Below are positions 1 through 64,000 of a DNA stretch of 64,000 nucleotides, piece by piece. Each line of letters begins with the position of its first letter. The first letter of the stretch is position 1. The notes below the pieces were generated by a model. It made no database searches. It had not been told where the DNA came from and saw only the letters and a program-made list of their open reading frames with translations. Source of the DNA: Pseudomonas brassicacearum subsp. neoaurantiaca (GTDB lineage Bacteria > Pseudomonadota > Gammaproteobacteria > Pseudomonadales > Pseudomonadaceae); NCBI RefSeq assembly GCF_013608025.1, contig NZ_VDLV01000013.1, positions 186,001-250,000 of the forward strand, read 5' to 3'. The position numbers and the translations under genes are program-made.

Positions 1-333
1 CCGCCGCCACCGACCCTGGAAACCTACGGGCGATTGACTCGCGTAGGCGCCAAGCTTGGCCATGGCGCGCTGTATCTCGGGCTGTTCGCCGTGATGATCG
101 CCGGTTACCTGATTTCCACCGCAGACGGTGTCGGGATCTCGGTGTTTGGTCTGTTTGAAGTACCCGCGCTGGTGTCCGGACTGCCCGATCAGGCAGACGT
201 CGCCGGGCAGATCCACCTGTACCTGGCATGGGCGCTGGTAATTTTTTCCGGCCTCCATGCGTTGGCAGCATTGAAACACCACTTTATCGACCGTGACGCG
301 ACCCTCAAGCGAATGCTGGGGCGCCAAGCCTGA
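1..333 (+). CDS. Cytochrome b561 family protein, C-terminal part (start lies outside the window)
   Basis: The reading frame is open from the first base and stops with TGA at 331-333, so only about the last 110 residues are present. They hold two to three hydrophobic helices and the histidines expected of a di-heme b561: His in the segment KLGHGALY, His in QIHLYLAW and His in [13 protein letters not shown]. Family knowledge: these inner-membrane proteins bind two hemes b and move electrons between quinol and periplasmic partners. The next gene encodes a YceI protein 32 bases downstream on the same strand, a common pairing that suggests one transcript. Confidence 0.85.
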
Positions 334-365
334 TGTTCAACCTCGACTCCAAAGGAATAGAAAGC

Positions 366-962
366 ATGTTGAAAAAGACGCTCGCCGCCCTGGCAATCGG
401 TTCTGCCCTGCTGTCCGCCGGCCAGGCCATGGCTGCCGACTACGTAGTCGACAAGGAAGGCCAGCACGCCTTCGTTGATTTCAAGATCAGCCACCTGGGC
501 TATAGCTACATCACCGGTACCTTCAAGGACATCGACGGCAAGTTCAGCTTCGACGCCGCCAAGCCTGAAGCCAGCAAGATCGAGTTCAACGTTCGCACCG
601 CCAGTGTCTTCACTAACCACGCCGAGCGCGACAAGCACATCGCCAGCAAAGACTTCCTGGAAGTGGCCAAATACGCTGACGCCAAATTCGTGTCCACCAG
701 CGTCAAGCCCACCGGCAAAAACGCTGACGGCAAGGACACTGCCGACGTGACGGGTGATCTGACCTTGCACGGTGTCACCAAGCCAATCGTGGTCAAGGCC
801 ACATTCCTGGGCGAGGGCAAGGATCCTTGGGGCGGCTACCGTGCTGGCTTCGAGGGCACCACCACCATCAAGCGGTCCGACTTCGGAAAAATGATGGACC
901 TGGGTCCGCAATCCGACGCCGTGGAGCTGTACATCTCGTTTGAAGGTGTCAAAGCGAAGTAA
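366..962 (+). CDS. YceI family periplasmic protein
   Basis: The 198-residue product starts with a clear Sec signal peptide ([20 protein letters not shown], then AMA before the mature ADYVVDK). The mature part has the YceI pattern: [18 protein letters not shown] near the front, a [12 protein letters not shown] segment in the middle and [11 protein letters not shown] plus RSDFGK towards the end. YceI proteins form a lipocalin-like barrel that binds isoprenoid-type lipids; P. aeruginosa has a secreted homologue, PasP. I chose the ATG at 366 because AAAGGAAT lies just upstream and the signal peptide begins there. An in-frame ATG at 333 would put a hydrophilic tail in front of it. A strong terminator follows. 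Confidence 0.92.
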
Positions 963-975
963 CATTCGTTCTGAC

Positions 976-1015
976 AAAAAAACGCCCCTGGTCTTGCGGC
1001 CAGGGGCGTTTTTTA
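976..1015. terminator. Rho-independent terminator after the yceI gene
   Basis: A hairpin with arms ACGCCCCTGG and CCAGGGGCGT is flanked by A's on the left and T's on the right, so it could work in both directions. It lies 14 bases after the yceI stop. Confidence 0.9.
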
Positions 1016-1048
1016 TTGCACCGGGTTCCGGGTGATACAAAGGACCCT

Positions 1049-1135
1049 GTGGGAGCGAGCTTGCTCGCGGTAGCGGTGCATCAGCCAACATTAATGTGAC
1101 AGGACTGCCGCCATCGCGAGCAAGCTCGCTCCCAC
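1049..1135. repeat. REPIN, family A (two inverted REP sequences)
   Basis: Two copies of the REP core GGGAGCGAGCTTGCTCGC face each other across a spacer of about 40 bases, between two terminators and two convergent genes. Confidence 0.9.
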
Positions 1136-1155
1136 ATTTGGAATTGTGTCGGGCC

Positions 1156-1192
1156 AAAAAAAATGCCCCGGGTCGCGAGACCAGGGGCTTTT
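1156..1192. terminator. Terminator for the rhlE gene
   Basis: An imperfect hairpin (GCCCCGGGTC paired with GACCAGGGGC) with A's on its left and T's on its right lies 18 bases beyond the end of the minus-strand helicase gene. Read on the minus strand it ends in a T run. Confidence 0.8.
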
Positions 1193-1209
1193 TCAAGGCT
1201 TGGAAAAAC

Positions 1210-3069
1210 TCAGCGATTGCGTGTCAGCAAGGCCGGTTTTTCGCCGCGCGGACGGCTTGGCAATTGATCCAGCTGTTCAGGCGTCGGGAAACGATCGGTT
1301 TTCGACTCCTTGTGGATGATTTTCGGCTGGTTGCCACGCGGGTTCTGCACGGCGGGTTCCTGGCGAGGCTGGTCATCGCCACGGGCGGGACGTTTTGGAC
1401 GAGAGTCTTCGCGGCGGGCCTGGCCGTCACGAGGTGCACCGCTGCGCGGGCCGTTGCGCTTGGCCGGTGGGGTGCCGGTGGACGAGCCGTTGCTGTTGCG
1501 CGGTCCGTTCTGGCGGCCTTGGGGTTGGCCACTGCGCGGCGCGCCTGAACCTGCGCCTTGTGCTGGGGCGCCTGGGCGGCGACCGCGGCCTGCGGCTGGT
1601 TTCTGCTGGGGCACGTAATCAACGCGGTTGCCAAAGTTGTCGATATCGTCGTCCAGGAATTCATCCGGGGCGCGATCGGCAGCGGCGCGAGGAGCCGGGC
1701 GCTGCTGCTCACGGGCTGGGGATCCTTCGCGGGGTTTCTGCTCACGGGCCGGGCGTTCGCCGCGACCGTTGCTGGCCGGCTTCTCCTTGCCCTTGTCTTT
1801 GCCTTTGTCCTTGCGACCACCACCGCTGCCATTCGGGCCATCGCCACGCGGGCCTCGTGGGTTACGCGGGTTGCGCACGTCCGGACGCTCGCGCACTTCA
1901 GGCTTCTCGGCCTCGATCGTGCTGGCATCGAAGCCCATCAGGTCGCCGTCGGGAATCTTCTGCTTGGTCATGCGCTCAATGCTCTTGAGCAGCTTTTCCT
2001 CGTCCGGCGCGACCAGGGAAATAGCTTCGCCCGAACGACCGGCCCGGCCGGTACGACCGATGCGGTGCACATAGTCCTCATCGACGTTCGGCAACTCGAA
2101 GTTGACGACGTGAGGCAACTGGTCGATGTCCAGGCCGCGGGCGGCGATGTCGGTGGCGACCAGGATACGCACTTCGCCAGCCTTGAAGTCGGCCAGGGCC
2201 TTGGTGCGAGCGTTCTGGCTCTTGTTACCGTGGATCGCCACGGCAGGCAGGCCATGTTTGTCCAGGTACTCGGCCAGGCGGTTGGCGCCATGCTTGGTGC
2301 GGGTGAACACCAGGACCTGTTCCCAGGCGCCAGTGGTGATCAAATGCGCCAGCAGGGCACGCTTGTGGCTGGCTGGGAGACGGAACACGCGCTGTTCGAT
2401 GCGCTCGACCGTGGTGTTCGGCGGCGTGACTTCGATGCGTTCCGGGTTGTGCAACAGCTTGCCGGCCAGGTCGGTGATGTCTTTGGAGAAGGTCGCCGAA
2501 AACAGCAGGTTCTGGCGCTTGGCTGGAAGGCGCGCCAGGACTTTCTTCACATCATGGACGAAACCCATGTCGAGCATACGGTCGGCTTCGTCCAGCACGA
2601 GGATTTCCACGTGGGACAGATCGACGCTGCCCTGGCCAGCCAGGTCCAGCAGGCGGCCGGGGCAGGCCACCAGCACATCGACGCCGCGCGCCATGGCCTG
2701 GACCTGCGGGTTCATGCCGACACCGCCAAAAATGCAGGCACTGACGAATTTCAGGTCGCGAGCGTAGACCTTGAAGCTCTCGTGCACCTGGGCCGCCAGT
2801 TCGCGGGTAGGCGTCAGGACCAGTACGCGCGGTTGGCGCGGGCCATGACGCTGGGATTTGTCGGGGTGACCGTTCGGGAACAGCCGTTCCAGGATGGGAA
2901 GGGCGAAACCGCCGGTCTTGCCCGTACCTGTCTGTGCGGCGACCATCAGGTCGCGACCTTGCAACACGGCGGGGATGGCCCGCTGTTGCACCGGGGTAGG
3001 CTGGGTGTAGCCGGCGGCTTCGATGGCGCCGACTAAAGCCTCGGAGAGACCGAGGGAAGCAAAGGACAT
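1210..3069 (-). CDS. rhlE: DEAD-box ATP-dependent RNA helicase of the RhlE group, long-tailed type
   Basis: The 619-residue protein unwinds RNA using ATP. The helicase core fills roughly residues 1-390: Q motif around PTPVQQ, Walker A AQTGTGKT at 45-52, [13 protein letters not shown] in LFSATF, and the final [10 protein letters not shown] motif. From about residue 395 to the end there is a very polar Arg/Gly/Pro/Asn-rich tail that should be disordered and bind RNA. That length and tail match the P. aeruginosa RhlE2 type rather than the shorter RhlE1. The neighbourhood (metF and sahH nearby) also matches the RhlE2 locus. The leader is unusually long (see 3070-3289). Confidence 0.95.
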
Positions 3070-3289
3070 GAGTAATCCTGTTTTTAGTGAGGGCCTGGCC
3101 CAATGGGATAGTCTTGCCTGGCGCGAATGGGTCGATCAGAGACCTCATCCCGTCCGGTCCTGCCGGGTCTGGAAGACAGGTCCGGACAGGGCTCGCGCGG
3201 GCTGGAAGCTGCGCTGTAGCGGTGTCGGGATGCCTTTTGCAAGACCGGGCGTCCGGGCGTGAGCCTGGCGGGAAGGCCGGAGTATAACA
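3070..3289 (-). promoter_or_regulatory. Long GC-rich leader and probable extended -10 promoter of rhlE
   Basis: On the minus strand TGTTATACT (an extended -10, at 3281-3289) is the best promoter match upstream of the helicase gene. I see no good -35. If it is used, the transcript has a leader of about 200 bases with several GC-rich stem possibilities, for example the pairing of GGTCCTG and CAGGTCC copies around 3155-3190. The rest of the gap to 3333 shows nothing else. Confidence 0.4.
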
Positions 3290-3333
3290 GAGCAATCGCC
3301 TTGCGCCGCTTTCCTGCTGCTCAACGGCGTATT

Positions 3334-4107
3334 TCAGCGAGGGACTGCGTCGCGTGGCCCAGCGCTGGCAGTGGGCCCCGCGCCATATCGGGCACTCAGC
3401 TCGGCGTAGGCCGGCTCATGCTTGAAACGCTTGAGTTCAGCGCCGAAGCGTTGCACCAGCAAATCCATGCCGGCCTTGCGTCGTACCGCCAGGTATTGGC
3501 TTTGACGGCTGACGACCACAGGATTTTCTGTGAGCTGGTCGCCTAGCTGCAGCGCCTTGAGCACATGCCGGCCCACCCGGCGGTCGGTAATGAGCAGGTC
3601 GATCCGACCCAATTGCAATTTGCCGAAGTTGGCTTCATGAGTCGGCGCGGTCTCCCGCTTGAACCGGGACGATTCCCTGAAAGCCTGGCTATACAGATAA
3701 CCGGGGGAGGTTCCCACGGTCAGTCCATCGAGTTCATCGAGCGAACGAAATGGATGAGGCCGGGCGTTGGCATAGAACATCACAAACTCGACGTCCGACA
3801 GCGGTTCGCTGGGGTAAAGCAACAGGGCGTCGCGCTCGTCGCTGTGAAAGATGTCCAGCGCACCGTCCGCCAAGCCTTGTTCCAGCATCGCCAGACAGCG
3901 CTTCCAGGGCAGTAGTTGCCATTCGACGTCGATGCCCAGGCGTTTGAAGACGATCGCTGTTGTTTCATAATCCAAACCGAGGATCTTACCGTTTTCCTCG
4001 TAGACATAGGGTGCCCAGGGTTCGGTGACAATGCGCAACTTCTCGGCGTGGGCAGCGAAGCTCAGGCACAAGAGAAGAAGTGTCGTTAAACGGGCGATTA
4101 CAGGCAT
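3334..4107 (-). CDS. Periplasmic solute-binding protein, family 3 (amino-acid type)
   Basis: A 257-residue protein with a signal peptide (LTTLLLLCLSFAAHA) followed by KLRIVTEPWAPYVYEENGKI, the usual opening of family-3 binding proteins, and a LDYETTAIVFKRLG helix. It should fold as a two-lobed periplasmic binding protein. No ABC permease or ATPase gene is next to it. Such orphans in Pseudomonas are widespread, and the ligand cannot be told from sequence. The start at 4107 has no strong ribosome binding site, but the signal peptide supports it. It resembles in kind the orphan binding protein at 33551-34288. Confidence 0.85.
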   Translation of the reverse strand: MPVIARLTTLLLLCLSFAAHAEKLRIVTEPWAPYVYEENGKILGLDYETTAIVFKRLGIDVEWQLLPWKRCLAMLEQGLADGALDIFHSDERDALLLYPSEPLSDVEFVMFYANARPHPFRSLDELDGLTVGTSPGYLYSQAFRESSRFKRETAPTHEANFGKLQLGRIDLLITDRRVGRHVLKALQLGDQLTENPVVVSRQSQYLAVRRKAGMDLLVQRFGAELKRFKHEPAYAELSARYGAGPTASAGPRDAVPR

Positions 4108-4162
4108 GACCGGAGGTTACGACGAGAGCCTGTCAAATAGCTAGAGCGCTCTGGCTCAAGGC

Positions 4163-5254
4163 TTAGTTGCCTTTGGCCTGCATCAAGTGACGATAAATGG
4201 CCTCGCGGCGCTTGCCTAGCACCAGGCGAATCAGCGGATGGCTGAGCCAGCGTTTGAGCTCGTGGCCTTCCAAGGGTTTTTCCAGCCGATGTTCGACGTT
4301 CTCCAGCGCCTTTTCCCACCAGACCGGGGCGCAGGCCTGATCAAAGGGATTGGCGTGGCGATAGCAGCCGTAAAGGATTTCGCGCATGAACTGGCGTTTA
4401 TGGCCGGGCAACGCCACAGTGATCAGTTTATAAGCCAGGCGCTGCAATGCGGGTGGACGAGGCAAGACGGCGGTGACCTTCCGTGTTTCGTCCAAGGCGT
4501 ATTGGCAAATGGGGGCGGCATGGTGCTTTTCCAGCCAGGCTCTGGTTTTGGCGCGAAAGAGCTGTTTGCGGCTCCAGTAATGATGGATCAGGTCCGGACA
4601 TTCACGCACTTGCACCCTGCGGTAGGCTGCCACCGACAAACAGAACTCTTCCAAGGTATAGGCTCCCTCGGCCAGCGGATAAAGCTCGTCCATCAGACTG
4701 ATCGATTGGTCGAGGATCGCCGCGTCGGCCGCATAAAGACCAATTACGCCCGAGTTCAGCGACGGCATTTCATCATCCGCCAGGCCTCGCTGTGTCAGGA
4801 GCTGCCCCAACAGCACGTAAAGCACGGCGTCCTTGTTAGCGCCGTAATTCAAGCCGATGGCGTTGCACAACAGTGTTCCTGGCTGGATCCGTCGAAAGAG
4901 TTCCAGAGGTGAGCAGTGGAAGAAGGTATCGGTGTCGATCAGCAGTGCCCGTTCATTCTCTTCAAGTACCTTGCGCATCACGACATGCTTGGCCCGGAAG
5001 TGATAGCCATGAGGGGCTGTCCAGTCCTGGCGAGTTTCGTTGTCCAGCGCGCGTAGCCGAACCGGCAGCCCGTCGTAAGGCGCGGGGTTGTCGGTGAATA
5101 CTTGGATGTCCAGCGATTCGTCGGGAGTTTCACGCATGCCTGCCAGGGCGCTGGCAATGCTGAACACGGCTTCCTGGTGATAGGTTTCGGCCCCGTAGAC
5201 CAGATAGACAAGTTGTGGGGTCGTAGACCTGCTGCCATTGGGCATCTGTCGCAT
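4163..5254 (-). CDS. Glycosyltransferase-like protein (GT-A fold), function unknown
   Basis: A 363-residue soluble protein with no signal peptide. Near the front is VYLVYGAETYHQEAVFSIASAL-type sequence, and around residues 100-105 the string LLIDTDTFF, which looks like the DxD metal/nucleotide-sugar motif of GT-A enzymes. A later SLNSGVIGLY segment is also typical of such enzymes. The C-terminal third is rich in Arg and His and has no recognised domain. It lies just after the metF terminator on the same strand. I cannot name the donor or acceptor, and the assignment rests on fold-level motifs only. Confidence 0.7.
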   Translation of the reverse strand: MRQMPNGSRSTTPQLVYLVYGAETYHQEAVFSIASALAGMRETPDESLDIQVFTDNPAPYDGLPVRLRALDNETRQDWTAPHGYHFRAKHVVMRKVLEENERALLIDTDTFFHCSPLELFRRIQPGTLLCNAIGLNYGANKDAVLYVLLGQLLTQRGLADDEMPSLNSGVIGLYAADAAILDQSISLMDELYPLAEGAYTLEEFCLSVAAYRRVQVRECPDLIHHYWSRKQLFRAKTRAWLEKHHAAPICQYALDETRKVTAVLPRPPALQRLAYKLITVALPGHKRQFMREILYGCYRHANPFDQACAPVWWEKALENVEHRLEKPLEGHELKRWLSHPLIRLVLGKRREAIYRHLMQAKGN

Positions 5255-5273
5255 TCCTCTGTGATATCCCTAT

Positions 5274-5302
5274 AAAAAAGCCCTGGTTTCCAGGGCTTTT
5301 TT
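5274..5302. terminator. Terminator downstream of metF
   Basis: A perfect stem AAAAAAGCCCTGG / CCAGGGCTTTTTT with a three-base loop lies between metF and the glycosyltransferase-like gene. It ends the sahH-metF transcript. Confidence 0.92.
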
Positions 5303-5320
5303 AACACTGCATCAAGCCAT

Positions 5321-6166
5321 TCAGCGCGGTAACTTTAAGTTGTTCCATACCGCGAGGCTGGGCTCAGCCTGGTTCAGGGTATAGAAATGCAGGCCCGGCG
5401 CACCACCTTGTAACAAGCGCTCACACATTTCTGTGATCACCTGCTCCCCGAAGCGTTGGATGCTGGCGGTGTCGTCGCCATAGGCTTCCAGTTGTTTGCG
5501 GATCCAGCGGGGGATCTCCGCGCCGCAGGCGTCAGAGAAGCGCGCGAGTCTGCTGTAGTTGGTGATTGGCATGATTCCCGGCACTACCGGAATCTCGACG
5601 CCCATCTGGCGAACGCGTTCGACAAAATAGAAATAGCTGTCGGCGTTGAAGAAGTACTGAGTGATTGCGCTGCTGGCACCGGCGTTGGCCTTGCGCACAA
5701 AGTTGCGCAAATCGTCTTCGAAATTGCGCGCCTGGGGATGCATCTCCGGATAGGCGGCGATTTCAATGTGGAAGTGCTCGCCGGTTTCTTCGCGAATGAA
5801 CTCAACCAGTTCATTGGCGTGGCGCAGCTCGCCGCTGGCCATGCCCATGCCCGAGGGCAGGTCGCCGCGCAGGGCTACGATGCGCTTGATCCCTGCGGCC
5901 TTGTATTGGGTCAGCAGGCTGCGCAGGTCGTCCTTGCTGTCACCCACGCAGGACAGGTGCGGTGCGGCCGGGACTTTGACTTCGCTTTCGAGCTGCAACA
6001 CGGTATTGAGCGTACGGTCACGGGTCGAACCGCCGGCGCCATAGGTGCAGGAGAAAAAATCAGGGTTGTAGCTTGCCAACTGACGGGCAGTGGCGATCAG
6101 CTTTTCATGCCCAGCATCGGTCTTCGTCGGGAAGAACTCGAAGCTGTAGCGACGGTCTTGGGACAT
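5321..6166 (-). CDS. metF: Methylenetetrahydrofolate reductase
   Basis: The 281-residue flavoprotein reduces 5,10-methylene-tetrahydrofolate to the 5-methyl form used to remake methionine. The sequence has the family opening YSFEFFPTKTD, the FFSCTYGAGGSTRDRT segment, and VALRGDLP and EIAAYPEMHP further on. Two start codons are close together. I prefer the ATG at 6166 because AAGGA sits seven bases upstream, whereas it would touch the ATG at 6172. The gene follows sahH on the same strand with a REPIN in the 190-base gap, and probably shares the riboswitch-controlled transcript. Confidence 0.96.
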   Translation of the reverse strand: MSQDRRYSFEFFPTKTDAGHEKLIATARQLASYNPDFFSCTYGAGGSTRDRTLNTVLQLESEVKVPAAPHLSCVGDSKDDLRSLLTQYKAAGIKRIVALRGDLPSGMGMASGELRHANELVEFIREETGEHFHIEIAAYPEMHPQARNFEDDLRNFVRKANAGASSAITQYFFNADSYFYFVERVRQMGVEIPVVPGIMPITNYSRLARFSDACGAEIPRWIRKQLEAYGDDTASIQRFGEQVITEMCERLLQGGAPGLHFYTLNQAEPSLAVWNNLKLPR

Positions 6167-6229
6167 GGTCATATCCTTGGAAACTCATGGGCCGGAGAGG
6201 CCTGCGCAGCCCCTGGAAGGCGGACTCGT

Positions 6230-6315
6230 GTGGGAGCGAGCTTGCTCGCGATTGGTGTCGCCTCGGTCTGATAGCTGGATCGAGGTGTCTGCATCGCGAG
6301 CAAGCTCGCTCCCAC
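6230..6315. repeat. REPIN, family A, between sahH and metF
   Basis: Two inverted family-A REP copies lie inside the likely sahH-metF transcript, so the RNA could fold there and separate the two genes. Confidence 0.9.
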
Positions 6316-6357
6316 AAAAAAGCCCACTCCCACAGGGAGAGCAGGCAATAGCGCCGA

Positions 6358-7969
<1,612 letters not shown>

Positions 7970-8086
7970 GGGTTTCTGTCGGCAAATCGAAATTGCCGAT
8001 GATCGTTATAGGGGCAGCGGCGTAGAGCCCGCGCGCCCGGTCTGCCATGATGCGGGCATTCATCGGCCAGACGTCCAGGAGTGATC

Positions 8087-8488
8087 ATGAATTTCCACAC
8101 CCGCAAATGGGTCAAGCCCGAAGACCTCAACCCCAATGGCACGCTGTTCGGCGGCAGCCTGCTGCGCTGGATCGACGAAGAGGCGGCCATCTATGCCATC
8201 GTCCAGCTGGGTAACCAGCGCGTGGTCACCAAGTACATTTCCGAAATCAATTTCGTCAGTGCTTCGCGCCAGGGCGACATCATCGAACTGGGCATCACCG
8301 CCACCGAGTTCGGTCGCACGTCCATCACCCTGACGTGCGAAGTGCGTAACAAGATCACCCGCAAGAGCATCCTGACGGTGGAGAAAATGGTCTTCGTGAA
8401 TCTCGGCGAAGACGGCCTGCCGGCCCCTCACGGCCGGACCGAGATCAAGTACGTCAAGGATCAGTTCAAGGACGATACCGTCGAGTGA
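8087..8488 (+). CDS. Acyl-CoA thioesterase, hot-dog fold (YciA/BFIT type)
   Basis: A 133-residue cytosolic protein. Near the front is NPNGTLFGGSLLRWIDEEAA, the hot-dog thioesterase signature in which the Asp/Glu after the tryptophan sits at the active site. The VVTKYISEINFVSASRQGDIIE strand region and the later LTCEVRNKITRK strand also fit. It should release free CoA from acyl-CoA, with unknown chain preference. Start choice: AGGAG ends at 8081 and the ATG at 8087 has proper spacing. The GTG at 8081 overlaps that site. Confidence 0.88.
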   Translation: MNFHTRKWVKPEDLNPNGTLFGGSLLRWIDEEAAIYAIVQLGNQRVVTKYISEINFVSASRQGDIIELGITATEFGRTSITLTCEVRNKITRKSILTVEKMVFVNLGEDGLPAPHGRTEIKYVKDQFKDDTVE

Positions 8489-8504
8489 GGTCGGCGGCGC
8501 TGCT

Positions 8505-8573
8505 ATCGCGAGCAAGCTCGCTCCCACATTGAACGCCACTGGATACTCTGTGGGAGCGAGCCTGCTCGCGAAG
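8505..8573. repeat. REPIN, family A
   Basis: Two inverted family-A REP copies with a 22-base spacer follow the thioesterase gene. The second arm has CCTGC in place of CTTGC. Confidence 0.88.
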
Positions 8574-8667
8574 GCGGCATTACCGGCGCCGGTCATTTCC
8601 CGGCATCACTGAACAGCTCCGGATGCCGTGTGTCGTAGGTACATCACGCCACCGGTTCAGGAGCTGT

Positions 8668-9552
8668 ATGGACACTCACGAAGACGGCAAGACCCCTGAC
8701 CTCTCGGCAGAGGAACAGCATGAAGTCGACCGCAACCAGCCGCCGCGGGCAGCGGTTTTGCACGAAATCATTCGCACCCAGGGCAACCAGGAATTGGAAC
8801 GCAGTGTCGCGGCGCTGTGGTGGTCGGCCCTGGCAGCGGGATTGACCATGGGGTTATCGCTGATGGCGATGGGGTTGCTCAATTCCCGGTTGCCGGACCA
8901 CGATGGCTTCAAGGTGATCGCCAGTTTTGGCTACTGCGCGGGCTTCCTGGCGGTAATCCTGGCGCGTCAGCAACTGTTTACCGAAAACACCCTGACCGCT
9001 GTGCTGCCGATCATGAGCAAGCCGACCTTGAGCAATTTCGGTCGATTGTTCCGGTTATGGAGCGTGGTCCTGGTGGGCAACCTGTGCGGCACGCTGCTGG
9101 TGGCCTACGTGATGCTGCACCTGCCGATTTTCGACCAGCGTACCGACTTGGCTTTCCTGGATATCGGTCGCAAGGTCATGGAAAACGACACCGGCCAGAT
9201 GTTCGCCAAGGGCATCATTTCCGGTTGGATGATCGCCACCATGGTGTGGATGATCCCGTCCATGGAAAGCGCCAAGATGCTGATCATCGTGTTGATCACT
9301 TATCTCATGGCGCTTGGGGATTTCACTCACATCGTGGTCGGTTCGGCCGAGGTGTCGTACCTGGTATTCGCCGGCCAGTTGTCCTGGGAGGACTTCTGGA
9401 TGGTGTTTGCCGGGCCAACCCTGGCGGGGAACATCATTGGTGGCAGTTTTATCTTCGCGCTGATCAGCCATGCGCAAGTGCGCAGCGAGACCAACACGCC
9501 CCTCAGTCGGCAAAGCCTGCCACGGCGCCCAGACGACGCTGGCGATAAATAA
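8668..9552 (+). CDS. Formate/nitrite transporter family membrane protein (YfdC-like)
   Basis: The 294-residue protein has a charged cytosolic N-terminus of about 55 residues and then six hydrophobic helices, as in FNT channels. Visible pieces include WWSALAAGLTMGLSLMAMG (helix 1), a FTENTLTAVLP segment and LAGNIIGGSFIFALI (last helix). Members pass small anions such as formate or nitrite; the YfdC subgroup is uncharacterised. The ATG at 8668 has CAGGAG upstream. The last 50 bases overlap the convergent MFS gene on the other strand. Confidence 0.85.
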   Translation: MDTHEDGKTPDLSAEEQHEVDRNQPPRAAVLHEIIRTQGNQELERSVAALWWSALAAGLTMGLSLMAMGLLNSRLPDHDGFKVIASFGYCAGFLAVILARQQLFTENTLTAVLPIMSKPTLSNFGRLFRLWSVVLVGNLCGTLLVAYVMLHLPIFDQRTDLAFLDIGRKVMENDTGQMFAKGIISGWMIATMVWMIPSMESAKMLIIVLITYLMALGDFTHIVVGSAEVSYLVFAGQLSWEDFWMVFAGPTLAGNIIGGSFIFALISHAQVRSETNTPLSRQSLPRRPDDAGDK

Positions 9553-10672
9553 AGAAGAGCGCGGCCAATACCGTCAGCCCGCCCACCAGCGCGCCGGTCC
9601 ACGGCAGATCGGCGAGGTCGGCACCGCTGGCGACGACCAGCCCGCCGATCCAGGCGCCGGCGGCGTTGCCGAGGTTGAAGGCACTCTGGTTGAGCGTCGA
9701 GCCGAGATTCGGCGCCTCGTGGGCCTGGTCGATGATCAGCAATTGCAGGATCGGGCACAGGGCAAAAGCAAAGATGCCCCACAACACCAGGGTAATCGCT
9801 GCCGGGATCACCGATTGACTGGTCTGGCTGAACGCCGCGAGCACCAGCACCACGGCCAGCGCCATGCCTACGAGGGACGGCAGCAGGCGCCGATCGGCCA
9901 AGCGTCCGCCGAGGAAACTGCCCGCCGTCAGGCCAACGCCGAACAACAGCAGCATGACGGTAACGCCGTGGGGGCTGACGCCGGTAATGTCCTGCAGGAT
10001 CGGCGCGATGTAGGTGAACACGCTGAACAGACTGGTGGAAGCCAGCACGCTCATGCCCAGCGCCAGCAGCACATTGACCTTGCCGAGTACCTTGAATTCG
10101 CTGGCGAGGTTCGCCTTGTCCATGGGGATTTCCTTGGGCAGCCAGACCCATTGGGCAACGGCGGCAATGATGCCGATCACCGATACCGCCCAGAACGTTG
10201 CGCGCCAACCCGCGTATTGGCCCAGCGCCGTACCCAACGGCACGCCCAAGACATTCGCCAAGGTCAGGCCGGTAAACATCATCGCGATGGCCTGGGCCCG
10301 TTTGTTCGGCGCGACCAAACCGGCCGCCACCACCGAGCCGATACCAAAAAAAGCTCCGTGGCACAGGGCGGTAATCACCCGGGCGGCCATCAGCGTGGTG
10401 TAGTTCGGGGCCAGGGCACACAGCACATTGCCGAGGATGAACATCAGCGTCATGCCCAGCAACGTGGCCTTGCGCGGCATATTCGCGGTGCCGATCGCCA
10501 GGATTGGCGCGCCAAATACCACGCCCAAGGCATAACCGGTGATCAGCAGCCCGGCCTGGGGAATGCTCACGGCCAGGTCACGGGCGACATCGGGCAGCAG
10601 CCCCATGATGACGAATTCAGTCGTGCCGATGCCGAAAGCGGCGACGGCCAAAGCAAGCAAAGCAAGTGGCAT
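9503..10672 (-). CDS. MFS transporter, DHA1 drug/sugar efflux type (AraJ/YdhP-like)
   Basis: The 389-residue protein has about 12 hydrophobic helices. The opening LALAVAAFGIGTTEFVIMGLLPDVA is characteristic of this efflux subgroup, followed by ALGVVFGAPIL and NMPRKATLLGM in the helix 2-3 loop. Substrates of relatives include arabinose, purine analogues and drugs, so the specificity is open. The ATG at 10672 is preferred over a TTG six bases upstream. The C-terminal 50 bases overlap the opposing FNT gene. No regulator is adjacent. Confidence 0.88.
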   Translation of the reverse strand: MPLALLALAVAAFGIGTTEFVIMGLLPDVARDLAVSIPQAGLLITGYALGVVFGAPILAIGTANMPRKATLLGMTLMFILGNVLCALAPNYTTLMAARVITALCHGAFFGIGSVVAAGLVAPNKRAQAIAMMFTGLTLANVLGVPLGTALGQYAGWRATFWAVSVIGIIAAVAQWVWLPKEIPMDKANLASEFKVLGKVNVLLALGMSVLASTSLFSVFTYIAPILQDITGVSPHGVTVMLLLFGVGLTAGSFLGGRLADRRLLPSLVGMALAVVLVLAAFSQTSQSVIPAAITLVLWGIFAFALCPILQLLIIDQAHEAPNLGSTLNQSAFNLGNAAGAWIGGLVVASGADLADLPWTGALVGGLTVLAALFFIYRQRRLGAVAGFAD

Positions 10673-10869
10673 GCGCAAGGTCTCTGTCTGTAGTCTTGAC
10701 GCTCGGATCAGGCATACGCATGCCGGCGCCTGGGTTCGACTGAACGGGCGGCAGGCAGAATTATTGGTATTGATCTATGCGCAACTGAAGTGCGGCGTGG
10801 TTGCGTGCAGTATAAACAGCTGTTGAAGGATCGCGAATCAATTCTACGGGCGGACTCAAGGAGCGTGCC

Positions 10870-11703
10870 GTGTTGGCAACGGTGTTGGTGTTGGTCGCGG
10901 CGCTGTTGCATGCGGCATGGAATACGCTGATCAAGTTCAGTGGCGAACGGTTGCTGGTGGTGGCCTGCATGGACACTGTCGCGTTGCTGTTCGTGGCACT
11001 GGCGGTGGGCTTCGTGGAATGGCCGCCGCTGGAAATCTGGCCATGGATACTGGCGTCGGCTGCATTCGAGCTGTTGTACCGCTATTTGCTGATCCAGGCT
11101 TATCGGGTCGGCGACCTGGGCCTGGTCTATCCCTTGATGCGCGGCCTCTCTCCGCTGGTGGTGCTGGCCTTGACGCTGATGTTTGCCGGCGAAGTCCTGA
11201 CGACGCAACAGATCATCGGCATCCTGCTGATACCGTTTGGCATGCTGTGCCTGTTGTGGCAGGGCGGTGGCGGTGACCGGCTGCCCTGGTCGATGCTGCC
11301 GGTGGTCGCGCTGATTGGCCTGTGCATTGGCGGCTATACATTCATCGATGGCCAGGCCCTGCGCCGCTGGTCCCATCCGCTGGATTACCTGGTCTGGATC
11401 ACGCTGCTCAGCGCCTGGCCGTTTCCGCTGCTGGCGCTGGTCGGCAAACGACCGGCGTTCATGCTGTTCTGGCGTGAACAATGGCGCTTGGGGCTGGCGG
11501 TCGGATTCTGCGTGTTGTTCAGCTACGCTCTGGTGCTGTGGGCGATGCAACTGGGCTCGATCGCCGAAGCCGCGGCGCTGCGGGAGATCAGCGTGATCCT
11601 GGTGGTGCTCTTCGGCATGCGCTACCTGAAAGAACCTTTCGGCCGGCCACGACTCTTAGCCTGCGGGCTGGTGCTGGTTGGCATGTTGGTGATGAAATTC
11701 TGA
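10870..11703 (+). CDS. EamA/DMT family transporter
   Basis: The 277-residue protein has ten predicted hydrophobic segments arranged as two repeats, with AAWNTLIKFSGERL early and GSIAEAAALREISVILVVLFG plus LKEPFGRPRLLACGLVLVGM late, as in DMT exporters. It starts with GTG at 10870, six bases after AAGGAG. The likely role is export of small metabolites; the substrate is unknown. It is divergent from the MFS gene and followed 49 bases later by the MAPEG gene on the same strand. Confidence 0.87.
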   Translation: MLATVLVLVAALLHAAWNTLIKFSGERLLVVACMDTVALLFVALAVGFVEWPPLEIWPWILASAAFELLYRYLLIQAYRVGDLGLVYPLMRGLSPLVVLALTLMFAGEVLTTQQIIGILLIPFGMLCLLWQGGGGDRLPWSMLPVVALIGLCIGGYTFIDGQALRRWSHPLDYLVWITLLSAWPFPLLALVGKRPAFMLFWREQWRLGLAVGFCVLFSYALVLWAMQLGSIAEAAALREISVILVVLFGMRYLKEPFGRPRLLACGLVLVGMLVMKF

Positions 11704-11752
11704 CGGTGCCTGGCCCTCGATTCTCTATAAAACTCAAAAAGGAAAATGCGGT

Positions 11753-12136
11753 ATGACGGTTGCCCTGTGGTGTGTTTTGATCGCTTTCATCCTGCCTTAC
11801 CTGTGTATCGGCATCGCCAAGGCTGGTGGAAGGTACAGGCTGCAGGATAACCACGACCCCCGGGACTTTCTCGACTCACTTGAAGGCGCTCCCCGGCGTG
11901 CCTATGCCGCGCAATTGAACAGTTTCGAGATCGCCCCGTTCTTTGCCGCAGCGGTGATCGTCGCGCATCTGGCCGGTAACGCCGAACTGGTGACGATCAA
12001 CGTGCTGGCGGTGCTGTTCATTACCAGCCGCCTGCTCTACATCATTTGCTACCTGGCCGACTGGGCGATCCTGCGTTCACTGGTGTGGTTCGTGGGGGCG
12101 GGGCTGGTGCTGAGTTTCTTCTTTGTTTCGGTCTGA
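11753..12136 (+). CDS. MAPEG family membrane protein
   Basis: A 127-residue protein with four hydrophobic helices. The segments NHDPRDFLDSLEG and RAYAAQLNSFEIAPFFAAAV match the bacterial MAPEG pattern (helix 1-2 loop and the N.FE motif), followed by SRLLYIICYLAD. MAPEG proteins include glutathione-dependent membrane enzymes. For short bacterial members no activity can be assigned. AAAAGGAAAA precedes the ATG. Probably co-transcribed with the EamA transporter. Confidence 0.85.
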   Translation: MTVALWCVLIAFILPYLCIGIAKAGGRYRLQDNHDPRDFLDSLEGAPRRAYAAQLNSFEIAPFFAAAVIVAHLAGNAELVTINVLAVLFITSRLLYIICYLADWAILRSLVWFVGAGLVLSFFFVSV

Positions 12137-12172
12137 GCCTGGCTTCGGATTTTCGGTGTTTTTGCTGGCCTC

Positions 12173-12264
12173 ATCGCGAGCAAGCTCGCTCCCACATTGG
12201 GTCGGGTGTGTACACAAGATATGTGTTCACTGAGATCAACTGTGGGAGCGAGCTTGCTCGCGAT
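12173..12264. repeat. REPIN, family A
   Basis: Inverted family-A REP pair between the convergent MAPEG and mltA genes, with a 46-base spacer. Confidence 0.88.
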
Positions 12265-12290
12265 GGGGCCGGGACGATCAACACATCCCT

Positions 12291-13478
12291 TCAGGGATTG
12301 ACGGTCACCGCATTCGCCACCTGCGGCACGGACGGCAGCGCCATGCCCTTGGGCCAGAGCATCCAGATCTGGCCCTGTTGCTTCATGTCCCCCGCCAGTT
12401 GCCCGGCCGTTTCGCCCGTGCCCCAGAACAAGTCGGCCCGCACTTCGCCGGCGATGGCGCCGCCCGTATCCTGGGCGGCGACGGGGCGGTTCAAGGCGCT
12501 GCCGTCGGGGCGTGTGGTGGACAGCCACAACAGACTGCCCAGCGGGATGACCTTGCGGTCCACCGCCACGCTGTAGCCGGCGGTGAGCGGTACGTTCAAC
12601 GAGCCTCGCGGGCCTTCGTTGCTGTCGGGGTTGCGATTGAAGAAGACATAGCTGGGGTTGCTGCCCAGCAATTCAGGGATGCGGTGTGGGTTGGCCTTGG
12701 CCCAGGCGCTGATGGTGCCCATGGTCACGTCTTCCTTCTTCAGCTCACCTTGTTCAACCAGCCAGCGGCCAATGGGCCGATACGGATGGCCGTTCTGGTC
12801 GGCATAGCCGATGCGTACCTGGCGGCCGTCATCAAGCCGAATGCGTCCCGAACCCTGGATCTGCAGGAACTGCAGGTTCATCGGGTCCGTCAGCCAGGCG
12901 ATAACCGGCGCCTTCACGCCCTTGGTTTCGATGGTGGCGGCGTCGTCATAAGGCTTGAGCACCCGGCCTTCGAGGCGACCACGCAGGCGTTTGCCCTTTA
13001 GCTCCGGATAAATGCTGTCCAGGGACACAATGATCATGTCGTCCGGTACGCCATAGACCGGAATATTCGCCTTCGCGGTTTGGGTGAGACTGCCTGGGTA
13101 GACCGGCTCGTAGTAGCCGGTAATCAACCCGTTGGGGCTGTTGTCGCCCGAGCGCAGGCCATAGACGTCCAGGTTCTGCTTCAGGAAGTTGCGTACAGCC
13201 GTTGCGGTCTGCGGCACATTGGCGGCCGCCGCGCAGGTTGGGCCCCAGGTTGTGTCCGCCTTGAGTCGGGTACAAGCGCTGCGCCAGGCGCCGAAGCCGG
13301 CCAGCAGGTCTGCATCGGAAACCGCTGGCAGTGCGTCCCAAGGTGCACTGGCATAGGTCGCGACGGCATGCGTCTGGGGCTCTTCGACTTTCTCGCCACG
13401 ATTGCAGCCAGCCAGTAGCGCAATCAGTGGCAGGGTCAACGCCAGGCCTTTATGCCAGGGCTTGATGCGGCTGTTCAT
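12291..13478 (-). CDS. mltA: Membrane-bound lytic murein transglycosylase A
   Basis: The 395-residue lipoprotein cuts peptidoglycan glycan strands, leaving 1,6-anhydro-muramic ends. It has a lipobox LLAGC around residues 24-28, the GLITGYYEPVYPGS segment, the IQGSGRIRLDDG segment, and near the C-terminus AAQDTGGAIAGEVRADLFWG, the 3D-type domain carrying the catalytic Asp. The ATG at 13478 follows AAAGGAAA and gives a good signal peptide. A longer frame to 13499 lacks one. Acts at the inner face of the outer membrane. Confidence 0.95.
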   Translation of the reverse strand: MNSRIKPWHKGLALTLPLIALLAGCNRGEKVEEPQTHAVATYASAPWDALPAVSDADLLAGFGAWRSACTRLKADTTWGPTCAAAANVPQTATAVRNFLKQNLDVYGLRSGDNSPNGLITGYYEPVYPGSLTQTAKANIPVYGVPDDMIIVSLDSIYPELKGKRLRGRLEGRVLKPYDDAATIETKGVKAPVIAWLTDPMNLQFLQIQGSGRIRLDDGRQVRIGYADQNGHPYRPIGRWLVEQGELKKEDVTMGTISAWAKANPHRIPELLGSNPSYVFFNRNPDSNEGPRGSLNVPLTAGYSVAVDRKVIPLGSLLWLSTTRPDGSALNRPVAAQDTGGAIAGEVRADLFWGTGETAGQLAGDMKQQGQIWMLWPKGMALPSVPQVANAVTVNP

Positions 13479-13601
13479 GAAGATTTCCTTTGCGGTCATC
13501 CAGCGTTTTCAGGCGCTCGACAACCCCTATTATTGATAGGGCCATTGGCCTTTGCCGGTGACCCGAGGATACTGACGGCCGTTTCCTGTCCCGAGGCCGA
13601 G

Positions 13602-14051
13602 ATGTTTGTAAAACGATTTTCCATGACCGTACTGGCCTGCCTGCTGCTGTCCGCTTGCGGCGGTGTCGATCCCAATTCTCCCCTGGGCCAGCGCAAGGCG
13701 ATCTTCAAGCAGATGCTCAAGACCAACGAAGAGTTGGGCGGCATGCTGCGCGGCCGCGTCCCGTTCGATGGCGTGCGTTTCGCCGAGGGTGCGGTAAAGC
13801 TGGATCAACTGTCCCACGAGCCCTGGAAGCACTTTCCGCCAGTACGTGAAGCAGACCATACCAGCGCCACGGATGAGGTTTGGAAAAAACAGGCGCGCTT
13901 CCAGGAGCTGGCCCGTAACCTTGAGGCGGCGACCGGTGAATTGGTCACCGCGAGCCAAGTCCAGCCCTACAAAGCCAGCTATCTGGGGCCCGTGGTGCAA
14001 AAGGTCGAAGATGCGTGCAGTGCGTGTCATAAAGAGTTTCGGGATCATTGA
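13602..14051 (+). CDS. Cytochrome c-type heme lipoprotein (c-prime-like)
   Basis: A 149-residue protein with a lipobox LLLSAC at about residues 15-20 and one heme-binding site CSACH close to the C-terminus, the position used in c-prime-type four-helix cytochromes. The middle is helical, with KQMLKTNEELGGMLRG and KKQARFQELARNLEAATG. It is probably a periplasmic, membrane-anchored electron carrier or gas-binding protein; no partner is encoded nearby. GAGG lies before the ATG at 13602. An internal ATG at 13623 is possible but would shorten the signal peptide. Confidence 0.85.
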   Translation: MFVKRFSMTVLACLLLSACGGVDPNSPLGQRKAIFKQMLKTNEELGGMLRGRVPFDGVRFAEGAVKLDQLSHEPWKHFPPVREADHTSATDEVWKKQARFQELARNLEAATGELVTASQVQPYKASYLGPVVQKVEDACSACHKEFRDH

Positions 14052-14062
14052 TTGTGAAGCAG

Positions 14063-14123
14063 TTGCAAGCTTCAAGCTGAAAGCTGCAAGTGTGGCGCTT
14101 TGAACTTGCAGCTTGCAGCTAGA
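14063..14123. repeat. Imperfect inverted repeat of the CTTGCAGCTTGCAGCT type
   Basis: AGCTTCAAGCTGAAAGCTGC on the left pairs imperfectly with CTTGCAGCTTGCAGCT on the right. It lies between convergent genes and could act as a terminator-like hairpin. It differs from REP families A and B. Confidence 0.7.
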
Positions 14124-14125
14124 AC

Positions 14126-14521
14126 CTACTTATCCAACTCATCCACCGCTTCCTGCAATTCCTTGCGGGACGCTGCCAGTTTGTCCTTGCGCTTGTTGAT
14201 CCTTTCCGCGTCGCCTTTTTTCATGGCCTTGTCCAGATCGGCCTGGCGGCGACTGACTTCATGCTTGGCTTCGAGCACTTTGTTCTCGCGCTCCTTGCGC
14301 AGGGAGGCATCCGTGCAATGGGTCGTGACTTCGTCCAGCGCCGTTTCGAGGCCCGCCTGCTGGTCCTGGTTGCCCCGGGACTTGGCCAGTTCGATCTGAT
14401 TGATGATGCCTTGGCGTTTGGCTGCGCAACCGGTGAGCTCCGGGGTTTGCTCGTCCGCCGATGAAAAGGTGGCCATGGCACTGCATAGCACCAGCAGGGC
14501 GACAGAAGGCAGGAAATTCAT
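14126..14521 (-). CDS. DUF1090 family periplasmic protein (YqjC-like)
   Basis: A 131-residue protein with a signal peptide (FLPSVALLVLCSAMATFSSA). The mature part is almost all charged helix: two cysteines (GCAAKR and HCTDAS) about 44 residues apart, then long KERENKVLEAKHEVSRRQ and KRKDKLAASRKELQEAVDEL heptad-like stretches, so a coiled coil is likely. This is the DUF1090 pattern. The biological role is not known. GGAG lies upstream of the ATG. Confidence 0.85.
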   Translation of the reverse strand: MNFLPSVALLVLCSAMATFSSADEQTPELTGCAAKRQGIINQIELAKSRGNQDQQAGLETALDEVTTHCTDASLRKERENKVLEAKHEVSRRQADLDKAMKKGDAERINKRKDKLAASRKELQEAVDELDK

Positions 14522-14611
14522 AACAACTCCAAAAAAACTCGCGGGCGGTCGGTACAGATGCGCAGTTGGAACGCGTAGTCGCCCCTTGGGTTCAACCGTG
14601 GGGGGCTCGGA

Positions 14612-16318
<1,707 letters not shown>

Positions 16319-16490
16319 CTAGCCACTGCGCGAAAAGTTGTGAGACCCATAGCGTTACCGGGTTTTGCGAAACTGAAGGCGAAGCGCCGGCGGTACAGTC
16401 CCGGTCTATTTGGCTGCGCAACTGTCCCTTGAACCCATCGATGAGCGGTGCAGAATGGGCGTTCGATCCGCTCTGCCAGGAGTGCAACCG

Positions 16491-17111
16491 ATGGACCTGA
16501 CGACCCTCGCTGTCTTCATCCCGGCCTGCTTTGCGCTGAACATGGCGCCGGGCCCCAACAACCTGCTATCGATCAGCAATGCCTCGCGTTATGGCTTCGT
16601 CCGAGCGTGCAGCGGCGGTATCGGTCGACTGGTGGCTTTTGCCATCATGATGGCCCTGGCGGCGGTGGGGCTGACGGCGGTGCTGCATACCTCGGAATTG
16701 TTGTTCCTGGGCATCAAGCTGGTTGGCGCCGGCTATCTTTTCTATCTCGCCGTGCAGTTGTGGCGCGCGCAGCCTGAAACCAGCGGCGAGGCGACGACCG
16801 TTTCCATGAGCATGGCCAACCTGGCGCGCCAGGAATTCCTGGTGGCGATCGGCAATCCCAAGGCGATTCTGTTGTTTACCGCTTTTCTCCCGCAGTTCGT
16901 TGACCGTACTGGCACTGTCACTCAGCAGTTCGCTGTATTGGGCGGGCTGTTCCTGGCGCTGGAATGCGTGGCGATCGGCTTGTACTGCTACATGGGTATT
17001 TACGCGCGGCGACTGTTTGCGCGGCCGAGTGGAAAGCGGCTGTTCAATCGGATGTGCGCAGGGTTGTTGGCGAGCGCGGCTTCGTTCCTGCTGGTGGCAC
17101 GAAGGACCTGA
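16491..17111 (+). CDS. LysE family amino-acid/metabolite exporter
   Basis: The 206-residue protein has the LysE/RhtB hallmark NMAPGPNNLLSISNASRYG at residues 15-35, six hydrophobic helices, and a central GNPKAILLFTAFLPQFV. Relatives export amino acids such as lysine, threonine or homoserine lactone. The ATG at 16491 follows CAGGAG. An upstream in-frame ATG at 16410 would add a polar leader that does not fit the family. A single-gene unit between ligB (divergent) and metK (convergent). Confidence 0.9.
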   Translation: MDLTTLAVFIPACFALNMAPGPNNLLSISNASRYGFVRACSGGIGRLVAFAIMMALAAVGLTAVLHTSELLFLGIKLVGAGYLFYLAVQLWRAQPETSGEATTVSMSMANLARQEFLVAIGNPKAILLFTAFLPQFVDRTGTVTQQFAVLGGLFLALECVAIGLYCYMGIYARRLFARPSGKRLFNRMCAGLLASAASFLLVARRT

Positions 17112-17129
17112 ACATTGCGCTAAGCCTTT

Positions 17130-17253
17130 GTGGCGAGGGAGCTTGCTCCCGCTGGGGTGCGAAGCGCCCCCTCTAACCATCAGACGCACTGGATTCACTG
17201 GACGACTGATTGGGGTTGCTGCGCAACCCAGCGGGAGCAAGCTCCCTCGCCAC
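17130..17253. repeat. REPIN, family B
   Basis: Core GGCGAGGGAGCTTGCTCCC and its inverse about 85 bases apart. The inner parts GGGGTGCGAAGCGCCCC and GGGGTTGCTGCGCAACCC form smaller side hairpins, typical of this family in the window. Confidence 0.9.
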
Positions 17254-17281
17254 AGGGTTTGGTGGTGATCTTCAGGGCATG

Positions 17282-17319
17282 AAAAAGCCCCTGGCGACTC
17301 AGTCGCCAAGGGCTTTTTC
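17282..17319. terminator. Terminator for metK
   Basis: Stem AAAAAGCCC(C)TGGCGAC / GTCGCCA(A)GGGCTTTTT with a four-base loop just beyond the metK stop. T-rich on both strands, so it may also stop transcripts from the LysE side. Confidence 0.9.
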
Positions 17320-17333
17320 ATTGCAGCGGGGTA

Positions 17334-18524
<1,191 letters not shown>

Positions 18525-18543
18525 CTCGATGTTTTCCTACAAG

Positions 18544-19539
18544 TTACCGATGGTGAGTGTCGCCAGCCGGCCGCTGAAAATGGCGGACCTGAATCTGGAA
18601 ACCATTACGTAAGCCCACATAGAGGCTTTCCCCGGGCACGAGGCCCGCAGCGGTGGCCCAACGGGCCAGATCGTCCTGTTCAAACCCCAGCCAGAGATCT
18701 CCGCAGGCCTCCTTGGCCCAACTCTGGTTGTGGCTGCATAACTCTGTCACCAACAGGCTACCGCCCGGTTGCAGCAGGTTGGCCATGTGCTTGAGCGCAT
18801 CGGCCGGTGCGGCAAAATGGTGAAGCACCATATTCAATACAACGCAATCGGCCCGCAGGCTGACGCCGTTCAGGGCATCGGCCAGTTGCAGGCTGACATT
18901 AGCCAGGGATTCGCGTTCGCACACCTGGCGGGCCAGTTCGAGCATCGCCGGGCTGTTGTCCAGCGCAGTCACCTGGCTGAAGCGCCGCGCCAGTTCCGGC
19001 AGGAAAGCGCCGTCGCCGGGGCCGACTTCTATCGCCGTGGCTGCCTGTCCGAAACTCAATTTATCGAGCAATGCCACCACGCTGTCACGGTATTGCGGCA
19101 GCCCGGCGATCAAGTCCTGCTGGGCGCGAAATTTCTCCGCCACCCGTGCGAAAAAATCCTGGCTGGCGGCGGCGCGTTGCCCGTGGACCTGGGCAATGCG
19201 GTCCTGCACATCCATCGGCAGGTCCAGCTCGTCCACTTCTTCCAACAGCGCGGCGTGCAGCTTGCCACCCAGTAGCTCGGTGTGGGGCAGGGCGCGCCGA
19301 TAGAAAATCGCATTGCCCTCGCGGCGTGTCGCCACCAGGTCGGCCTGGGCCAATACCTTGAGGTGATGACTCATGCCGGATTGGCCGATGCCGAAGATCT
19401 GCGCCAGCTCCAGTACGCCGAACGAATCGTTGGCCAGGGCGCGCAATACATTCAGCCGCAACGGATCGCCGCCGGCCTTGCAAAGGGCCGCCAGCTCATC
19501 GCTGTCATCATGGCGAATGGAAGGCACGCGTAAATTCAT
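18544..19539 (-). CDS. ArsR-family regulator fused to a SAM-dependent methyltransferase domain (SahR-like)
   Basis: The 331-residue protein joins two domains. Residues about 15-100 are an ArsR winged helix (LRLNVLRALANDSFGVLELAQ, then GQSGMSHHLKVLAQADLV as the recognition helix, then EGNAIFYRRAL). Residues about 150-310 are a class I methyltransferase (AIEVGPGDGAFLPELA motif I, ALDNSPAMLELAR, VLNMVLHHF). No cysteine pair for metals is seen. The methyltransferase-like domain probably senses SAM or SAH rather than methylating a target. Homologues next to metK have been described as SAH-responsive methionine-cycle regulators (SahR). It lies directly upstream of metK and has a perfect palindrome 42 bases before its start. 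Confidence 0.88.
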   Translation of the reverse strand: MNLRVPSIRHDDSDELAALCKAGGDPLRLNVLRALANDSFGVLELAQIFGIGQSGMSHHLKVLAQADLVATRREGNAIFYRRALPHTELLGGKLHAALLEEVDELDLPMDVQDRIAQVHGQRAAASQDFFARVAEKFRAQQDLIAGLPQYRDSVVALLDKLSFGQAATAIEVGPGDGAFLPELARRFSQVTALDNSPAMLELARQVCERESLANVSLQLADALNGVSLRADCVVLNMVLHHFAAPADALKHMANLLQPGGSLLVTELCSHNQSWAKEACGDLWLGFEQDDLARWATAAGLVPGESLYVGLRNGFQIQVRHFQRPAGDTHHR

Positions 19540-19580
19540 AGGTCGGCAGTCTAGTGACGGGCCTGGCGCATCGCAAGGTC

Positions 19581-19602
19581 AATATCAAAAAGTTTTGATA
19601 TT
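19581..19602. promoter_or_regulatory. Perfect palindromic operator, probably for the ArsR-methyltransferase regulator
   Basis: Arms AATATCAAAA and TTTTGATATT are perfect complements around a central AG. The site is in the divergent gap between the regulator-metK operon and tktA, 42 bases from the regulator start. AT-rich palindromes of this shape are typical ArsR-family operators. Confidence 0.75.
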
Positions 19603-19795
19603 GCTCGATAAATGGCACTTCCAAGGACGTGCCTGACTCTACCCACCATCAGCGGAAAGGTTTCACCTGGCCAATGCGACTTTATCCACCGCAAATATCG
19701 CCTTTGGACGAGTATCTGATTGCCCCGGGGCGGGTGGGTGAGGGAAAATGCTCGCCTTTTTTCAGTTTCGTTATTCAAAACCCAGGAGATCAGCG

Positions 19796-21793
19796 ATGCC
19801 CAGCCGTCGTGAGCGTGCCAATGCCATTCGTGCCCTCAGCATGGATGCCGTGCAAAAAGCCAACAGCGGCCATCCCGGCGCCCCCATGGGTATGGCGGAT
19901 ATCGCCGAGGTGCTTTGGCGCGACTACCTCAAGCACAACCCGAGCAACCCTTCGTTCGCCGACCGTGACCGCTTCGTCCTGTCCAATGGCCACGGCTCGA
20001 TGTTGATCTATTCGCTGCTGCACCTGACCGGCTATGACCTGTCGATCGATGACCTGAAGAACTTCCGCCAACTGCACAGCCGCACCCCGGGCCATCCGGA
20101 ATACGGCTACACCCCAGGCGTTGAAACCACCACCGGTCCGCTGGGCCAAGGCCTGGCCAACGCCGTGGGCTTTGCCCTGGCGGAAAAAGTCCTGGCGGCG
20201 CAGTTCAACCGTCCTGGCCACAATGTCGTCGACCATCACACCTACGTGTTCCTGGGTGATGGCTGCATGATGGAAGGCATTTCCCACGAAGTTGCGTCCC
20301 TGGCCGGCACCCTCGGCCTGGACAAGCTGATCGCTTTCTACGACGACAACGGCATCTCCATCGACGGCGAAGTCGAAGGCTGGTTCACCGACGACACCCC
20401 CAAGCGCTTCGAAGCCTACAACTGGCTGGTGATCCGCAACGTCGACGGCCACGATCCGGAAGAAATCAAGACCGCCATCGAGACCGCCCGCAAGAGCGCG
20501 CAGCCGACCCTGATCTGCTGCAAGACCACCATCGGCTTCGGTTCGCCGAACAAGCAAGGCAAGGAAGACTGCCACGGCGCGCCATTGGGTGCCGAGGAAA
20601 TCGCCCTGACCCGTGCCGCGCTGAAATGGAATCATGGCCCATTCGAAATCCCGGCCGACATCTACGCCGAATGGGACGCCAAGGAAAAAGGCCGCGCAGC
20701 CGAGGCCGAGTGGGACCAGCGCTTTGCCGCCTATTCCGCCGAATTCCCTGAGCTGGCCAACGAGCTGGTACGTCGCCTCAGCGGCGAGCTGCCGGCCGAT
20801 TTCGCCGAGAAAGCCTCGGCGTACATCGCCGAAGTCGCCGCCAAGGGCGAAACCATCGCCAGCCGCAAAGCCAGCCAGAACACCCTGAATGCTTTCGGCC
20901 CGTTGTTGCCAGAGCTGCTGGGCGGTTCGGCCGACCTGGCCGGCTCCAACCTGACCCTGTGGAAAGGCTGCAAAGGCGTGACGGCTGAAGACGCCAGCGG
21001 CAACTACATGTACTACGGCGTTCGCGAGTTTGGCATGAGCGCGATCATGAACGGCGTAGCCCTGCATGGCGGCCTGGTGCCGTACGGCGCGACTTTCCTG
21101 ATGTTCATGGAATACGCCCGCAACGCCGTGCGCATGTCGGCACTGATGAAAAAGCGCATCCTGTATGTGTTCACCCACGACTCCATCGGCCTGGGCGAAG
21201 ACGGCCCGACTCACCAGCCGATCGAGCAGCTGGCGAGCCTGCGCTGCACGCCGAACCTGGACACCTGGCGCCCATGTGACGCCGTGGAGTCGGCAGTGGC
21301 CTGGAAGTACGCCATCGAGCGCAACGACGGTCCATCGGCGCTGATCTTCTCCCGCCAGAACCTGCAACACCAATCCCGCGATGCCGGCCAGATCGGCGAC
21401 ATCAGCCGTGGCGGCTATGTGCTCAAGGACTGCATCGGCGAGCCGGAACTGATCCTGATCGCCACCGGTTCGGAAGTCGGCCTGGCCGTCCAGGCCTACG
21501 ACAAGCTGACCGAGCAGGGCCGCAACGTGCGCGTGGTGTCCATGCCGTGCACCAGCGTGTTCGACGCCCAGGACGCCGGCTACAAGCAAGCGGTGTTGCC
21601 GCTGCAGGTCAGCGCCCGTATCGCCATCGAGGCCGCTCACGCCGATTACTGGTACAAGTACGTGGGCCTGGAAGGCCGCGTGATCGGCATGACCACCTAC
21701 GGCGAATCGGCTCCTGCGCCAGCGTTGTTCGAGGAGTTTGGCTTCACCCTGGAAAACATCCTGGGGCAGGCTGAAGAGCTGCTGGAAGACTGA
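19796..21793 (+). CDS. tktA: Transketolase
   Basis: The 665-residue thiamine-diphosphate enzyme moves two-carbon units in the pentose phosphate pathway. Seen: [21 protein letters not shown], the TPP-binding [21 protein letters not shown], and [17 protein letters not shown] in the pyrimidine-binding domain. Length is standard. The ATG at 19796 has AGGAG upstream. The open frame extends to 19748 without a ribosome site. First gene of a same-strand set tktA-epd-pgk-two lipoproteins-fba. Confidence 0.98.
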
Positions 21794-21821
21794 TCTGTAC
21801 TAGGTTGTCTGTGCTGACGCC

Positions 21822-21886
21822 ATCGCGAGCAAGCTCGCTCCCACAAGGATCTCCACCGATCCTGTGGGAGCGAGCTTGCTCGCGAT
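21822..21886. repeat. REPIN, family A, between tktA and epd
   Basis: Compact inverted family-A REP pair with a 19-base spacer in the 149-base gap. Confidence 0.9.
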
Positions 21887-21942
21887 AGCGATGGTGCAGG
21901 CAATGCTGGTCTTAACGGATTCACCCCGATCAGAGAACCCCC

Positions 21943-22998
21943 ATGCCCCAACCGCGTCCCTACAAAGTTGCACTCAACGGCTACGGCCGCATTGGTCGTT
22001 GCGTCTTGCGTGCGTTGTTCGAGCGAGGGGCGAAGGCCGGGTTCGAGATCGTGGCCATCAACGATCTGGCCGACATGGCCAGCATCGAATACCTGACACG
22101 CTTTGACTCCACCCATGGCCGGTTCCCCGGCGAAGTGCGGGTCGAGGGCGATTGTCTGCATATCAATGGCGACTGCGTGAAAGTCCTGCGCAGTGCCACT
22201 CCCGAAGGCATCGATTGGGCGTCCCTGGGCGTCGATCTGGTGCTTGAATGCTCCGGCGCCTACAACACCCGCGACGATGGCCAGCGTTTCATCGCTGCGG
22301 GCGCGCCACGGGTGCTGTTTTCCCAGCCGATGGCGAGCGAGGCGGATGTCGACGCTACCATCGTCTACGGCGTGAACCAGGATTGCCTGACCGGCGAAGA
22401 GCTGCTGGTGTCCAACGCTTCCTGCACCACCAACTGCGGCGTGCCGCTGTTGCGTCTGCTGGACCAGGCCATCGGCCTGGAATACGTGTCGATCACCACC
22501 ATCCACTCGGCGATGAACGACCAGCCGGTGATCGACGCCTATCACCATGAGGACTTGCGTCGTACCCGTTCGGCGTTTCAATCGGTGATTCCGGTGTCCA
22601 CTGGTCTGGCGCGTGGCATTGAACGGCTGCTGCCGGAACTTGCCGGGCGAATTCAGGCCAAAGCCGTGCGGGTGCCCACGGTCAACGTGTCCTGCCTCGA
22701 CATCACGATGCAGACGGTGAGCGATACCGACGCCACCGAGGTCAACCGGATCCTGCGCGAAGCCGCCACCAGCGGCCCGCTCAAAGGCCTCCTGGCCTAC
22801 ACCGAGTTGCCTCATGCCAGTTGTGATTTTAACCACGACCCGCATTCGGCCATCGTCGATGCCAGCCAGACCCGCGTTTCCGGACCGAGGCTTGTGAATA
22901 TCCTGGCCTGGTTCGACAACGAATGGGGTTTTGCCAATCGAATGCTGGACGTTGCCGAGCACTACCTGCAAACCGCTTCCAATAAACCTGCTCTCTAA
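21943..22998 (+). CDS. epd: Erythrose-4-phosphate dehydrogenase
   Basis: The 351-residue GAPDH-like enzyme oxidises erythrose-4-phosphate to 4-phosphoerythronate for pyridoxal phosphate synthesis. It has the NAD-binding start ALNGYGRIGRCVLRAL, the catalytic Cys at about residue 161 in SNASCTTNCG, and FDNEWGFANRM at the end. The choice of Epd over glyceraldehyde-3-phosphate dehydrogenase rests on the classic position between tkt and pgk and on Epd-like residues around FDSTHGRFP and SAMNDQPVIDAY. A secondary GAPDH activity is possible. Confidence 0.92.
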   Translation: MPQPRPYKVALNGYGRIGRCVLRALFERGAKAGFEIVAINDLADMASIEYLTRFDSTHGRFPGEVRVEGDCLHINGDCVKVLRSATPEGIDWASLGVDLVLECSGAYNTRDDGQRFIAAGAPRVLFSQPMASEADVDATIVYGVNQDCLTGEELLVSNASCTTNCGVPLLRLLDQAIGLEYVSITTIHSAMNDQPVIDAYHHEDLRRTRSAFQSVIPVSTGLARGIERLLPELAGRIQAKAVRVPTVNVSCLDITMQTVSDTDATEVNRILREAATSGPLKGLLAYTELPHASCDFNHDPHSAIVDASQTRVSGPRLVNILAWFDNEWGFANRMLDVAEHYLQTASNKPAL

Positions 22999-23022
22999 AC
23001 AGTTACCCAGGAATTGCGACCC

Positions 23023-24186
23023 ATGACCGTGTTGAAGATGTCCGACCTCGATCTGCAAGGTAAGCGCGTACTGATCCGCGAAGACCTCAACGTCCCCGTC
23101 AAGGACGGTGTTGTCACCAGCGACGCGCGCATCCTGGCCTCGCTGCCGACCATCAAGCTGGCCCTGGAAAAAGGCGCGGCCGTGATGGTCTGCTCGCACC
23201 TGGGCCGTCCGACCGAAGGCGAGTTCTCGGCGGAAAACAGCCTCAAGCCTGTGGCCGATTACCTGAGCAAGGCCCTGGGCCGTGACGTTCCCCTGGTGGC
23301 CGATTACCTGGGCGGTGTCGACGTCAAGTCTGGCGACGTCGTGCTGTTCGAAAACGTGCGCTTCAACAAAGGCGAGAAAAAAAATGCCGACGAACTGGCC
23401 CAGCAATACGCCGCCCTGTGCGACGTGTTCGTGATGGACGCCTTCGGCACCGCCCACCGCGCCGAGGGCTCGACCCATGGCGTGGCGAAGTTTGCCAAGG
23501 TCGCCGCTGCTGGCCCGCTGCTGGCCGCCGAACTCGATGCGCTGGGCAAGGCCCTGGGCTCGCCGGCCCAGCCGATGGCCGCTATCGTTGCCGGTTCCAA
23601 GGTGTCGACCAAGCTCGACGTACTCAACAGCCTGAGCCAAGTCTGCAACCAGTTGATCGTCGGTGGCGGCATCGCCAACACCTTCCTCGCTGCGGCCGGC
23701 CACCCGGTTGGCAAATCACTGTACGAGCCGGATCTGCTGGACACCGCCCGTGAAATCGCCGCCAAGGTCAGCGTTCCGCTGCCGGTGGACGTGGTGGTCG
23801 CCAAGGAGTTCGCCGAGAGCGCCGCTGCCACTGTCAAACTGATCGCTGACGTGGCCGAGGACGACATGATCCTCGACATCGGCCCGCAAACCGCGGCCAA
23901 CTTCGCCGAATTGCTGAAATCCTCCCAGACCATCCTGTGGAACGGCCCGGTTGGCGTATTCGAGTTCGACCAGTTCGGCAACGGCACCAAGGTGCTGGCC
24001 CAAGCCATCGCCGAAAGCGCCGCGTTTTCCATCGCCGGCGGTGGCGATACCCTGGCGGCCATCGATAAATATGGCGTGGCCGAGCAGATCTCCTACATTT
24101 CTACCGGCGGTGGCGCGTTCCTCGAATTCGTCGAGGGCAAAGTGCTGCCCGCCGTGGAAGTCCTGGAAAGCCGGGCCAAGGCCTGA
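23023..24186 (+). CDS. pgk: Phosphoglycerate kinase
   Basis: The 387-residue glycolytic enzyme transfers phosphate between 1,3-bisphosphoglycerate and ADP. Seen: [56 protein letters not shown], and the nucleotide-binding [15 protein letters not shown] at the end. The ATG at 23023 follows CAGGAA. A start at 23014 is possible but lacks spacing. It begins 24 bases after epd, so the two are co-transcribed. Confidence 0.98.
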
Positions 24187-24217
24187 GGCGGCGTTGACCA
24201 GGCAAAGGAGTGTTCAA

Positions 24218-24445
24218 ATGGTCAAGACGTTCATGGCGCTGATGGCTGCGACGTTGCTGGCGGCTTGCTCCAGCAGCCCTAATAAAGCCACGGCGCCGGA
24301 TAATGCGACGCCAGTGCCCGAAGACGGTTGCTACCAGGCTGACTGGCAGGCCGAGACCAACCCGGTGCTGAACAAGCGTTCCGGGCCGGACGGCCTGGAT
24401 AAATACGAGACGCAAGCGCCGGTCAAGGAACATGGTTGCCCTTGA
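24218..24445 (+). CDS. Small lipoprotein, function unknown
   Basis: A 75-residue product with AAAGGAG before the ATG, a signal peptide and the lipobox LLAAC (Cys at about residue 17) followed by SSS. The mature 58 residues hold two more cysteines (DGCYQADW and HGCP) and are otherwise polar. I recognise no domain. Its place 31 bases after pgk suggests it rides on the glycolytic operon. The sorting signal has Ser after the Cys, so an outer-membrane location is likely. Confidence 0.8.
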   Translation: MVKTFMALMAATLLAACSSSPNKATAPDNATPVPEDGCYQADWQAETNPVLNKRSGPDGLDKYETQAPVKEHGCP

Positions 24446-24502
24446 CGGGTCAGACTCTTTAACTCATGGCTGGCGGCCTGTGCCGCCCGTCGAGGAACAC
24501 GG

Positions 24503-24838
24503 ATGAAAGGCTTTGTCGCCGTCACGGCGTTGGCATTGTTGGCCGGTTGCTCGCAACTGGGTTTTTTGCAGTCGTCCGAACCCGTTGCAGAGGGCTGGAC
24601 GAGTTGGACATGTGACAGCGAAGCCAAGGTGCTGTGGCGCTATGCCGATGCTGCGCGCAAGGCAGTCGATGTCCGCCTGGGCGGTGCCGAGAAGGTTTAT
24701 CGGCTCAAGCTGGAGCCGGGTGCCGAAGGTTCGTTGTACAGCGATGACATGCTGGCGTTTCACATCAAGGGTGAGGAAGGCCTGGTGTATTGGGTCGCCA
24801 CCAATGATCTGATTGGGCGAGGCTGCAAGGCTGAGTGA
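24503..24838 (+). CDS. MliC-like lipoprotein (possible C-type lysozyme inhibitor)
   Basis: The 111-residue lipoprotein has the lipobox LLAGC (Cys at about residue 16). The mature part has WTSWTCDSEAKVLWRYAD, then YRLKLEPGAEGSLYSDDMLAFHIKGEEGLVYW, and a final Cys. This resembles the small beta-barrel of MliC/PliC inhibitors (an early Cys, the Y.SD...F..KG.E pattern and a C-terminal Cys that would pair). The match is from pattern only. GAGGAA precedes the ATG. Second lipoprotein in a row after pgk. Confidence 0.65.
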   Translation: MKGFVAVTALALLAGCSQLGFLQSSEPVAEGWTSWTCDSEAKVLWRYADAARKAVDVRLGGAEKVYRLKLEPGAEGSLYSDDMLAFHIKGEEGLVYWVATNDLIGRGCKAE

Positions 24839-24886
24839 CAAGATTCATCTGATTTACACAGATCCGAATAGGGAAGCAGATCCAAT

Positions 24887-24974
24887 GTGGGAGCGAGCTT
24901 GCTCGCGATAGCGGTCCATCAGACAACAGAGATGTTGAATGTGCCGCCCTTATCGCGAGCAAGCTCGCTCCCAC
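24887..24974. repeat. REPIN, family A, upstream of fba
   Basis: Inverted family-A REP pair in the gap between the MliC-like gene and fba. Confidence 0.9.
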
Positions 24975-25113
24975 AGGGATCGCGTCAATTTTGGATTTAG
25001 CGATACGGAACACGCGGCCCGGGCCAACCCCCGATCCGCAATGACTTGAATAGCCGCCGCCGCTCCGGCAGGCTGGCACGATTAACGACCCTCGACCGGG
25101 AGAGAGACACACA

Positions 25114-26178
25114 ATGGCACTTATCAGCATGCGTCAGATGCTGGACCACGCAGCCGAGTTCGGCTACGGCGTCCCAGCCTTTAACGTCAACAACCTTGAG
25201 CAGATGCGCGCCATCATGGAAGCCGCTGACAAGACTGACTCCCCGGTGATCGTCCAGGCTTCGGCCGGTGCCCGTAAATATGCCGGCGCGCCGTTCCTGC
25301 GCCACCTGATCCTGGCGGCGATCGAAGAATTCCCGCACATCCCTGTGTGCATGCACCAGGACCACGGCACCAGCCCTGACGTCTGCCAGCGCTCCATCCA
25401 ACTGGGCTTCAGCTCGGTAATGATGGACGGTTCCCTGGGCGAAGACGGCAAGACCCCGACCGACTACGAATACAACGTGCGCGTTACCCAGCAGACCGTC
25501 GCCATGGCCCACGCCTGCGGCGTCTCGGTGGAAGGCGAACTGGGTTGCCTGGGCTCGCTGGAAACCGGCATGGCCGGCGAAGAAGACGGCATCGGTGCTG
25601 AAGGTGTTCTGGATCACAGCCAGATGCTGACCGACCCGGAAGAAGCCGCGGACTTCGTCAAGAAAACCCAGGTCGACGCCCTGGCCATCGCCATCGGCAC
25701 CAGCCACGGCGCCTATAAGTTCACCAAGCCGCCCACCGGCGACGTGCTGGCCATCGACCGCATCAAGGAAATCCACAAGCGCATCCCCAACACCCACCTG
25801 GTGATGCACGGTTCTTCCTCGGTACCGCAGGAGTGGCTGGCGATCATCAACCAGTACGGCGGCGACATCAAGGAAACCTACGGCGTGCCGGTTGAAGAAA
25901 TCGTCGAAGGTATCAAGTACGGCGTGCGCAAGGTCAACATCGACACCGACCTGCGCTTGGCTTCTACCGGTGCCATGCGTCGTCTGATGGCGACCAACCC
26001 GAGCGAGTTTGATCCGCGTAAGTTCTTTGGCGCGACTGTGACGGCGATGCGGGATGTTTGTATTGCGCGTTATGAGGCGTTTGGTACGGCGGGGAATGCT
26101 TCGAAGATCAAGCCGATCTCTTTGGAAGCTATGTATCAGCGGTACTTGAAGGGTGAGTTGAACGCTAAGGTTAATTGA
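25114..26178 (+). CDS. fba: Fructose-1,6-bisphosphate aldolase, class II
   Basis: The 354-residue zinc enzyme splits or forms fructose-1,6-bisphosphate. Seen: [14 protein letters not shown], the zinc-binding [46 protein letters not shown], and [12 protein letters not shown] followed by [12 protein letters not shown]. It belongs to the longer CbbA-like class II group. The last 70 or so codons have a different third-base pattern from the rest (see findings). A terminator lies 16 bases after the stop. Confidence 0.97.
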
Positions 26179-26194
26179 TGTTTTAGCGTTGTGA

Positions 26195-26222
26195 GAAAAC
26201 CCGCAGAGATGCGGGTTTTTTT
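26195..26222 (+). terminator. Terminator of fba
   Basis: Stem AAACCCGCA / TGCGGGTTT with a short loop and a T run immediately after. Confidence 0.93.
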
Positions 26223-26243
26223 ATGGGTGGGGTTTCTTGTTTT

Positions 26244-26916
26244 TGTGTGTATATCCGTTTTTTTTGTAACGGCTACTTATGGTTCCGCTCTTACAGCGGC
26301 TCACTTTTGAGAAGCGCAAAAGTAAGCAAAACGCTTTTGCCCCACCACTCGGTGCCTCGCTAGGGCTCGGCATGCCCTCACTCCGGCATTACTCCGTGGG
26401 CCGCCGCGAAGGGCCATCCATGGCCCAGCGCGGCTACCTCGGCATCCATGCCGAGGTGCCCACTGCGCAATGCCTGCGTTCGGCCATCGTGGTTAACGGG
26501 GCGCCCGAGATCAACGTCCACCACGAGGCGGCCTAACAGCCGACCTGGTTCTTGGTGGGAACCGCGTTTCCCTTGTGGGAGCGAGCTTGCTCGCGATGAC
26601 GGCAGCAAATCCAGCCGCCACACAACTGAATGACCACCAGCAAACTGCTAGGGCCATATCACTGCCAAGGAAGATGTCGCATGTACCAACCTTATCGCGA
26701 GCAGGCTCGCTCCCACAGGGGAAACGCGGTTCCCATCAAGAGCCAGGTCGGCTACTAGGCCGCCTCGGAAAGGACGTTGATCTCGGCACACCGAGCCCAG
26801 GCGAGGTGCCGAGTGGTGGGGCAGGAGCGCTTTGGTTACTTTCGCGCTTTTCGAAAGTGACTCGCCGTAAGGGCGAAACCATAAGTGGCCGTTACAAAAA
26901 AACGGATATACACACA
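26244..26916. repeat. Long imperfect inverted-repeat element with a REPIN at its centre
   Basis: The sequence running in from the left (TGTGTGTATATCCG, T run, TGTAACGGCTACTTATGG, then CACTTTTGAGAAGCGC, CCCCACCACTCGG, ATCAACGTCC, GAGGCGGCCTA, AACCGCGTTTCCC) is read again from the right end on the opposite strand with scattered mismatches. Left arm 26244-26597, right arm 26694-26916. The left arm has 130 extra bases at 26377-26506. Each arm ends in a family-A REP, so the centre is a REPIN. No convincing coding frame spans it. It fills the gap between fba and the leader at 27.3 kb and looks like two head-on copies of one intergenic repeat. Confidence 0.85.
26575..26716. repeat. REPIN, family A, at the centre of the long inverted repeat
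   Basis: GGGAGCGAGCTTGCTCGC on the left and its inverse (with an AGG variant) on the right, separated by about 96 bases that are not inverted copies. Confidence 0.88.
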
Positions 26917-26966
26917 GATCCTGATAGCGCTGTGTCAGCCGACATCCCTATCACTGACCCTGCGCT

Positions 26967-26989
26967 ATCGCGAGCAAGCTCGCTCCCAC
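26967..26989. repeat. Single family-A REP
   Basis: An unpaired REP in the inverse orientation, 50 bases outside the long inverted repeat. It is the clearest lone family-A copy in the window. Confidence 0.8.
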
Positions 26990-27015
26990 AGGGGGGCATC
27001 TTCCACCGGGGGGGG

Positions 27016-27300
27016 TTATTGGTCTTCGAGGCCGCGTTGCTCGATGACGCCGAACACGTCGGTGACGTCCTGGACGAGGATCCGGGCGACGTTGGTGAGG
27101 GTGTTGAAGTCGCCAGCAGCCGAATCGCGCAAGGTGGCGCAGGCCATGAGCGTCAGGTAGTCGAGGGTCGCATGCAGGCGTTCGCTGGCGCAGGCGTGAA
27201 GCTCTGTTAGCGGGGCGGTTTTGTCAATGAACAGCACAGGTTGTGTGGTGGCGATTGGGGTTAAGGGCGTGAAGCGGTTAATCGATTGATGCGTGGTCAT
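27016..27300 (-). CDS. Small DUF3077/DUF6124-like protein
   Basis: A 94-residue protein (MTTHQSINRFTPLTPI at the front) with a PVLFIDKTAPLTELHACASERLHATLDYLTL segment and a C-terminal helix RILVQDVTDVFGVIEQ. The arrangement (a short variable front, a '.L..A.E.L......L' helix, a small-residue turn, a last helix) is that of small Pseudomonas proteins grouped as DUF3077 or DUF6124, of unknown function. AGGGAAT lies before the ATG at 27300. The start codon overlaps the stop of an upstream ORF (TATGA), which suggests translational coupling. Confidence 0.7.
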   Translation of the reverse strand: MTTHQSINRFTPLTPIATTQPVLFIDKTAPLTELHACASERLHATLDYLTLMACATLRDSAAGDFNTLTNVARILVQDVTDVFGVIEQRGLEDQ

Positions 27301-27488
27301 AGATGAAATTCCCTGTAGAAAAAGAATTGCCACCTTTTTGCTGCGAAACAAAGTGGGTGGCAGCTACGCGCGGGTTCGCAGACCGAGAATGACCAAACCC
27401 GGCAGACCCAGAGGTCTCCCACGCGCAACCGCCATAAAATGAACGCCGGCAATTTTGCCTGAGTTTTCATTTCGCGGTGCAAAGTCAT
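27297..27488 (-). CDS. Possible upstream ORF coupled to the small DUF gene
   Basis: A 63-codon frame starts at an ATG at 27488 and stops with a TGA whose first two bases are shared with the next start codon. The translation (MTLHREMKTQAKLPAF, later ending FFFYREFHL) is rich in Arg, Trp, Phe and Cys and does not look like a globular protein. Another frame through the same bases is also open. It may be a leader peptide, or only a by-product of a conserved structured RNA. AGAGAA precedes the ATG. Confidence 0.35.
   Translation of the reverse strand: MTLHREMKTQAKLPAFILWRLRVGDLWVCRVWSFSVCEPARSCHPLCFAAKRWQFFFYREFHL
27329..27361 (-). promoter_or_regulatory. Leader hairpin just before the small DUF gene
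   Basis: GCCACC at one side pairs with GGTGGC at the other, continued by CTTTTTG/CAAAG, about 30 bases before the start codon at 27300. Together with the repeated blocks at 27373-27413 and 27502-27548 it makes a structured leader. Confidence 0.55.
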
Positions 27489-27548
27489 TGTTCTCTGTCG
27501 GGCTGCGAAACCCCTGCCCACCGGCCAAAGCCAGCAGACCCACCGAAC
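27373..27548 (-). repeat. Two diverged copies of a leader block upstream of the small DUF gene
   Basis: On the minus strand the block at 27373-27413 reads CTGGGTCTGCCGGGTTTGGT, then a TCTGCGAACC end. The block at 27502-27548 reads GGTGGGTCTGCTGGCTTTGG, then a GTTTCGCAGCCC end. They are direct copies with a 130-base period. The stretch between them carries ACTCAGGCAAAATTGCC. Confidence 0.55.
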
Positions 27549-27602
27549 TATAGAGCAGATTCCCGAGGCCAAAATCGACCCTGTAGGACGCACCGGCCCC
27601 CT

Positions 27603-27719
27603 GTGGCGAGGGAGCTTGCTCCCGCTCGGGGGCGCAGCCGCCGTAAAACCGGCAAATGCGGTAGGTCTGGAGGAAAGAGGGCCGCTTCGCAGCCCAGCGG
27701 GAGCAAGCTCCCTCGCCAC
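27603..27719. repeat. REPIN, family B
   Basis: Inverted family-B REP pair at the far end of the leader region, between it and the first lyase gene. Confidence 0.9.
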
Positions 27720-27757
27720 GGGGCGTAAATTCCTACGAGATTTTCAGAAGCAGAAAA

Positions 27758-28426
27758 TCAGGTGTTGTGATCGATATCCAGCACGCTGAACGTCACCTTC
27801 CCACCTTCGCTGGTATAGCCCGTGTTGTCCTGCACGTACACCCCGGCTTTGAAGTACAACGGCTTGTCGCGCCAGGCGGCGCCAACCGTGGTGTACCAAC
27901 TGTTGCCCGCGGCGGTAATGCCCAGGTCGCCGGTCCGATCGAGATGGATCCGGTACGAAAACGACCGATTGAGCTTCACCCCCGTGGCAACGGTGATGAC
28001 CCTGCCTTCGCTGTCATCGGGACGCATGCGGACCTTGGCGACAATGTTGCCGGTGGCGCTGGAGTCGCTGTATTGGTATTCCAGCTTGACCATGGGCTTG
28101 CTGCTGTCCTTGGCATGGATCTGACCAATCACGATCTTGCCGCTGCTGGGCACCTGGCTGACGACGAGGCTCGCCCGCAGCTGGTTGTCGGCGTCGGGGT
28201 AGACCCAGTTGCGCAAGGTGCCGTCCTTGTAGGTCTCGCGCAATTCGCTGCGCGGGTAAATGGCATTCTCTGTCTTGGTGCCGGTAACCGGTGACCAGAA
28301 GTACACCGTGCTGCCTGAGGAGTTGAAATACTTGTCCTGGAACCCGTCTACCAAGCGAGGGGTTTCGATGGTTTTCGGCGGGCTGCCTTCGGGAATGCTC
28401 AGGTTCCAGGTTGCAAGATCGACCAT
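27758..28426 (-). CDS. Alginate lyase, polysaccharide lyase family 7 (copy 1)
   Basis: The 222-residue enzyme has all three PL7 signatures: RSELRE at 59-64, QIH at 102-104 and YFKAGVYVQ at 191-199, which carry the catalytic Arg, Gln, His and Tyr. It cleaves alginate by beta-elimination; the QIH form is often linked with guluronate-containing blocks. No signal peptide is seen, as in the short P. aeruginosa homologue, so it may be cytosolic or leave by another route. It is about three-quarters identical by eye to the next gene, a tandem duplicate. A sigma-54-type promoter sequence lies 151 bases upstream. Confidence 0.92.
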   Translation of the reverse strand: MVDLATWNLSIPEGSPPKTIETPRLVDGFQDKYFNSSGSTVYFWSPVTGTKTENAIYPRSELRETYKDGTLRNWVYPDADNQLRASLVVSQVPSSGKIVIGQIHAKDSSKPMVKLEYQYSDSSATGNIVAKVRMRPDDSEGRVITVATGVKLNRSFSYRIHLDRTGDLGITAAGNSWYTTVGAAWRDKPLYFKAGVYVQDNTGYTSEGGKVTFSVLDIDHNT

Positions 28427-28576
28427 GTTCGGATCCTTTCTGAGGAGAAGAAATGATTTACGCCACAGCCGGAGGCTCTAAGACGCGCTTTTTCCGACGC
28501 CAAGAAGGGTGAGGACGAAGATTTGACACAGTCGTCCGGCGGAGGGTTGGCGTCAGCAGACCGTCAGAGTGGCGTT

Positions 28577-28592
28577 TGCCGGTTTTGTGCCC
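28577..28592 (-). promoter_or_regulatory. Sigma-54-type -24/-12 promoter of lyase copy 1
   Basis: Minus strand GGGCACAAAACCGGCA has GG and GC ten bases apart with GGCAC and GCA intact. Eight bases upstream is the palindrome CGACCATTGGTCG (28601-28613), a possible protein site. The rest of the gap holds only the terminator of copy 2. Confidence 0.5.
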
Positions 28593-28678
28593 GATAAAAA
28601 CGACCATTGGTCGATTATCTGGTTTTTTCGGGGAACCTTATGGGGTGGCCATTTGGCAGCCTTGCCGGATTCAAGACC

Positions 28679-28709
28679 AAAAAAAAGCACCCTGAGTCGG
28701 GTGCTTTCT
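28679..28709 (-). terminator. Terminator of lyase copy 2
   Basis: On the minus strand AAAGCACCCGA / TCAGGGTGCTTT forms a stem followed by eight T's, 59 bases beyond the stop of the second lyase. The two lyases are therefore separate transcripts. Confidence 0.88.
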
Positions 28710-28767
28710 AAACGGGACGGTCGATAGCAGCGTTCCGTGCTGCTGTCACAGCGCAGCGGGGCGGGAA

Positions 28768-29439
28768 TCAAAGGGTGGTGTGTTTGATTTCCAACAGGCT
28801 GAACGTTACTTTTCCGCCTTCGGTGACATAGCCCGTGTTGTCCTGGACATAAACGCCGGCCTTGAAATACAGCGGCTTTACCTTCCAGCTCGGATCTACG
28901 GTGGTGCGCCAGTTATAGCCCGCCGCGCTGATGCCAAGTGCGCCCTTGGGGCTCAGGTGAATCATGTACGAAAAGCTGCGGTTCAGGGTCACGCCGGTTG
29001 CAATGGTAATGACCTGCCCCGTCTCGTCATCAGGACGCATGCGCACCTTGGCGACGATATTTCCCGTGGAACTGTAGGTCTTGTATTGGTATTCCAGCTT
29101 CACCATCGGGCTGGTGCTGTCCTTGGTGTGAATCTGGCCAATCACGATCTTGCCGGAGCTGGGTACCTGATTGACGGTGATGGTGGCGCGCAAGGTGTTG
29201 TCCGCCGACGGGTAAAGCCAGTTGCGCAAGGTGCCGTCGGGATAGGTTTCGCGCAGTTCGCTGCGCGGGTAAATCGCGTTGGCCGTCTTGGTGCCGGTTA
29301 CCGGGGCCCAGAAGAACACGGTGCCGGTTTCGGCGTTGAAATATTGATCCTTGAACCCTTGCGCCAGGCGAGGGGTTTCGATGGTCATCGCCGGGCTGCC
29401 TTCGGGGATGCTCAAGTTCCAGGTGGTGAGATCGATCAT
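28768..29439 (-). CDS. Alginate lyase, polysaccharide lyase family 7 (copy 2)
   Basis: The 223-residue product has RSELRE, QIH and YFKAGVYVQ at the same positions as copy 1 and again no signal peptide. Differences cluster in the loops (NAETGT against NSSGST, KTYSST against SDSSAT), so the two may differ in substrate preference. Its promoter region, leader length and an upstream GACC..GGTC-like site are also duplicated. That means the copied unit included the control region. No alginate lyase regulator or transporter is next to it. Confidence 0.92.
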   Translation of the reverse strand: MIDLTTWNLSIPEGSPAMTIETPRLAQGFKDQYFNAETGTVFFWAPVTGTKTANAIYPRSELRETYPDGTLRNWLYPSADNTLRATITVNQVPSSGKIVIGQIHTKDSTSPMVKLEYQYKTYSSTGNIVAKVRMRPDDETGQVITIATGVTLNRSFSYMIHLSPKGALGISAAGYNWRTTVDPSWKVKPLYFKAGVYVQDNTGYVTEGGKVTFSLLEIKHTTL

Positions 29440-29592
29440 GTTCAGGTCCTACGTATCGGGATGCAAAAAAGGGTGCGCCGTGTCGGGAGGCTTTAAACCG
29501 CCCTTTTGAAGCGTCTCGAAACGCTGGATAGGGGCTTTTCTTGTTGACCGTTCGGCGGTTGTTTGACGTCAATTGACTGTCGTGGGTGTCAT

Positions 29593-29608
29593 TGCAGCTT
29601 TTGTGCCT
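29593..29608 (-). promoter_or_regulatory. Sigma-54-type -24/-12 promoter of lyase copy 2
   Basis: Minus strand AGGCACAAAAGCTGCA, the counterpart of the sequence before copy 1, lies 154 bases from the start codon (151 for copy 1). A degenerate form of the upstream palindrome (GACCGTTAGTC) is also present. The remaining bases to 29764 show no other gene. Confidence 0.5.
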
Positions 29609-29764
29609 GACAGGGGTGACCGTTAGTCGGCTATTTCGGGCTTTGTCTGGATGATGGCGCGATGACACCTACTGCTTTTCAAAATCCCGGTCTAGAGTGA
29701 GATCACCTGTATGTTGTCCGCCTTGCTTCATAGGCAGACATGGCGCCCCGATAAGAGAAGCAGC

Positions 29765-31888
29765 ATGGAATGCGCGCAACCCCCGTTTGGCGAAGACAGC
29801 TCTGTCCTTTTGATTGTTGATGACTACCCCGAAAACCTGCTCAGCATGCGAGCGTTGTTGCAGCGTCAGGATTGGCAGGTGATGACCGCGTCCTCGGGGA
29901 TCGAGGCGCTGAACCTGCTGCTGGAACATGACATCGACCTGGTGCTGCTGGATGTGCAGATGCCGGACATGGACGGTTTCGAAGTGGCGCGCCTGATGCG
30001 CGGCAGCCAGCGCACGCGGCTTACGCCGATCATTTTCCTCACCGCCAACGAGCAGTCCCAGGACGCCGTCATCAAGGGCTACGCCAGTGGCGCGGTGGAT
30101 TACCTGTTCAAACCCTTCGATCCCCAGATCCTCAAGCCCAAGGTCCAGGCGTTGCTTGAGCATCAGCGCAACCGCCGGGCCTTGCAGCGCCTGAGCCAGG
30201 ATCTCGAAGCGGCCCGGGCCTTCAATGCCTCGGTGCTGGACAACGCCGCCGAAGGGATCCTGGTGGTGGATGAGGACGGCTGCATCCGTTTCGCCAACCC
30301 TTCGACGTGCCGTCTGCTCAATGCCACCGCCGACCAGTTGCAGGGGATGCCTTTACTCGATTTCCTGCAGAAGCCTCATATTCCCGAATGGATGGATTCG
30401 GAGATCCATACCGCCTATCGGCGTGGCGAAACCTGGCGCCTGCACGATGCAGTGTTGCGCACCGCACCCGGCCAACAGGTGTCGGTGGCGCTGTCCTGTG
30501 CGCCGCTGCCTTCGGAGCAGAAGGCCATGGTGGTGACACTCCAGGACATGTCAGTGGTCCGCCATCTGCACCAGCAGTTGGAATTCCAGGCCGTTACCGA
30601 TCCGCTGACCGGCTTGCTCAACCGCAGGGGGTTCTATCAGACGGCGGAAAACCTGCTGATGCGCAGCGAACGGCTGGAAAGCAACTGGGTGCTGCTGTAC
30701 CTGGACCTCGATGGCTTCAAGCGCGTCAACGATTCGCTGGGCCACGATGCCGGCGATCGGGTGCTGCGCTGGGTCTCCGAACAATTGAAGGCGTGCCTGC
30801 GACCCTTCGATATTCTTGCGCGGCTCGGCGGTGATGAGTTCACGGCCCTGCTGGACCTTGAAGTGCCCGAACAGGCTGCCAAGATCGCTGAGAAACTCAT
30901 TGAACGGGTTTCGATCTGCCAGCAGATCGAGGGTATGGACGTGACGCTGGGAGCCAGCATCGGCATCGCGACTTATCCGGATTGCGGCTCCAACCTCGAT
31001 GGCCTGCTGCGCGCTTCCGACATCGCGATGTACGAGGCCAAGCGCGCCGGCCGCCAGCAATATCGTTTTTATGACCACGAAATGAACGGTCGAGCCCGTT
31101 CACGGCTGATGCTGGAAGAAAGCGTGCGCTCGGCCATCGAGAATCGCGACTTCAACATGGTCTACCAGCCGCAGGTCAGCATTGATGACGGACGCATTCG
31201 CGGGTTCGAGGCGCTGTTGCGTTGGCAGCACCCAAGCGTCGGCGATGTTCCGCCGGGCTTGTTCCTGCCGCTGTTGGAAGAGGCGCGGCTGATCAGCCGA
31301 CTGGGCAGTTGGATCTACCACCGCAGCGCGGCCCAGCGCAAAGTCTGGGAGCGCTTGTTCGCCGAGGATCTGGTGTTGGGGGTGAGCCTGAGCAGCACCC
31401 AGTTCGGCATGCCGAACCTGGTGACCGAGTTGCGCCAGGTGCTGGAGCGCCACGCCTTGAAGCCTCGACAACTGGAGGTCGAGGTGACCGAGGATGCGCT
31501 GATGCGCAACCCGGACGAGACCCATAAGCAGCTGCGATTGCTGCGTCACCTTGGGGTGCGCGTGGCGCTGGATGACTTCGGTTCAGGGCCTTGCTCGCTG
31601 GCCCACCTGCGGGATCTGGAGCTCGATACCCTCAAGCTCGACCGGCATTTGATCGCCCGTCTGCCAGGTTCGCCCCGGGATGCCGCATTGGCCGCCTCGG
31701 TGATCGACCTGTGCAGGCAACTGGGTTTGCGAGTGATCGCCGAAGGGGTGGAGACCCGCGAGCAATATCAGTGGTTGCAGGCTCATGGTTGCGAGTTCGT
31801 GCAAGGTTTCCTCGTGGCGCGCCCCTTGATGGCGGAAGACACCAACGCCTTCGCCAAGCCATTCGACTGGAGCGCGGTCATCGCCTGA
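29765..31888 (+). CDS. Receiver-PAS-GGDEF-EAL cyclic-di-GMP signalling protein
   Basis: The 707-residue cytosolic protein has a receiver domain (phospho-acceptor Asp at about 63 in LLDVQMPDMDG), a PAS domain (about 150-265), GGDEF at 355-359 with an intact product-inhibition site RPFD at 346-349, and an EAL domain from about 450. The cyclase half looks active. In the EAL half EAL (482-484), EVTE and DDFGSG are present. The usual metal-binding Asn of the N-x-S motif is Ser (about 541), so the phosphodiesterase may be weak or dead. The start at 29765 is preferred to 29711, which has no ribosome site. No histidine kinase is adjacent. Confidence 0.92.
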   Translation: MECAQPPFGEDSSVLLIVDDYPENLLSMRALLQRQDWQVMTASSGIEALNLLLEHDIDLVLLDVQMPDMDGFEVARLMRGSQRTRLTPIIFLTANEQSQDAVIKGYASGAVDYLFKPFDPQILKPKVQALLEHQRNRRALQRLSQDLEAARAFNASVLDNAAEGILVVDEDGCIRFANPSTCRLLNATADQLQGMPLLDFLQKPHIPEWMDSEIHTAYRRGETWRLHDAVLRTAPGQQVSVALSCAPLPSEQKAMVVTLQDMSVVRHLHQQLEFQAVTDPLTGLLNRRGFYQTAENLLMRSERLESNWVLLYLDLDGFKRVNDSLGHDAGDRVLRWVSEQLKACLRPFDILARLGGDEFTALLDLEVPEQAAKIAEKLIERVSICQQIEGMDVTLGASIGIATYPDCGSNLDGLLRASDIAMYEAKRAGRQQYRFYDHEMNGRARSRLMLEESVRSAIENRDFNMVYQPQVSIDDGRIRGFEALLRWQHPSVGDVPPGLFLPLLEEARLISRLGSWIYHRSAAQRKVWERLFAEDLVLGVSLSSTQFGMPNLVTELRQVLERHALKPRQLEVEVTEDALMRNPDETHKQLRLLRHLGVRVALDDFGSGPCSLAHLRDLELDTLKLDRHLIARLPGSPRDAALAASVIDLCRQLGLRVIAEGVETREQYQWLQAHGCEFVQGFLVARPLMAEDTNAFAKPFDWSAVIA

Positions 31889-31930
31889 ATTCGCTACACT
31901 GGCGGCCTTTTGTGATGGTGTGGCCGCCCG

Positions 31931-32434
31931 ATGACTGCGCTCAAATACCTCCAGGCGTACCCCGCCGCCTTGCAAGCCCAGGTGCAGCAATTGATCGCCG
32001 AGGATCGGCTGGGCGATTACCTGCGCCAGCGCTATCCCGACCGGCATCCGATCCAGAGCGACAAGGCCTTGTACGCCTATGCGCTGGAACTCAAGCAGCA
32101 ATACCTGCGTAACGCACCGGCCATCGACAAAGTGCTGTTCGACAATCGCCTGGACCTGACGCATCGTGCACTGGGCCTGCATACGGCCGTGTCGCGCGTG
32201 CAGGGTGGCAAGCTCAAGGCCAAGAAGGAAATCCGCATCGCATCGTTGTTCAGGGAGGCGGCGCCTGAATTTCTGAAGATGATCGTGGTTCACGAGTTGG
32301 CCCACTTCAAGGAGTCGGACCACAACAAGGCGTTCTATCAACTTTGCGAGCATATGCTGCCGGGTTATCACCAGTTGGAATTCGACCTGCGGGTGTACCT
32401 GACCTGGCGCGACCTGCAACAAGACAAGGAATGA
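31931..32434 (+). CDS. YgjP-like zinc metallopeptidase domain protein (DUF45)
   Basis: A 167-residue cytosolic protein with the zinc motif HELAHFKESDHNKAFY (HExxH plus a third ligand downstream), as in the YgjP/WrbA-neighbour family DUF45. The front half is helical and polar. Substrate and role are not established for the family. It is followed after 3 bases by a small winged-helix gene, and the two are surely one transcript. It begins 42 bases after the GGDEF-EAL gene. Confidence 0.85.
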   Translation: MTALKYLQAYPAALQAQVQQLIAEDRLGDYLRQRYPDRHPIQSDKALYAYALELKQQYLRNAPAIDKVLFDNRLDLTHRALGLHTAVSRVQGGKLKAKKEIRIASLFREAAPEFLKMIVVHELAHFKESDHNKAFYQLCEHMLPGYHQLEFDLRVYLTWRDLQQDKE

Positions 32435-32437
32435 CCG

Positions 32438-32734
32438 ATGGACGTCAGCAAGACCAAGAGCAGTTTTTACCGTCGCTTGTACGTGGCTTATTTGATCGAC
32501 AGCGGCCTGGCCAGCAACGTGCCGGCCCTCACTGAAGTCACCGGCATGCCCCGGCGTACGGCTCAGGACACTGTGGCGGCGCTGGCGGACCTGGATATCC
32601 TGTGTGAGTTCGAACAAGAAGAAGGCGCGCGCAACCATGCCGGGCGATATCGGATTCGCGATTGGGGAGCGATTGATCGGAGATGGATCGAGCAGAACCT
32701 GGAGCGGATCAAGACGGTGTTGGAATATCCGTAG
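32438..32734 (+). CDS. Small winged-helix DNA-binding-like protein
   Basis: A 98-residue protein whose central part (LTEVTGMPRRTAQDTVAALADLDILCEFEQEEG) reads as helix-turn-helix plus wing, ending in a charged helix. It is likely a small regulator or an accessory DNA-binding protein. The target is unknown. It lies 3 bases after the YgjP-like gene, so the two products may act together or simply share a transcript. Confidence 0.75.
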   Translation: MDVSKTKSSFYRRLYVAYLIDSGLASNVPALTEVTGMPRRTAQDTVAALADLDILCEFEQEEGARNHAGRYRIRDWGAIDRRWIEQNLERIKTVLEYP

Positions 32735-32842
32735 GAGCTGACGAGTGCAACGAGGCTGCGATCTTTCCCCAGGCAATTGAGTCTTGAGTGAAAGACCAAA
32801 GATCAAAAGATCAAAAGATCGCAGCCTGCGGCAGCTCCTACG
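32733..32842. repeat. Inverted repeat of the GTAGGAGCTG...GGCTGCGATC type
   Basis: GTAGGAGCTG and GGCTGCGATCTTT on the left face AAAGATCGCAGCC and CAGCTCCTAC on the right. The loop holds three direct GATCAAAA units. A third interspersed repeat family in this window, between convergent genes. Confidence 0.8.
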
Positions 32843-33290
32843 GGCGATGCATGCCGATATGCGGAATACCATCTTCCAGATACTCGACACCCACCACTTC
32901 AAACCCATACCGTCCGTAATACCCCTGCAGATGCGCCTGGGCCGACAATGAGATCGATGCGCCGGGCCAGTGCTTCTGCGCCTGTTCGAGCGCACGCTCC
33001 ATCAGCGCATGCCCCAGCCCCTGGCCACGTGCTTCTGGCGCGATGACTACCCGGCCAATCACCACGTCGCTGTTGCGCGAGTGGGGATCGAGCAAACGAA
33101 GGTAGGCGATCAGGTGATTGTCCCGCCAAGCCATCAGATGGCATGTGTCGCCTTCCAGATCGAGTCCGTCCACGTCCGGGTAGGCGCAGTTCTGCTCGAC
33201 CACGAACACGTCGGCGCGCAATTTGAGGATGGCGTACAGCTGCTCCTTGCTCAGGTCGCTGTGATGTTTGCAGACCCAGTCGATGTCCAT
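32838..33290 (-). CDS. GNAT acetyltransferase, ElaA type
   Basis: The 150-residue protein has LYAILKLRADVFVVEQNCAYPD at the front (typical of ElaA), the acetyl-CoA loop RVVIAPEARGQGLGHALM in the middle and QGYYGRYGFEVVG near the end. GNAT enzymes transfer acetyl from acetyl-CoA to an amine; the ElaA substrate is unknown. Cytosolic, apparently monocistronic, and convergent with the winged-helix gene. Confidence 0.88.
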   Translation of the reverse strand: MDIDWVCKHHSDLSKEQLYAILKLRADVFVVEQNCAYPDVDGLDLEGDTCHLMAWRDNHLIAYLRLLDPHSRNSDVVIGRVVIAPEARGQGLGHALMERALEQAQKHWPGASISLSAQAHLQGYYGRYGFEVVGVEYLEDGIPHIGMHRP

Positions 33291-33550
33291 TTTTTGAATT
33301 TCCTTGAATGCCTGATGCCGATATTAGGCGTCCTCACGTCGGAAGTCTCTTTTCGATTGGTCGGAAAATCTGCGATAAAGACCAAAATGCCATCATGGAT
33401 GTGTCGCGGTCTTGTCTTCTTTGTGTAATCTTCGATTCAGCCCTGCGCAGCGGTTTCGATGAGCTAACGTTAGGACCGGGACATCTCGGGATGTCCCTTG
33501 GGTTTCGGCAAAAAAACAAACCGGGCTTGAACCCGTCAAGGATGTTTGGC

Positions 33551-34288
33551 ATGCCGCGATTGCATCGAACTCTTGCTTTGGTCGGACTGCTGTTGCTGAG
33601 CCACAGCGTCTGCGCGCAGAAGTTGCGCCTGGTGGCCGATGCCTGGCCCCCCTTCACCGATTCGACCTTGGTCAACGGCGGGCTGGCGACCGATATCGTC
33701 ACGACGGCCCTGGCGCGGGCGGGCTATGCCAGCGACTTCGAGCAGGTGCCCTGGGCACGGGCGATGCTGGGCATCAGCGAAGGACGCTATGACGTGCTGA
33801 TCAACGCCTGGTACGCCGAGGAGCGCACCCATGTGGGTCAGTTCTCGGCCGAGTACTTGCTCAACCGCGTGCGCTTCATCAAGCGCAAGGACGCGGACAT
33901 CGAGTTCGATAATCTGCAACAGCTCTATGCCTACCCCGTCGCCGTGGTGCGTGGCTACGCCTATGCCAAGGCGTTCGACGAGGATGCGCAAATGCAGAAG
34001 GTCCCTGTGCACAACTTTGCGATGGCCGTGCGCATGCTGGCTGCCGACCGGGTGAAACTGACCCTGGAAGATGAATACGTCGCCCGTTACTACCTGGCTC
34101 GGGAATCACCGAAGGTACGCAGCGCCGTGGAGTTCCTGCCCAAGCCCTTGAGCGAAAACAGCCTGCACATATTGGTCAGCCTGAAGAATCCCGAACACGA
34201 GCAGATCGTGGCCGGGTTCGATCGCGAGATTGCGGCGATGAAGGCCGATGGGAGTTATGAGCGACTATTGAAGGCGCATGGGATGTGA
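33551..34288 (+). CDS. Periplasmic solute-binding protein, family 3, orphan
   Basis: The 245-residue protein has a signal peptide (MPRLHRTLALVGLLLLSHSV, cut after CA) followed by KLRLVADAWPPFTD, the family-3 opening, and later PWARAMLGISEGRYDVLINAWY and FVKRK-like hinge sequence. AAGGA lies nine bases before the ATG at 33551. The ATG at 33542 overlaps that site. No permease or ATPase gene is near. The 260-base region upstream holds a GGGACATC/GATGTCCC hairpin (33478-33497) and no gene. Confidence 0.85.
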   Translation: MPRLHRTLALVGLLLLSHSVCAQKLRLVADAWPPFTDSTLVNGGLATDIVTTALARAGYASDFEQVPWARAMLGISEGRYDVLINAWYAEERTHVGQFSAEYLLNRVRFIKRKDADIEFDNLQQLYAYPVAVVRGYAYAKAFDEDAQMQKVPVHNFAMAVRMLAADRVKLTLEDEYVARYYLARESPKVRSAVEFLPKPLSENSLHILVSLKNPEHEQIVAGFDREIAAMKADGSYERLLKAHGM

Positions 34289-34312
34289 AATTGCTGCGTA
34301 GCTGATGGCCCC

Positions 34313-34379
34313 TTCGCGAGCAGGCTCGCTCCCACAGGCAAGCGTACATTTATTGTGGGAGCGAGCCTGCTCGCGAAGG
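34313..34379. repeat. REPIN, family A
   Basis: Inverted pair in which both arms carry the CCTGC/GCAGG variant, between convergent genes. Confidence 0.88.
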
Positions 34380-34402
34380 GGCCGGTGAGGCCACCGCCAC
34401 AC

Positions 34403-36586
34403 TCAGGCCTCGCTGGTGTCTTTGATCAAATGCGCCGCCAACGTGCGCAACGGCCCCAACTGACGGCAGATCAATGCCAGTTGCGTCTGCACCAACCGCT
34501 GGCCTTCGTCGATTTCATCGGGCATTTGCTCAAGCTCGCTGGCCAGGGCTTCTTCTTCGTCGCTCTGGATTGCGATGGGCTGTTTGCTCGCCAGGCCCTG
34601 GGCAATTTCATCGAGGCTGGCTGCCAGCTTCACACCCGCGCCGTCGATCAAATGCTCGCGAACGTCCGTCGGCAGTTCGGTGCCCCGGTGGGCGCCCAGG
34701 CCTGACAGGTAGCTGAGCAGCGTGTGCGACAACACCAGGAAGCGGAATCCGACGTCGGCTTCCTTCCGGAAATGCCCGGGCTCCATCAGCATGTTCGCCA
34801 GGGTGGTGGACAGCGCCGCATCGGCGTTGTGGGCGTTGCGGCGGGCCAGGCGATAGGCCAGGTCGTCACTTTTGCCGGCCGCGTATTGCTGCATGATCTG
34901 GCGCAGATAAATGCTGTTGCAGGTGAGGGTGTTGGCGAGCACTTTGTTCAGCCGTCGGCCCTGCCAGTCGGGCAGGAACAGGAACACTGCCAGGCCGGCG
35001 ATCAGGCTGCCGAGCAAGGTATCGAACAGGCGTGGCAGCAGCAGGCCGTAGCCGTCGCCCACCTGGTTGAAGCAGAACAGCACCATGATGGTGATTGCCG
35101 CCGTCGCCAGGGTGTAGCGGGTGGTGCGGTTGGTAAAGAAGATGACCCCGGCGACGATGGCGAAGCACGACTGCACCAGCGGGTTGGGGAACAGATCGAA
35201 CAATGCCCAGGCCACCGTCAGGCCGATCGCGGTGCCGATGATCCGCTGGCCGAGCTTGCGCCGGGTGGCGCCGTAGTTGGGTTGGCAGACGAACAGCGTG
35301 GTAAGGACGATCCAGTAGCCTTGGGACGGGTGGATCAGGTGCACCATGGCGTAGCCCACGCTCAGGGCCAACGGTAATCGCAGCGCGTGACGAAACAGCA
35401 ACGAGGTGGGGGTGAGTTGGGTACGCAGGCGGAGCCAGACGTCCTTGAGGTTGCGTGGTGAGCGATCCAGGAGGCTGCTGTCGGTGGCGTCGGCCAACGC
35501 GTCGGGATTGCTCGCATCGCTGAGCAGCCGGTCCATCGTGCCAAGGTTCACCGATAATGCGCGCAGCGAACGCAGCAAGCCACGCCAGGCCGGGTTGCTC
35601 TGGATGCGCAAATGTTCGAGAGACGCGTGCAGATCGTTCAACGCTTCGGCAAAGGTGTCGTCATAGACGAACGGCTGGCGCAGCTGGATCGACTCCGCCA
35701 GGGTCTGGCAGGCCTTGCCCTGCTGGCGCAGCAGGCGTTGGCAGCGGAACAGCACGTCGCTGTGGAAAAAGGCTTCGGCCAGCGCGTTATAGGGGTAATG
35801 GGAAGAACTCGCGCGTTCGTGGATGTCCTGGGCGAGGAAATACAGCTTCAGGTAACGGCTGACTTTCGAACCGGGTCGGCCGTTGCCGACGCGGTGCAGG
35901 ATGATTTCCTTGGCGCTGTTGAGCGCGGCGACGACCCGACCGTTCTGCTGGGCCAGTTCCAGGCGCCGCGCCTCGACGTCCAGTTGACGGATCGGTTCGA
36001 GCAATGACGATTTAAGCTTCAGGTAACGGCCTAATTCGCGAAATAGTCGCGCCAGGCTTTGCTGCACCGGCTGGTTGGAAAACAGCGCATGCCAGAGGAC
36101 CGAGAGCAGGCCATACCACGCTGCACCGGCCACCAGCAGTGAAGGTTCGTGCCAGAAGTCAGTCACCGCGCCGCCGCGCTGGTCCACGCCGATGACGGTG
36201 TAGACCGAGAGGATCAAGGTGGCCGAGGCGATCGCGCCATAGCGCTCGCCCAAAGCGCCCAGCATGGTCAGGCCAAAGGCAGCCAGGGCCAGGGCGACAA
36301 TGAACAGGACGGGGTAGGGAAACAGCAACTCCACCGACAACGCGGCAACGGTGAAGCACACCAGCGTCACGACCAGCGCGTTGAGGCGGCCTTGCCAACT
36401 GTCATCGGTCTCGGCCAGGGCGCTGGCGATGATGCCCAGGAACAGGGGGATCAGCAGGCCCATTTCATCCAGATACCAGCACAGCCCCATGCTGCCGGTC
36501 AGGGCGATGAACACCCGCACGCTATAACTGAACTTGTCCAACGCCCAAAGGCGCCGCAGGGATTGGCTAAACGAGGTCGATGACAT
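34403..36586 (-). CDS. yccS: YccS/FUSC-type inner-membrane protein
   Basis: The 727-residue protein has two membrane blocks (about residues 20-160 and 385-510), each with several hydrophobic helices, separated and followed by long soluble helical regions, the FUSC/YccS plan. Seen: LDKFSYSVRVFIALTGS, and HPSQGYWIVLTTLFVCQPNYGATRRKLGQRIIGTAIG at the start of the second block. Relatives are putative aromatic-acid or quinone efflux components; the role of YccS itself is not established. The ATG at 36586 gives the family N-terminus. A frame to 36646 exists. No ribosome site is clear for either. Confidence 0.88.
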   Translation of the reverse strand: MSSTSFSQSLRRLWALDKFSYSVRVFIALTGSMGLCWYLDEMGLLIPLFLGIIASALAETDDSWQGRLNALVVTLVCFTVAALSVELLFPYPVLFIVALALAAFGLTMLGALGERYGAIASATLILSVYTVIGVDQRGGAVTDFWHEPSLLVAGAAWYGLLSVLWHALFSNQPVQQSLARLFRELGRYLKLKSSLLEPIRQLDVEARRLELAQQNGRVVAALNSAKEIILHRVGNGRPGSKVSRYLKLYFLAQDIHERASSSHYPYNALAEAFFHSDVLFRCQRLLRQQGKACQTLAESIQLRQPFVYDDTFAEALNDLHASLEHLRIQSNPAWRGLLRSLRALSVNLGTMDRLLSDASNPDALADATDSSLLDRSPRNLKDVWLRLRTQLTPTSLLFRHALRLPLALSVGYAMVHLIHPSQGYWIVLTTLFVCQPNYGATRRKLGQRIIGTAIGLTVAWALFDLFPNPLVQSCFAIVAGVIFFTNRTTRYTLATAAITIMVLFCFNQVGDGYGLLLPRLFDTLLGSLIAGLAVFLFLPDWQGRRLNKVLANTLTCNSIYLRQIMQQYAAGKSDDLAYRLARRNAHNADAALSTTLANMLMEPGHFRKEADVGFRFLVLSHTLLSYLSGLGAHRGTELPTDVREHLIDGAGVKLAASLDEIAQGLASKQPIAIQSDEEEALASELEQMPDEIDEGQRLVQTQLALICRQLGPLRTLAAHLIKDTSEA

Positions 36587-36707
36587 TAAGTGCAAGGGCC
36601 TGACGGGCAATGACGCTAAATTGAGGCAGTAATGACGCCGATGCAATGGCGGCGATCACATCTGACAGCAAAAAGTGTTCCGGGGGCAAATGACGCACTT
36701 CAATCCT

Positions 36708-36837
36708 GTGGCGAGGGAGCTTGCTCCCGCTGGGCTGCGGAGCAGACCCTTCTTTATGCGCTGAAATTTTTCAGACAGAGCTCGATGCCCGTTTTGCGAC
36801 TGCTGCGCAGTCGAGCGGGAGCAAGCTCCCTCGCCAC
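36708..36837. repeat. REPIN, family B
   Basis: Inverted family-B pair upstream of yccS and downstream of the flavoprotein gene. The right inner hairpin reads CTGCTGCGCAGTCG. Confidence 0.9.
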
Positions 36838-36863
36838 AAGAGCAGGCTCAACATCGGTGAGGG

Positions 36864-38042
36864 TCAGACGTACTGCGCCGCCGCATACCCCGAAGCCCAG
36901 GCCCACTGGAAGTTGAACCCGCCCAGGTGGCCGGTGACGTCCAGCACTTCGCCAATGAAGTACAGGCCGGGGCTTTTCAACGATTCCATGGTCTTGGACG
37001 AGACTTCCCGGGTGTCGACGCCACCCAGGGTAACTTCGGCGGTACGGTAGCCTTCGGTGCCGGCCGGGACGACATTCCAGCTCGCCAGTTTCTCGGCGAT
37101 GTCCGCCAGTTCGGCGTGGGTGTATTGCTTCATCGGCTTGGAGACGAACCAGGTGTCGGCCAGCAGGTTGGCCATTTTCTTGGTGAACAATTCGCCCAGT
37201 AGCGTCTTGAGCTCGCTGTTGGGCCGTTCGGCTTGTTGCTGTTGCAGCCATTGCGGCACGTCGTGATCGGGCAGCAAATTGATTTGGACCGTGTCCCCCG
37301 GCTCCCAGAAGGATGAGATCTGCAGGATCGCCGGGCCGCTCAGGCCTCGGTGGGTGAACAGGATGTTTTCGCGAAAACTCTGGTCGTTGCAGCTCACCAG
37401 GCAATCCACCGAGGTGCCCGACAGTTCGGTGCACAGGGTCTTGAGCTGATCAGTGATGGTGAACGGCACCAATCCGGCGCGGGTTGGCAGCAACTCATGG
37501 CCAAACTGCTTCGCTACCTGATAACCGAAACCGGTTGCCCCCAGGGTCGGAATCGACAGCCCGCCGGTAGCGATGACCAGGGACTGGCAGGCGAGGGCGC
37601 CAAGGGTGGTTTGCAGCTGGTAGCCACCGTCGGTTTTTTCGATCCGCTCGATTGAAGTGTCCAGGTGCAGGCTGACGCCGGCCTGGTCGCATTCTTCCAA
37701 CAGCAGGCCGAGGATGTCGCTGGATTTGTTATCGCAGAATAACTGGCCGAGTTTTTTCTCGTGATAGGGCACGCCGTGCTTGGCCACCAGCGCAATAAAG
37801 TCCCACTGGGTGTAGCGGGCCAGGGCCGACTTGCAGAAGTGCGGGTTCTGCGAGAGAAAGTTGCCCGGCTCGGTGTACATGTTGGTGAAATTGCAGCGCC
37901 CGCCGCCCGACATGAGGATTTTCTTACCGGCCTTGTTGGCGTGGTCCAGCAGCATCACCTGGCGCCCGCGCGCGGCAGCGGTCAGCGCACACATCAAACC
38001 TGCGGCGCCAGCGCCAATGATCACGACTTCGGTAGAGCGCAA
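36864..38042 (-). CDS. FAD-dependent oxidoreductase, HI0933/BaiN (YhiN) family
   Basis: The 392-residue flavoprotein starts with the dinucleotide-binding fold VVIIGAGAAGLMCALTAAARG, followed by the family signature KILMSGGGRCNFTN, then LVIATGGLSIPTLGATGFGY and a C-terminal TGHLGGFNFQWAWASGYAA. Some relatives act in bile-acid or other reductions; in Pseudomonas the substrate is not known. Cytosolic. A single gene flanked by REPINs on both sides. Confidence 0.9.
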   Translation of the reverse strand: MRSTEVVIIGAGAAGLMCALTAAARGRQVMLLDHANKAGKKILMSGGGRCNFTNMYTEPGNFLSQNPHFCKSALARYTQWDFIALVAKHGVPYHEKKLGQLFCDNKSSDILGLLLEECDQAGVSLHLDTSIERIEKTDGGYQLQTTLGALACQSLVIATGGLSIPTLGATGFGYQVAKQFGHELLPTRAGLVPFTITDQLKTLCTELSGTSVDCLVSCNDQSFRENILFTHRGLSGPAILQISSFWEPGDTVQINLLPDHDVPQWLQQQQAERPNSELKTLLGELFTKKMANLLADTWFVSKPMKQYTHAELADIAEKLASWNVVPAGTEGYRTAEVTLGGVDTREVSSKTMESLKSPGLYFIGEVLDVTGHLGGFNFQWAWASGYAAAQYV

Positions 38043-38087
38043 AACGGTGTCCTCTAAATGTCTGGGGTCTGGCAGGAGTTTGCTCTT

Positions 38088-38218
38088 GTGGCGAGGGAGC
38101 TTGCTCCCGCTCGAGCGCGAAGCGGTCGCAAAACCAACGAACGCGAACTGTCTGAAGAACCGCGTTTATAGCTTTCAAGGCTGCTGCGCAGCCCAGCGGG
38201 AGCAAGCTCCCTCGCCAC
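38088..38218. repeat. REPIN, family B
   Basis: Inverted family-B pair between dbpA and the flavoprotein gene. Confidence 0.9.
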
Positions 38219-38236
38219 AGAGTGAATCAACTGGAA

Positions 38237-39622
38237 TCAGAGGATCCGCACCCGCAACGACCGACCCTTGATCTTGCCATCGTTCAAGCGTTGCAGCGCC
38301 TGCTTGGCGATGCCGCGTTCCACGGCCACGTAGGCCTGGAAATCGAAGATCGCGATCTTGCCGACCTGGGCGCCGGGGATGCCGGCCTCGCCGGTCAGGG
38401 CGCCGAGGATATCGCCGGGACGGACTTTGTCCTTGCGCCCGGCGCCGATGCACAGGGTGCTCATGGCCGGCAGCAGCGGGCCGCCGCCCTGGGACTTGAG
38501 ATTGTCCAGTTGGTCCCAGCTCAGCGGCGATTTCTGCAATTCCTCGATGGCTTGGGCGCGGTGGGCTTCGGACGGCGCCACCAGGCTGATGGCGATGCCT
38601 TTCTCACCGGCGCGGCCAGTGCGGCCGACGCGGTGGATGTGGATTTCCGAATCCCGGGCCAGTTCGACGTTGATCACCATGTCCAAGGCATCGATGTCCA
38701 GGCCGCGGGCCGCCACGTCGGTGGCCACCAGCACCGAGGTGCTGCGGTTGGCGAACATTGCCAGTACCTGGTCGCGGTCGCGTTGTTCAAGGTCGCCATG
38801 CAGGCCGACGGCGGAGATGCCCTTGGCCGTCAGGTGATCGACGGTTTCCTGAACCTGCTGCTTGGTGAAGCAGAACGCCACGCAAGAGGCCGGGCGGAAA
38901 TGCGCCAGCACCTTGACCACCGCGTCCATGCGTTCCTCGGGGGAAATTTCGTAGAAGCGCTGCTCGATCTGCGCGTCGGAATGGAACGCCTCGGCTTTCA
39001 CTTGCTGCGGGTCACGCATGAACTTGGAGGCGAGCTGCTTGATGCCCACCGGGTAGGTGGCGGAGAACAGCAGCGTCTGGCGGCGTTCCGGGGTCTGCTG
39101 GATGATGTCTTCGATGGCGTCGTAGAAGCCCATGTCGAGCATGCGGTCGGCTTCGTCGAGGATCAGCGTGTTCAAGCCGTCGAGCACCAGCGAGCCCTTG
39201 CGCAGATGCTGCTGGATGCGTCCCGGCGTGCCGACGATGATGTGGGCGCCGTGTTCGAGGGAGGCTATCTGCGGGCCGAAGGATACGCCGCCGCACAGGG
39301 TCAGGACCTTGATGTTGTCCTCGGCGCGGGCCAGGCGGCGGATTTCCTTGGCGACCTGGTCGGCCAGCTCACGGGTCGGGCACATCACCAGGGCCTGGCA
39401 GCCGAAGTAGCGCGGGTTGATCGGGTTCAGCAGGCCGATGCCGAAGGCGGCGGTCTTGCCGCTGCCGGTCTTGGCCTGGGCGATCAGGTCCATGCCCTTG
39501 AGGATCACCGGCAAGCTTTGCGCCTGGATCGGCGTCATCTGGGCATAACCGAGTGATTCGAGGTTAGCCAGCATGGCGGCGGACAGCGGCAAAGTATTAA
39601 AAGCGGTGGCAATGGTGGTCAC
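38237..39622 (-). CDS. dbpA: ATP-dependent RNA helicase DbpA
   Basis: The 461-residue DEAD-box protein acts in 50S ribosome assembly through 23S rRNA hairpin 92. Core motifs: [42 protein letters not shown] and HRVGRTGRAG. The last 75 residues (GPLLPAMSTLCIGAGRKDKVRPGDILGALTG to RVRIL) form the DbpA-specific RNA-binding domain. The start is a GTG at 39622 because the homologous N-terminus begins TTIATAFNTLPL. The frame continues to 39673 without support. Confidence 0.95.
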   Translation of the reverse strand: MTTIATAFNTLPLSAAMLANLESLGYAQMTPIQAQSLPVILKGMDLIAQAKTGSGKTAAFGIGLLNPINPRYFGCQALVMCPTRELADQVAKEIRRLARAEDNIKVLTLCGGVSFGPQIASLEHGAHIIVGTPGRIQQHLRKGSLVLDGLNTLILDEADRMLDMGFYDAIEDIIQQTPERRQTLLFSATYPVGIKQLASKFMRDPQQVKAEAFHSDAQIEQRFYEISPEERMDAVVKVLAHFRPASCVAFCFTKQQVQETVDHLTAKGISAVGLHGDLEQRDRDQVLAMFANRSTSVLVATDVAARGLDIDALDMVINVELARDSEIHIHRVGRTGRAGEKGIAISLVAPSEAHRAQAIEELQKSPLSWDQLDNLKSQGGGPLLPAMSTLCIGAGRKDKVRPGDILGALTGEAGIPGAQVGKIAIFDFQAYVAVERGIAKQALQRLNDGKIKGRSLRVRIL

Positions 39623-39747
39623 GGGACTGGCCTGCAAAACAAAATGTCGCGCAGTGTAGCAGCCTCGTGCCACTTTCTTCGAAAGATCTGGACGAGCTGT
39701 GAGGGCCGAACCGTAGAACTGTTTAGTCTGGAGAGAGGGTGGAACCT

Positions 39748-39875
39748 GTGGCGAGGGAGCTTGCTCCCGCTGGGGCGCGGAGCGGCCCCAAACCGGCCAA
39801 CACGGTGCCCCTGGAAGTTCGCGTCGCCTGGATTGCGTCTGCTGCGCAGCCGAGCGGGAGCAAGCTCCCTCGCCA
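39748..39875. repeat. REPIN, family B
   Basis: Inverted family-B pair between the MFS gene and dbpA, with GGGGCGCGGAGCGGCCCC side hairpin. Confidence 0.9.
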
Positions 39876-39912
39876 CAAAAGCCCTGAAGCCTTAAAACCG
39901 TCCGAGTCCTAT

Positions 39913-41340
39913 CTAATGCTCGATATGCTCATCCGGGCGTTTCACCCGTCGCCCGTCTTCGCGTGACAACTGGGAAAAGATCGTCGCCGCCAGCATCGCC
40001 ATGACCCCCACCGTCACGAACGTCAACTGGAACGCGCCCAGCACGGTCTCCACCCCGTCGTTGCCCACCTGGGCGGTAAAGCCGCCAAGTAGCGCGCCAG
40101 CGCAAGCCACGCCGAGGCTCAGGGACAGTTGCGCCACCACCGACAACAGGCTGTTGCCACTGCTGGCGCTGGCATCGTCCAGGTCGATCAGGGTCACGGT
40201 GTTCATCGCGGTGAATTGTAGCGAGTTGATCGCCCCCAGCACTGCCAGATGCGCCAGCAACAGCCAGTACGGCGTCTGTTCGCTGACCAGTCCCATGCTC
40301 GCCAGCATCACGCCCAGGGCGAGGGTATTGGCGGTAAGGACAATGCGATAGCCGAAGCGCTCGATCAATGGCCGGGCGACCGATTTGGCGACCATCGCCG
40401 CGGCCGCCAGGGGCAGCATGCTCATCCCGGCCTGGGAGGGCGAATAGCCCAGGGCGACTTGCAGCAGCAGCGGTACCAGGAACGGCAGGGCACCGCTGCC
40501 CAGGCGCGCGAACAGATTGCCGAGGATACCCACGGCGAAGGTCCGGGTCTTGAACAGTGACGGTGGGAACAGCGCGTTCTCGACGTGCCCGGCCCGCAAC
40601 CAATAGGCCGCCAGGCAGGCCATGCCGCCGAACAGCAGCAACATCACCCGCAGGTGCGGCAGGTGCAATTCGCCCAGGCCTTCCATGGCGATGGTGATCA
40701 GCACCATCGCCGCGCCAAACAGCAAAAAGCCCAGGCCATCGAAGCGCGTGCGCTCGCTGCCGCGCAGGTCCGGAATGAATTTCCACACGGCATAGCAGCC
40801 GACCACGCCCACCGGCAGGTTGATGATGAAGATCCAGTGCCAGGTCATGTACTCGACCATCCAACCGCCCATGGTCGGGCCGATCAGCGGGCCGAGCAGC
40901 CCGGGGATGGTGATGAAACCCATGATCCGCACCAGTTCCGAACGCGGATACGCCCGCAGCACCACCAACCTGCCCACCGGCAGCATCAACGCACCGCCCA
41001 GGCCTTGGATGACCCGGGCGCCGATCAGCATGCTCAACGAACTGGACAAGGCGCAGAGCAAGGAGCCGAAGCTGAACAGCAGGATCGCGCCGAAGAAAAT
41101 CTTCTTGGTGCCGAAGCGGTCGGCGATCCAGCCTGACGCCGGGATCAACAGCGCCACGGTGAGCATGTAGGCAATGATCACGCCTTGCATGCGCAGCGGG
41201 TTTTCCGCCAGGTCACTGGCCATGGCGGGCAGGGCGGTGTTGAGGATGGTCCCGTCGAGGGACTGCATGAAGAAGGCAATCGCCACGACCCACGGGAGCC
41301 AGCGGGCGGTGACTGCATCGAGGGGAGCGCGGTTGGGCAT
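39913..41340 (-). CDS. MFS transporter, DHA2 type (MdtD-like)
   Basis: The 475-residue protein has about 14 hydrophobic segments. Signatures: AIAFFMQSLDGTILNTALPAMA (helix 1 motif of DHA2 exporters), AYMLTVALLIPASGWIADRFG, ARVIQGLGGALMLPVGRL (motif C region) and GPLIGPTMGGWMVEY. MdtD-like proteins are putative drug or metabolite exporters. The true start is the ATG at 41340, after AGAGGT. The open frame runs on through the neighbouring REP sequence to 41553, which is not coding. No RND partner genes are adjacent. Confidence 0.9.
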   Translation of the reverse strand: MPNRAPLDAVTARWLPWVVAIAFFMQSLDGTILNTALPAMASDLAENPLRMQGVIIAYMLTVALLIPASGWIADRFGTKKIFFGAILLFSFGSLLCALSSSLSMLIGARVIQGLGGALMLPVGRLVVLRAYPRSELVRIMGFITIPGLLGPLIGPTMGGWMVEYMTWHWIFIINLPVGVVGCYAVWKFIPDLRGSERTRFDGLGFLLFGAAMVLITIAMEGLGELHLPHLRVMLLLFGGMACLAAYWLRAGHVENALFPPSLFKTRTFAVGILGNLFARLGSGALPFLVPLLLQVALGYSPSQAGMSMLPLAAAAMVAKSVARPLIERFGYRIVLTANTLALGVMLASMGLVSEQTPYWLLLAHLAVLGAINSLQFTAMNTVTLIDLDDASASSGNSLLSVVAQLSLSLGVACAGALLGGFTAQVGNDGVETVLGAFQLTFVTVGVMAMLAATIFSQLSREDGRRVKRPDEHIEH

Positions 41341-41425
41341 GGGACCTCTTGTATGAAAAGTGAACAATTTCCTGTGACGAGGGATCTTGAAAAAATGAAC
41401 AGTTACCAGTGGCAAGGAAGCTCTT

Positions 41426-41553
41426 GTGGCGAGGGAGCTTGCTCCCGCTGGGCTGCGAAGCGGCCCCAATCGACCGGCACGGTCCATCTGAAGGACCGCA
41501 TCGTTTGGATTACGACTGCTGCGCAGCCGAGCGGGAGCAAGCTCCCTCGCCAC
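41426..41553. repeat. REPIN, family B
   Basis: Inverted family-B pair between the MFS gene and the TldE-like gene. It creates a false N-terminal extension of the MFS frame. Confidence 0.9.
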
Positions 41554-41580
41554 TGAGGTACAAAGCCACCTTCTTTGCTG

Positions 41581-42918
41581 CTACAGGGTCAAGGTCAACC
41601 GCTTGACCAACGCCCCCGGCAACAACATCGAGGCCGTGGCCCGTTGGCTGTAGGTGCTGGCCGAAAGCAGAAGTTCCCGCTCCCGGGTCAGCGCTTCGAG
41701 CTGCGAGCCCAGCAGGCTGTAGACGCTGTCGTCGAAACGCATCGTGCTGACCGGTGCCTGGATCTGGCCGTTCTCGACCCAGAACGTGGCGAAGCGGGTC
41801 ATGCCGGTCAGGCGCGCCGCCGGTTGGTCCGAGTAGTTCAGGTACCAAAGGTTGCTGATGTACAGGCCAGTGCCGAGTTCTTCAAGGATGTGCTTCTGCT
41901 CCAGCTGCCCGCCCTGCATGTCCAGCGCCGTAGGGTATTCGTAGCTGCTGGCACCGTTGGCGGTGAGGCCGTATTCGGCGGCGCTGCGGGAGTTGACCAG
42001 TCGAGCATTGGCTGTGCCCTTGGCAATCAGCGTCAAGTCATCGCGGGGATAACCTTCGTCGGAAAACGCCGGGCTCAAGGAGCCGCTGACCTGTTCGGTC
42101 AGCCACACGTTGGGGCTCAAGCTGGCTTCATTGGCGTAGAACTTCTGCAACGGGCTTTGCTTGCTGGCAATCGCCCGGGCCGAAAAACCGCCCCAACTGA
42201 GCATGCCCATGATCTCTTCCAGGGCGGCCGGCGCCAGATAAGCCCGATATTCGCCGGGCGGCAACGTGCGCAGCGGGCGGCCGAGAAATTCCAGTTGCTC
42301 GCGAGCCTGCTCGAAGCGTCGGGCGAATCCCTCGCTGCTCCATTCATGCCCGGCATAGCTGGCCTTCACCGCTTGGCCGTTCTCATGGAACAGGCTGAAA
42401 TCGAAGTTGAAGCTGTTGGCCTGATGCCAGCCGAACGCGCCTGAAGAACTGGCGAAACCACGGCTGATGGGCCCCGCAGCATAAAATCCGACCAGATCCA
42501 GGCCCTCGGCGGCGCCGGTGATTTCAGCGATGGCCTGCTCCGTTTCGGGCAATGGATGGGCCTGTACGTTGTCGCTGTGCCAATGATTACGGTTGAGCAA
42601 CAGGTAGGGATCGGCGGGCAACAGTGGCAAGGTTTCGCGCAGTTGCTGCAGCCCTTCGGCCAGTCGCTGCAGGTCGGTCTCGGTGTCACCGGACAACGTG
42701 ATCTGCAAATCGGCGTGGCGGCCGTCATTGATCAATTTGAAACTGATATTGGCCTGCTGCACCTGGCCGGCCTGGCGGACCTTGCCGTGGTTGAAGCGCA
42801 CGAAGGCCGACGACTCGGAGGCGTAGCCGAGGGTGAATTGTTCCGGCTCGCGCAGCGCATCGCGCAGCCAATCGACTAACGCCTTGAACGCCCCCGCTTG
42901 GTTATTCTCAGTGCTCAT
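41581..42918 (-). CDS. TldE/PmbA-family protein
   Basis: The 445-residue protein is the non-catalytic partner type of a TldD/TldE peptidase. It has the FVRFNHGKVRQAGQVQQ opening, the mid-part SLSPAFSDEGYPRDDLTLIAKG and the C-terminal GMTRFATFWVENGQIQAPVSTMRFDD. It lacks a zinc HExxxH motif, as TldE subunits do. The start codon ATG at 42918 overlaps the TGA of the TldD gene (TGATG), so translation is coupled. The open frame upstream of that ATG is inside the TldD gene. Confidence 0.88.
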   Translation of the reverse strand: MSTENNQAGAFKALVDWLRDALREPEQFTLGYASESSAFVRFNHGKVRQAGQVQQANISFKLINDGRHADLQITLSGDTETDLQRLAEGLQQLRETLPLLPADPYLLLNRNHWHSDNVQAHPLPETEQAIAEITGAAEGLDLVGFYAAGPISRGFASSSGAFGWHQANSFNFDFSLFHENGQAVKASYAGHEWSSEGFARRFEQAREQLEFLGRPLRTLPPGEYRAYLAPAALEEIMGMLSWGGFSARAIASKQSPLQKFYANEASLSPNVWLTEQVSGSLSPAFSDEGYPRDDLTLIAKGTANARLVNSRSAAEYGLTANGASSYEYPTALDMQGGQLEQKHILEELGTGLYISNLWYLNYSDQPAARLTGMTRFATFWVENGQIQAPVSTMRFDDSVYSLLGSQLEALTRERELLLSASTYSQRATASMLLPGALVKRLTLTL

Positions 42919-44360
42919 CAGACGTCTCCCCCAAACACATCGACATTGCTGAACACACAGGCCGGCGATGCATGGCCGACGCGGATGACCTGGTTTGGTT
43001 CGCCCTTGCCGCAGTTCGGCGTGCCCAGGACCTGGGACGTGCTGGCATCGCCTACCGCCCTCAGGCTCTTCCAGAATTGCGCGGAGATGCCCCGGTAGTT
43101 GGGGTTCTTCACCACGCCCTTGAGCTCGCCGTTCTCGATCAACTGGCCCCATTCGCAGCCGAACTGGAACTTGTTGCGGGCGTCATCGATGGACCAGGAA
43201 CGGTTGGTGCGCATCAGCACGCCGTGCTCGATGCCCTGGATCAATTGCTCCAGGGATTGGTCGCCGGGTTCGATGTTCAGGTTCGCCATGCGGTCGATGG
43301 GCGGCCGGTTCCAGCCGCAGGCGCGGCTGTTGGCGACACCGTCGAGGCCTGCGCGAAATTGCGAGAGTGCCCCGCCCAGTGGGCGCAACAACAGGCCTTC
43401 GCGAATCAGGAACTGCTTGCTGGCGGCGCTGCCGTCGTCGTCGTGGCTGTAGCTCGCCAGTTCTTCGGGGATGTCCGGGTCGAAGGTCACGTTCAACAGG
43501 CTGGAGCCATATTGCAATTGGCCGAAATCGCTGGTCTTGACGAAGCTGGTCCCGGCGTAATTGCGTTCATCCCCGAGGATGCGATCCAGCTCCAGCGGAT
43601 GGCCGATGGACTCGTGAATCTGCAGCATCATCTGGTCGGGCATCAGCAGCAGGTCGCGTGGGCCTTGGGGTGTGTTGGGCGCCATGAGCAATTGCAGGGC
43701 CTGGTCGGCAATCCTCGGGCCGGCCCCGATCAGGCCGCAACGGCTGATCACATCGAAGCCGCCTTGCTGGCCGAAATTTTCCCGGCCCAGGGTGCGGGTC
43801 TGGCTGTCGTGGCCGTCGAAGGCGGTAACGTCGAGAGCCGGATAGATGAAGCGCTGGGCCTGGCGCAGTTCGGCACCGGCACTGTTGAGGTAGATCTGCT
43901 CGACCTGGGTCAGGCCGATGCTCGCCTGCCAGTTCACCAGGCGCTCATCCGCAGGCACGGCGGCCGATTCGTCGCCGAGCAGTTGGTAGCAATCGCTCAG
44001 TGGAGGGAAAGCCTGGTCGAAGTGCGGCGAGAAGTAGTCAGCGCGGTCGCTGGACACCGCTTGCTCGCGCAGGTCGAGCAGGGCATGGGGCTTGAGTTGG
44101 CGAGCGTGTCGTTCGGCGCGGTCCAGCGCCGCTTGCAGGCCGGCCTGGGACAGATCATTGGTGGCCGCATAGGCCTCGACGCCGTTGACCCGCACGGTGA
44201 GCATCGCACCTTCATCACGGTTGAGGCTGGGCGGTTCGGCGACGTTCTTGCGCACCGACAGGTGCTGACCGGACTCACGGACATAACGCAGGGAAAAGAA
44301 TTCAGCGCCCGTGCGCAAGGCAGCAAACCGCTGCTTGAGCTGGGGATGGAAGTCGAACAT
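42918..44360 (-). CDS. TldD-family metalloprotease
   Basis: The 480-residue protein carries the zinc motif in LQIHESIGHPLELDRIL (HExxxH plus the following Glu), the feature of the TldD catalytic subunit. The TldD/E dimer degrades unfolded peptides; in E. coli it matures microcin B17 and degrades the antitoxin CcdA. AAGGAGG stands before the ATG at 44360. The pair here is a compact, coupled operon, unlike the housekeeping tldD and pmbA genes that lie separately in Pseudomonas, so it is probably a second set. No peptide precursor is seen nearby. Confidence 0.9.
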   Translation of the reverse strand: MFDFHPQLKQRFAALRTGAEFFSLRYVRESGQHLSVRKNVAEPPSLNRDEGAMLTVRVNGVEAYAATNDLSQAGLQAALDRAERHARQLKPHALLDLREQAVSSDRADYFSPHFDQAFPPLSDCYQLLGDESAAVPADERLVNWQASIGLTQVEQIYLNSAGAELRQAQRFIYPALDVTAFDGHDSQTRTLGRENFGQQGGFDVISRCGLIGAGPRIADQALQLLMAPNTPQGPRDLLLMPDQMMLQIHESIGHPLELDRILGDERNYAGTSFVKTSDFGQLQYGSSLLNVTFDPDIPEELASYSHDDDGSAASKQFLIREGLLLRPLGGALSQFRAGLDGVANSRACGWNRPPIDRMANLNIEPGDQSLEQLIQGIEHGVLMRTNRSWSIDDARNKFQFGCEWGQLIENGELKGVVKNPNYRGISAQFWKSLRAVGDASTSQVLGTPNCGKGEPNQVIRVGHASPACVFSNVDVFGGDV

Positions 44361-44482
44361 GAAACCTCCTTGTCTGGAGTGGCGATGCAGCGAGGTGCGG
44401 CGCATTGACGCGGTGGCTCTAGAGTAGGCCTGCGGCGGGGGAGGGATCAAGGCAGATGGGAGTTTTGCGCTGTCAGGTTGGA

Positions 44483-44744
44483 CGCCTTCGTCGGATCGCC
44501 GCCCGGAGCAGGCTCGCTCTCACAATGGATATTTGGCGGTCACGAAATCTATGTTCACCCAGAGCCCATGTGGGAGCGAGCTTGCTCGCGATGGCGGTGT
44601 GGCAGTCAACGAAGATGTTGAATGGGCCGGCCCCATCGCGAGCAAGCTCGCTCCCACAATGGGATCTTCAGCGGTCACAAAATCTGTGTCCACCACTAAA
44701 CCCCTGTGGGAGCGAGCCTGCTCCGGGCGGCGATCCGACGAAGG
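44483..44744. repeat. Nested double REPIN with extended outer arms
   Basis: Outer arms (44483-44524 and 44705-44744) are near-perfect inverses of about 40 bases including CCTTCGTCGGATCGCCGC. Inside are two REPINs, about 44498-44597 and 44634-44728, whose spacers share GCGGTCAC.AAATCT.TGT.CAC. This looks like a duplicated REPIN set within a larger inverted repeat. It fills the gap between the TldD gene and betA. Confidence 0.85.
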
Positions 44745-44764
44745 CCGCGCCGCGGTACTGAGTT

Positions 44765-46468
44765 TTACTGTGCAGCCGTCGCCACTTCACGCAACGGCTT
44801 GCCCCGCACCGGTGCATCGCCGGCTACGTAGTAAGGGGCTGTGCTGCGCGGCAGCGGCTTGCGGCCACGGATCTTGTCGGCGATTTTCTCGGCCATCATG
44901 ATCGTCGGCGCGTTCAGGTTGCCGGTGGTGATGATCGGCATGATCGAGGCGTCGACCACGCGCAAGCCTTCCATGCCATGCACGCGGCCTTCGCCGTCCA
45001 CCACGGCCATGTCGTCGGTGCCCATCTTGCACGAGCAGGACGGGTGGAACGCGGTTTCGGCGTGCTCGCGGATGAACTGGTCGAGTTGCTCGTCGGTCTG
45101 CACGTCGATGCCCGGGCTGATCTCGCGACCACGGAAGGCGTCGAGCGCCGGTTGCTGCATGATCTCGCGGGTCAGGCGGATGCCGTCGCGAAATTCCTGC
45201 CAGTCCTGCTCGGTCGCCATGTAGTTGAACAGGATGCTCGGGTGCTGGCGCGGGTCCTTGGACTTGGCCTGGATCCGACCACGGCTCGGCGAGCGCATGG
45301 AGCCCATGTGCGCCTGGAAACCATGCTCCTTCACACCGTTGCTGCCGTTGTAGTTAATCGCCACCGGCAGGAAGTGGTACTGGATGTTCGGCCATTCGAA
45401 ATCCGGGCGTGTGCGGATGAAACCGCCGGCTTCGAACTGGTTGCTGGCGCCGATGCCGGTGCCGTTGAACAGCCACTCGGCGCCGATGGCCGGCTGGTTG
45501 TACCAGAGCAGCGACGGGTACAGCGAGACCGGCTGCGTGCAAGCGTATTGCAGGTACAGCTCCAGGTGATCCTGCAGGTTTTCGCCGACGCCTGGCAGGT
45601 CGTGGACCACCGGGATGTCGAGACTCTTCAGCAGCTTGGCCGGGCCGACACCGGAGCGTTGCAGGATCTGCGGCGAGGCGATGGCGCCGGAGCACAGCAG
45701 CACTTCCTTGCGGGCACGGGCTTCGACGCGCTCTTCAGCGGCGCCCACCAGGTAGCGCACGCCGACCGCGCGCTTGCCTTCGAACAGGATCTTGTCGGTC
45801 AGGGCGTGGGTGACGATGGTCAGTGTCGAGCGCTTCTTGGCGACGTCCAGGTAACCGCGCGCGGTGCTGGCGCGACGGCCGTTGGGCGTGACGGTACGGT
45901 CCATCGGGCCGAAACCTTCCTGCTGGTAACCATTGAGGTCCTCGGTGCGCGGGTAACCGGCCTGCACGCCGGCTTCGACCATGGCGTGGAACAGCGGGTT
46001 GTTGCCGGCCTTGGGGGTGGTCACGCTGACCGGGCCTTCGCCGCCGTGGTAATCGTTCGGGCCGATGTCGCGGGTTTCGGCCTTGCGGAAATACGGCAGG
46101 CAATCGAGGTAGGTCCAATCTTCCAGGCCGGGTAGCTTGGCCCAGTTGTCGTAGTCCAGGGCGTTGCCGCGGATGTAGCACATACCGTTGATCAGCGAAG
46201 AACCGCCCAGGCCCTTGCCGCGACCGCACTCCATGCGACGGCCGTTCATGTGCGGCTCCGGATCGGTCTCGTAGGCCCAGTTGTAGCGACGACCCTGGAG
46301 AGGGAATGCCAGGGCGGCGGGCATCTGGGTACGGAAGTCGAGGCGATAATCCGGGCCGCCGGCTTCGAGCAGCAGGACGGTGACGCCTTCGTCTTCGGTC
46401 AGGCGGGTGGCCAAGGTGTTACCGGCCGAGCCGGCACCGATGATGATGTAATCGAATTCTTGGGACAT
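44765..46468 (-). CDS. betA: Choline dehydrogenase
   Basis: The 567-residue GMC flavoprotein oxidises choline to betaine aldehyde at the inner membrane and can also carry on to betaine. It has the FAD fold [17 protein letters not shown], the GMC signature 1 [17 protein letters not shown], signature 2 [15 protein letters not shown], and the active-site end [10 protein letters not shown] plus [16 protein letters not shown]. The ATG at 46468 has AGAGGGTG upstream. A GTG at 46477 is an alternative. It is the last gene of betIBA, separated from betB by a REPIN. Confidence 0.97.
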
Positions 46469-46526
46469 GAAATGCACCCTCTTTTTGAGTTGGGTTCAGG
46501 TCAGGCTGCCGAGTGCCACGTTTCCC

Positions 46527-46656
46527 GTGGCGAGGGAGCTTGCTCCCGCTCGGCTGCGCAGCAGTCGCAAAAAGGGCGACCGTGTTCTGTCTGGAAAACT
46601 TGGGGGGCTGAAGTGGGGCCGCTTCGCGGCCCAGCGGGAGCAAGCTCCCTCGCCAC
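46527..46656. repeat. REPIN, family B, between betB and betA
   Basis: Inverted family-B pair inside the betIBA transcript. It may separate messenger stability or levels of the two enzymes. Confidence 0.9.
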
Positions 46657-46685
46657 AGAAGCCTCACCTCAGGTGCCGTGTCCGA

Positions 46686-48158
46686 TCAGAACACCGACGT
46701 GTAGTCGCCCATTTCGACCTGTACCGACTTGATGCGGGTGAAGTTGTTCAGCGAGCTGATGCCGTTCTCCCGGCCCACGCCCGATTGCTTGTAGCCACCG
46801 ACCGGCATTTCCGCCGCCGATTCGCCCCAGGCGTTGATCCAGCAGATGCCCGCTTCGAGCTGGTGGATCACGCGGTGGGCGCGGTTGAGGTCGCGGGTCA
46901 CGACGCCAGCGGCCAGGCCGAAGTCGGTGTTGTTGGCGCGGCGGATCACTTCTTCTTCGGTTTCATAGGTGAGGATGCTCATCACCGGGCCGAAGATTTC
47001 TTCGCGCACGATGGTCATTTCATCGGTGCAGTCGGTGAACACGGTCGGCGCGACGAACGCGCCCTTGGCGAATTCGCCTTCCGTCAGGCGACCGCCGCCG
47101 CACAGCAGGCGCGCGCCTTCGGCCTTGCCCTTCTCGATGTAGCCCAGCACGCTTTCCATGTGGGCGAAGCTCACCAGCGGGCCGAAATTAGTGTTTTCGT
47201 CTTCCGGGTTGCCGACGCGAATGCGCGCCACGCGCTCGACGATCTTGGCTTCGAAGGCCGCCTTCAGGTGGCTCGGCACGAACACGCGGGTGCCGTTGGT
47301 GCAGACCTGGCCGGAGCTGTAGAAGTTGGCCATCATCGCGGTGTCGGCGGCGCGGTCCAGGTCAGCGTCGTCGAAGATGATCAGCGGCGACTTGCCGCCC
47401 AGTTCCATGGTCACGTCCTTGAGCGAAGAACTCGAAGCGCTGGCCATGACCTTCTTGCCGGTGTCGGTGCCGCCGGTGAAGGAGATTTTCTCGATGCGCG
47501 GATGTTCGGTCAGCCAGGTGCCGACTTCGCGGCCGCTGCCGGTCAGCACGTTGAACACGCCCGCTGGAACGCCGGCCTCGGTGTAGATCTCGGCCAGTTT
47601 CAGGGTGGTCAGCGAGGTGACTTCGCTGGGCTTGAAGATCATCGCGTTACCGGCGGCCAGGGCCGGGGCGGATTTCCACAGGGCGATCTGGATCGGGTAG
47701 TTCCAGGCGCCGATACCGGCGACCACGCCCAGGGGCTCGCGACGGGTGTAGACGAAGGAAGTGGTGCGCAGCGGAACCTGCTCGCCTTCGATGGCCGGCA
47801 CCAGGCCTGCGTAATATTCCAGCACGTCGGCGCCGGTGACGATGTCGACGTATTTGGTTTCGGAGAACGATTTGCCGGTGTCCAGGGTTTCCAGGGCGGC
47901 CAGCTCATCGTTGCGCTCGCGCAGGATGTCCACGGCGCGGCGCAGGATGCGCGAGCGCTGCATGGCGGTCATGGCCGCCCAGACTTTCTGGCCTTTTTCG
48001 GCGCTGACCACGGCACGCTCGACGTCTTCTTTCGTCGCGCGCTGCACCAGGGCGAGAACTTCACCGTTGGCCGGGTTGATGGCTTCGAAGGTGGCGTCGC
48101 CGCTGGCATCGCTGTACGCGCCATCGATGTAGAGTTTTTGCAGTTCGAAACGGGCCAT
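46686..48158 (-). CDS. betB: Betaine aldehyde dehydrogenase
   Basis: The 490-residue NAD(P)-dependent enzyme makes glycine betaine from betaine aldehyde. Seen: [36 protein letters not shown], the catalytic Glu in [14 protein letters not shown], the catalytic Cys in [16 protein letters not shown], and [13 protein letters not shown] at the end. Start ATG at 48158 after GAGGA. The frame upstream runs into the intergenic region and betI. Second gene of betIBA. Confidence 0.98.
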
Positions 48159-48237
48159 AAAGTCCTCGCAAGTGCATAAGTGGTTGGCTGAGCACCGAGC
48201 GTGTCGTTCATAGCTGACTACGCGCTGCGGTGGCGGT

Positions 48238-48858
48238 TCAGGTGTCGAGCGATTCTGTGTGCTCTGGCGTTCCTGACTTGGCCAGTTGGAAATCCATGTA
48301 TTCGTAAGCGATCTGGTGTGCCTGGGCGGTATCGAACGCGTCTCCCGACAGCGCCCCGCGCAGCCACAAACCGTCAATCAGCGCGGCCAGGCCCCGTGCC
48401 GCGCTACGCGCCTGGTCAACAGGCAAGACGCGGCGGAACTGGCAACACAGGTTGGAATACAGACGGTGATCGTTGATCCGCTGCAACCTGTGCAAAGACG
48501 GGTGGTGCATGCTGGTGGCCCAGAAGGCCAGCCAGGTTTTCATTGCCGGGCCGTTGACCTGGCTGGCGTCGAAGTTGCCTTCGATGATCACCTTCAGGTG
48601 AGCTCGCGGGCTCGAGTCCGTCAGCGCTTGGCGACGCGCGGTGACGTTCTCGCTCAGCACAGTCATCAGGTACTGGGCCGTCGCTGCGATCAGGCCATTC
48701 TTGTCCTGAAAGTAGTGACTGATGATGCCGTTCGAAACACCGGCCAAACGGGCGATCAGCGCAATGCTGGCGTCCCCCATTCCGACCTGATCGACCGCTT
48801 GCAACGTGGCTTCGATCAACTGCTGGCGGCGGATGGGTTGCATACCGACCTTGGGCAT
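48238..48858 (-). CDS. betI: TetR-family repressor BetI
   Basis: The 206-residue protein is the choline-responsive repressor of the bet genes. Its front has the TetR DNA-binding domain ([47 protein letters not shown]), and the opening [10 protein letters not shown] is characteristic of BetI. AAGGAG stands eight bases before the ATG at 48858. A TTG six bases upstream is less likely. A perfect 20-base palindrome 70 bases upstream is the likely operator. Confidence 0.97.
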
Positions 48859-48927
48859 CTGCAAATCTCCTTAGGCCATCGGACGGACGAGTTCGGTCCG
48901 CCTTCATGAGGGCCAGTCTATTTTGTT

Positions 48928-48947
48928 TTGATTGAACGTTCAATCAA
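48928..48947. promoter_or_regulatory. BetI operator
   Basis: A perfect palindrome with arms TTGATTGAAC and GTTCAATCAA lies between the divergent betI and betT. This is the form and position expected of a BetI box. The rest of this 308-base gap has only a small GGGTGT/ACACCC hairpin (49067-49085) before betT. Confidence 0.8.
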
Positions 48948-49166
48948 CAAAGAATAAGCTCTGCGACAATTCGTCGCGATTTACCGAAAATTCCTACGCG
49001 TAAATGGCGCGAATGAGAGGCATCAAGGGGCCCAAGACCCGCGCATGACGGGGGCGAGGGCTCCAAGGGTGTCTTTATAACACCCGCCGGTCGGCTGCCC
49101 ACTCACCGATTGGTCGGGTATCGCGTTGCCTTGTCCTTCTCTCGCACTGCCTGGAGCATCCGTGCA

Positions 49167-50759
49167 ATGAGTTCTGCCTTGCTAATAAAGACCCCACCGC
49201 AAAAGGTGACGGTCAACGGTTGGGTGTTCTACACCTCCACCGCGCTGATCCTGCTGCTCACCGCCATATTGATCATTGCGCCACAAGAGGCAGGCCGATT
49301 GCTCGGCATTGCCCAGGCGTGGCTGTCCCGCAGCTTCGGCTGGTACTACATGGTGGTGATCGCCGCCTACCTGGTGTTCGTGGTTGGCCTGGCGCTTTCC
49401 TCCTACGGCAAGCTCAAGCTGGGCAGCAAGCACGACACGCCGGACTTCAGCTACGGCGCCTGGGCCGGGATGCTGTTTTCGTCGGGCATCGGCATTTCCC
49501 TGCTGTACTTCGGTGCGTCCGAGCCGCTCGACCATTACTTCAACCCGCCTGAGGGCGTGGCCGGCAGCCAGATGGCCGCGCGCCAGGCCGTGCAGCTGAC
49601 GTTCTTGCACTGGGGCCTGCATGGCTGGGCGATCTATGCCTTGGTGGGCTTGGCCGTGGCGTATTTCGCCTACCGGCATAACCAGCCGCTGGCATTGCGC
49701 TCGGCCTTGTATCCATTGGTGGGCGAGCGCTGGGTCAAGGGCGCGGCCGGTCACGCGGTGGACGGGTTTGGCATGTTCGTCACGTTGCTGGGGCTGGTGA
49801 CCAACCTGGGGATCGGCTCGCTGCAAGTCGCGTCCGGGCTGGAAAACCTCTTCGGCATCGAGCACAGCAACACCAACCTGCTGATCGTGATCATCGTGAT
49901 GAGCACCGTGGCGACCATCGCCGCCGTGTCCGGCGTGGAAAACGGTATCCGCCGGCTGTCCAACCTGAACATTGTGTTGTTCAGCGGCTTGCTGATCTTC
50001 GTGTTGTTGTTCGGTCCGACCCTGCACCTGCTCAACGGTTTCGTGCAGAACGTCGGTGACTACCTCAACGGCGTGATTCTCAAGACGTTCGATCTGTATG
50101 TATATGTCGACGACAGCGCCAAATCTGACCGCTGGCTGGGGCTGTGGACCCTGTTCTACTGGGCCTGGTGGATCTCCTGGGCGCCTTTCGTCGGCATGTT
50201 CATCGCGCGGATTTCCCGTGGCCGTACCGTGCGCGAGCTGGTGGCGGGCGTATTGCTGATTCCGCTGGGCTTTACGTTGGCGTGGCTGTCGATCTTCGGT
50301 AACTCGGCCCTGGACCTGGTGATGAACCAAGGGGCGGTGGAGCTGGGAAAGACGGCGCTGACACAGCCGTCCATGTCGATCTATCAATTGCTGGAGTTTT
50401 ACCCGGCCTCGAAAGTCGTGATCGGCGTGTCGATCTTCGTCGGTTTCGTGTTGTTCCTGACCCCGGCCGACTCCGGCGCGGTGATGATGGCGAACCTTTC
50501 ATGCAAGGGCGGCAGCGTCGACGAAGATGCGCCGCATTGGTTGCGGATTTTCTGGTCCGTGGTCATCACGCTGGTGACCGTTGGCCTGTTGTTCGCCGGT
50601 AACTTCGAGGCGATGCAAACCATGGTGGTGCTGGCCGGATTGCCGTTCTCGGTGGTGTTGGTGGTCTTCATGTTCGGGCTGCACAAGGCCATGCGCCAGG
50701 ATGTGCAGGCTGAGCAGGAACGGGCGGAGTTGGCGGCGCTGGGTCGGGTCTTTAGCTGA
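49167..50759 (+). CDS. betT: BCCT-family choline/betaine transporter
   Basis: The 530-residue protein has about 12 membrane segments. The substrate helix WAWWISWAPFVGMFIARISRG (helix 8) and the GASEPLDHYF segment match BCCT carriers. It lacks the long C-terminal soluble domain (about 130 residues) that senses osmotic stress in E. coli BetT, so it probably serves uptake for catabolism. Start ATG at 49167 with CTGGAGC upstream. Divergent from betIBA and sharing the BetI operator region. Confidence 0.92.
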   Translation: MSSALLIKTPPQKVTVNGWVFYTSTALILLLTAILIIAPQEAGRLLGIAQAWLSRSFGWYYMVVIAAYLVFVVGLALSSYGKLKLGSKHDTPDFSYGAWAGMLFSSGIGISLLYFGASEPLDHYFNPPEGVAGSQMAARQAVQLTFLHWGLHGWAIYALVGLAVAYFAYRHNQPLALRSALYPLVGERWVKGAAGHAVDGFGMFVTLLGLVTNLGIGSLQVASGLENLFGIEHSNTNLLIVIIVMSTVATIAAVSGVENGIRRLSNLNIVLFSGLLIFVLLFGPTLHLLNGFVQNVGDYLNGVILKTFDLYVYVDDSAKSDRWLGLWTLFYWAWWISWAPFVGMFIARISRGRTVRELVAGVLLIPLGFTLAWLSIFGNSALDLVMNQGAVELGKTALTQPSMSIYQLLEFYPASKVVIGVSIFVGFVLFLTPADSGAVMMANLSCKGGSVDEDAPHWLRIFWSVVITLVTVGLLFAGNFEAMQTMVVLAGLPFSVVLVVFMFGLHKAMRQDVQAEQERAELAALGRVFS

Positions 50760-50786
50760 CCGCATTTGATAGTTGCGAACACTATT

Positions 50787-50932
50787 GTGGCGAGGGAGCT
50801 TGCTCCCGCTGGGACGGTCCGACGCTTCGGGCGAAGCAACCCCAAAATTTGACCCCGCGGGGTTTCAGATAGAACAGTGAACCAGGGTTTGCGACTGCTG
50901 CGCAGCCGAGCGGGAGCAAGCTCCCTCGCCAC
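50787..50932. repeat. REPIN, family B
   Basis: Inverted family-B pair after betT, with a longer spacer than its relatives. Confidence 0.9.
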
Positions 50933-50960
50933 GGGATAGCATTTCAATTCTTGTTTCTGC

Positions 50961-51003
50961 GCACACAAAAACGCCGCGATCATCTCGCGGCGTTTTTGTG
51001 TGC
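50961..51003. terminator. Bidirectional terminator between betT and cbcV
   Basis: A perfect 19-base-pair stem (GCACACAAAAACGCCGCGA with its complement) around TCATC, T-rich on both strands, lies between the convergent genes. Confidence 0.92.
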
Positions 51004-51010
51004 GTGGGCT

Positions 51011-52189
51011 TTAGCCCAGGTTCTTGCCGAGCAGCGCGTGGTACAGCTCGCTGTCGCCGAGGATGCCGACGACTTTCTGGTTGTCGTGCAGCACCAGTTT
51101 GTTGCCGGTCTGGTAGCGGATCTGCAAGGCGTCGCGCATGCCGATGTTGGAGTCCACCAGCGTTGGACGACGGCCCAGGTCTTCCACGGCCTGGCCGGGT
51201 ACCCAGTTCTGCAGGTCCAGAGCCGAGCCGTTCTGCCGGGCGCCCTTGATGGTGTTGCCTTCGGCCAGGTCGAGCCAGGAATCGCCGCCCGGGTCCAGGC
51301 ACACCGAGCCGTTGATGCGCTTGCAGTTGTCCAGGGTGCGCATCAGGCTGCGACCGCAGAGCACGTTGAGCGGGTTGGTATGGGCGACGAACGTGCGCAC
51401 ATAGTCGTCCGCCGGGTTCAACACGATCTCTTCCGGCTTGCTGTACTGGATGATCCGGCCGTCTTTCATGATCGCGATGCGGCTGCCCAGTTTCAGGGCT
51501 TCGTCGAGGTCATGGCTGACGAACACGATGGTCTTGCTCAGCTTGCGCTGCAGCTCCAGCAGTTCGTCTTGCAGACCCTGGCGGATCAGCGGGTCGAGGG
51601 CCGAAAAAGGTTCGTCCATCAGCAGGATGTCGGCGTCCATCGCCAGGGCGCGGGCCAGGCCGACCCGTTGCTGCATGCCGCCGGACAACTCGTCGGGCTT
51701 CTTGTTGCGCCATTGGGTCAGGCCCACCAGCTCGAGTTTCTCGTCTACCAGCTTGCGGCGTTCCTTCTCAGGCCGGCCCTGCATTTCCAGGCCGAAGCTG
51801 ATGTTCTCGCGCACCGTCAGCCAAGGCATCAGGGCGAATTTCTGAAACACCATGGCGATACGCTTGGTGCGCATCATCTTCAGCTCGGCGGGGCTGCAGG
51901 AGGCGATGTCGATCTGGCGCCCGTCGTGCTCGACGAACAGCTTGCCGCGGCTCACGGTGTTCAAACCGTTGATGCAGCGCAGCAGGCTGGATTTGCCTGA
52001 GCCGGAAAGGCCCATCAAGACGCAGATTTCGCCTTTCTCGATGTCCAGGCTGGCTTTTTCCACGCCGACGATCTGCCCGGTCTTCTTCAGGATTTCATTG
52101 CGGGTCATGCCCTTGTCGAGCAGTTTGAGGGCTTCGCGTGGATCTTTGGAAAAGATCACGTCGACCTGGTCGAAGCGAATGATGCTCAT
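51011..52189 (-). CDS. cbcV: Choline ABC transporter ATP-binding protein
   Basis: The 392-residue ATPase energises quaternary-amine uptake. Walker A GLSGSGKSS, the signature LSGGMQQRVGLARAL, Walker B ILLMDEPFSALD and the switch His in VFVSHDLDEAL are intact. The last 110 residues form a CBS-like tail, as in ProV/OpuA types. The ATG at 52189 overlaps the end of the permease gene by four bases (ATGA). In P. aeruginosa CbcWV serves several binding proteins (CbcX, CaiX, BetX). Confidence 0.96.
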   Translation of the reverse strand: MSIIRFDQVDVIFSKDPREALKLLDKGMTRNEILKKTGQIVGVEKASLDIEKGEICVLMGLSGSGKSSLLRCINGLNTVSRGKLFVEHDGRQIDIASCSPAELKMMRTKRIAMVFQKFALMPWLTVRENISFGLEMQGRPEKERRKLVDEKLELVGLTQWRNKKPDELSGGMQQRVGLARALAMDADILLMDEPFSALDPLIRQGLQDELLELQRKLSKTIVFVSHDLDEALKLGSRIAIMKDGRIIQYSKPEEIVLNPADDYVRTFVAHTNPLNVLCGRSLMRTLDNCKRINGSVCLDPGGDSWLDLAEGNTIKGARQNGSALDLQNWVPGQAVEDLGRRPTLVDSNIGMRDALQIRYQTGNKLVLHDNQKVVGILGDSELYHALLGKNLG

Positions 52190-53031
52190 GCGTCACCCCC
52201 TACTTTGGCGTCGGGTTGTTTGCAGATTCGGTCGAGCATGATTGCCAGCAATACGATCGCCAGGCCGGCTTCGAAGCCCAGTGCGATATCGGCGGTATTC
52301 AATGCGTTGACCACAGGTTTGCCCAGGCCGTCGGCACCGACCAGCGCAGCAATGACCACCATCGACAACGACAGCATGATGCACTGGGTGATACCGGCCG
52401 CGATGCTTGGCATCGCGTGGGGCAGTTCGATGCGCGCCAGTAGCTGGCGACGGGAGCAGCCGAAGGCTTTGCCGGCGTCCATCAGTTCTTCCGGAACGTC
52501 GCGGATGCCCAGGTAGGTCAGGCGGATGGGCGCGGCGATCGCGAACACCACCGTAGAGATCAAGCCTGGGACCACACCCAGACCGAAGAGGGTCAGGGTA
52601 GGAATGAGGTAGACGAAGGTCGGTACGGTCTGCATCAGATCGAGTACCGGACGCATCAGGGTGTAGAACATCGGTTTGTGCGCGGCAACAATGCCCAGCG
52701 GCACGCCGATCAGTACGCAGACCAGGGTCGCGAAGAGCACCTGGGCGAGGGTTTCCATGGTCTCTTGCCAGTAACCCAGGTTGAGGATCAGCAGGAAGGA
52801 CGCGATGACGAAAACGGTCAGGCCCCATTTGCGCTGGATGAAGTGCGCCAGTAGCGCGATGAGGCCAATTAGCGCCAGCGGATTGAACCAGGTCAGCGCA
52901 AACGTCACGCCGTGAATCATCGTTTCCAGGAACAGCGCGATTGCGTCGAAGGTATTGGCGCCGTTTTGCGTCAACCATTCGACAAAGCCCGCGATGTACT
53001 GGCCCAAGGGTATTTTCTGATCAATAAGCAT
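52186..53031 (-). CDS. cbcW: Choline ABC transporter permease
   Basis: The 281-residue membrane protein has about six hydrophobic helices and the ABC permease EAA loop around PEELMDAGKAFGCSRRQLLARIELPHAMPSI. It is part of CbcXWV for choline, betaine and carnitine uptake. I place the start at 53031 (MLIDQKIPLGQY). The alternative ATG at 53049 also lacks a ribosome site. It lies 66 bases after cbcX and is coupled to cbcV. Confidence 0.94.
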   Translation of the reverse strand: MLIDQKIPLGQYIAGFVEWLTQNGANTFDAIALFLETMIHGVTFALTWFNPLALIGLIALLAHFIQRKWGLTVFVIASFLLILNLGYWQETMETLAQVLFATLVCVLIGVPLGIVAAHKPMFYTLMRPVLDLMQTVPTFVYLIPTLTLFGLGVVPGLISTVVFAIAAPIRLTYLGIRDVPEELMDAGKAFGCSRRQLLARIELPHAMPSIAAGITQCIMLSLSMVVIAALVGADGLGKPVVNALNTADIALGFEAGLAIVLLAIMLDRICKQPDAKVGGDA

Positions 53032-53097
53032 GGTAGTGAACGTCCGCATGCAAGGAATAAACAGCCCGGGCGAGCGAACCCGCCCGGCATAAGCTTT

Positions 53098-54045
53098 TTA
53101 CTGCGCGAGCTTGGCTTTCACGGCCTCCAGGCCAGGTTTACCGTCAATGGTGGTGACGCCAGCGAGCCAGGTATCGAGCACCTGTGGGTTTTTCTTCAGC
53201 CAGGCCTTGGCGGCGGCCTCGGGTTTCATCTTGTCGTCCAGCACGTTGCCCATCAGCGAGCTTTCCATGTCGACGGTGAATTCCAGGTTCTTCAGCAACT
53301 GGCCTACGTTGCTGCATTCCTGGCTGTAGCCCTTGCGGGTGTTGGTCGCCACGGTAGCGGCACCGAAGTCCGGGCCGAAGAAGTCGTCGCCGCCGGTCAG
53401 GTACTGGATCTTGAAGCGGGTGTTCATCGGATGGGGAGCCCAGCCAAGGAACACCACGTCGGTCCCGCGCTTGGAGGCGCGATCGACCTGGGAGAGCATG
53501 CCGGCCTCACTGGACTCGACGACCTTGAAGCCCGCGTCCTTCAGGCCGAAGGCGTTCTTCTCGATCATGCTCTGGATCAGGCGGTTGCCGTCGTTGCCCG
53601 GCTCGATGCCGTAGATCTTGCCGTCGAGCTCTTTCTTGAATTTAGGAATGTCGGCGAAATCGTGCAGGCCTTTGTCATACAGGGCCTGGGGAACGGCGAG
53701 GGTGTATTTGGCGCCCTTGAGGTTGGTGCGCACGGTTTCCACGGTGCCGGCTTCGCGATAGGCCTTGATGTCGTTTTCCATGGTCGGCATCCAGTTGCCG
53801 AGGAACACGTCCATGTTCTTGCCATCGGCCAGGGACTTGTAGGTCACCGGCACCGAAATCATCGTGGTCTTGGTCTTGTAGCCTAGGGCGTCGAGCACCA
53901 CGCTGGTGGTGGCGGTGGTGACGGTGATGTCGGTCCAGCCGACATCGGAGAAGTTAACGGTGCTGCATTGCGCGGGCTCTGCAGCGTTGGCCAGCATTGG
54001 AAGACTCAGCATGGCGGCCAACAACAACGGCTTGGAACCTTTCAT
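53098..54045 (-). CDS. cbcX: Choline-binding periplasmic protein
   Basis: The 315-residue protein has a signal peptide (cut after MLANA) and the OpuAC-like binding fold of ChoX: VNFSDVGWTDITVTTATT, a VFLGNWMPTMENDI segment and VVFLGWAPHPMNTRFKIQYL, whose aromatic residues form the cage for the quaternary amine. AGGAGT precedes the ATG. First gene of cbcXWV. A tandem site upstream may bind the activator GbdR. It is related to CaiX at 62143-63087, with the same aromatic segments. Confidence 0.95.
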   Translation of the reverse strand: MKGSKPLLLAAMLSLPMLANAAEPAQCSTVNFSDVGWTDITVTTATTSVVLDALGYKTKTTMISVPVTYKSLADGKNMDVFLGNWMPTMENDIKAYREAGTVETVRTNLKGAKYTLAVPQALYDKGLHDFADIPKFKKELDGKIYGIEPGNDGNRLIQSMIEKNAFGLKDAGFKVVESSEAGMLSQVDRASKRGTDVVFLGWAPHPMNTRFKIQYLTGGDDFFGPDFGAATVATNTRKGYSQECSNVGQLLKNLEFTVDMESSLMGNVLDDKMKPEAAAKAWLKKNPQVLDTWLAGVTTIDGKPGLEAVKAKLAQ

Positions 54046-54201
54046 GGGTGGACTCCTGGTGTTTTATTGGCAGTGTCCGGTCGGGACAACCGCGCTTTTT
54101 TTGCTTTTTTAAGTTGCGGTTGGTGGCGCGTGAGCACGCTTTGTGACACGCGGCCTTGCAAACGAGCCGTAACCGATCATGTACCAGTGCAAATCCGACG
54201 C

Positions 54202-54245
54202 CTACAGGGTGAGTCGTATCCAGTACAGGGAGGGTCGCATCCAGT
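54202..54245. promoter_or_regulatory. Tandem 21-bp direct repeat, candidate activator site for cbcX and/or sdaB
   Basis: TACAGGGTGAGTCGTATCCAG is followed 21 bases later by TACAGGGAGGGTCGCATCCAG. Two copies exactly two DNA turns apart are typical of AraC-type activators, and GbdR of this locus is one. The site is 157 bases from cbcX and 235 from sdaB. Nothing else is evident in the 434-base divergent gap. Confidence 0.5.
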
Positions 54246-54479
54246 GTTGGTGACGTCGTTTACAGATTTTTTCGGCCCTCGGCTGGCTTCTGAACCGCAA
54301 AAAAACGTCGTAAAACCTGGGCGACAAGGACGCGGCGCTGGTGGGCATGATTGCGTCGGTGTCAGACGTCGAAAGCCCATTCAAAAGCCGGATGATGCGG
54401 CCATCCCGGCGTTGAGCGTAGCAGCTGCGCCACCGGACGCTCCTGCGCCCGGACGTGACCGTTCTGGAGATTCAAGGCA

Positions 54480-55856
54480 ATGGCAATCAGCGTGTTCGAC
54501 CTGTTCAAGATTGGTATCGGCCCATCCAGTTCCCACACCGTTGGGCCCATGCGCGCCGCGGCGCTGTTTATTGAAGCGTTGCGCGCGAAGTCGCTGTTGC
54601 ACGAGGTGCGCCGCGTCGAGGTGCAACTGTTCGGTTCGCTGTCGGCCACCGGCATCGGCCACGGCAGCGATACCGCCACGATCATGGGCTTGATGGGCGA
54701 ATGGCCCGACTCGATCGATCCGTCGCAGATCGGCACGCGCATCGAATTGCTGCGCGAGACCCAGACCCTGTTGCTCGATGGTCGCCTGCCGGTGCCTTTT
54801 GTCTGGTCCCGGGACATGCGCCTGCTCGACGAAAACCTGCCGTTCCACCCCAACGCAATGACGCTGGTGGTAGAAGGTGACAATGGCGAGCTGCATCGCG
54901 ACACCTATTATTCCGTCGGCGGTGGTTTTGTCGTCGACCAGGCCCAGGCCTCCAGCGGTGTCATGGACCTGGACACCACCGAGTTGCCTTACGACTTCTC
55001 CAGCGCCGAAGAACTGCTCGGGCTGTGTCGCACGCACAACCTGCGGGTGGCCGAGTTGATGATGGCCAACGAGAAGGTCTGGCGGTCGGAAGAAGAGATT
55101 CGCAGCGGCCTGATGAAACTCTGGCGGGCCATGCAGGACTGCGTCGAGCAGGGCCTCAAGCATGAAGGCATCTTGCCGGGCGGCTTGAACGTGCGTCGAC
55201 GGGCAGCGAAGTTGCACCGCAGCCTGCAAGAGTTGAACAAACCGAACGTGATCGGCTCGACCCTGAGCGCCATGGAGTGGGTCAACCTGTTCGCCCTGGC
55301 GGTCAACGAGGAAAACGCCGCCGGTGGGCGCATGGTCACGGCGCCGACCAATGGCGCGGCGGGGATCATCCCGGCGGTGCTGCATTACTTCATGAAATTC
55401 AGCGAGGCCGTCACCGACGCCAACGTCGTGGATTATTTCCTTGGCGCGGCGGCGGTCGGAATCCTGTGCAAGAAGAACGCCTCGATCTCGGGCGCCGAAG
55501 TGGGCTGCCAGGGTGAGGTCGGCTCGGCCTGTGCAATGGCGGCGGCGGGCCTGGCGGAAATCCTCGGGGCCTCGCCGGAACAACTGTGCAACGCGGCGGA
55601 AATCGGCCTGGAGCACAACCTCGGCCTGACTTGCGACCCGGTCGGCGGCCTGGTTCAGGTGCCGTGCATCGAGCGCAACGCGATTGCCGCGGTAAAAGCC
55701 ATCAACGCCGCGCAAATGGCCCTGCGCGGCGATGGCCAGCATTTCATCTCCCTGGACCGCGTGATCCGCACCATGCGCGATACCGGCGCCGACATGCATG
55801 ACAAATATAAAGAGACATCGCGGGGCGGGTTGGCAGTCAGTGCGGTGGAATGCTGA
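54480..55856 (+). CDS. sdaB: L-serine dehydratase (iron-sulfur type)
   Basis: The 458-residue enzyme deaminates L-serine to pyruvate. It has the family front [23 protein letters not shown], the central [18 protein letters not shown], and the iron-sulfur cysteines in [26 protein letters not shown] and [20 protein letters not shown]. In this locus it finishes betaine breakdown (betaine to glycine to serine to pyruvate), as in the P. aeruginosa GbdR regulon. Divergent from cbcX. Confidence 0.95.
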
Positions 55857-55879
55857 TCCAGGATTCACAAGATAATCCC

Positions 55880-55998
55880 GTGGCGAGGGAGCTTGCTCCC
55901 GCTGGGGCGCGAAGCGTCCCCTTTGCAGTTTTCTGACAAACCGAGGTGCCCGACTCAGGCCCGCTCAGCAGCCCCGCGGGAGCAAACTCCCTCGCCAC
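55880..55998. repeat. REPIN, family B
   Basis: Inverted family-B pair after sdaB. The right arm has one change (AAACTCCC) from the core. Confidence 0.88.
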
Positions 55999-56073
55999 GG
56001 GTATCGAGAAAACCGCTCGTAAAATGAACACCGCTACAAAAACACGCCATGTTTTGGCGCGTCGCAAACAGAT

Positions 56074-56099
56074 AAGGCGTGACTTATCGGTCACGCCTT
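56074..56099. promoter_or_regulatory. Perfect hairpin or palindrome upstream of gbdR
   Basis: AAGGCGTGAC and GTCACGCCTT are perfect complements around a six-base loop. There is no T run, so it is not a normal terminator. A possible protein site or the leftover of a terminator. Confidence 0.4.
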
Positions 56100-56173
56100 C
56101 GGACGCCGCGCTACCGTCCGTCCCCGCGCTTGCGGTGACAACCATCGCGCAAACGGCGCAGCCCAGTTACCAC

Positions 56174-56234
56174 AAGTGCTACCGATCTGCTCACGGCCCG
56201 CTGTGGCAGGCGCCTGTCGCGCTTGATAGCACTT
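56174..56234. promoter_or_regulatory. Paired 8-bp inverted sites, candidate enhancer for gbdR
   Basis: AAGTGCTA at 56174-56181 and TAGCACTT at 56227-56234 are perfect inverses 53 bases apart, 80-140 bases upstream of the sigma-54-type promoter. That is where NtrC- or CbrB-like activators bind. Confidence 0.35.
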
Positions 56235-56314
56235 ATAACCCAGCCTCGACAGGCCCCTTATATAGACAGGTCGGCATGTCGTTTTCAGGAGTTATTGAAC
56301 GCGCATTCAAATTT

Positions 56315-56330
56315 AGGCATGGCAATTGCT
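56315..56330 (+). promoter_or_regulatory. Sigma-54-type promoter of gbdR
   Basis: AGGCATGGCAATTGCT keeps GG and GC ten bases apart and the GGCA and TTGCT consensus parts. About 100 bases of leader follow to the gbdR start. Control of gbdR by nitrogen and carbon activators in P. aeruginosa would fit. Confidence 0.6.
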
Positions 56331-56428
56331 CTGTCCTGATAAAGCCCCGTCTCACGCAAGAGAACGGTGGGCAATAACAAGAGCCTCCGCCTGAGGCCAT
56401 CACCCGCTTTGTGTGAGGAGATACCGCG

Positions 56429-57532
56429 ATGACGACGTCCAACTCCGGGGCCCAACCCCAGAACCGTGCGCCTCAATCCATCGGCTTTTTGCTGCTGGAC
56501 AATTTCACGCTGATTTCCCTGGCGTCCGCGGTGGAACCGCTACGCATGGCCAACCAACTGTCCGGTCGCGAGCTGTACCGCTGGACCACCCTGACCGTCG
56601 ATGGTGGCCAGGTCTGGGCCAGTGACGGTTTGCAGATCACGCCAGACGCCTCCATGCACAAGGCGCCATCCCTGGACACCGTCATCGTCTGTGGCGGCAT
56701 CGGCATCCAGCGCACCGTCACCCGTGAGCATGTTTCGTGGCTGCAAAGCCAGGCCCGTCAGTCCCGTCGCCTTGGCGCGGTCTGCACTGGCAGCTGGGCC
56801 CTGGCCTGCGCCGGCCTGCTGGACGGTTTCGATTGCAGCGTGCACTGGGAATGCCTGGCGGCAATGCAGGAAGCTTTCCCACGGGTGTCGATGAGCACGC
56901 GCCTGTTCACCCTCGACCGCAACCGCTTCACCAGCTCCGGAGGCACCGCGCCACTGGACATGATGCTGCACCTGATCAGTCGTGATCACGGTCGCGAGCT
57001 GTCGGCGGCGATTTCCGAGATGTTTGTCTACGAACGTATCCGCAACGAGCAGGATCACCAGCGCGTGCCGCTCAAGCACATGCTCGGCACCAACCAGCCG
57101 AAGCTGCAGGAAATCGTTGCGCTGATGGAGGCCAACCTCGAAGAGCCGATCGACCTGGACGAGCTGGCGGTGTACGTCGCCGTGTCCCGGCGCCAGTTGG
57201 AGCGGTTGTTCCAGAAGTACCTGCATTGCTCGCCGTCGCGCTATTACCTCAAGCTGCGGCTGATTCGGGCGCGGCAACTGCTCAAGCAGACGCCGATGTC
57301 GATCATCGAAGTGGCCTCGGTGTGCGGCTTCGTCTCCACACCGCACTTCTCCAAGTGCTACCGCGAGTACTTCGGCATTCCGCCACGGGATGAGCGCGTC
57401 GGTTCCAACACCACGCAACAGGTGGCGATGATGCCGCTGCCGCAGGCTCTGGTGTTGTCACCGCTGTCCGGCCCGCTGTCGGCGCTGAGCCAGGCGCGTA
57501 ACGAGTCGACGTTTGCCAGCGTAAGGCTCTGA
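56429..57532 (+). CDS. gbdR: AraC-family activator GbdR with DJ-1/GATase-like domain
   Basis: The 367-residue regulator senses glycine betaine or dimethylglycine and switches on betaine, choline-uptake and serine catabolic genes. Residues about 15-200 form the amidotransferase-like domain (IGFLLLDNFTLISLASAVEPLRMAN, GAVCTGSWALACAGLLDG). The last third is the AraC double helix-turn-helix (DELAVYVAVSRRQLERLFQKYL and SIIEVASVCGFVSTPHFSKCYREYFG). It lies between sdaB and the carnitine genes, as in P. aeruginosa. Confidence 0.96.
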   Translation: MTTSNSGAQPQNRAPQSIGFLLLDNFTLISLASAVEPLRMANQLSGRELYRWTTLTVDGGQVWASDGLQITPDASMHKAPSLDTVIVCGGIGIQRTVTREHVSWLQSQARQSRRLGAVCTGSWALACAGLLDGFDCSVHWECLAAMQEAFPRVSMSTRLFTLDRNRFTSSGGTAPLDMMLHLISRDHGRELSAAISEMFVYERIRNEQDHQRVPLKHMLGTNQPKLQEIVALMEANLEEPIDLDELAVYVAVSRRQLERLFQKYLHCSPSRYYLKLRLIRARQLLKQTPMSIIEVASVCGFVSTPHFSKCYREYFGIPPRDERVGSNTTQQVAMMPLPQALVLSPLSGPLSALSQARNESTFASVRL

Positions 57533-57546
57533 ACCGAGGCGCTATC

Positions 57547-57617
57547 ATCGCGAGCAAGCTCGCTCCCACAGGTTTTGTGTCGTTTACAAATCCTGTGGGA
57601 GCGAGCTTGCTCGCGAT
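57547..57617. repeat. REPIN, family A
   Basis: Inverted family-A pair after gbdR. The spacer TTTTGTGTCGTTTACAAATC resembles the one at 58205-58231. Confidence 0.9.
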
Positions 57618-57626
57618 TTGGTTTTA

Positions 57627-57890
57627 TCAGGCGCTATGGTTCTGCTGATACTGCGTCAACGCTGGCAGCAGTTGCTTGTCGATCGCCTGACGCACGGCCG
57701 GGAGGATGGTCGCGCTGCTGGTATACATCTCCTTGACCATCCGCCGCAGTTCATTGGCGCGAGCCCTGTCCAAACCGCGCACGGCGCATTCACACGCCTG
57801 CTCGGCCGTCGAGCCGCTGGGAATCTGCAACCCCAGGGCCTTGAGATGGCCCAACAGGTCTTCCTGGTCGATCAAATCGGCGTACATCAT
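57627..57890 (-). CDS. Small conserved-looking protein of unknown function in the gbdR locus
   Basis: The 87-residue cytosolic protein (MMYADLIDQEDLLGHLKALG at the front) is almost wholly helical, with two cysteines close together (EQACECAV) and a charged middle (RARANELRRMVKEMYTSSATI). AAGGAAA lies before the start. I do not recognise the family. P. aeruginosa has a hypothetical gene in the same place after gbdR, so it may belong with the betaine/carnitine programme. Confidence 0.7.
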   Translation of the reverse strand: MMYADLIDQEDLLGHLKALGLQIPSGSTAEQACECAVRGLDRARANELRRMVKEMYTSSATILPAVRQAIDKQLLPALTQYQQNHSA

Positions 57891-57905
57891 GACGCTTTTC
57901 CTTGT

Positions 57906-58112
57906 TCAGGGATTGGGGTCGTGTCTCGATTCTGGTAGCCACCCGAAGCGGCGGCAAGGGCAAATCGTCGTTCTGTCATGAATGACTATGAGCGCGTCGT
58001 TTTCGGCTAACTCGCCGGGTCCTGGACTGGGCACACTGGCCCCAAGCTGAATCACGATGGTTTGGTCACCCTCGCGCAACAGCTCCTCCAGTAACGCTCC
58101 TGCCCCGATCAT
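57906..58112 (-). CDS. Doubtful 68-codon ORF
   Basis: MIGAGALLEELLREGDQTIV at the front, then a Gly/Pro-rich part and a Cys pair near the end. Codon use is acceptable, but there is no ribosome site and its start lies inside the stem of a plus-strand terminator. It could be a short gene or only the complement of a small RNA. Confidence 0.25.
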   Translation of the reverse strand: MIGAGALLEELLREGDQTIVIQLGASVPSPGPGELAENDALIVIHDRTTICPCRRFGWLPESRHDPNP

Positions 58113-58138
58113 GTCACGGCTTGATCGGGGATTTTTTT
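58103..58138 (+). terminator. Plus-strand terminator without an obvious gene
   Basis: Stem CCCCGATCA / TGATCGGGG with a ten-base loop and seven T's on the plus strand only. The nearest plus-strand gene (gbdR) ends 570 bases earlier, with a minus-strand gene between. It may end a small RNA starting somewhere after 57900. Confidence 0.75.
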
Positions 58139-58181
58139 GTCTGTGAAAAGCAGGGAGAAATGGGTTGTTTGTTCGGGCGCC

Positions 58182-58257
58182 ATCGCGAGCAAGCTCGCTC
58201 CCACAAGGGTTCTGTGTCGTTCACAAAATCTAATGTGGGAGCGAGCCTGCTCGCGAG
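58182..58257. repeat. REPIN, family A
   Basis: Inverted family-A pair just beyond the end of the gamma-butyrobetaine hydroxylase gene. The spacer is similar to that at 57570. Confidence 0.9.
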
Positions 58258-58272
58258 GAACGATGACGCGGT

Positions 58273-59436
58273 CTACCGCTGCAACACCAGAATCCGCGAC
58301 AACAACTCATCCCGATCCACATAACACCCCTGGAAATGCCGCGCCCCGGTCGCCGGGTCGAAGGCGTTGCGGGCGTGGAGGGTGCGGCGGTTGTCGAAGC
58401 ACCAGAATTGGCCGGGTTCGAGCCGCTGCATCAGGCGAAAGCGCGGCTCGCGGGTCAAGGCGATGAAGCGTCGGTAGGCGCGATAGAGCCTGGGCATTTG
58501 CTCGACCGACGTATCGAACGGCCCGCGCAGGAAGTTCGCCATGCGAATTTCCGAGACCTGCCCGAGGGCGTCCAGGGCAATGATCGGCGCCAGGCAGCGG
58601 TAGTCGCTGTGGCGGTCCTTGTTGCGGAACTCCACCCGGATCTGGCACAGCGCGTCGAAGGCTTCGGGATCTTCCTTGCGCAGCGCTTCGGCAATGGCGA
58701 AGCCGTCGACAAAAATACTCTCGCCACCCACGGCGTCGTTCACCAGGCAATGCAGGAACTGCAACCCCGGCTGCAGCTCTCGTGTCGGCAGGTCGCTGTG
58801 CAACGGCAGGTTGAAGGCAGTGTAGGCGTTGCTGTCGGCGTCGGCCTTGGATTGCACGTTGAACAGCACGCCGAAATTGCTTTCGCGAATGAAGGAAATG
58901 CGTTGCGCAATCTGTTTCAGCGAGCCGGGTTCGGTGGGCACGCCGCGTACTTGGGTCAGGCCGATGTCGCGTACCGCCAGCAACCATTGCAGCAGCGCGT
59001 CGGCGTCCTCCATCAGTGCCAGGTAGTCGAACACCGGCAGTTGCAGGTCGCATTGCCAGAGTTGTCGTTGCGGCTTGCTCGCCAGGCGCTCGGCCCTGGA
59101 TTGCTCGTCATAGGCGTGGGCGCGCAGCCAGCCCGGGTCGAATTGGCTCTGGTGGCCGTCCTGCCAGGCCACGCACAGGCGACCTTGATCATCGACGCGG
59201 ATTTCACCGGGCGCCAAGTCTTCGGGCACATCGACGATTTCCAGGACTTGCTCACGGGTGACGCTGTAGACGCATTGCTGACAAGGGCAATTGTCTCGCA
59301 GCCACGGGTGATGAAAGGGGCTGACCCGGCCATCGGCCCACGTGACGTGAACCCGATCGGCCAACGGTGTCGCAGCGGTCAACGCGTGGACCAGAGGATA
59401 GCTGCGGAAGTCGGCAATTGCGGCGGCGGTGTGCAT
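58273..59436 (-). CDS. Gamma-butyrobetaine dioxygenase
   Basis: The 387-residue iron(II)/2-oxoglutarate enzyme hydroxylates gamma-butyrobetaine to L-carnitine. The N-terminal zinc-type domain has FHHPWLRDNCPCQQC. The double-stranded helix domain carries the iron ligands His and Asp in LPLHSDLPTREL and the distal His in NRRTLHARNAF, followed by the Arg for 2-oxoglutarate. It lies 18 bases after cdhB on the same strand, which fits its role of feeding the carnitine pathway. Confidence 0.92.
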   Translation of the reverse strand: MHTAAAIADFRSYPLVHALTAATPLADRVHVTWADGRVSPFHHPWLRDNCPCQQCVYSVTREQVLEIVDVPEDLAPGEIRVDDQGRLCVAWQDGHQSQFDPGWLRAHAYDEQSRAERLASKPQRQLWQCDLQLPVFDYLALMEDADALLQWLLAVRDIGLTQVRGVPTEPGSLKQIAQRISFIRESNFGVLFNVQSKADADSNAYTAFNLPLHSDLPTRELQPGLQFLHCLVNDAVGGESIFVDGFAIAEALRKEDPEAFDALCQIRVEFRNKDRHSDYRCLAPIIALDALGQVSEIRMANFLRGPFDTSVEQMPRLYRAYRRFIALTREPRFRLMQRLEPGQFWCFDNRRTLHARNAFDPATGARHFQGCYVDRDELLSRILVLQR

Positions 59437-59454
59437 GGCGATCTCCTCGGGACT

Positions 59455-59931
59455 TTATCGGGCGGGGGGCAGTGCGATGACCCGACCGATATAGGCCGGC
59501 GCCGGCAGGTCGGTCTGGCTGTCGAGCAGGGCTCTGAGTTGGCCCAGGGTCTGTTCGGTGAACGGTGCAGAGCGTGGCCCCGCCAGATCGACGTGCAGCA
59601 GCATCTGTTCGTTGCCGGCCAGCTCTTTGTCGCCGCCCGCCAGGTGCAGGCTGTGGTAGAGATGCAGGCGTTTGGCGTCGTGGCCAATGATTTGCGTATG
59701 TACCTCGACGTCGGCGCCGAGCTTCACTTCGTGCAGGTAGTTCAGGTGCAGCTCGAGGGTGAACAGGGAATGGCCGCTGGCTTCGCGACTTTGGCTGTCC
59801 AGGCCGAGCCGGTCCATCAGCGCGTCGGTGGCGTAGCTGAAGATCAGCAAGTAGAAGGCGTCGCGCAAATGGCCGTTGTAGTCGACCCATTCGGGGAGGA
59901 TGCGGGTTTGGTAGGTGGTGAGGGTGGGCAT
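59455..59931 (-). CDS. cdhB: Betainyl-CoA thioesterase
   Basis: The 158-residue hot-dog protein has the 4HBT-type front PEWVDYNGHLRDAFYLLIFSYATDALMD (the Asp after W-V is catalytic in relatives) and HSLFTLELHLNYLHEVKLG. In the P. aeruginosa carnitine pathway CdhB releases glycine betaine from betainyl-CoA made by CdhC. Order here is cdhC, cdhA, cdhB, hydroxylase, all on the minus strand, with REPINs between the first three. Confidence 0.9.
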   Translation of the reverse strand: MPTLTTYQTRILPEWVDYNGHLRDAFYLLIFSYATDALMDRLGLDSQSREASGHSLFTLELHLNYLHEVKLGADVEVHTQIIGHDAKRLHLYHSLHLAGGDKELAGNEQMLLHVDLAGPRSAPFTEQTLGQLRALLDSQTDLPAPAYIGRVIALPPAR

Positions 59932-59970
59932 GAGGTGGGTTCCGATGGTGGTGGCGATTGGGAGGCCGCT

Positions 59971-60043
59971 ATCGCGAGCAAGCTCGCTCCCACAGGTTTT
60001 GTGATCGACACATAGCTAATGTGGGAGCGAGCTTGCTCGCGAT
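59971..60043. repeat. REPIN, family A, between cdhA and cdhB
   Basis: Inverted family-A pair inside the cdh transcript. Confidence 0.9.
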
Positions 60044-60076
60044 GGGGCCAGACTTGCTGGCCCAAAAAACCAAGGT

Positions 60077-61042
60077 TTACTCGCCGAAGGCCATGCCATG
60101 CTTGGCCTTGGTGGTCTTCACCGCCTCCAGCACCGCCATCAGGCAATCATCACGATAGCGTTCCAATGCCGAAATGCTGTGCTGGCCCAATTGCTCGCTT
60201 GTCCCGTCCACCACATCATCGATCAGCTTTTCGGTCAGTTCCGGTGCCGGCAGATAGGTCCAGGGCAACTGCAGAGCCGGGCCGAACTGGGCCATGAAGT
60301 GGCGCATCCCAGCGTCGCCGCCGGCCAGGGTGTAGGTCAGGAACGTGCCCATGAACGACCAGCGCAATCCAGCGCCAAAACGGATCGCGTCGTCAATTTC
60401 CCCGGTAGTCGCCACGCCGTCATTGACCAGGTGCAGCGCCTCGCGCCAGAGCGCTTCGAGCAAACGGTCGGCGATGAAACCGGGCACTTCCTTGCGCACG
60501 TGCAGCGGTCGCATGCCGAGGGACTCATAGACTTGCATCGCTGCTTGGACGGCTTCGGGCGCGGTGTTCTTGCCACCGACCACTTCAACCAGCGGCAGCA
60601 GGTAGACCGGGTTGAAGGGGTGCCCGACCACGCAGCGCTCCGGATGGGTCGAACCCTCGTAGAATTCGCTTGGCAGCAACCCTGAGGTACTCGATCCGAT
60701 CAGTGCAGTTGGCTTGGCGGCGGCGCTGATCTGGGCGTGCAGTTCGAGCTTGAGTTCCAGCCGTTCGGGGGCGCTTTCCTGGATGAAATCGGCGTCGCGC
60801 ACGCATTCTTCGATAGTCGCGACAAAGCGCAGTCGATCCTGGGAGGCGCCAGGGGCCAGGCCTTGTTTCTCCAGGGCGCCCCAGGCATTGGCGACGCGTT
60901 TGCGCAACGCGGCCTCTGCGCCCGGTGCCGGGTCCCAGGCAACCACGTCGAGGCCATGGGCGAGGGCGCGGCTGACCCAGCCGCTGCCGATGACACCGCT
61001 GCCCAGGGCGGCGAAGGTTTTGATGTCGGTGATGAAGCGCAT
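60077..61042 (-). CDS. cdhA: L-carnitine 3-dehydrogenase
   Basis: The 321-residue NAD enzyme of the 3-hydroxyacyl-CoA dehydrogenase fold oxidises carnitine to 3-dehydrocarnitine. Seen: the NAD loop [64 protein letters not shown] and [23 protein letters not shown]. The ATG at 61042 has AGGAAA upstream. The frame extends into the REP to 61114. It follows cdhC across a REPIN. Confidence 0.96.
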
Positions 61043-61073
61043 GGTGATTTCCTGAAAAAAGTGAAGATCAACT

Positions 61074-61163
61074 GTGGGAGCGAGCTTGCTCGCGATGGCG
61101 GCGGTACATCCCATGCATCTTTGGAGGCAGGAATATCGCTATCGCGAGCAAGCTCGCTCCCAC
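61074..61163. repeat. REPIN, family A, between cdhC and cdhA
   Basis: Inverted family-A pair inside the cdh transcript, 32 bases upstream of the cdhA start. Confidence 0.9.
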
Positions 61164-61185
61164 AGGGAATACGGTGGAGATTTGG

Positions 61186-62073
61186 CTAGCCGCGCTGGAC
61201 CAGGCCCATTTTCTTGCGACCTTCAGCCGGGGTCAGGACGCGTGCCCCGAGGCGGCTGAGGATTTCGCCGGCGCGCTCCACCAGTTGGCCGTTGGTGGCG
61301 AGCACGCCTTTGTCCAGCCAGAGGTTGTCTTCCAGCCCCACCCGCACGTTGCCCCCCAGCAGCACGGCTTGGGCGGCCATCGGCATTTGCATGCGACCGA
61401 TGCCGAAGCCGGCCCACACTGCGTCGGCCGGCAGGTTGTCGACCATGGCTTTCATCGTGGTGGTGTCGGCCGGTGCGCCCCATGGGATGCCCAGGCAGAG
61501 TTGGAACAGCGGGTTGTCCAGCAGGCCTTCCTTGATCATTTGCTTGGCGAACCACAGGTGGCCGGTGTCGAAGATCTCCAGCTCGGCCTTCACGCCGAGC
61601 TCGGTGATGCGCTTGGCGCCGGCCCGCAATTGCGCCGGGGTGGAGACGTAAATGGTGTCGCCGTCGCCAAAGTTCAGGGTGCCGCAATCCAGTGTGCAGA
61701 TTTCCGGCAGCAATTCTTCGACGTGGGCGAGGCGGGTCAGCGGGCCGACCAGGTCGGTGTTGGGACCGAAATCCATCGGCTGCTCACCGCCACCGATTTC
61801 CAGGTCGCCGCCCATGCCGGCGGTGAGGTTGACGATGATGTCCACGTCCGCCTCGCGGATGCGCTCCATCACTTCACGGTACAGCGCCACGTCGCGGCTG
61901 AACTTGCCGGTCTGCGGGTCGCGGACGTGGCAATGGACCACCGTGGCCCCGGCCTTCGCCGCCTCGACGGCCGCCGCCGCGATCTGTTTCGGGGTGACCG
62001 GCACGTGGGGGCTCTTGGCGGTCGTGTCGCCAGCACCGGTGAGTGCGCAGGTGATGATGACGTCGTGGTTCAT
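61186..62073 (-). CDS. cdhC: Dehydrocarnitine cleavage enzyme, BKACE family
   Basis: The 295-residue zinc enzyme condenses and cleaves 3-dehydrocarnitine with acetyl-CoA to betainyl-CoA and acetoacetate. BKACE features: [23 protein letters not shown] at the front, zinc ligands in [33 protein letters not shown], and [28 protein letters not shown] (second zinc His replaced by this loop's E/D in the family). It lies 69 bases after caiX on the same strand. Confidence 0.94.
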
Positions 62074-62142
62074 GGTGCGGATTCCTTCAGGCGAGGTGGG
62101 TCACTGCGCAGCCCTTGGGTTGCGCAGATGGAGAGCGATTGA

Positions 62143-63087
62143 TCAGTTACTGGTGAGTTTCAGGTTGTCGGCGGCGGGCTTGCCGTCGAAGGTGGTCACG
62201 CCTTCGAGCCAGCGCTGTTTGTCTTGCGGATGATCCTTGAGCCATTGCCGGGCCGATTCGAGCGGATCCTTGTGATCGAGCAGCGGCTGCATCATCCGGC
62301 TCTCGTCCTCGGCGGTGAAGGTCAGGTTGCTCAGCAGGCGGCTGACGTTCGGGCATTGCTCGGCGTAGTTCGGTGCGGTGACGGTCCAGACGGTGGCCAT
62401 GCCTTCGTTCGGACCGAGGGCGTCTTCGCTGCCGGTGAGGTAAGTCATCTGCACGTTGACGTTCATCGGGTGTGGCGCCCAGCCGAAGAACACCACGGCT
62501 TCCTTGCGCCGCACGGCGCGGTCCACGGCGGCGAGCATGCCGGCCTCGCTGGACTCCACCAACTGGAATTTGCCCAGGCCGAACTGGTTCTTGGCGATCA
62601 TTGCCTTGATCTGCGTATTGGCGCCTGAGCCAGGCTCGATGCCGTAGATCTTGCCGCCCAGCTCCTTCTCGAACTTGGCGATATCGGCGAAGGTCTTCAG
62701 GCCCTTGTCGGCCAGGTAAGTCGGCACGGCGAGGGTGGCGCGGGCGTCCTGGAGGCTGGGTTGCTCCAGCACTTTGACCTGCTTGGCCTGGACGAACGGC
62801 GTGATGGTCTGGGTCATCAACGGGTTCCAATAGCCCAGGAACAAGTCCAGGCGCTGGTCGCGGATGCCGGCGAAGATGATCTGTTGGGAGGCGCTGGTCT
62901 GTTTGGTCTTGTAGCCGAGGCCGTCGAGCATCACCTGGGTCAAGGCGCTGGTGGCGATGACGTCGGTCCAGTTGACCACGCCCAGGCGCACGTCCTGGCA
63001 GGCGGCGGGTTCGGCTGCCAGGGTGGCCGAGCTGAGGAACGCGGTACCGGTGAGTGCAAGAACGCAGGAGCTGATCAGTCTTTTCAT
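62143..63087 (-). CDS. caiX: Carnitine-binding periplasmic protein
   Basis: The 314-residue protein has a signal peptide (cut after SSATLA) and the same fold as CbcX: VRLGVVNWTDVIATSALT, LFLGYWNPLMTQTI and VVFFGWAPHPMNVNVQMTYL. In P. aeruginosa CaiX delivers carnitine to the CbcWV permease, and there is no permease of its own here either. First gene of the caiX-cdhC-cdhA-cdhB-hydroxylase set, divergent from cdhR. Confidence 0.94.
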   Translation of the reverse strand: MKRLISSCVLALTGTAFLSSATLAAEPAACQDVRLGVVNWTDVIATSALTQVMLDGLGYKTKQTSASQQIIFAGIRDQRLDLFLGYWNPLMTQTITPFVQAKQVKVLEQPSLQDARATLAVPTYLADKGLKTFADIAKFEKELGGKIYGIEPGSGANTQIKAMIAKNQFGLGKFQLVESSEAGMLAAVDRAVRRKEAVVFFGWAPHPMNVNVQMTYLTGSEDALGPNEGMATVWTVTAPNYAEQCPNVSRLLSNLTFTAEDESRMMQPLLDHKDPLESARQWLKDHPQDKQRWLEGVTTFDGKPAADNLKLTSN

Positions 63088-63150
63088 GTCGGGTTCCTCG
63101 GCAGCTTGTTGTTATGGGTTCCGGCATCTGCGTGCCGGTGATGCCAAAGT

Positions 63151-63217
63151 ACGCAGCCGTGGCTTGTTCAAAACGCACAGCGGCGACGTGGTCTTGCACT
63201 ACAGCGACTCTTGCACT
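63151..63217. promoter_or_regulatory. Repeat motifs between caiX and cdhR, possible CdhR site
   Basis: ACGCAGCCG and ACGCACAGCGG lie 22 bases apart (63151 and 63173), and TCTTGCACT occurs twice 17 bases apart (63192-63200, 63209-63217). Direct repeats in a divergent control region could bind the AraC-type regulator CdhR. No further evidence. Confidence 0.3.
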
Positions 63218-63279
63218 TGAACACCCCTTCCAACTGGCGTATCAAAGTCCGCACGCTGCCCGCCAACCGAGTGCGTTCC

Positions 63280-64000
63280 ATGTCCCAGGATTTCTATTTC
63301 TTGTTGATGCCGGGTTTCTCGGCCATCGGTTTCATTTCGGCCATCGAGCCGCTACGGGTCGCCAATCGCTTCCGTGGCGAGCTGTATCGCTGGCATGTGT
63401 TGAGCGCCGATGGCGGGGCGGTGTTGGCGAGCAACGGCATGTCGGTCAACGCCGATGCCGCGCTGGAACCGCTGAAAAAAGGCGCGACGTTATGGGTGGT
63501 GGCTGGGTTCGAGCCGTTGAAATTCGTCACTCCGGTGTTGGAGCGCTGGCTGCACCGACTGGACAATGACGGCGTTATCCTGGGCGGGATCGATACCGGC
63601 AGCGTCGTCCTCGCGGATGCGGAATTACTGGACGGGCATCGCGTCACCCTGCACTGGGAAGCGATTGAAGCGTTCAAGGAATCCTATCCACAGCTCAGCG
63701 TGACCCAGGAACTCTTCGAGATCGACCGCCGCCGCATTACCTGCGCCGGCGGCACCGCATCCATCGACCTGATGCTCGACCTCATCGGCCAGGCCCACGG
63801 TTCGGAATTGGCGATCCAGGTCAGCGAACAATTCGTGCTCGGTCGCATTCGTCCGCGCAAAGATCACCAGCGCATGGAAATCGCCAACCGCTACGGCATT
63901 CGCAACAAGAAACTGGTGCATGTGATTGGCGAGATGGAAGCCCACAGCGAGCCACCCCTGACGACCTTGGCGCTGGCCGAATCGATCAATGTCACCCGCC
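63280..64000 (+). CDS. cdhR: Carnitine catabolism activator CdhR (3' end outside the window)
   Basis: The frame is open from the ATG at 63280 to the window edge (240 codons). It shows the amidotransferase-like domain of the GbdR/ArgR group: FLLMPGFSAIGFISAIEPLRVANR, then LSADGGAVLASNGMSV, GGIDTGSVVLADAELLDGH, CAGGTASIDLMLDLI, and the start of the AraC domain (LTTLALAESINVTR). It is the AraC-family activator of caiX-cdhCAB in P. aeruginosa, here divergent from caiX. The ribosome site is weak, so a slightly upstream GTG is possible. Confidence 0.93.
   Translation, partial: MSQDFYFLLMPGFSAIGFISAIEPLRVANRFRGELYRWHVLSADGGAVLASNGMSVNADAALEPLKKGATLWVVAGFEPLKFVTPVLERWLHRLDNDGVILGGIDTGSVVLADAELLDGHRVTLHWEAIEAFKESYPQLSVTQELFEIDRRRITCAGGTASIDLMLDLIGQAHGSELAIQVSEQFVLGRIRPRKDHQRMEIANRYGIRNKKLVHVIGEMEAHSEPPLTTLALAESINVTR

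Follow-up and report, generated by a model that had tools for sequence, protein, structure and literature searches.

The window, by which we mean the whole stretch of 64,000 nucleotides from Pseudomonas brassicacearum subsp. neoaurantiaca that was analysed, carries on its minus strand a small gene for a 94-aa protein (ATG at 27300, stop codon ending at 27016), as a first-pass annotation made from the sequence had described. The leader of this gene holds a match to the C4 antisense RNA family (RF01695; Rfam covariance model) at 27439-27353 on the minus strand, which covers model positions 1-87 of 87 and scores 75.2 bits against a gathering cut-off of 45 (E value of 8.8e-15 in a search of the 761-base stretch 27000-27760). 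Folding of the leader also predicted the three C4 stems P1, P2 and P3, the base of P1 has the GG start (TATGGCGG), and 52 nt separate the 3' end of C4 from the ATG. The leader is a chromosomal copy of the C4 antisense RNA family known from phage. A structured RNA had been one of the options offered for it beforehand, and the full-length match together with compensatory change in the stems upholds that option, although the known family had gone unrecognised.

C4 layout and neighbourhood

A 7-nt element, a', in the stretch that joins P3 to the 3' strand of P1 complements TTCGCAG on both sides of C4, at a1 (27509-27503) and at a2 (27347-27341). From 5' to 3' along the minus strand the features are as follows.

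27547-27552, minus strand: -10-like hexamer TATAGT, presumed promoter (from sequence; weak)
27516-27542, minus strand: 5' hairpin GGGTCTGCTGGC TTTG GCCGGTGGGC (predicted fold)
27503-27509, minus strand: a1, TTCGCAG, complementary to a' (7-nt match)
27484-27495, minus strand: b1-like stretch GAGAACAATGAC, a partial complement of b' (inspection and duplex prediction; weak)
27447-27460, minus strand: small hairpin directly 5' of C4 (fold; similar ones seen by eye in paralogues)
27353-27439, minus strand: C4 antisense RNA with stems P1, P2 and P3 (RF01695, covariation)
27388-27397, minus strand: b', apical loop of P3, TTTGGTCATT (fold; b'/b2 matching across loci)
27375-27381, minus strand: a', CTGCGAA, linker from P3 to the P1 3' strand (complementarity, covariation)
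27341-27347, minus strand: a2, TTCGCAG, partner of a' (complementarity, covariation)
27329-27334, minus strand: GGTGGC, potential pairing partner of GCCACC (27361-27356) in the 3' end of C4 (sequence)
27308-27314, minus strand: ribosome-binding-site-like AGGGAAT, the usual place of b2 (sequence; b2 of paralogues overlaps here)
27294-27300, minus strand: ATGACCA, best b' match of the window copy, over the start codon (7 nt; weak)
27016-27300, minus strand: 94-aa small gene, presumed target (open reading frame)

The heptamer TATAGTT is also present in the 8 closest homologous leaders compared, but a sigma-70 consensus promoter scan of the window leader found nothing, and the hexamer is therefore graded weak. 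The 5' hairpin occupies the position of the GTCGCTG..CAGCGAC hairpin of the paralogues and of phage P1. Although the 7-nt a1 is present, the c4-a1b1 model (RF03163) gave no match at E ≤ 1 in 27000-27760.

Around the locus, a long inverted repeat of a common Pseudomonas GTGGCGAGGGAGCTTGCTCCC-type sequence, which we take to be REP-like, lies at 27596-27726; microRNA models match it below threshold, and a 140-aa open reading frame begins in it. Two neighbouring genes of an alginate-lyase family (PF08787), likely a tandem duplicate, follow upstream of the leader (27758-28426 and 28768-29439, minus strand), and lyase matches also stand beside 7 of 28 homologous C4 loci. A match to TwoAYGGAY RNA (26460-26398, minus strand, 47 bits, cut-off 43) sits in an apparent dispersed intergenic repeat that also occurs near several homologous loci, and a SAH riboswitch (62.3 bits) was found at 7897-7791 on the minus strand.

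The window protein matched no family in Pfam, NCBIfam or PHROGs (no Pfam family at E ≤ 1), DUF3077 (PF11275) included, and a relationship to DUF6124 (PF19619) was rejected, as profile comparison shows no similarity. The earlier description of a 'DUF gene' is for this reason right for C4-linked paralogues, which encode DUF6124 and DUF3077 proteins, and wrong for the window gene. It is modelled as a soluble-looking helical protein in which two long helices form a helical hairpin (residues 31-54 and 62-92; mean pLDDT 73.9); the model of a DUF6124 protein (pLDDT 72.5) has a further helix ahead of a similar pair. Neither the window model, searched against the PDB, nor the DUF6124 model, searched against viral models, gave a significant fold match. 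A search with one DUF6124 protein found nothing in a plasmid collection and a single phage record, which it matched at the very edge. While 40 viral contigs encode DUF6124 relatives, none was found to encode a member of the window protein family.

Copy number and linkage to small genes

The multi-copy, conserved leader that the first-pass annotation had suspected is borne out: the genome of the window has 30 C4 matches, all above the cut-off, and C4 precedes 28 of the 29 window-gene homologues fetched from other genomes (L090 lacks it). Across a sample of the genus, 109 of 119 genomes had C4 over the cut-off, with at most 33 candidates scored per genome, and the 19 genomes that were rescored held 24-55 copies each. 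An order-wide sample, in which no more than 21 candidates per genome were scored, gave 29 of 194 genomes over the cut-off, 3 of them Pseudomonas; genomes outside Pseudomonas had 1-6 copies, except for one from the same family with 14. None of 14 control genomes had a C4. The numbers of C4 and of DUF6124 rise together (Spearman 0.89 over 118 genomes, using rescored copy counts for the 19 rescored genomes), and the window gene is present in 62 of 118 genomes of the genus.

We kept 80 of 196 loci as named homologues of the window gene. All 80 are from Pseudomonas, the closest among them being P. brassicacearum CCUG 51508 (98% identity), and 71 have a C4 leader (19/20, 20/20, 13/20 and 19/20 in the four batches). 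The C4 of L139 continues into a homologue that is truncated, and L169 has only 95 nt of upstream sequence, too little for a verdict. The remaining eight (L123, L148, L150, L151, L153, L154, L155 and L166) are without C4; ahead of the gene each keeps a site of a1 type, which reads TTCGTAG in L123 and TTCGCAG in the other seven.

The presumed gene start lies 49-56 nt after C4 in 28 of 28 window-gene loci, and the first ATG 47-57 nt after it in 30 of 30 loci from other species. Of the 30 own-genome C4 loci, 25 show DUF6124, in a few cases as a partial match, in the 450 nt that follow C4, and 25 are immediately preceded by an RF03163 match at E ≤ 0.001 (some below the cut-off). The loci without DUF6124 are the window locus (L013), L001, where a 27-aa open reading frame is followed by DUF3077 as second gene, L003, L019 (at a contig end) and L020. 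L020 belongs to the window family (75% identity), and L003 was placed there by its likeness to more distant members. Many DUF6124 cassettes (for example L007, L012 and L015) also have a strongly conserved stretch, TTGCCTACAACTACGCCAGAATCCGCCGGCTTGTGCGC, 5' of a1 and before the presumed promoter, which could be a site for a common regulator; this stretch is absent from the window.

The 30 loci from other species, one match per genome, were classified by a Pfam scan of representatives and the remainder sorted by likeness. The first open reading frame is a short one start-stop coupled to a second gene in 11, a short one alone in 1, Bro-N-like in 7 (one truncated), DUF6124 in 6 (one seemingly interrupted), DUF3077 in 3 and window-like in 2. 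The Bro-N-type, antirepressor-like genes (172-175 aa, 49-50 nt after C4) are those of L039, L041-L043, L045, L046 and L049, with the Pfam match run on L041 alone and L045 truncated. In phage phiAH14b (L092, 3958-4051) a C4-like leader is followed by a 52-aa open reading frame start-stop coupled to the next one, and C4, leader and 52-aa frame look the same as in the chromosomal locus L033.

Conversely, C4 is missing after seven RF03163 matches of the own genome. Of these, L095, L096, L097, L098 and L102 have an open small gene behind the C4-less a1 hairpin, while L099 and L103 look broken. Together with the eight C4-less named homologues, these loci show that the a1 hairpin can stand without C4, and make regulation in trans by sister C4s possible. 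The leaders of L099, L102 and L103 have a 7-nt a match to the C4 of L003, and no b match was found between them and that C4; C4-less small genes are possible trans targets of other C4s.

Other features that had drawn attention in the window fared less well across the 72 C4-bearing leaders, that is, the window and its 71 named homologues. The 63-codon open reading frame whose TGA overlaps the ATG, like a second open frame across the leader, does exist in the window, yet it is open for at least 63 codons in only 21 of the 72 (window included; 23 of 80 when C4-less leaders are counted). Among close relatives it runs for 56 codons in L107, 57 in both L140 and L108 and at least 100 in L110, and for 5, 5 and 3 codons in L109, L111 and L112 (protein identity 82-89%). 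The TGA/ATG overlap itself recurs in 63 of the 72, or 70 of 80 with the eight C4-less leaders, because the second codon usually starts with A. Two diverged copies of a 'GGGTCTGC' block had likewise been noted: the 17-nt blocks at 27541-27525 (the 5' part of the 5' hairpin) and 27409-27393, minus strand, agree at 15 of 17 positions in the window, but just five of the 72 leaders, those of the window and its close relatives L107, L108, L110 and L140, retain an identity of at least 13/17. Mean self-similarity of the blocks (10.4) is at the level found between different loci (10.5), and we rejected them as a family-wide repeat. The peptide strings that the first-pass annotation likened to short hypothetical proteins of Pseudomonas are plausibly translations of such leaders.

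Recognition codes and covariation

Covariance analysis of collected leaders had been proposed as a check; a count of compensatory changes supports both the stems and the a'/a2 helix. In a MAFFT alignment of 43 sequences, 25 from window-gene loci (window included) and 18 from the 30 own-genome loci, 96.4% of cells were paired against 87.8% after shuffling, and 25 of 35 pairs had double changes. P1 was 97.3% paired (double changes in 12 of 17 pairs), P2 99.1% (5 of 5), P3 93.4% (2 of 6) and the a'/a2 helix 95% (6 of 7). Controls with slid structures dropped to 34-42% paired, a comparison in which the counted structure is favoured because it was drawn from the window's own fold. The C4 stems and the a'/a2 pairing are kept by strong compensatory change.

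Complementarity is also specific to the locus. Among the 30 own-genome loci, runs of at least 7 were found for a'/a2 in 28 self pairs against 16% of cross pairs, and for b'/b2 in 26 self pairs against 44%. Self exceeded cross for a'/a2, a'/a1, b'/b2 and b'/b1, with none of 5000 permutations reaching the observed mean. Predicted duplex energies in the own genome agreed, at -13.1 (self) vs -9.9 (cross) for a'/a2 and -17.3 vs -11.4 for b'/b2 (0 of 10000 permutations in both cases). With reversed sequences the difference almost disappeared (-10.7 vs -10.3 for a', -11.5 vs -11.7 for b'). Since several loci have a common a code, the self partner alone came first for a'/a2 at only 3 of 30 loci; for b'/b2 it did so at 17 of 30. 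Within the 29 window-gene loci the a'/a1 run is at least 7 in all 29 and a single a code is used throughout, so that a'/a2 does not discriminate there (3750 of 10000 permutations reach its value); b'/b2 does.

To place b2, the start codon was sought 40-61 nt after C4. A b2 match of at least 7 nt then sits at the ribosome-binding site or at the start in most loci of each set: own genome 26 of 30, window gene 24 of 29, other species 28 of 30. The window is counted in two of these sets. It enters the 26 through its match over the start codon, the best run of a weak b'/b2 pairing that ranks 22nd of the 30 loci. A relative, L065, has a clean b'/b2 match, the leader of L107 is nearly the same as the window's, and in L140 and L108 a long b' match lies 5' of the gene, by eye. 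The b site of the window copy may be shifted or in the process of being lost.

When at least 6 Watson-Crick pairs were demanded for both a and b in the own genome, 22 of the 30 self combinations qualified, against 10 of the 870 cross combinations. Judged by these sequences, the combinations of a and b codes differ enough that each RNA would silence mainly its own gene. The adjacency of the target makes the codes readable and comparable over dozens of natural pairs, a set of natural antisense pairs that looks largely orthogonal, and the question of the role and specificity of chromosomal C4s thereby becomes a direct reporter test.

Probable mode of action and relation to known systems

The sequence analysis itself shows which RNA family the leader belongs to, how many copies there are, where they lie relative to the gene, that they covary and that complementarity is specific to the locus. 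On this basis we consider it very probable that a chromosomal RNA of the C4 type here blocks translation of the gene that follows it. Control of the small gene's translation by its leader is, in any case, the most likely role. By analogy with phage P1 and Acinetobacter, from which transcription, RNase P processing and repression in trans are carried over, the transcript would presumably start near 27540 and run through a1/b1 and C4 on into the small gene, and a presumed RNase P cut at the 5' base of P1 would free the C4 RNA. The freed RNA would then base-pair with mRNA transcribed from the same locus: a', 7 nt long, would bind a2 immediately 3' of C4, and the b' loop would bind around the ribosome-binding site or the start codon. 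Translation of the 94-aa protein would thereby be blocked. The locus would be one of 30 C4 loci, each RNA mainly silencing its own gene.

Among the alternatives, a purely cis-acting attenuator, in which a'/a2 and the GCCACC/GGTGGC pair form within one transcript and no trans-acting C4 is freed, appears unlikely, yet it fares best. The GCCACC/GGTGGC pair pointed out by the first-pass annotation is present in the window, where it could enclose a2 in a hairpin in competition with P1, and runs of at least 6 of this type occur in 19/30, 21/30 and 28/29 loci of three locus sets. This pairing carries little locus-specific signal, however, with 83, 8 and 1369 of 5000 permutations reaching the observed mean; the 17-bp P1 has a' at one end and a2 at the other, which we would expect to be awkward intramolecularly; and the C4 of phage P1 is, in the part of PMC5320573 that deals with it, a processed RNA of ~77 nt.

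It is improbable that the C4 copies are chiefly an immunity library against phages using C4 targets, with the adjacent gene incidental. This was one option proposed for Acinetobacter in the relevant part of PMC5320573, and the C4-like sequence in the Pseudomonas phage phiAH14b and the Bro-N genes after some chromosomal C4s are in keeping with it. Yet in most cases C4 and the gene beside it carry matching sequences, with b2 at that gene's ribosome-binding site, and C4 and DUF6124 numbers rise together across genomes; a weaker point, as the DNA of the window locus alone was searched, is that 2 of 50,697 phage records matched.

We give no better chance to a type I toxin-antitoxin unit in which the small protein would be toxic and C4 its antitoxin RNA. 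Type I toxins are small and hydrophobic, whereas the window protein looks soluble and helical in its model, and small genes that stay open behind a C4-less a1 hairpin (L095-L098 and L102) argue against strong toxicity, as does the lack of C4 before 8 of 80 named homologues. In favour of such a unit, the many coded copies per genome resemble, in our view, toxin-antitoxin families, and Icd, the target of C4 in P1, inhibits division according to the passage on it in PMC11897509. Finally, it is highly improbable that translation of the 63-codon upstream frame couples or limits translation of the small gene through the stop-start overlap, as had been suggested. In its favour, frame and overlap exist in the window, the frame is open over 56 codons or more in 4 of 7 close relatives, and 11 of 30 other-species loci have a 31-54-aa start-stop-coupled frame after (not before) C4. 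Against it, the frame is not conserved and closes after 3-5 codons in the other three relatives, whereas double changes preserve the RNA pairs.

C4 is best known as a phage immunity RNA. A wider and more speculative extension of translational silencing by C4 is that Pseudomonas chromosomes may harbour a domesticated, genus-wide network of phage-immunity RNAs (up to 55 C4 copies per genome), most of them silencing an adjacent small helical protein by means of co-evolving a/b codes. C4-less paralogues that keep the a1 site, sometimes with the same code, might be trans targets of their sisters, and the set could amount to self-silenced switches, largely orthogonal to one another, which a rival target RNA, for instance from an incoming phage or a sibling cassette, would release. 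We regard this as possible, though the odds are against it.

C4 itself is known, and a many-copy family has been published for Acinetobacter; the Pseudomonas cassettes were not found in print. C4 and c4-a1b1 are listed in Proteobacteria and phages in the sections of PMC2864571 that cover them, and C4 in Xylella and Burkholderia in those of PMC12189769 and PMC4603805. The open-licence literature yielded no description of coded C4-plus-small-gene cassettes of Pseudomonas, although an additional file of PMC2864571 may mention Pseudomonas loci. With c4-a1b1 (RF03163) the own-genome loci share the upstream match in 25 of 30, unlike the window copy, and with the DUF6124 and DUF3077 cassettes of the own genome the window has in common a small protein after C4, but one that matches neither family.

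In A. baumannii, the available portions of PMC5320573 describe 21 C4-like RNAs (Group 1) in one genome, with RNase P-like processing inferred from RNA-seq. Those RNAs resemble the Pseudomonas set in having many chromosomal copies and a variable a' loop; they differ in that the same portions identify no targets for them, whereas here an adjacent gene bears a2 and mostly b2. The closest counterpart in layout is phage P1, in which C4 silences icd/ant of the immI operon c4-icd-ant, as the pertinent passages of PMC8198154 and PMC12197685 describe it. The GenBank annotation of P1 gives a1, b1, C4, a2, b2 and icd in that order, with a1 and a2 both TTGACAG and icd ~50 nt after C4, against 52 nt for the window gene. 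Candidate homology of C4-locus genes to P1 Icd or Ant1 was rejected, tblastn against 88 C4 loci giving one weak Icd hit (E 0.16). The window shares with P1 the same RNA family at full length, the order and spacing of the elements and 7-nt a sites in the same place, but the Pseudomonas copies are chromosomal, number many per genome and have a different small gene as their presumed target.
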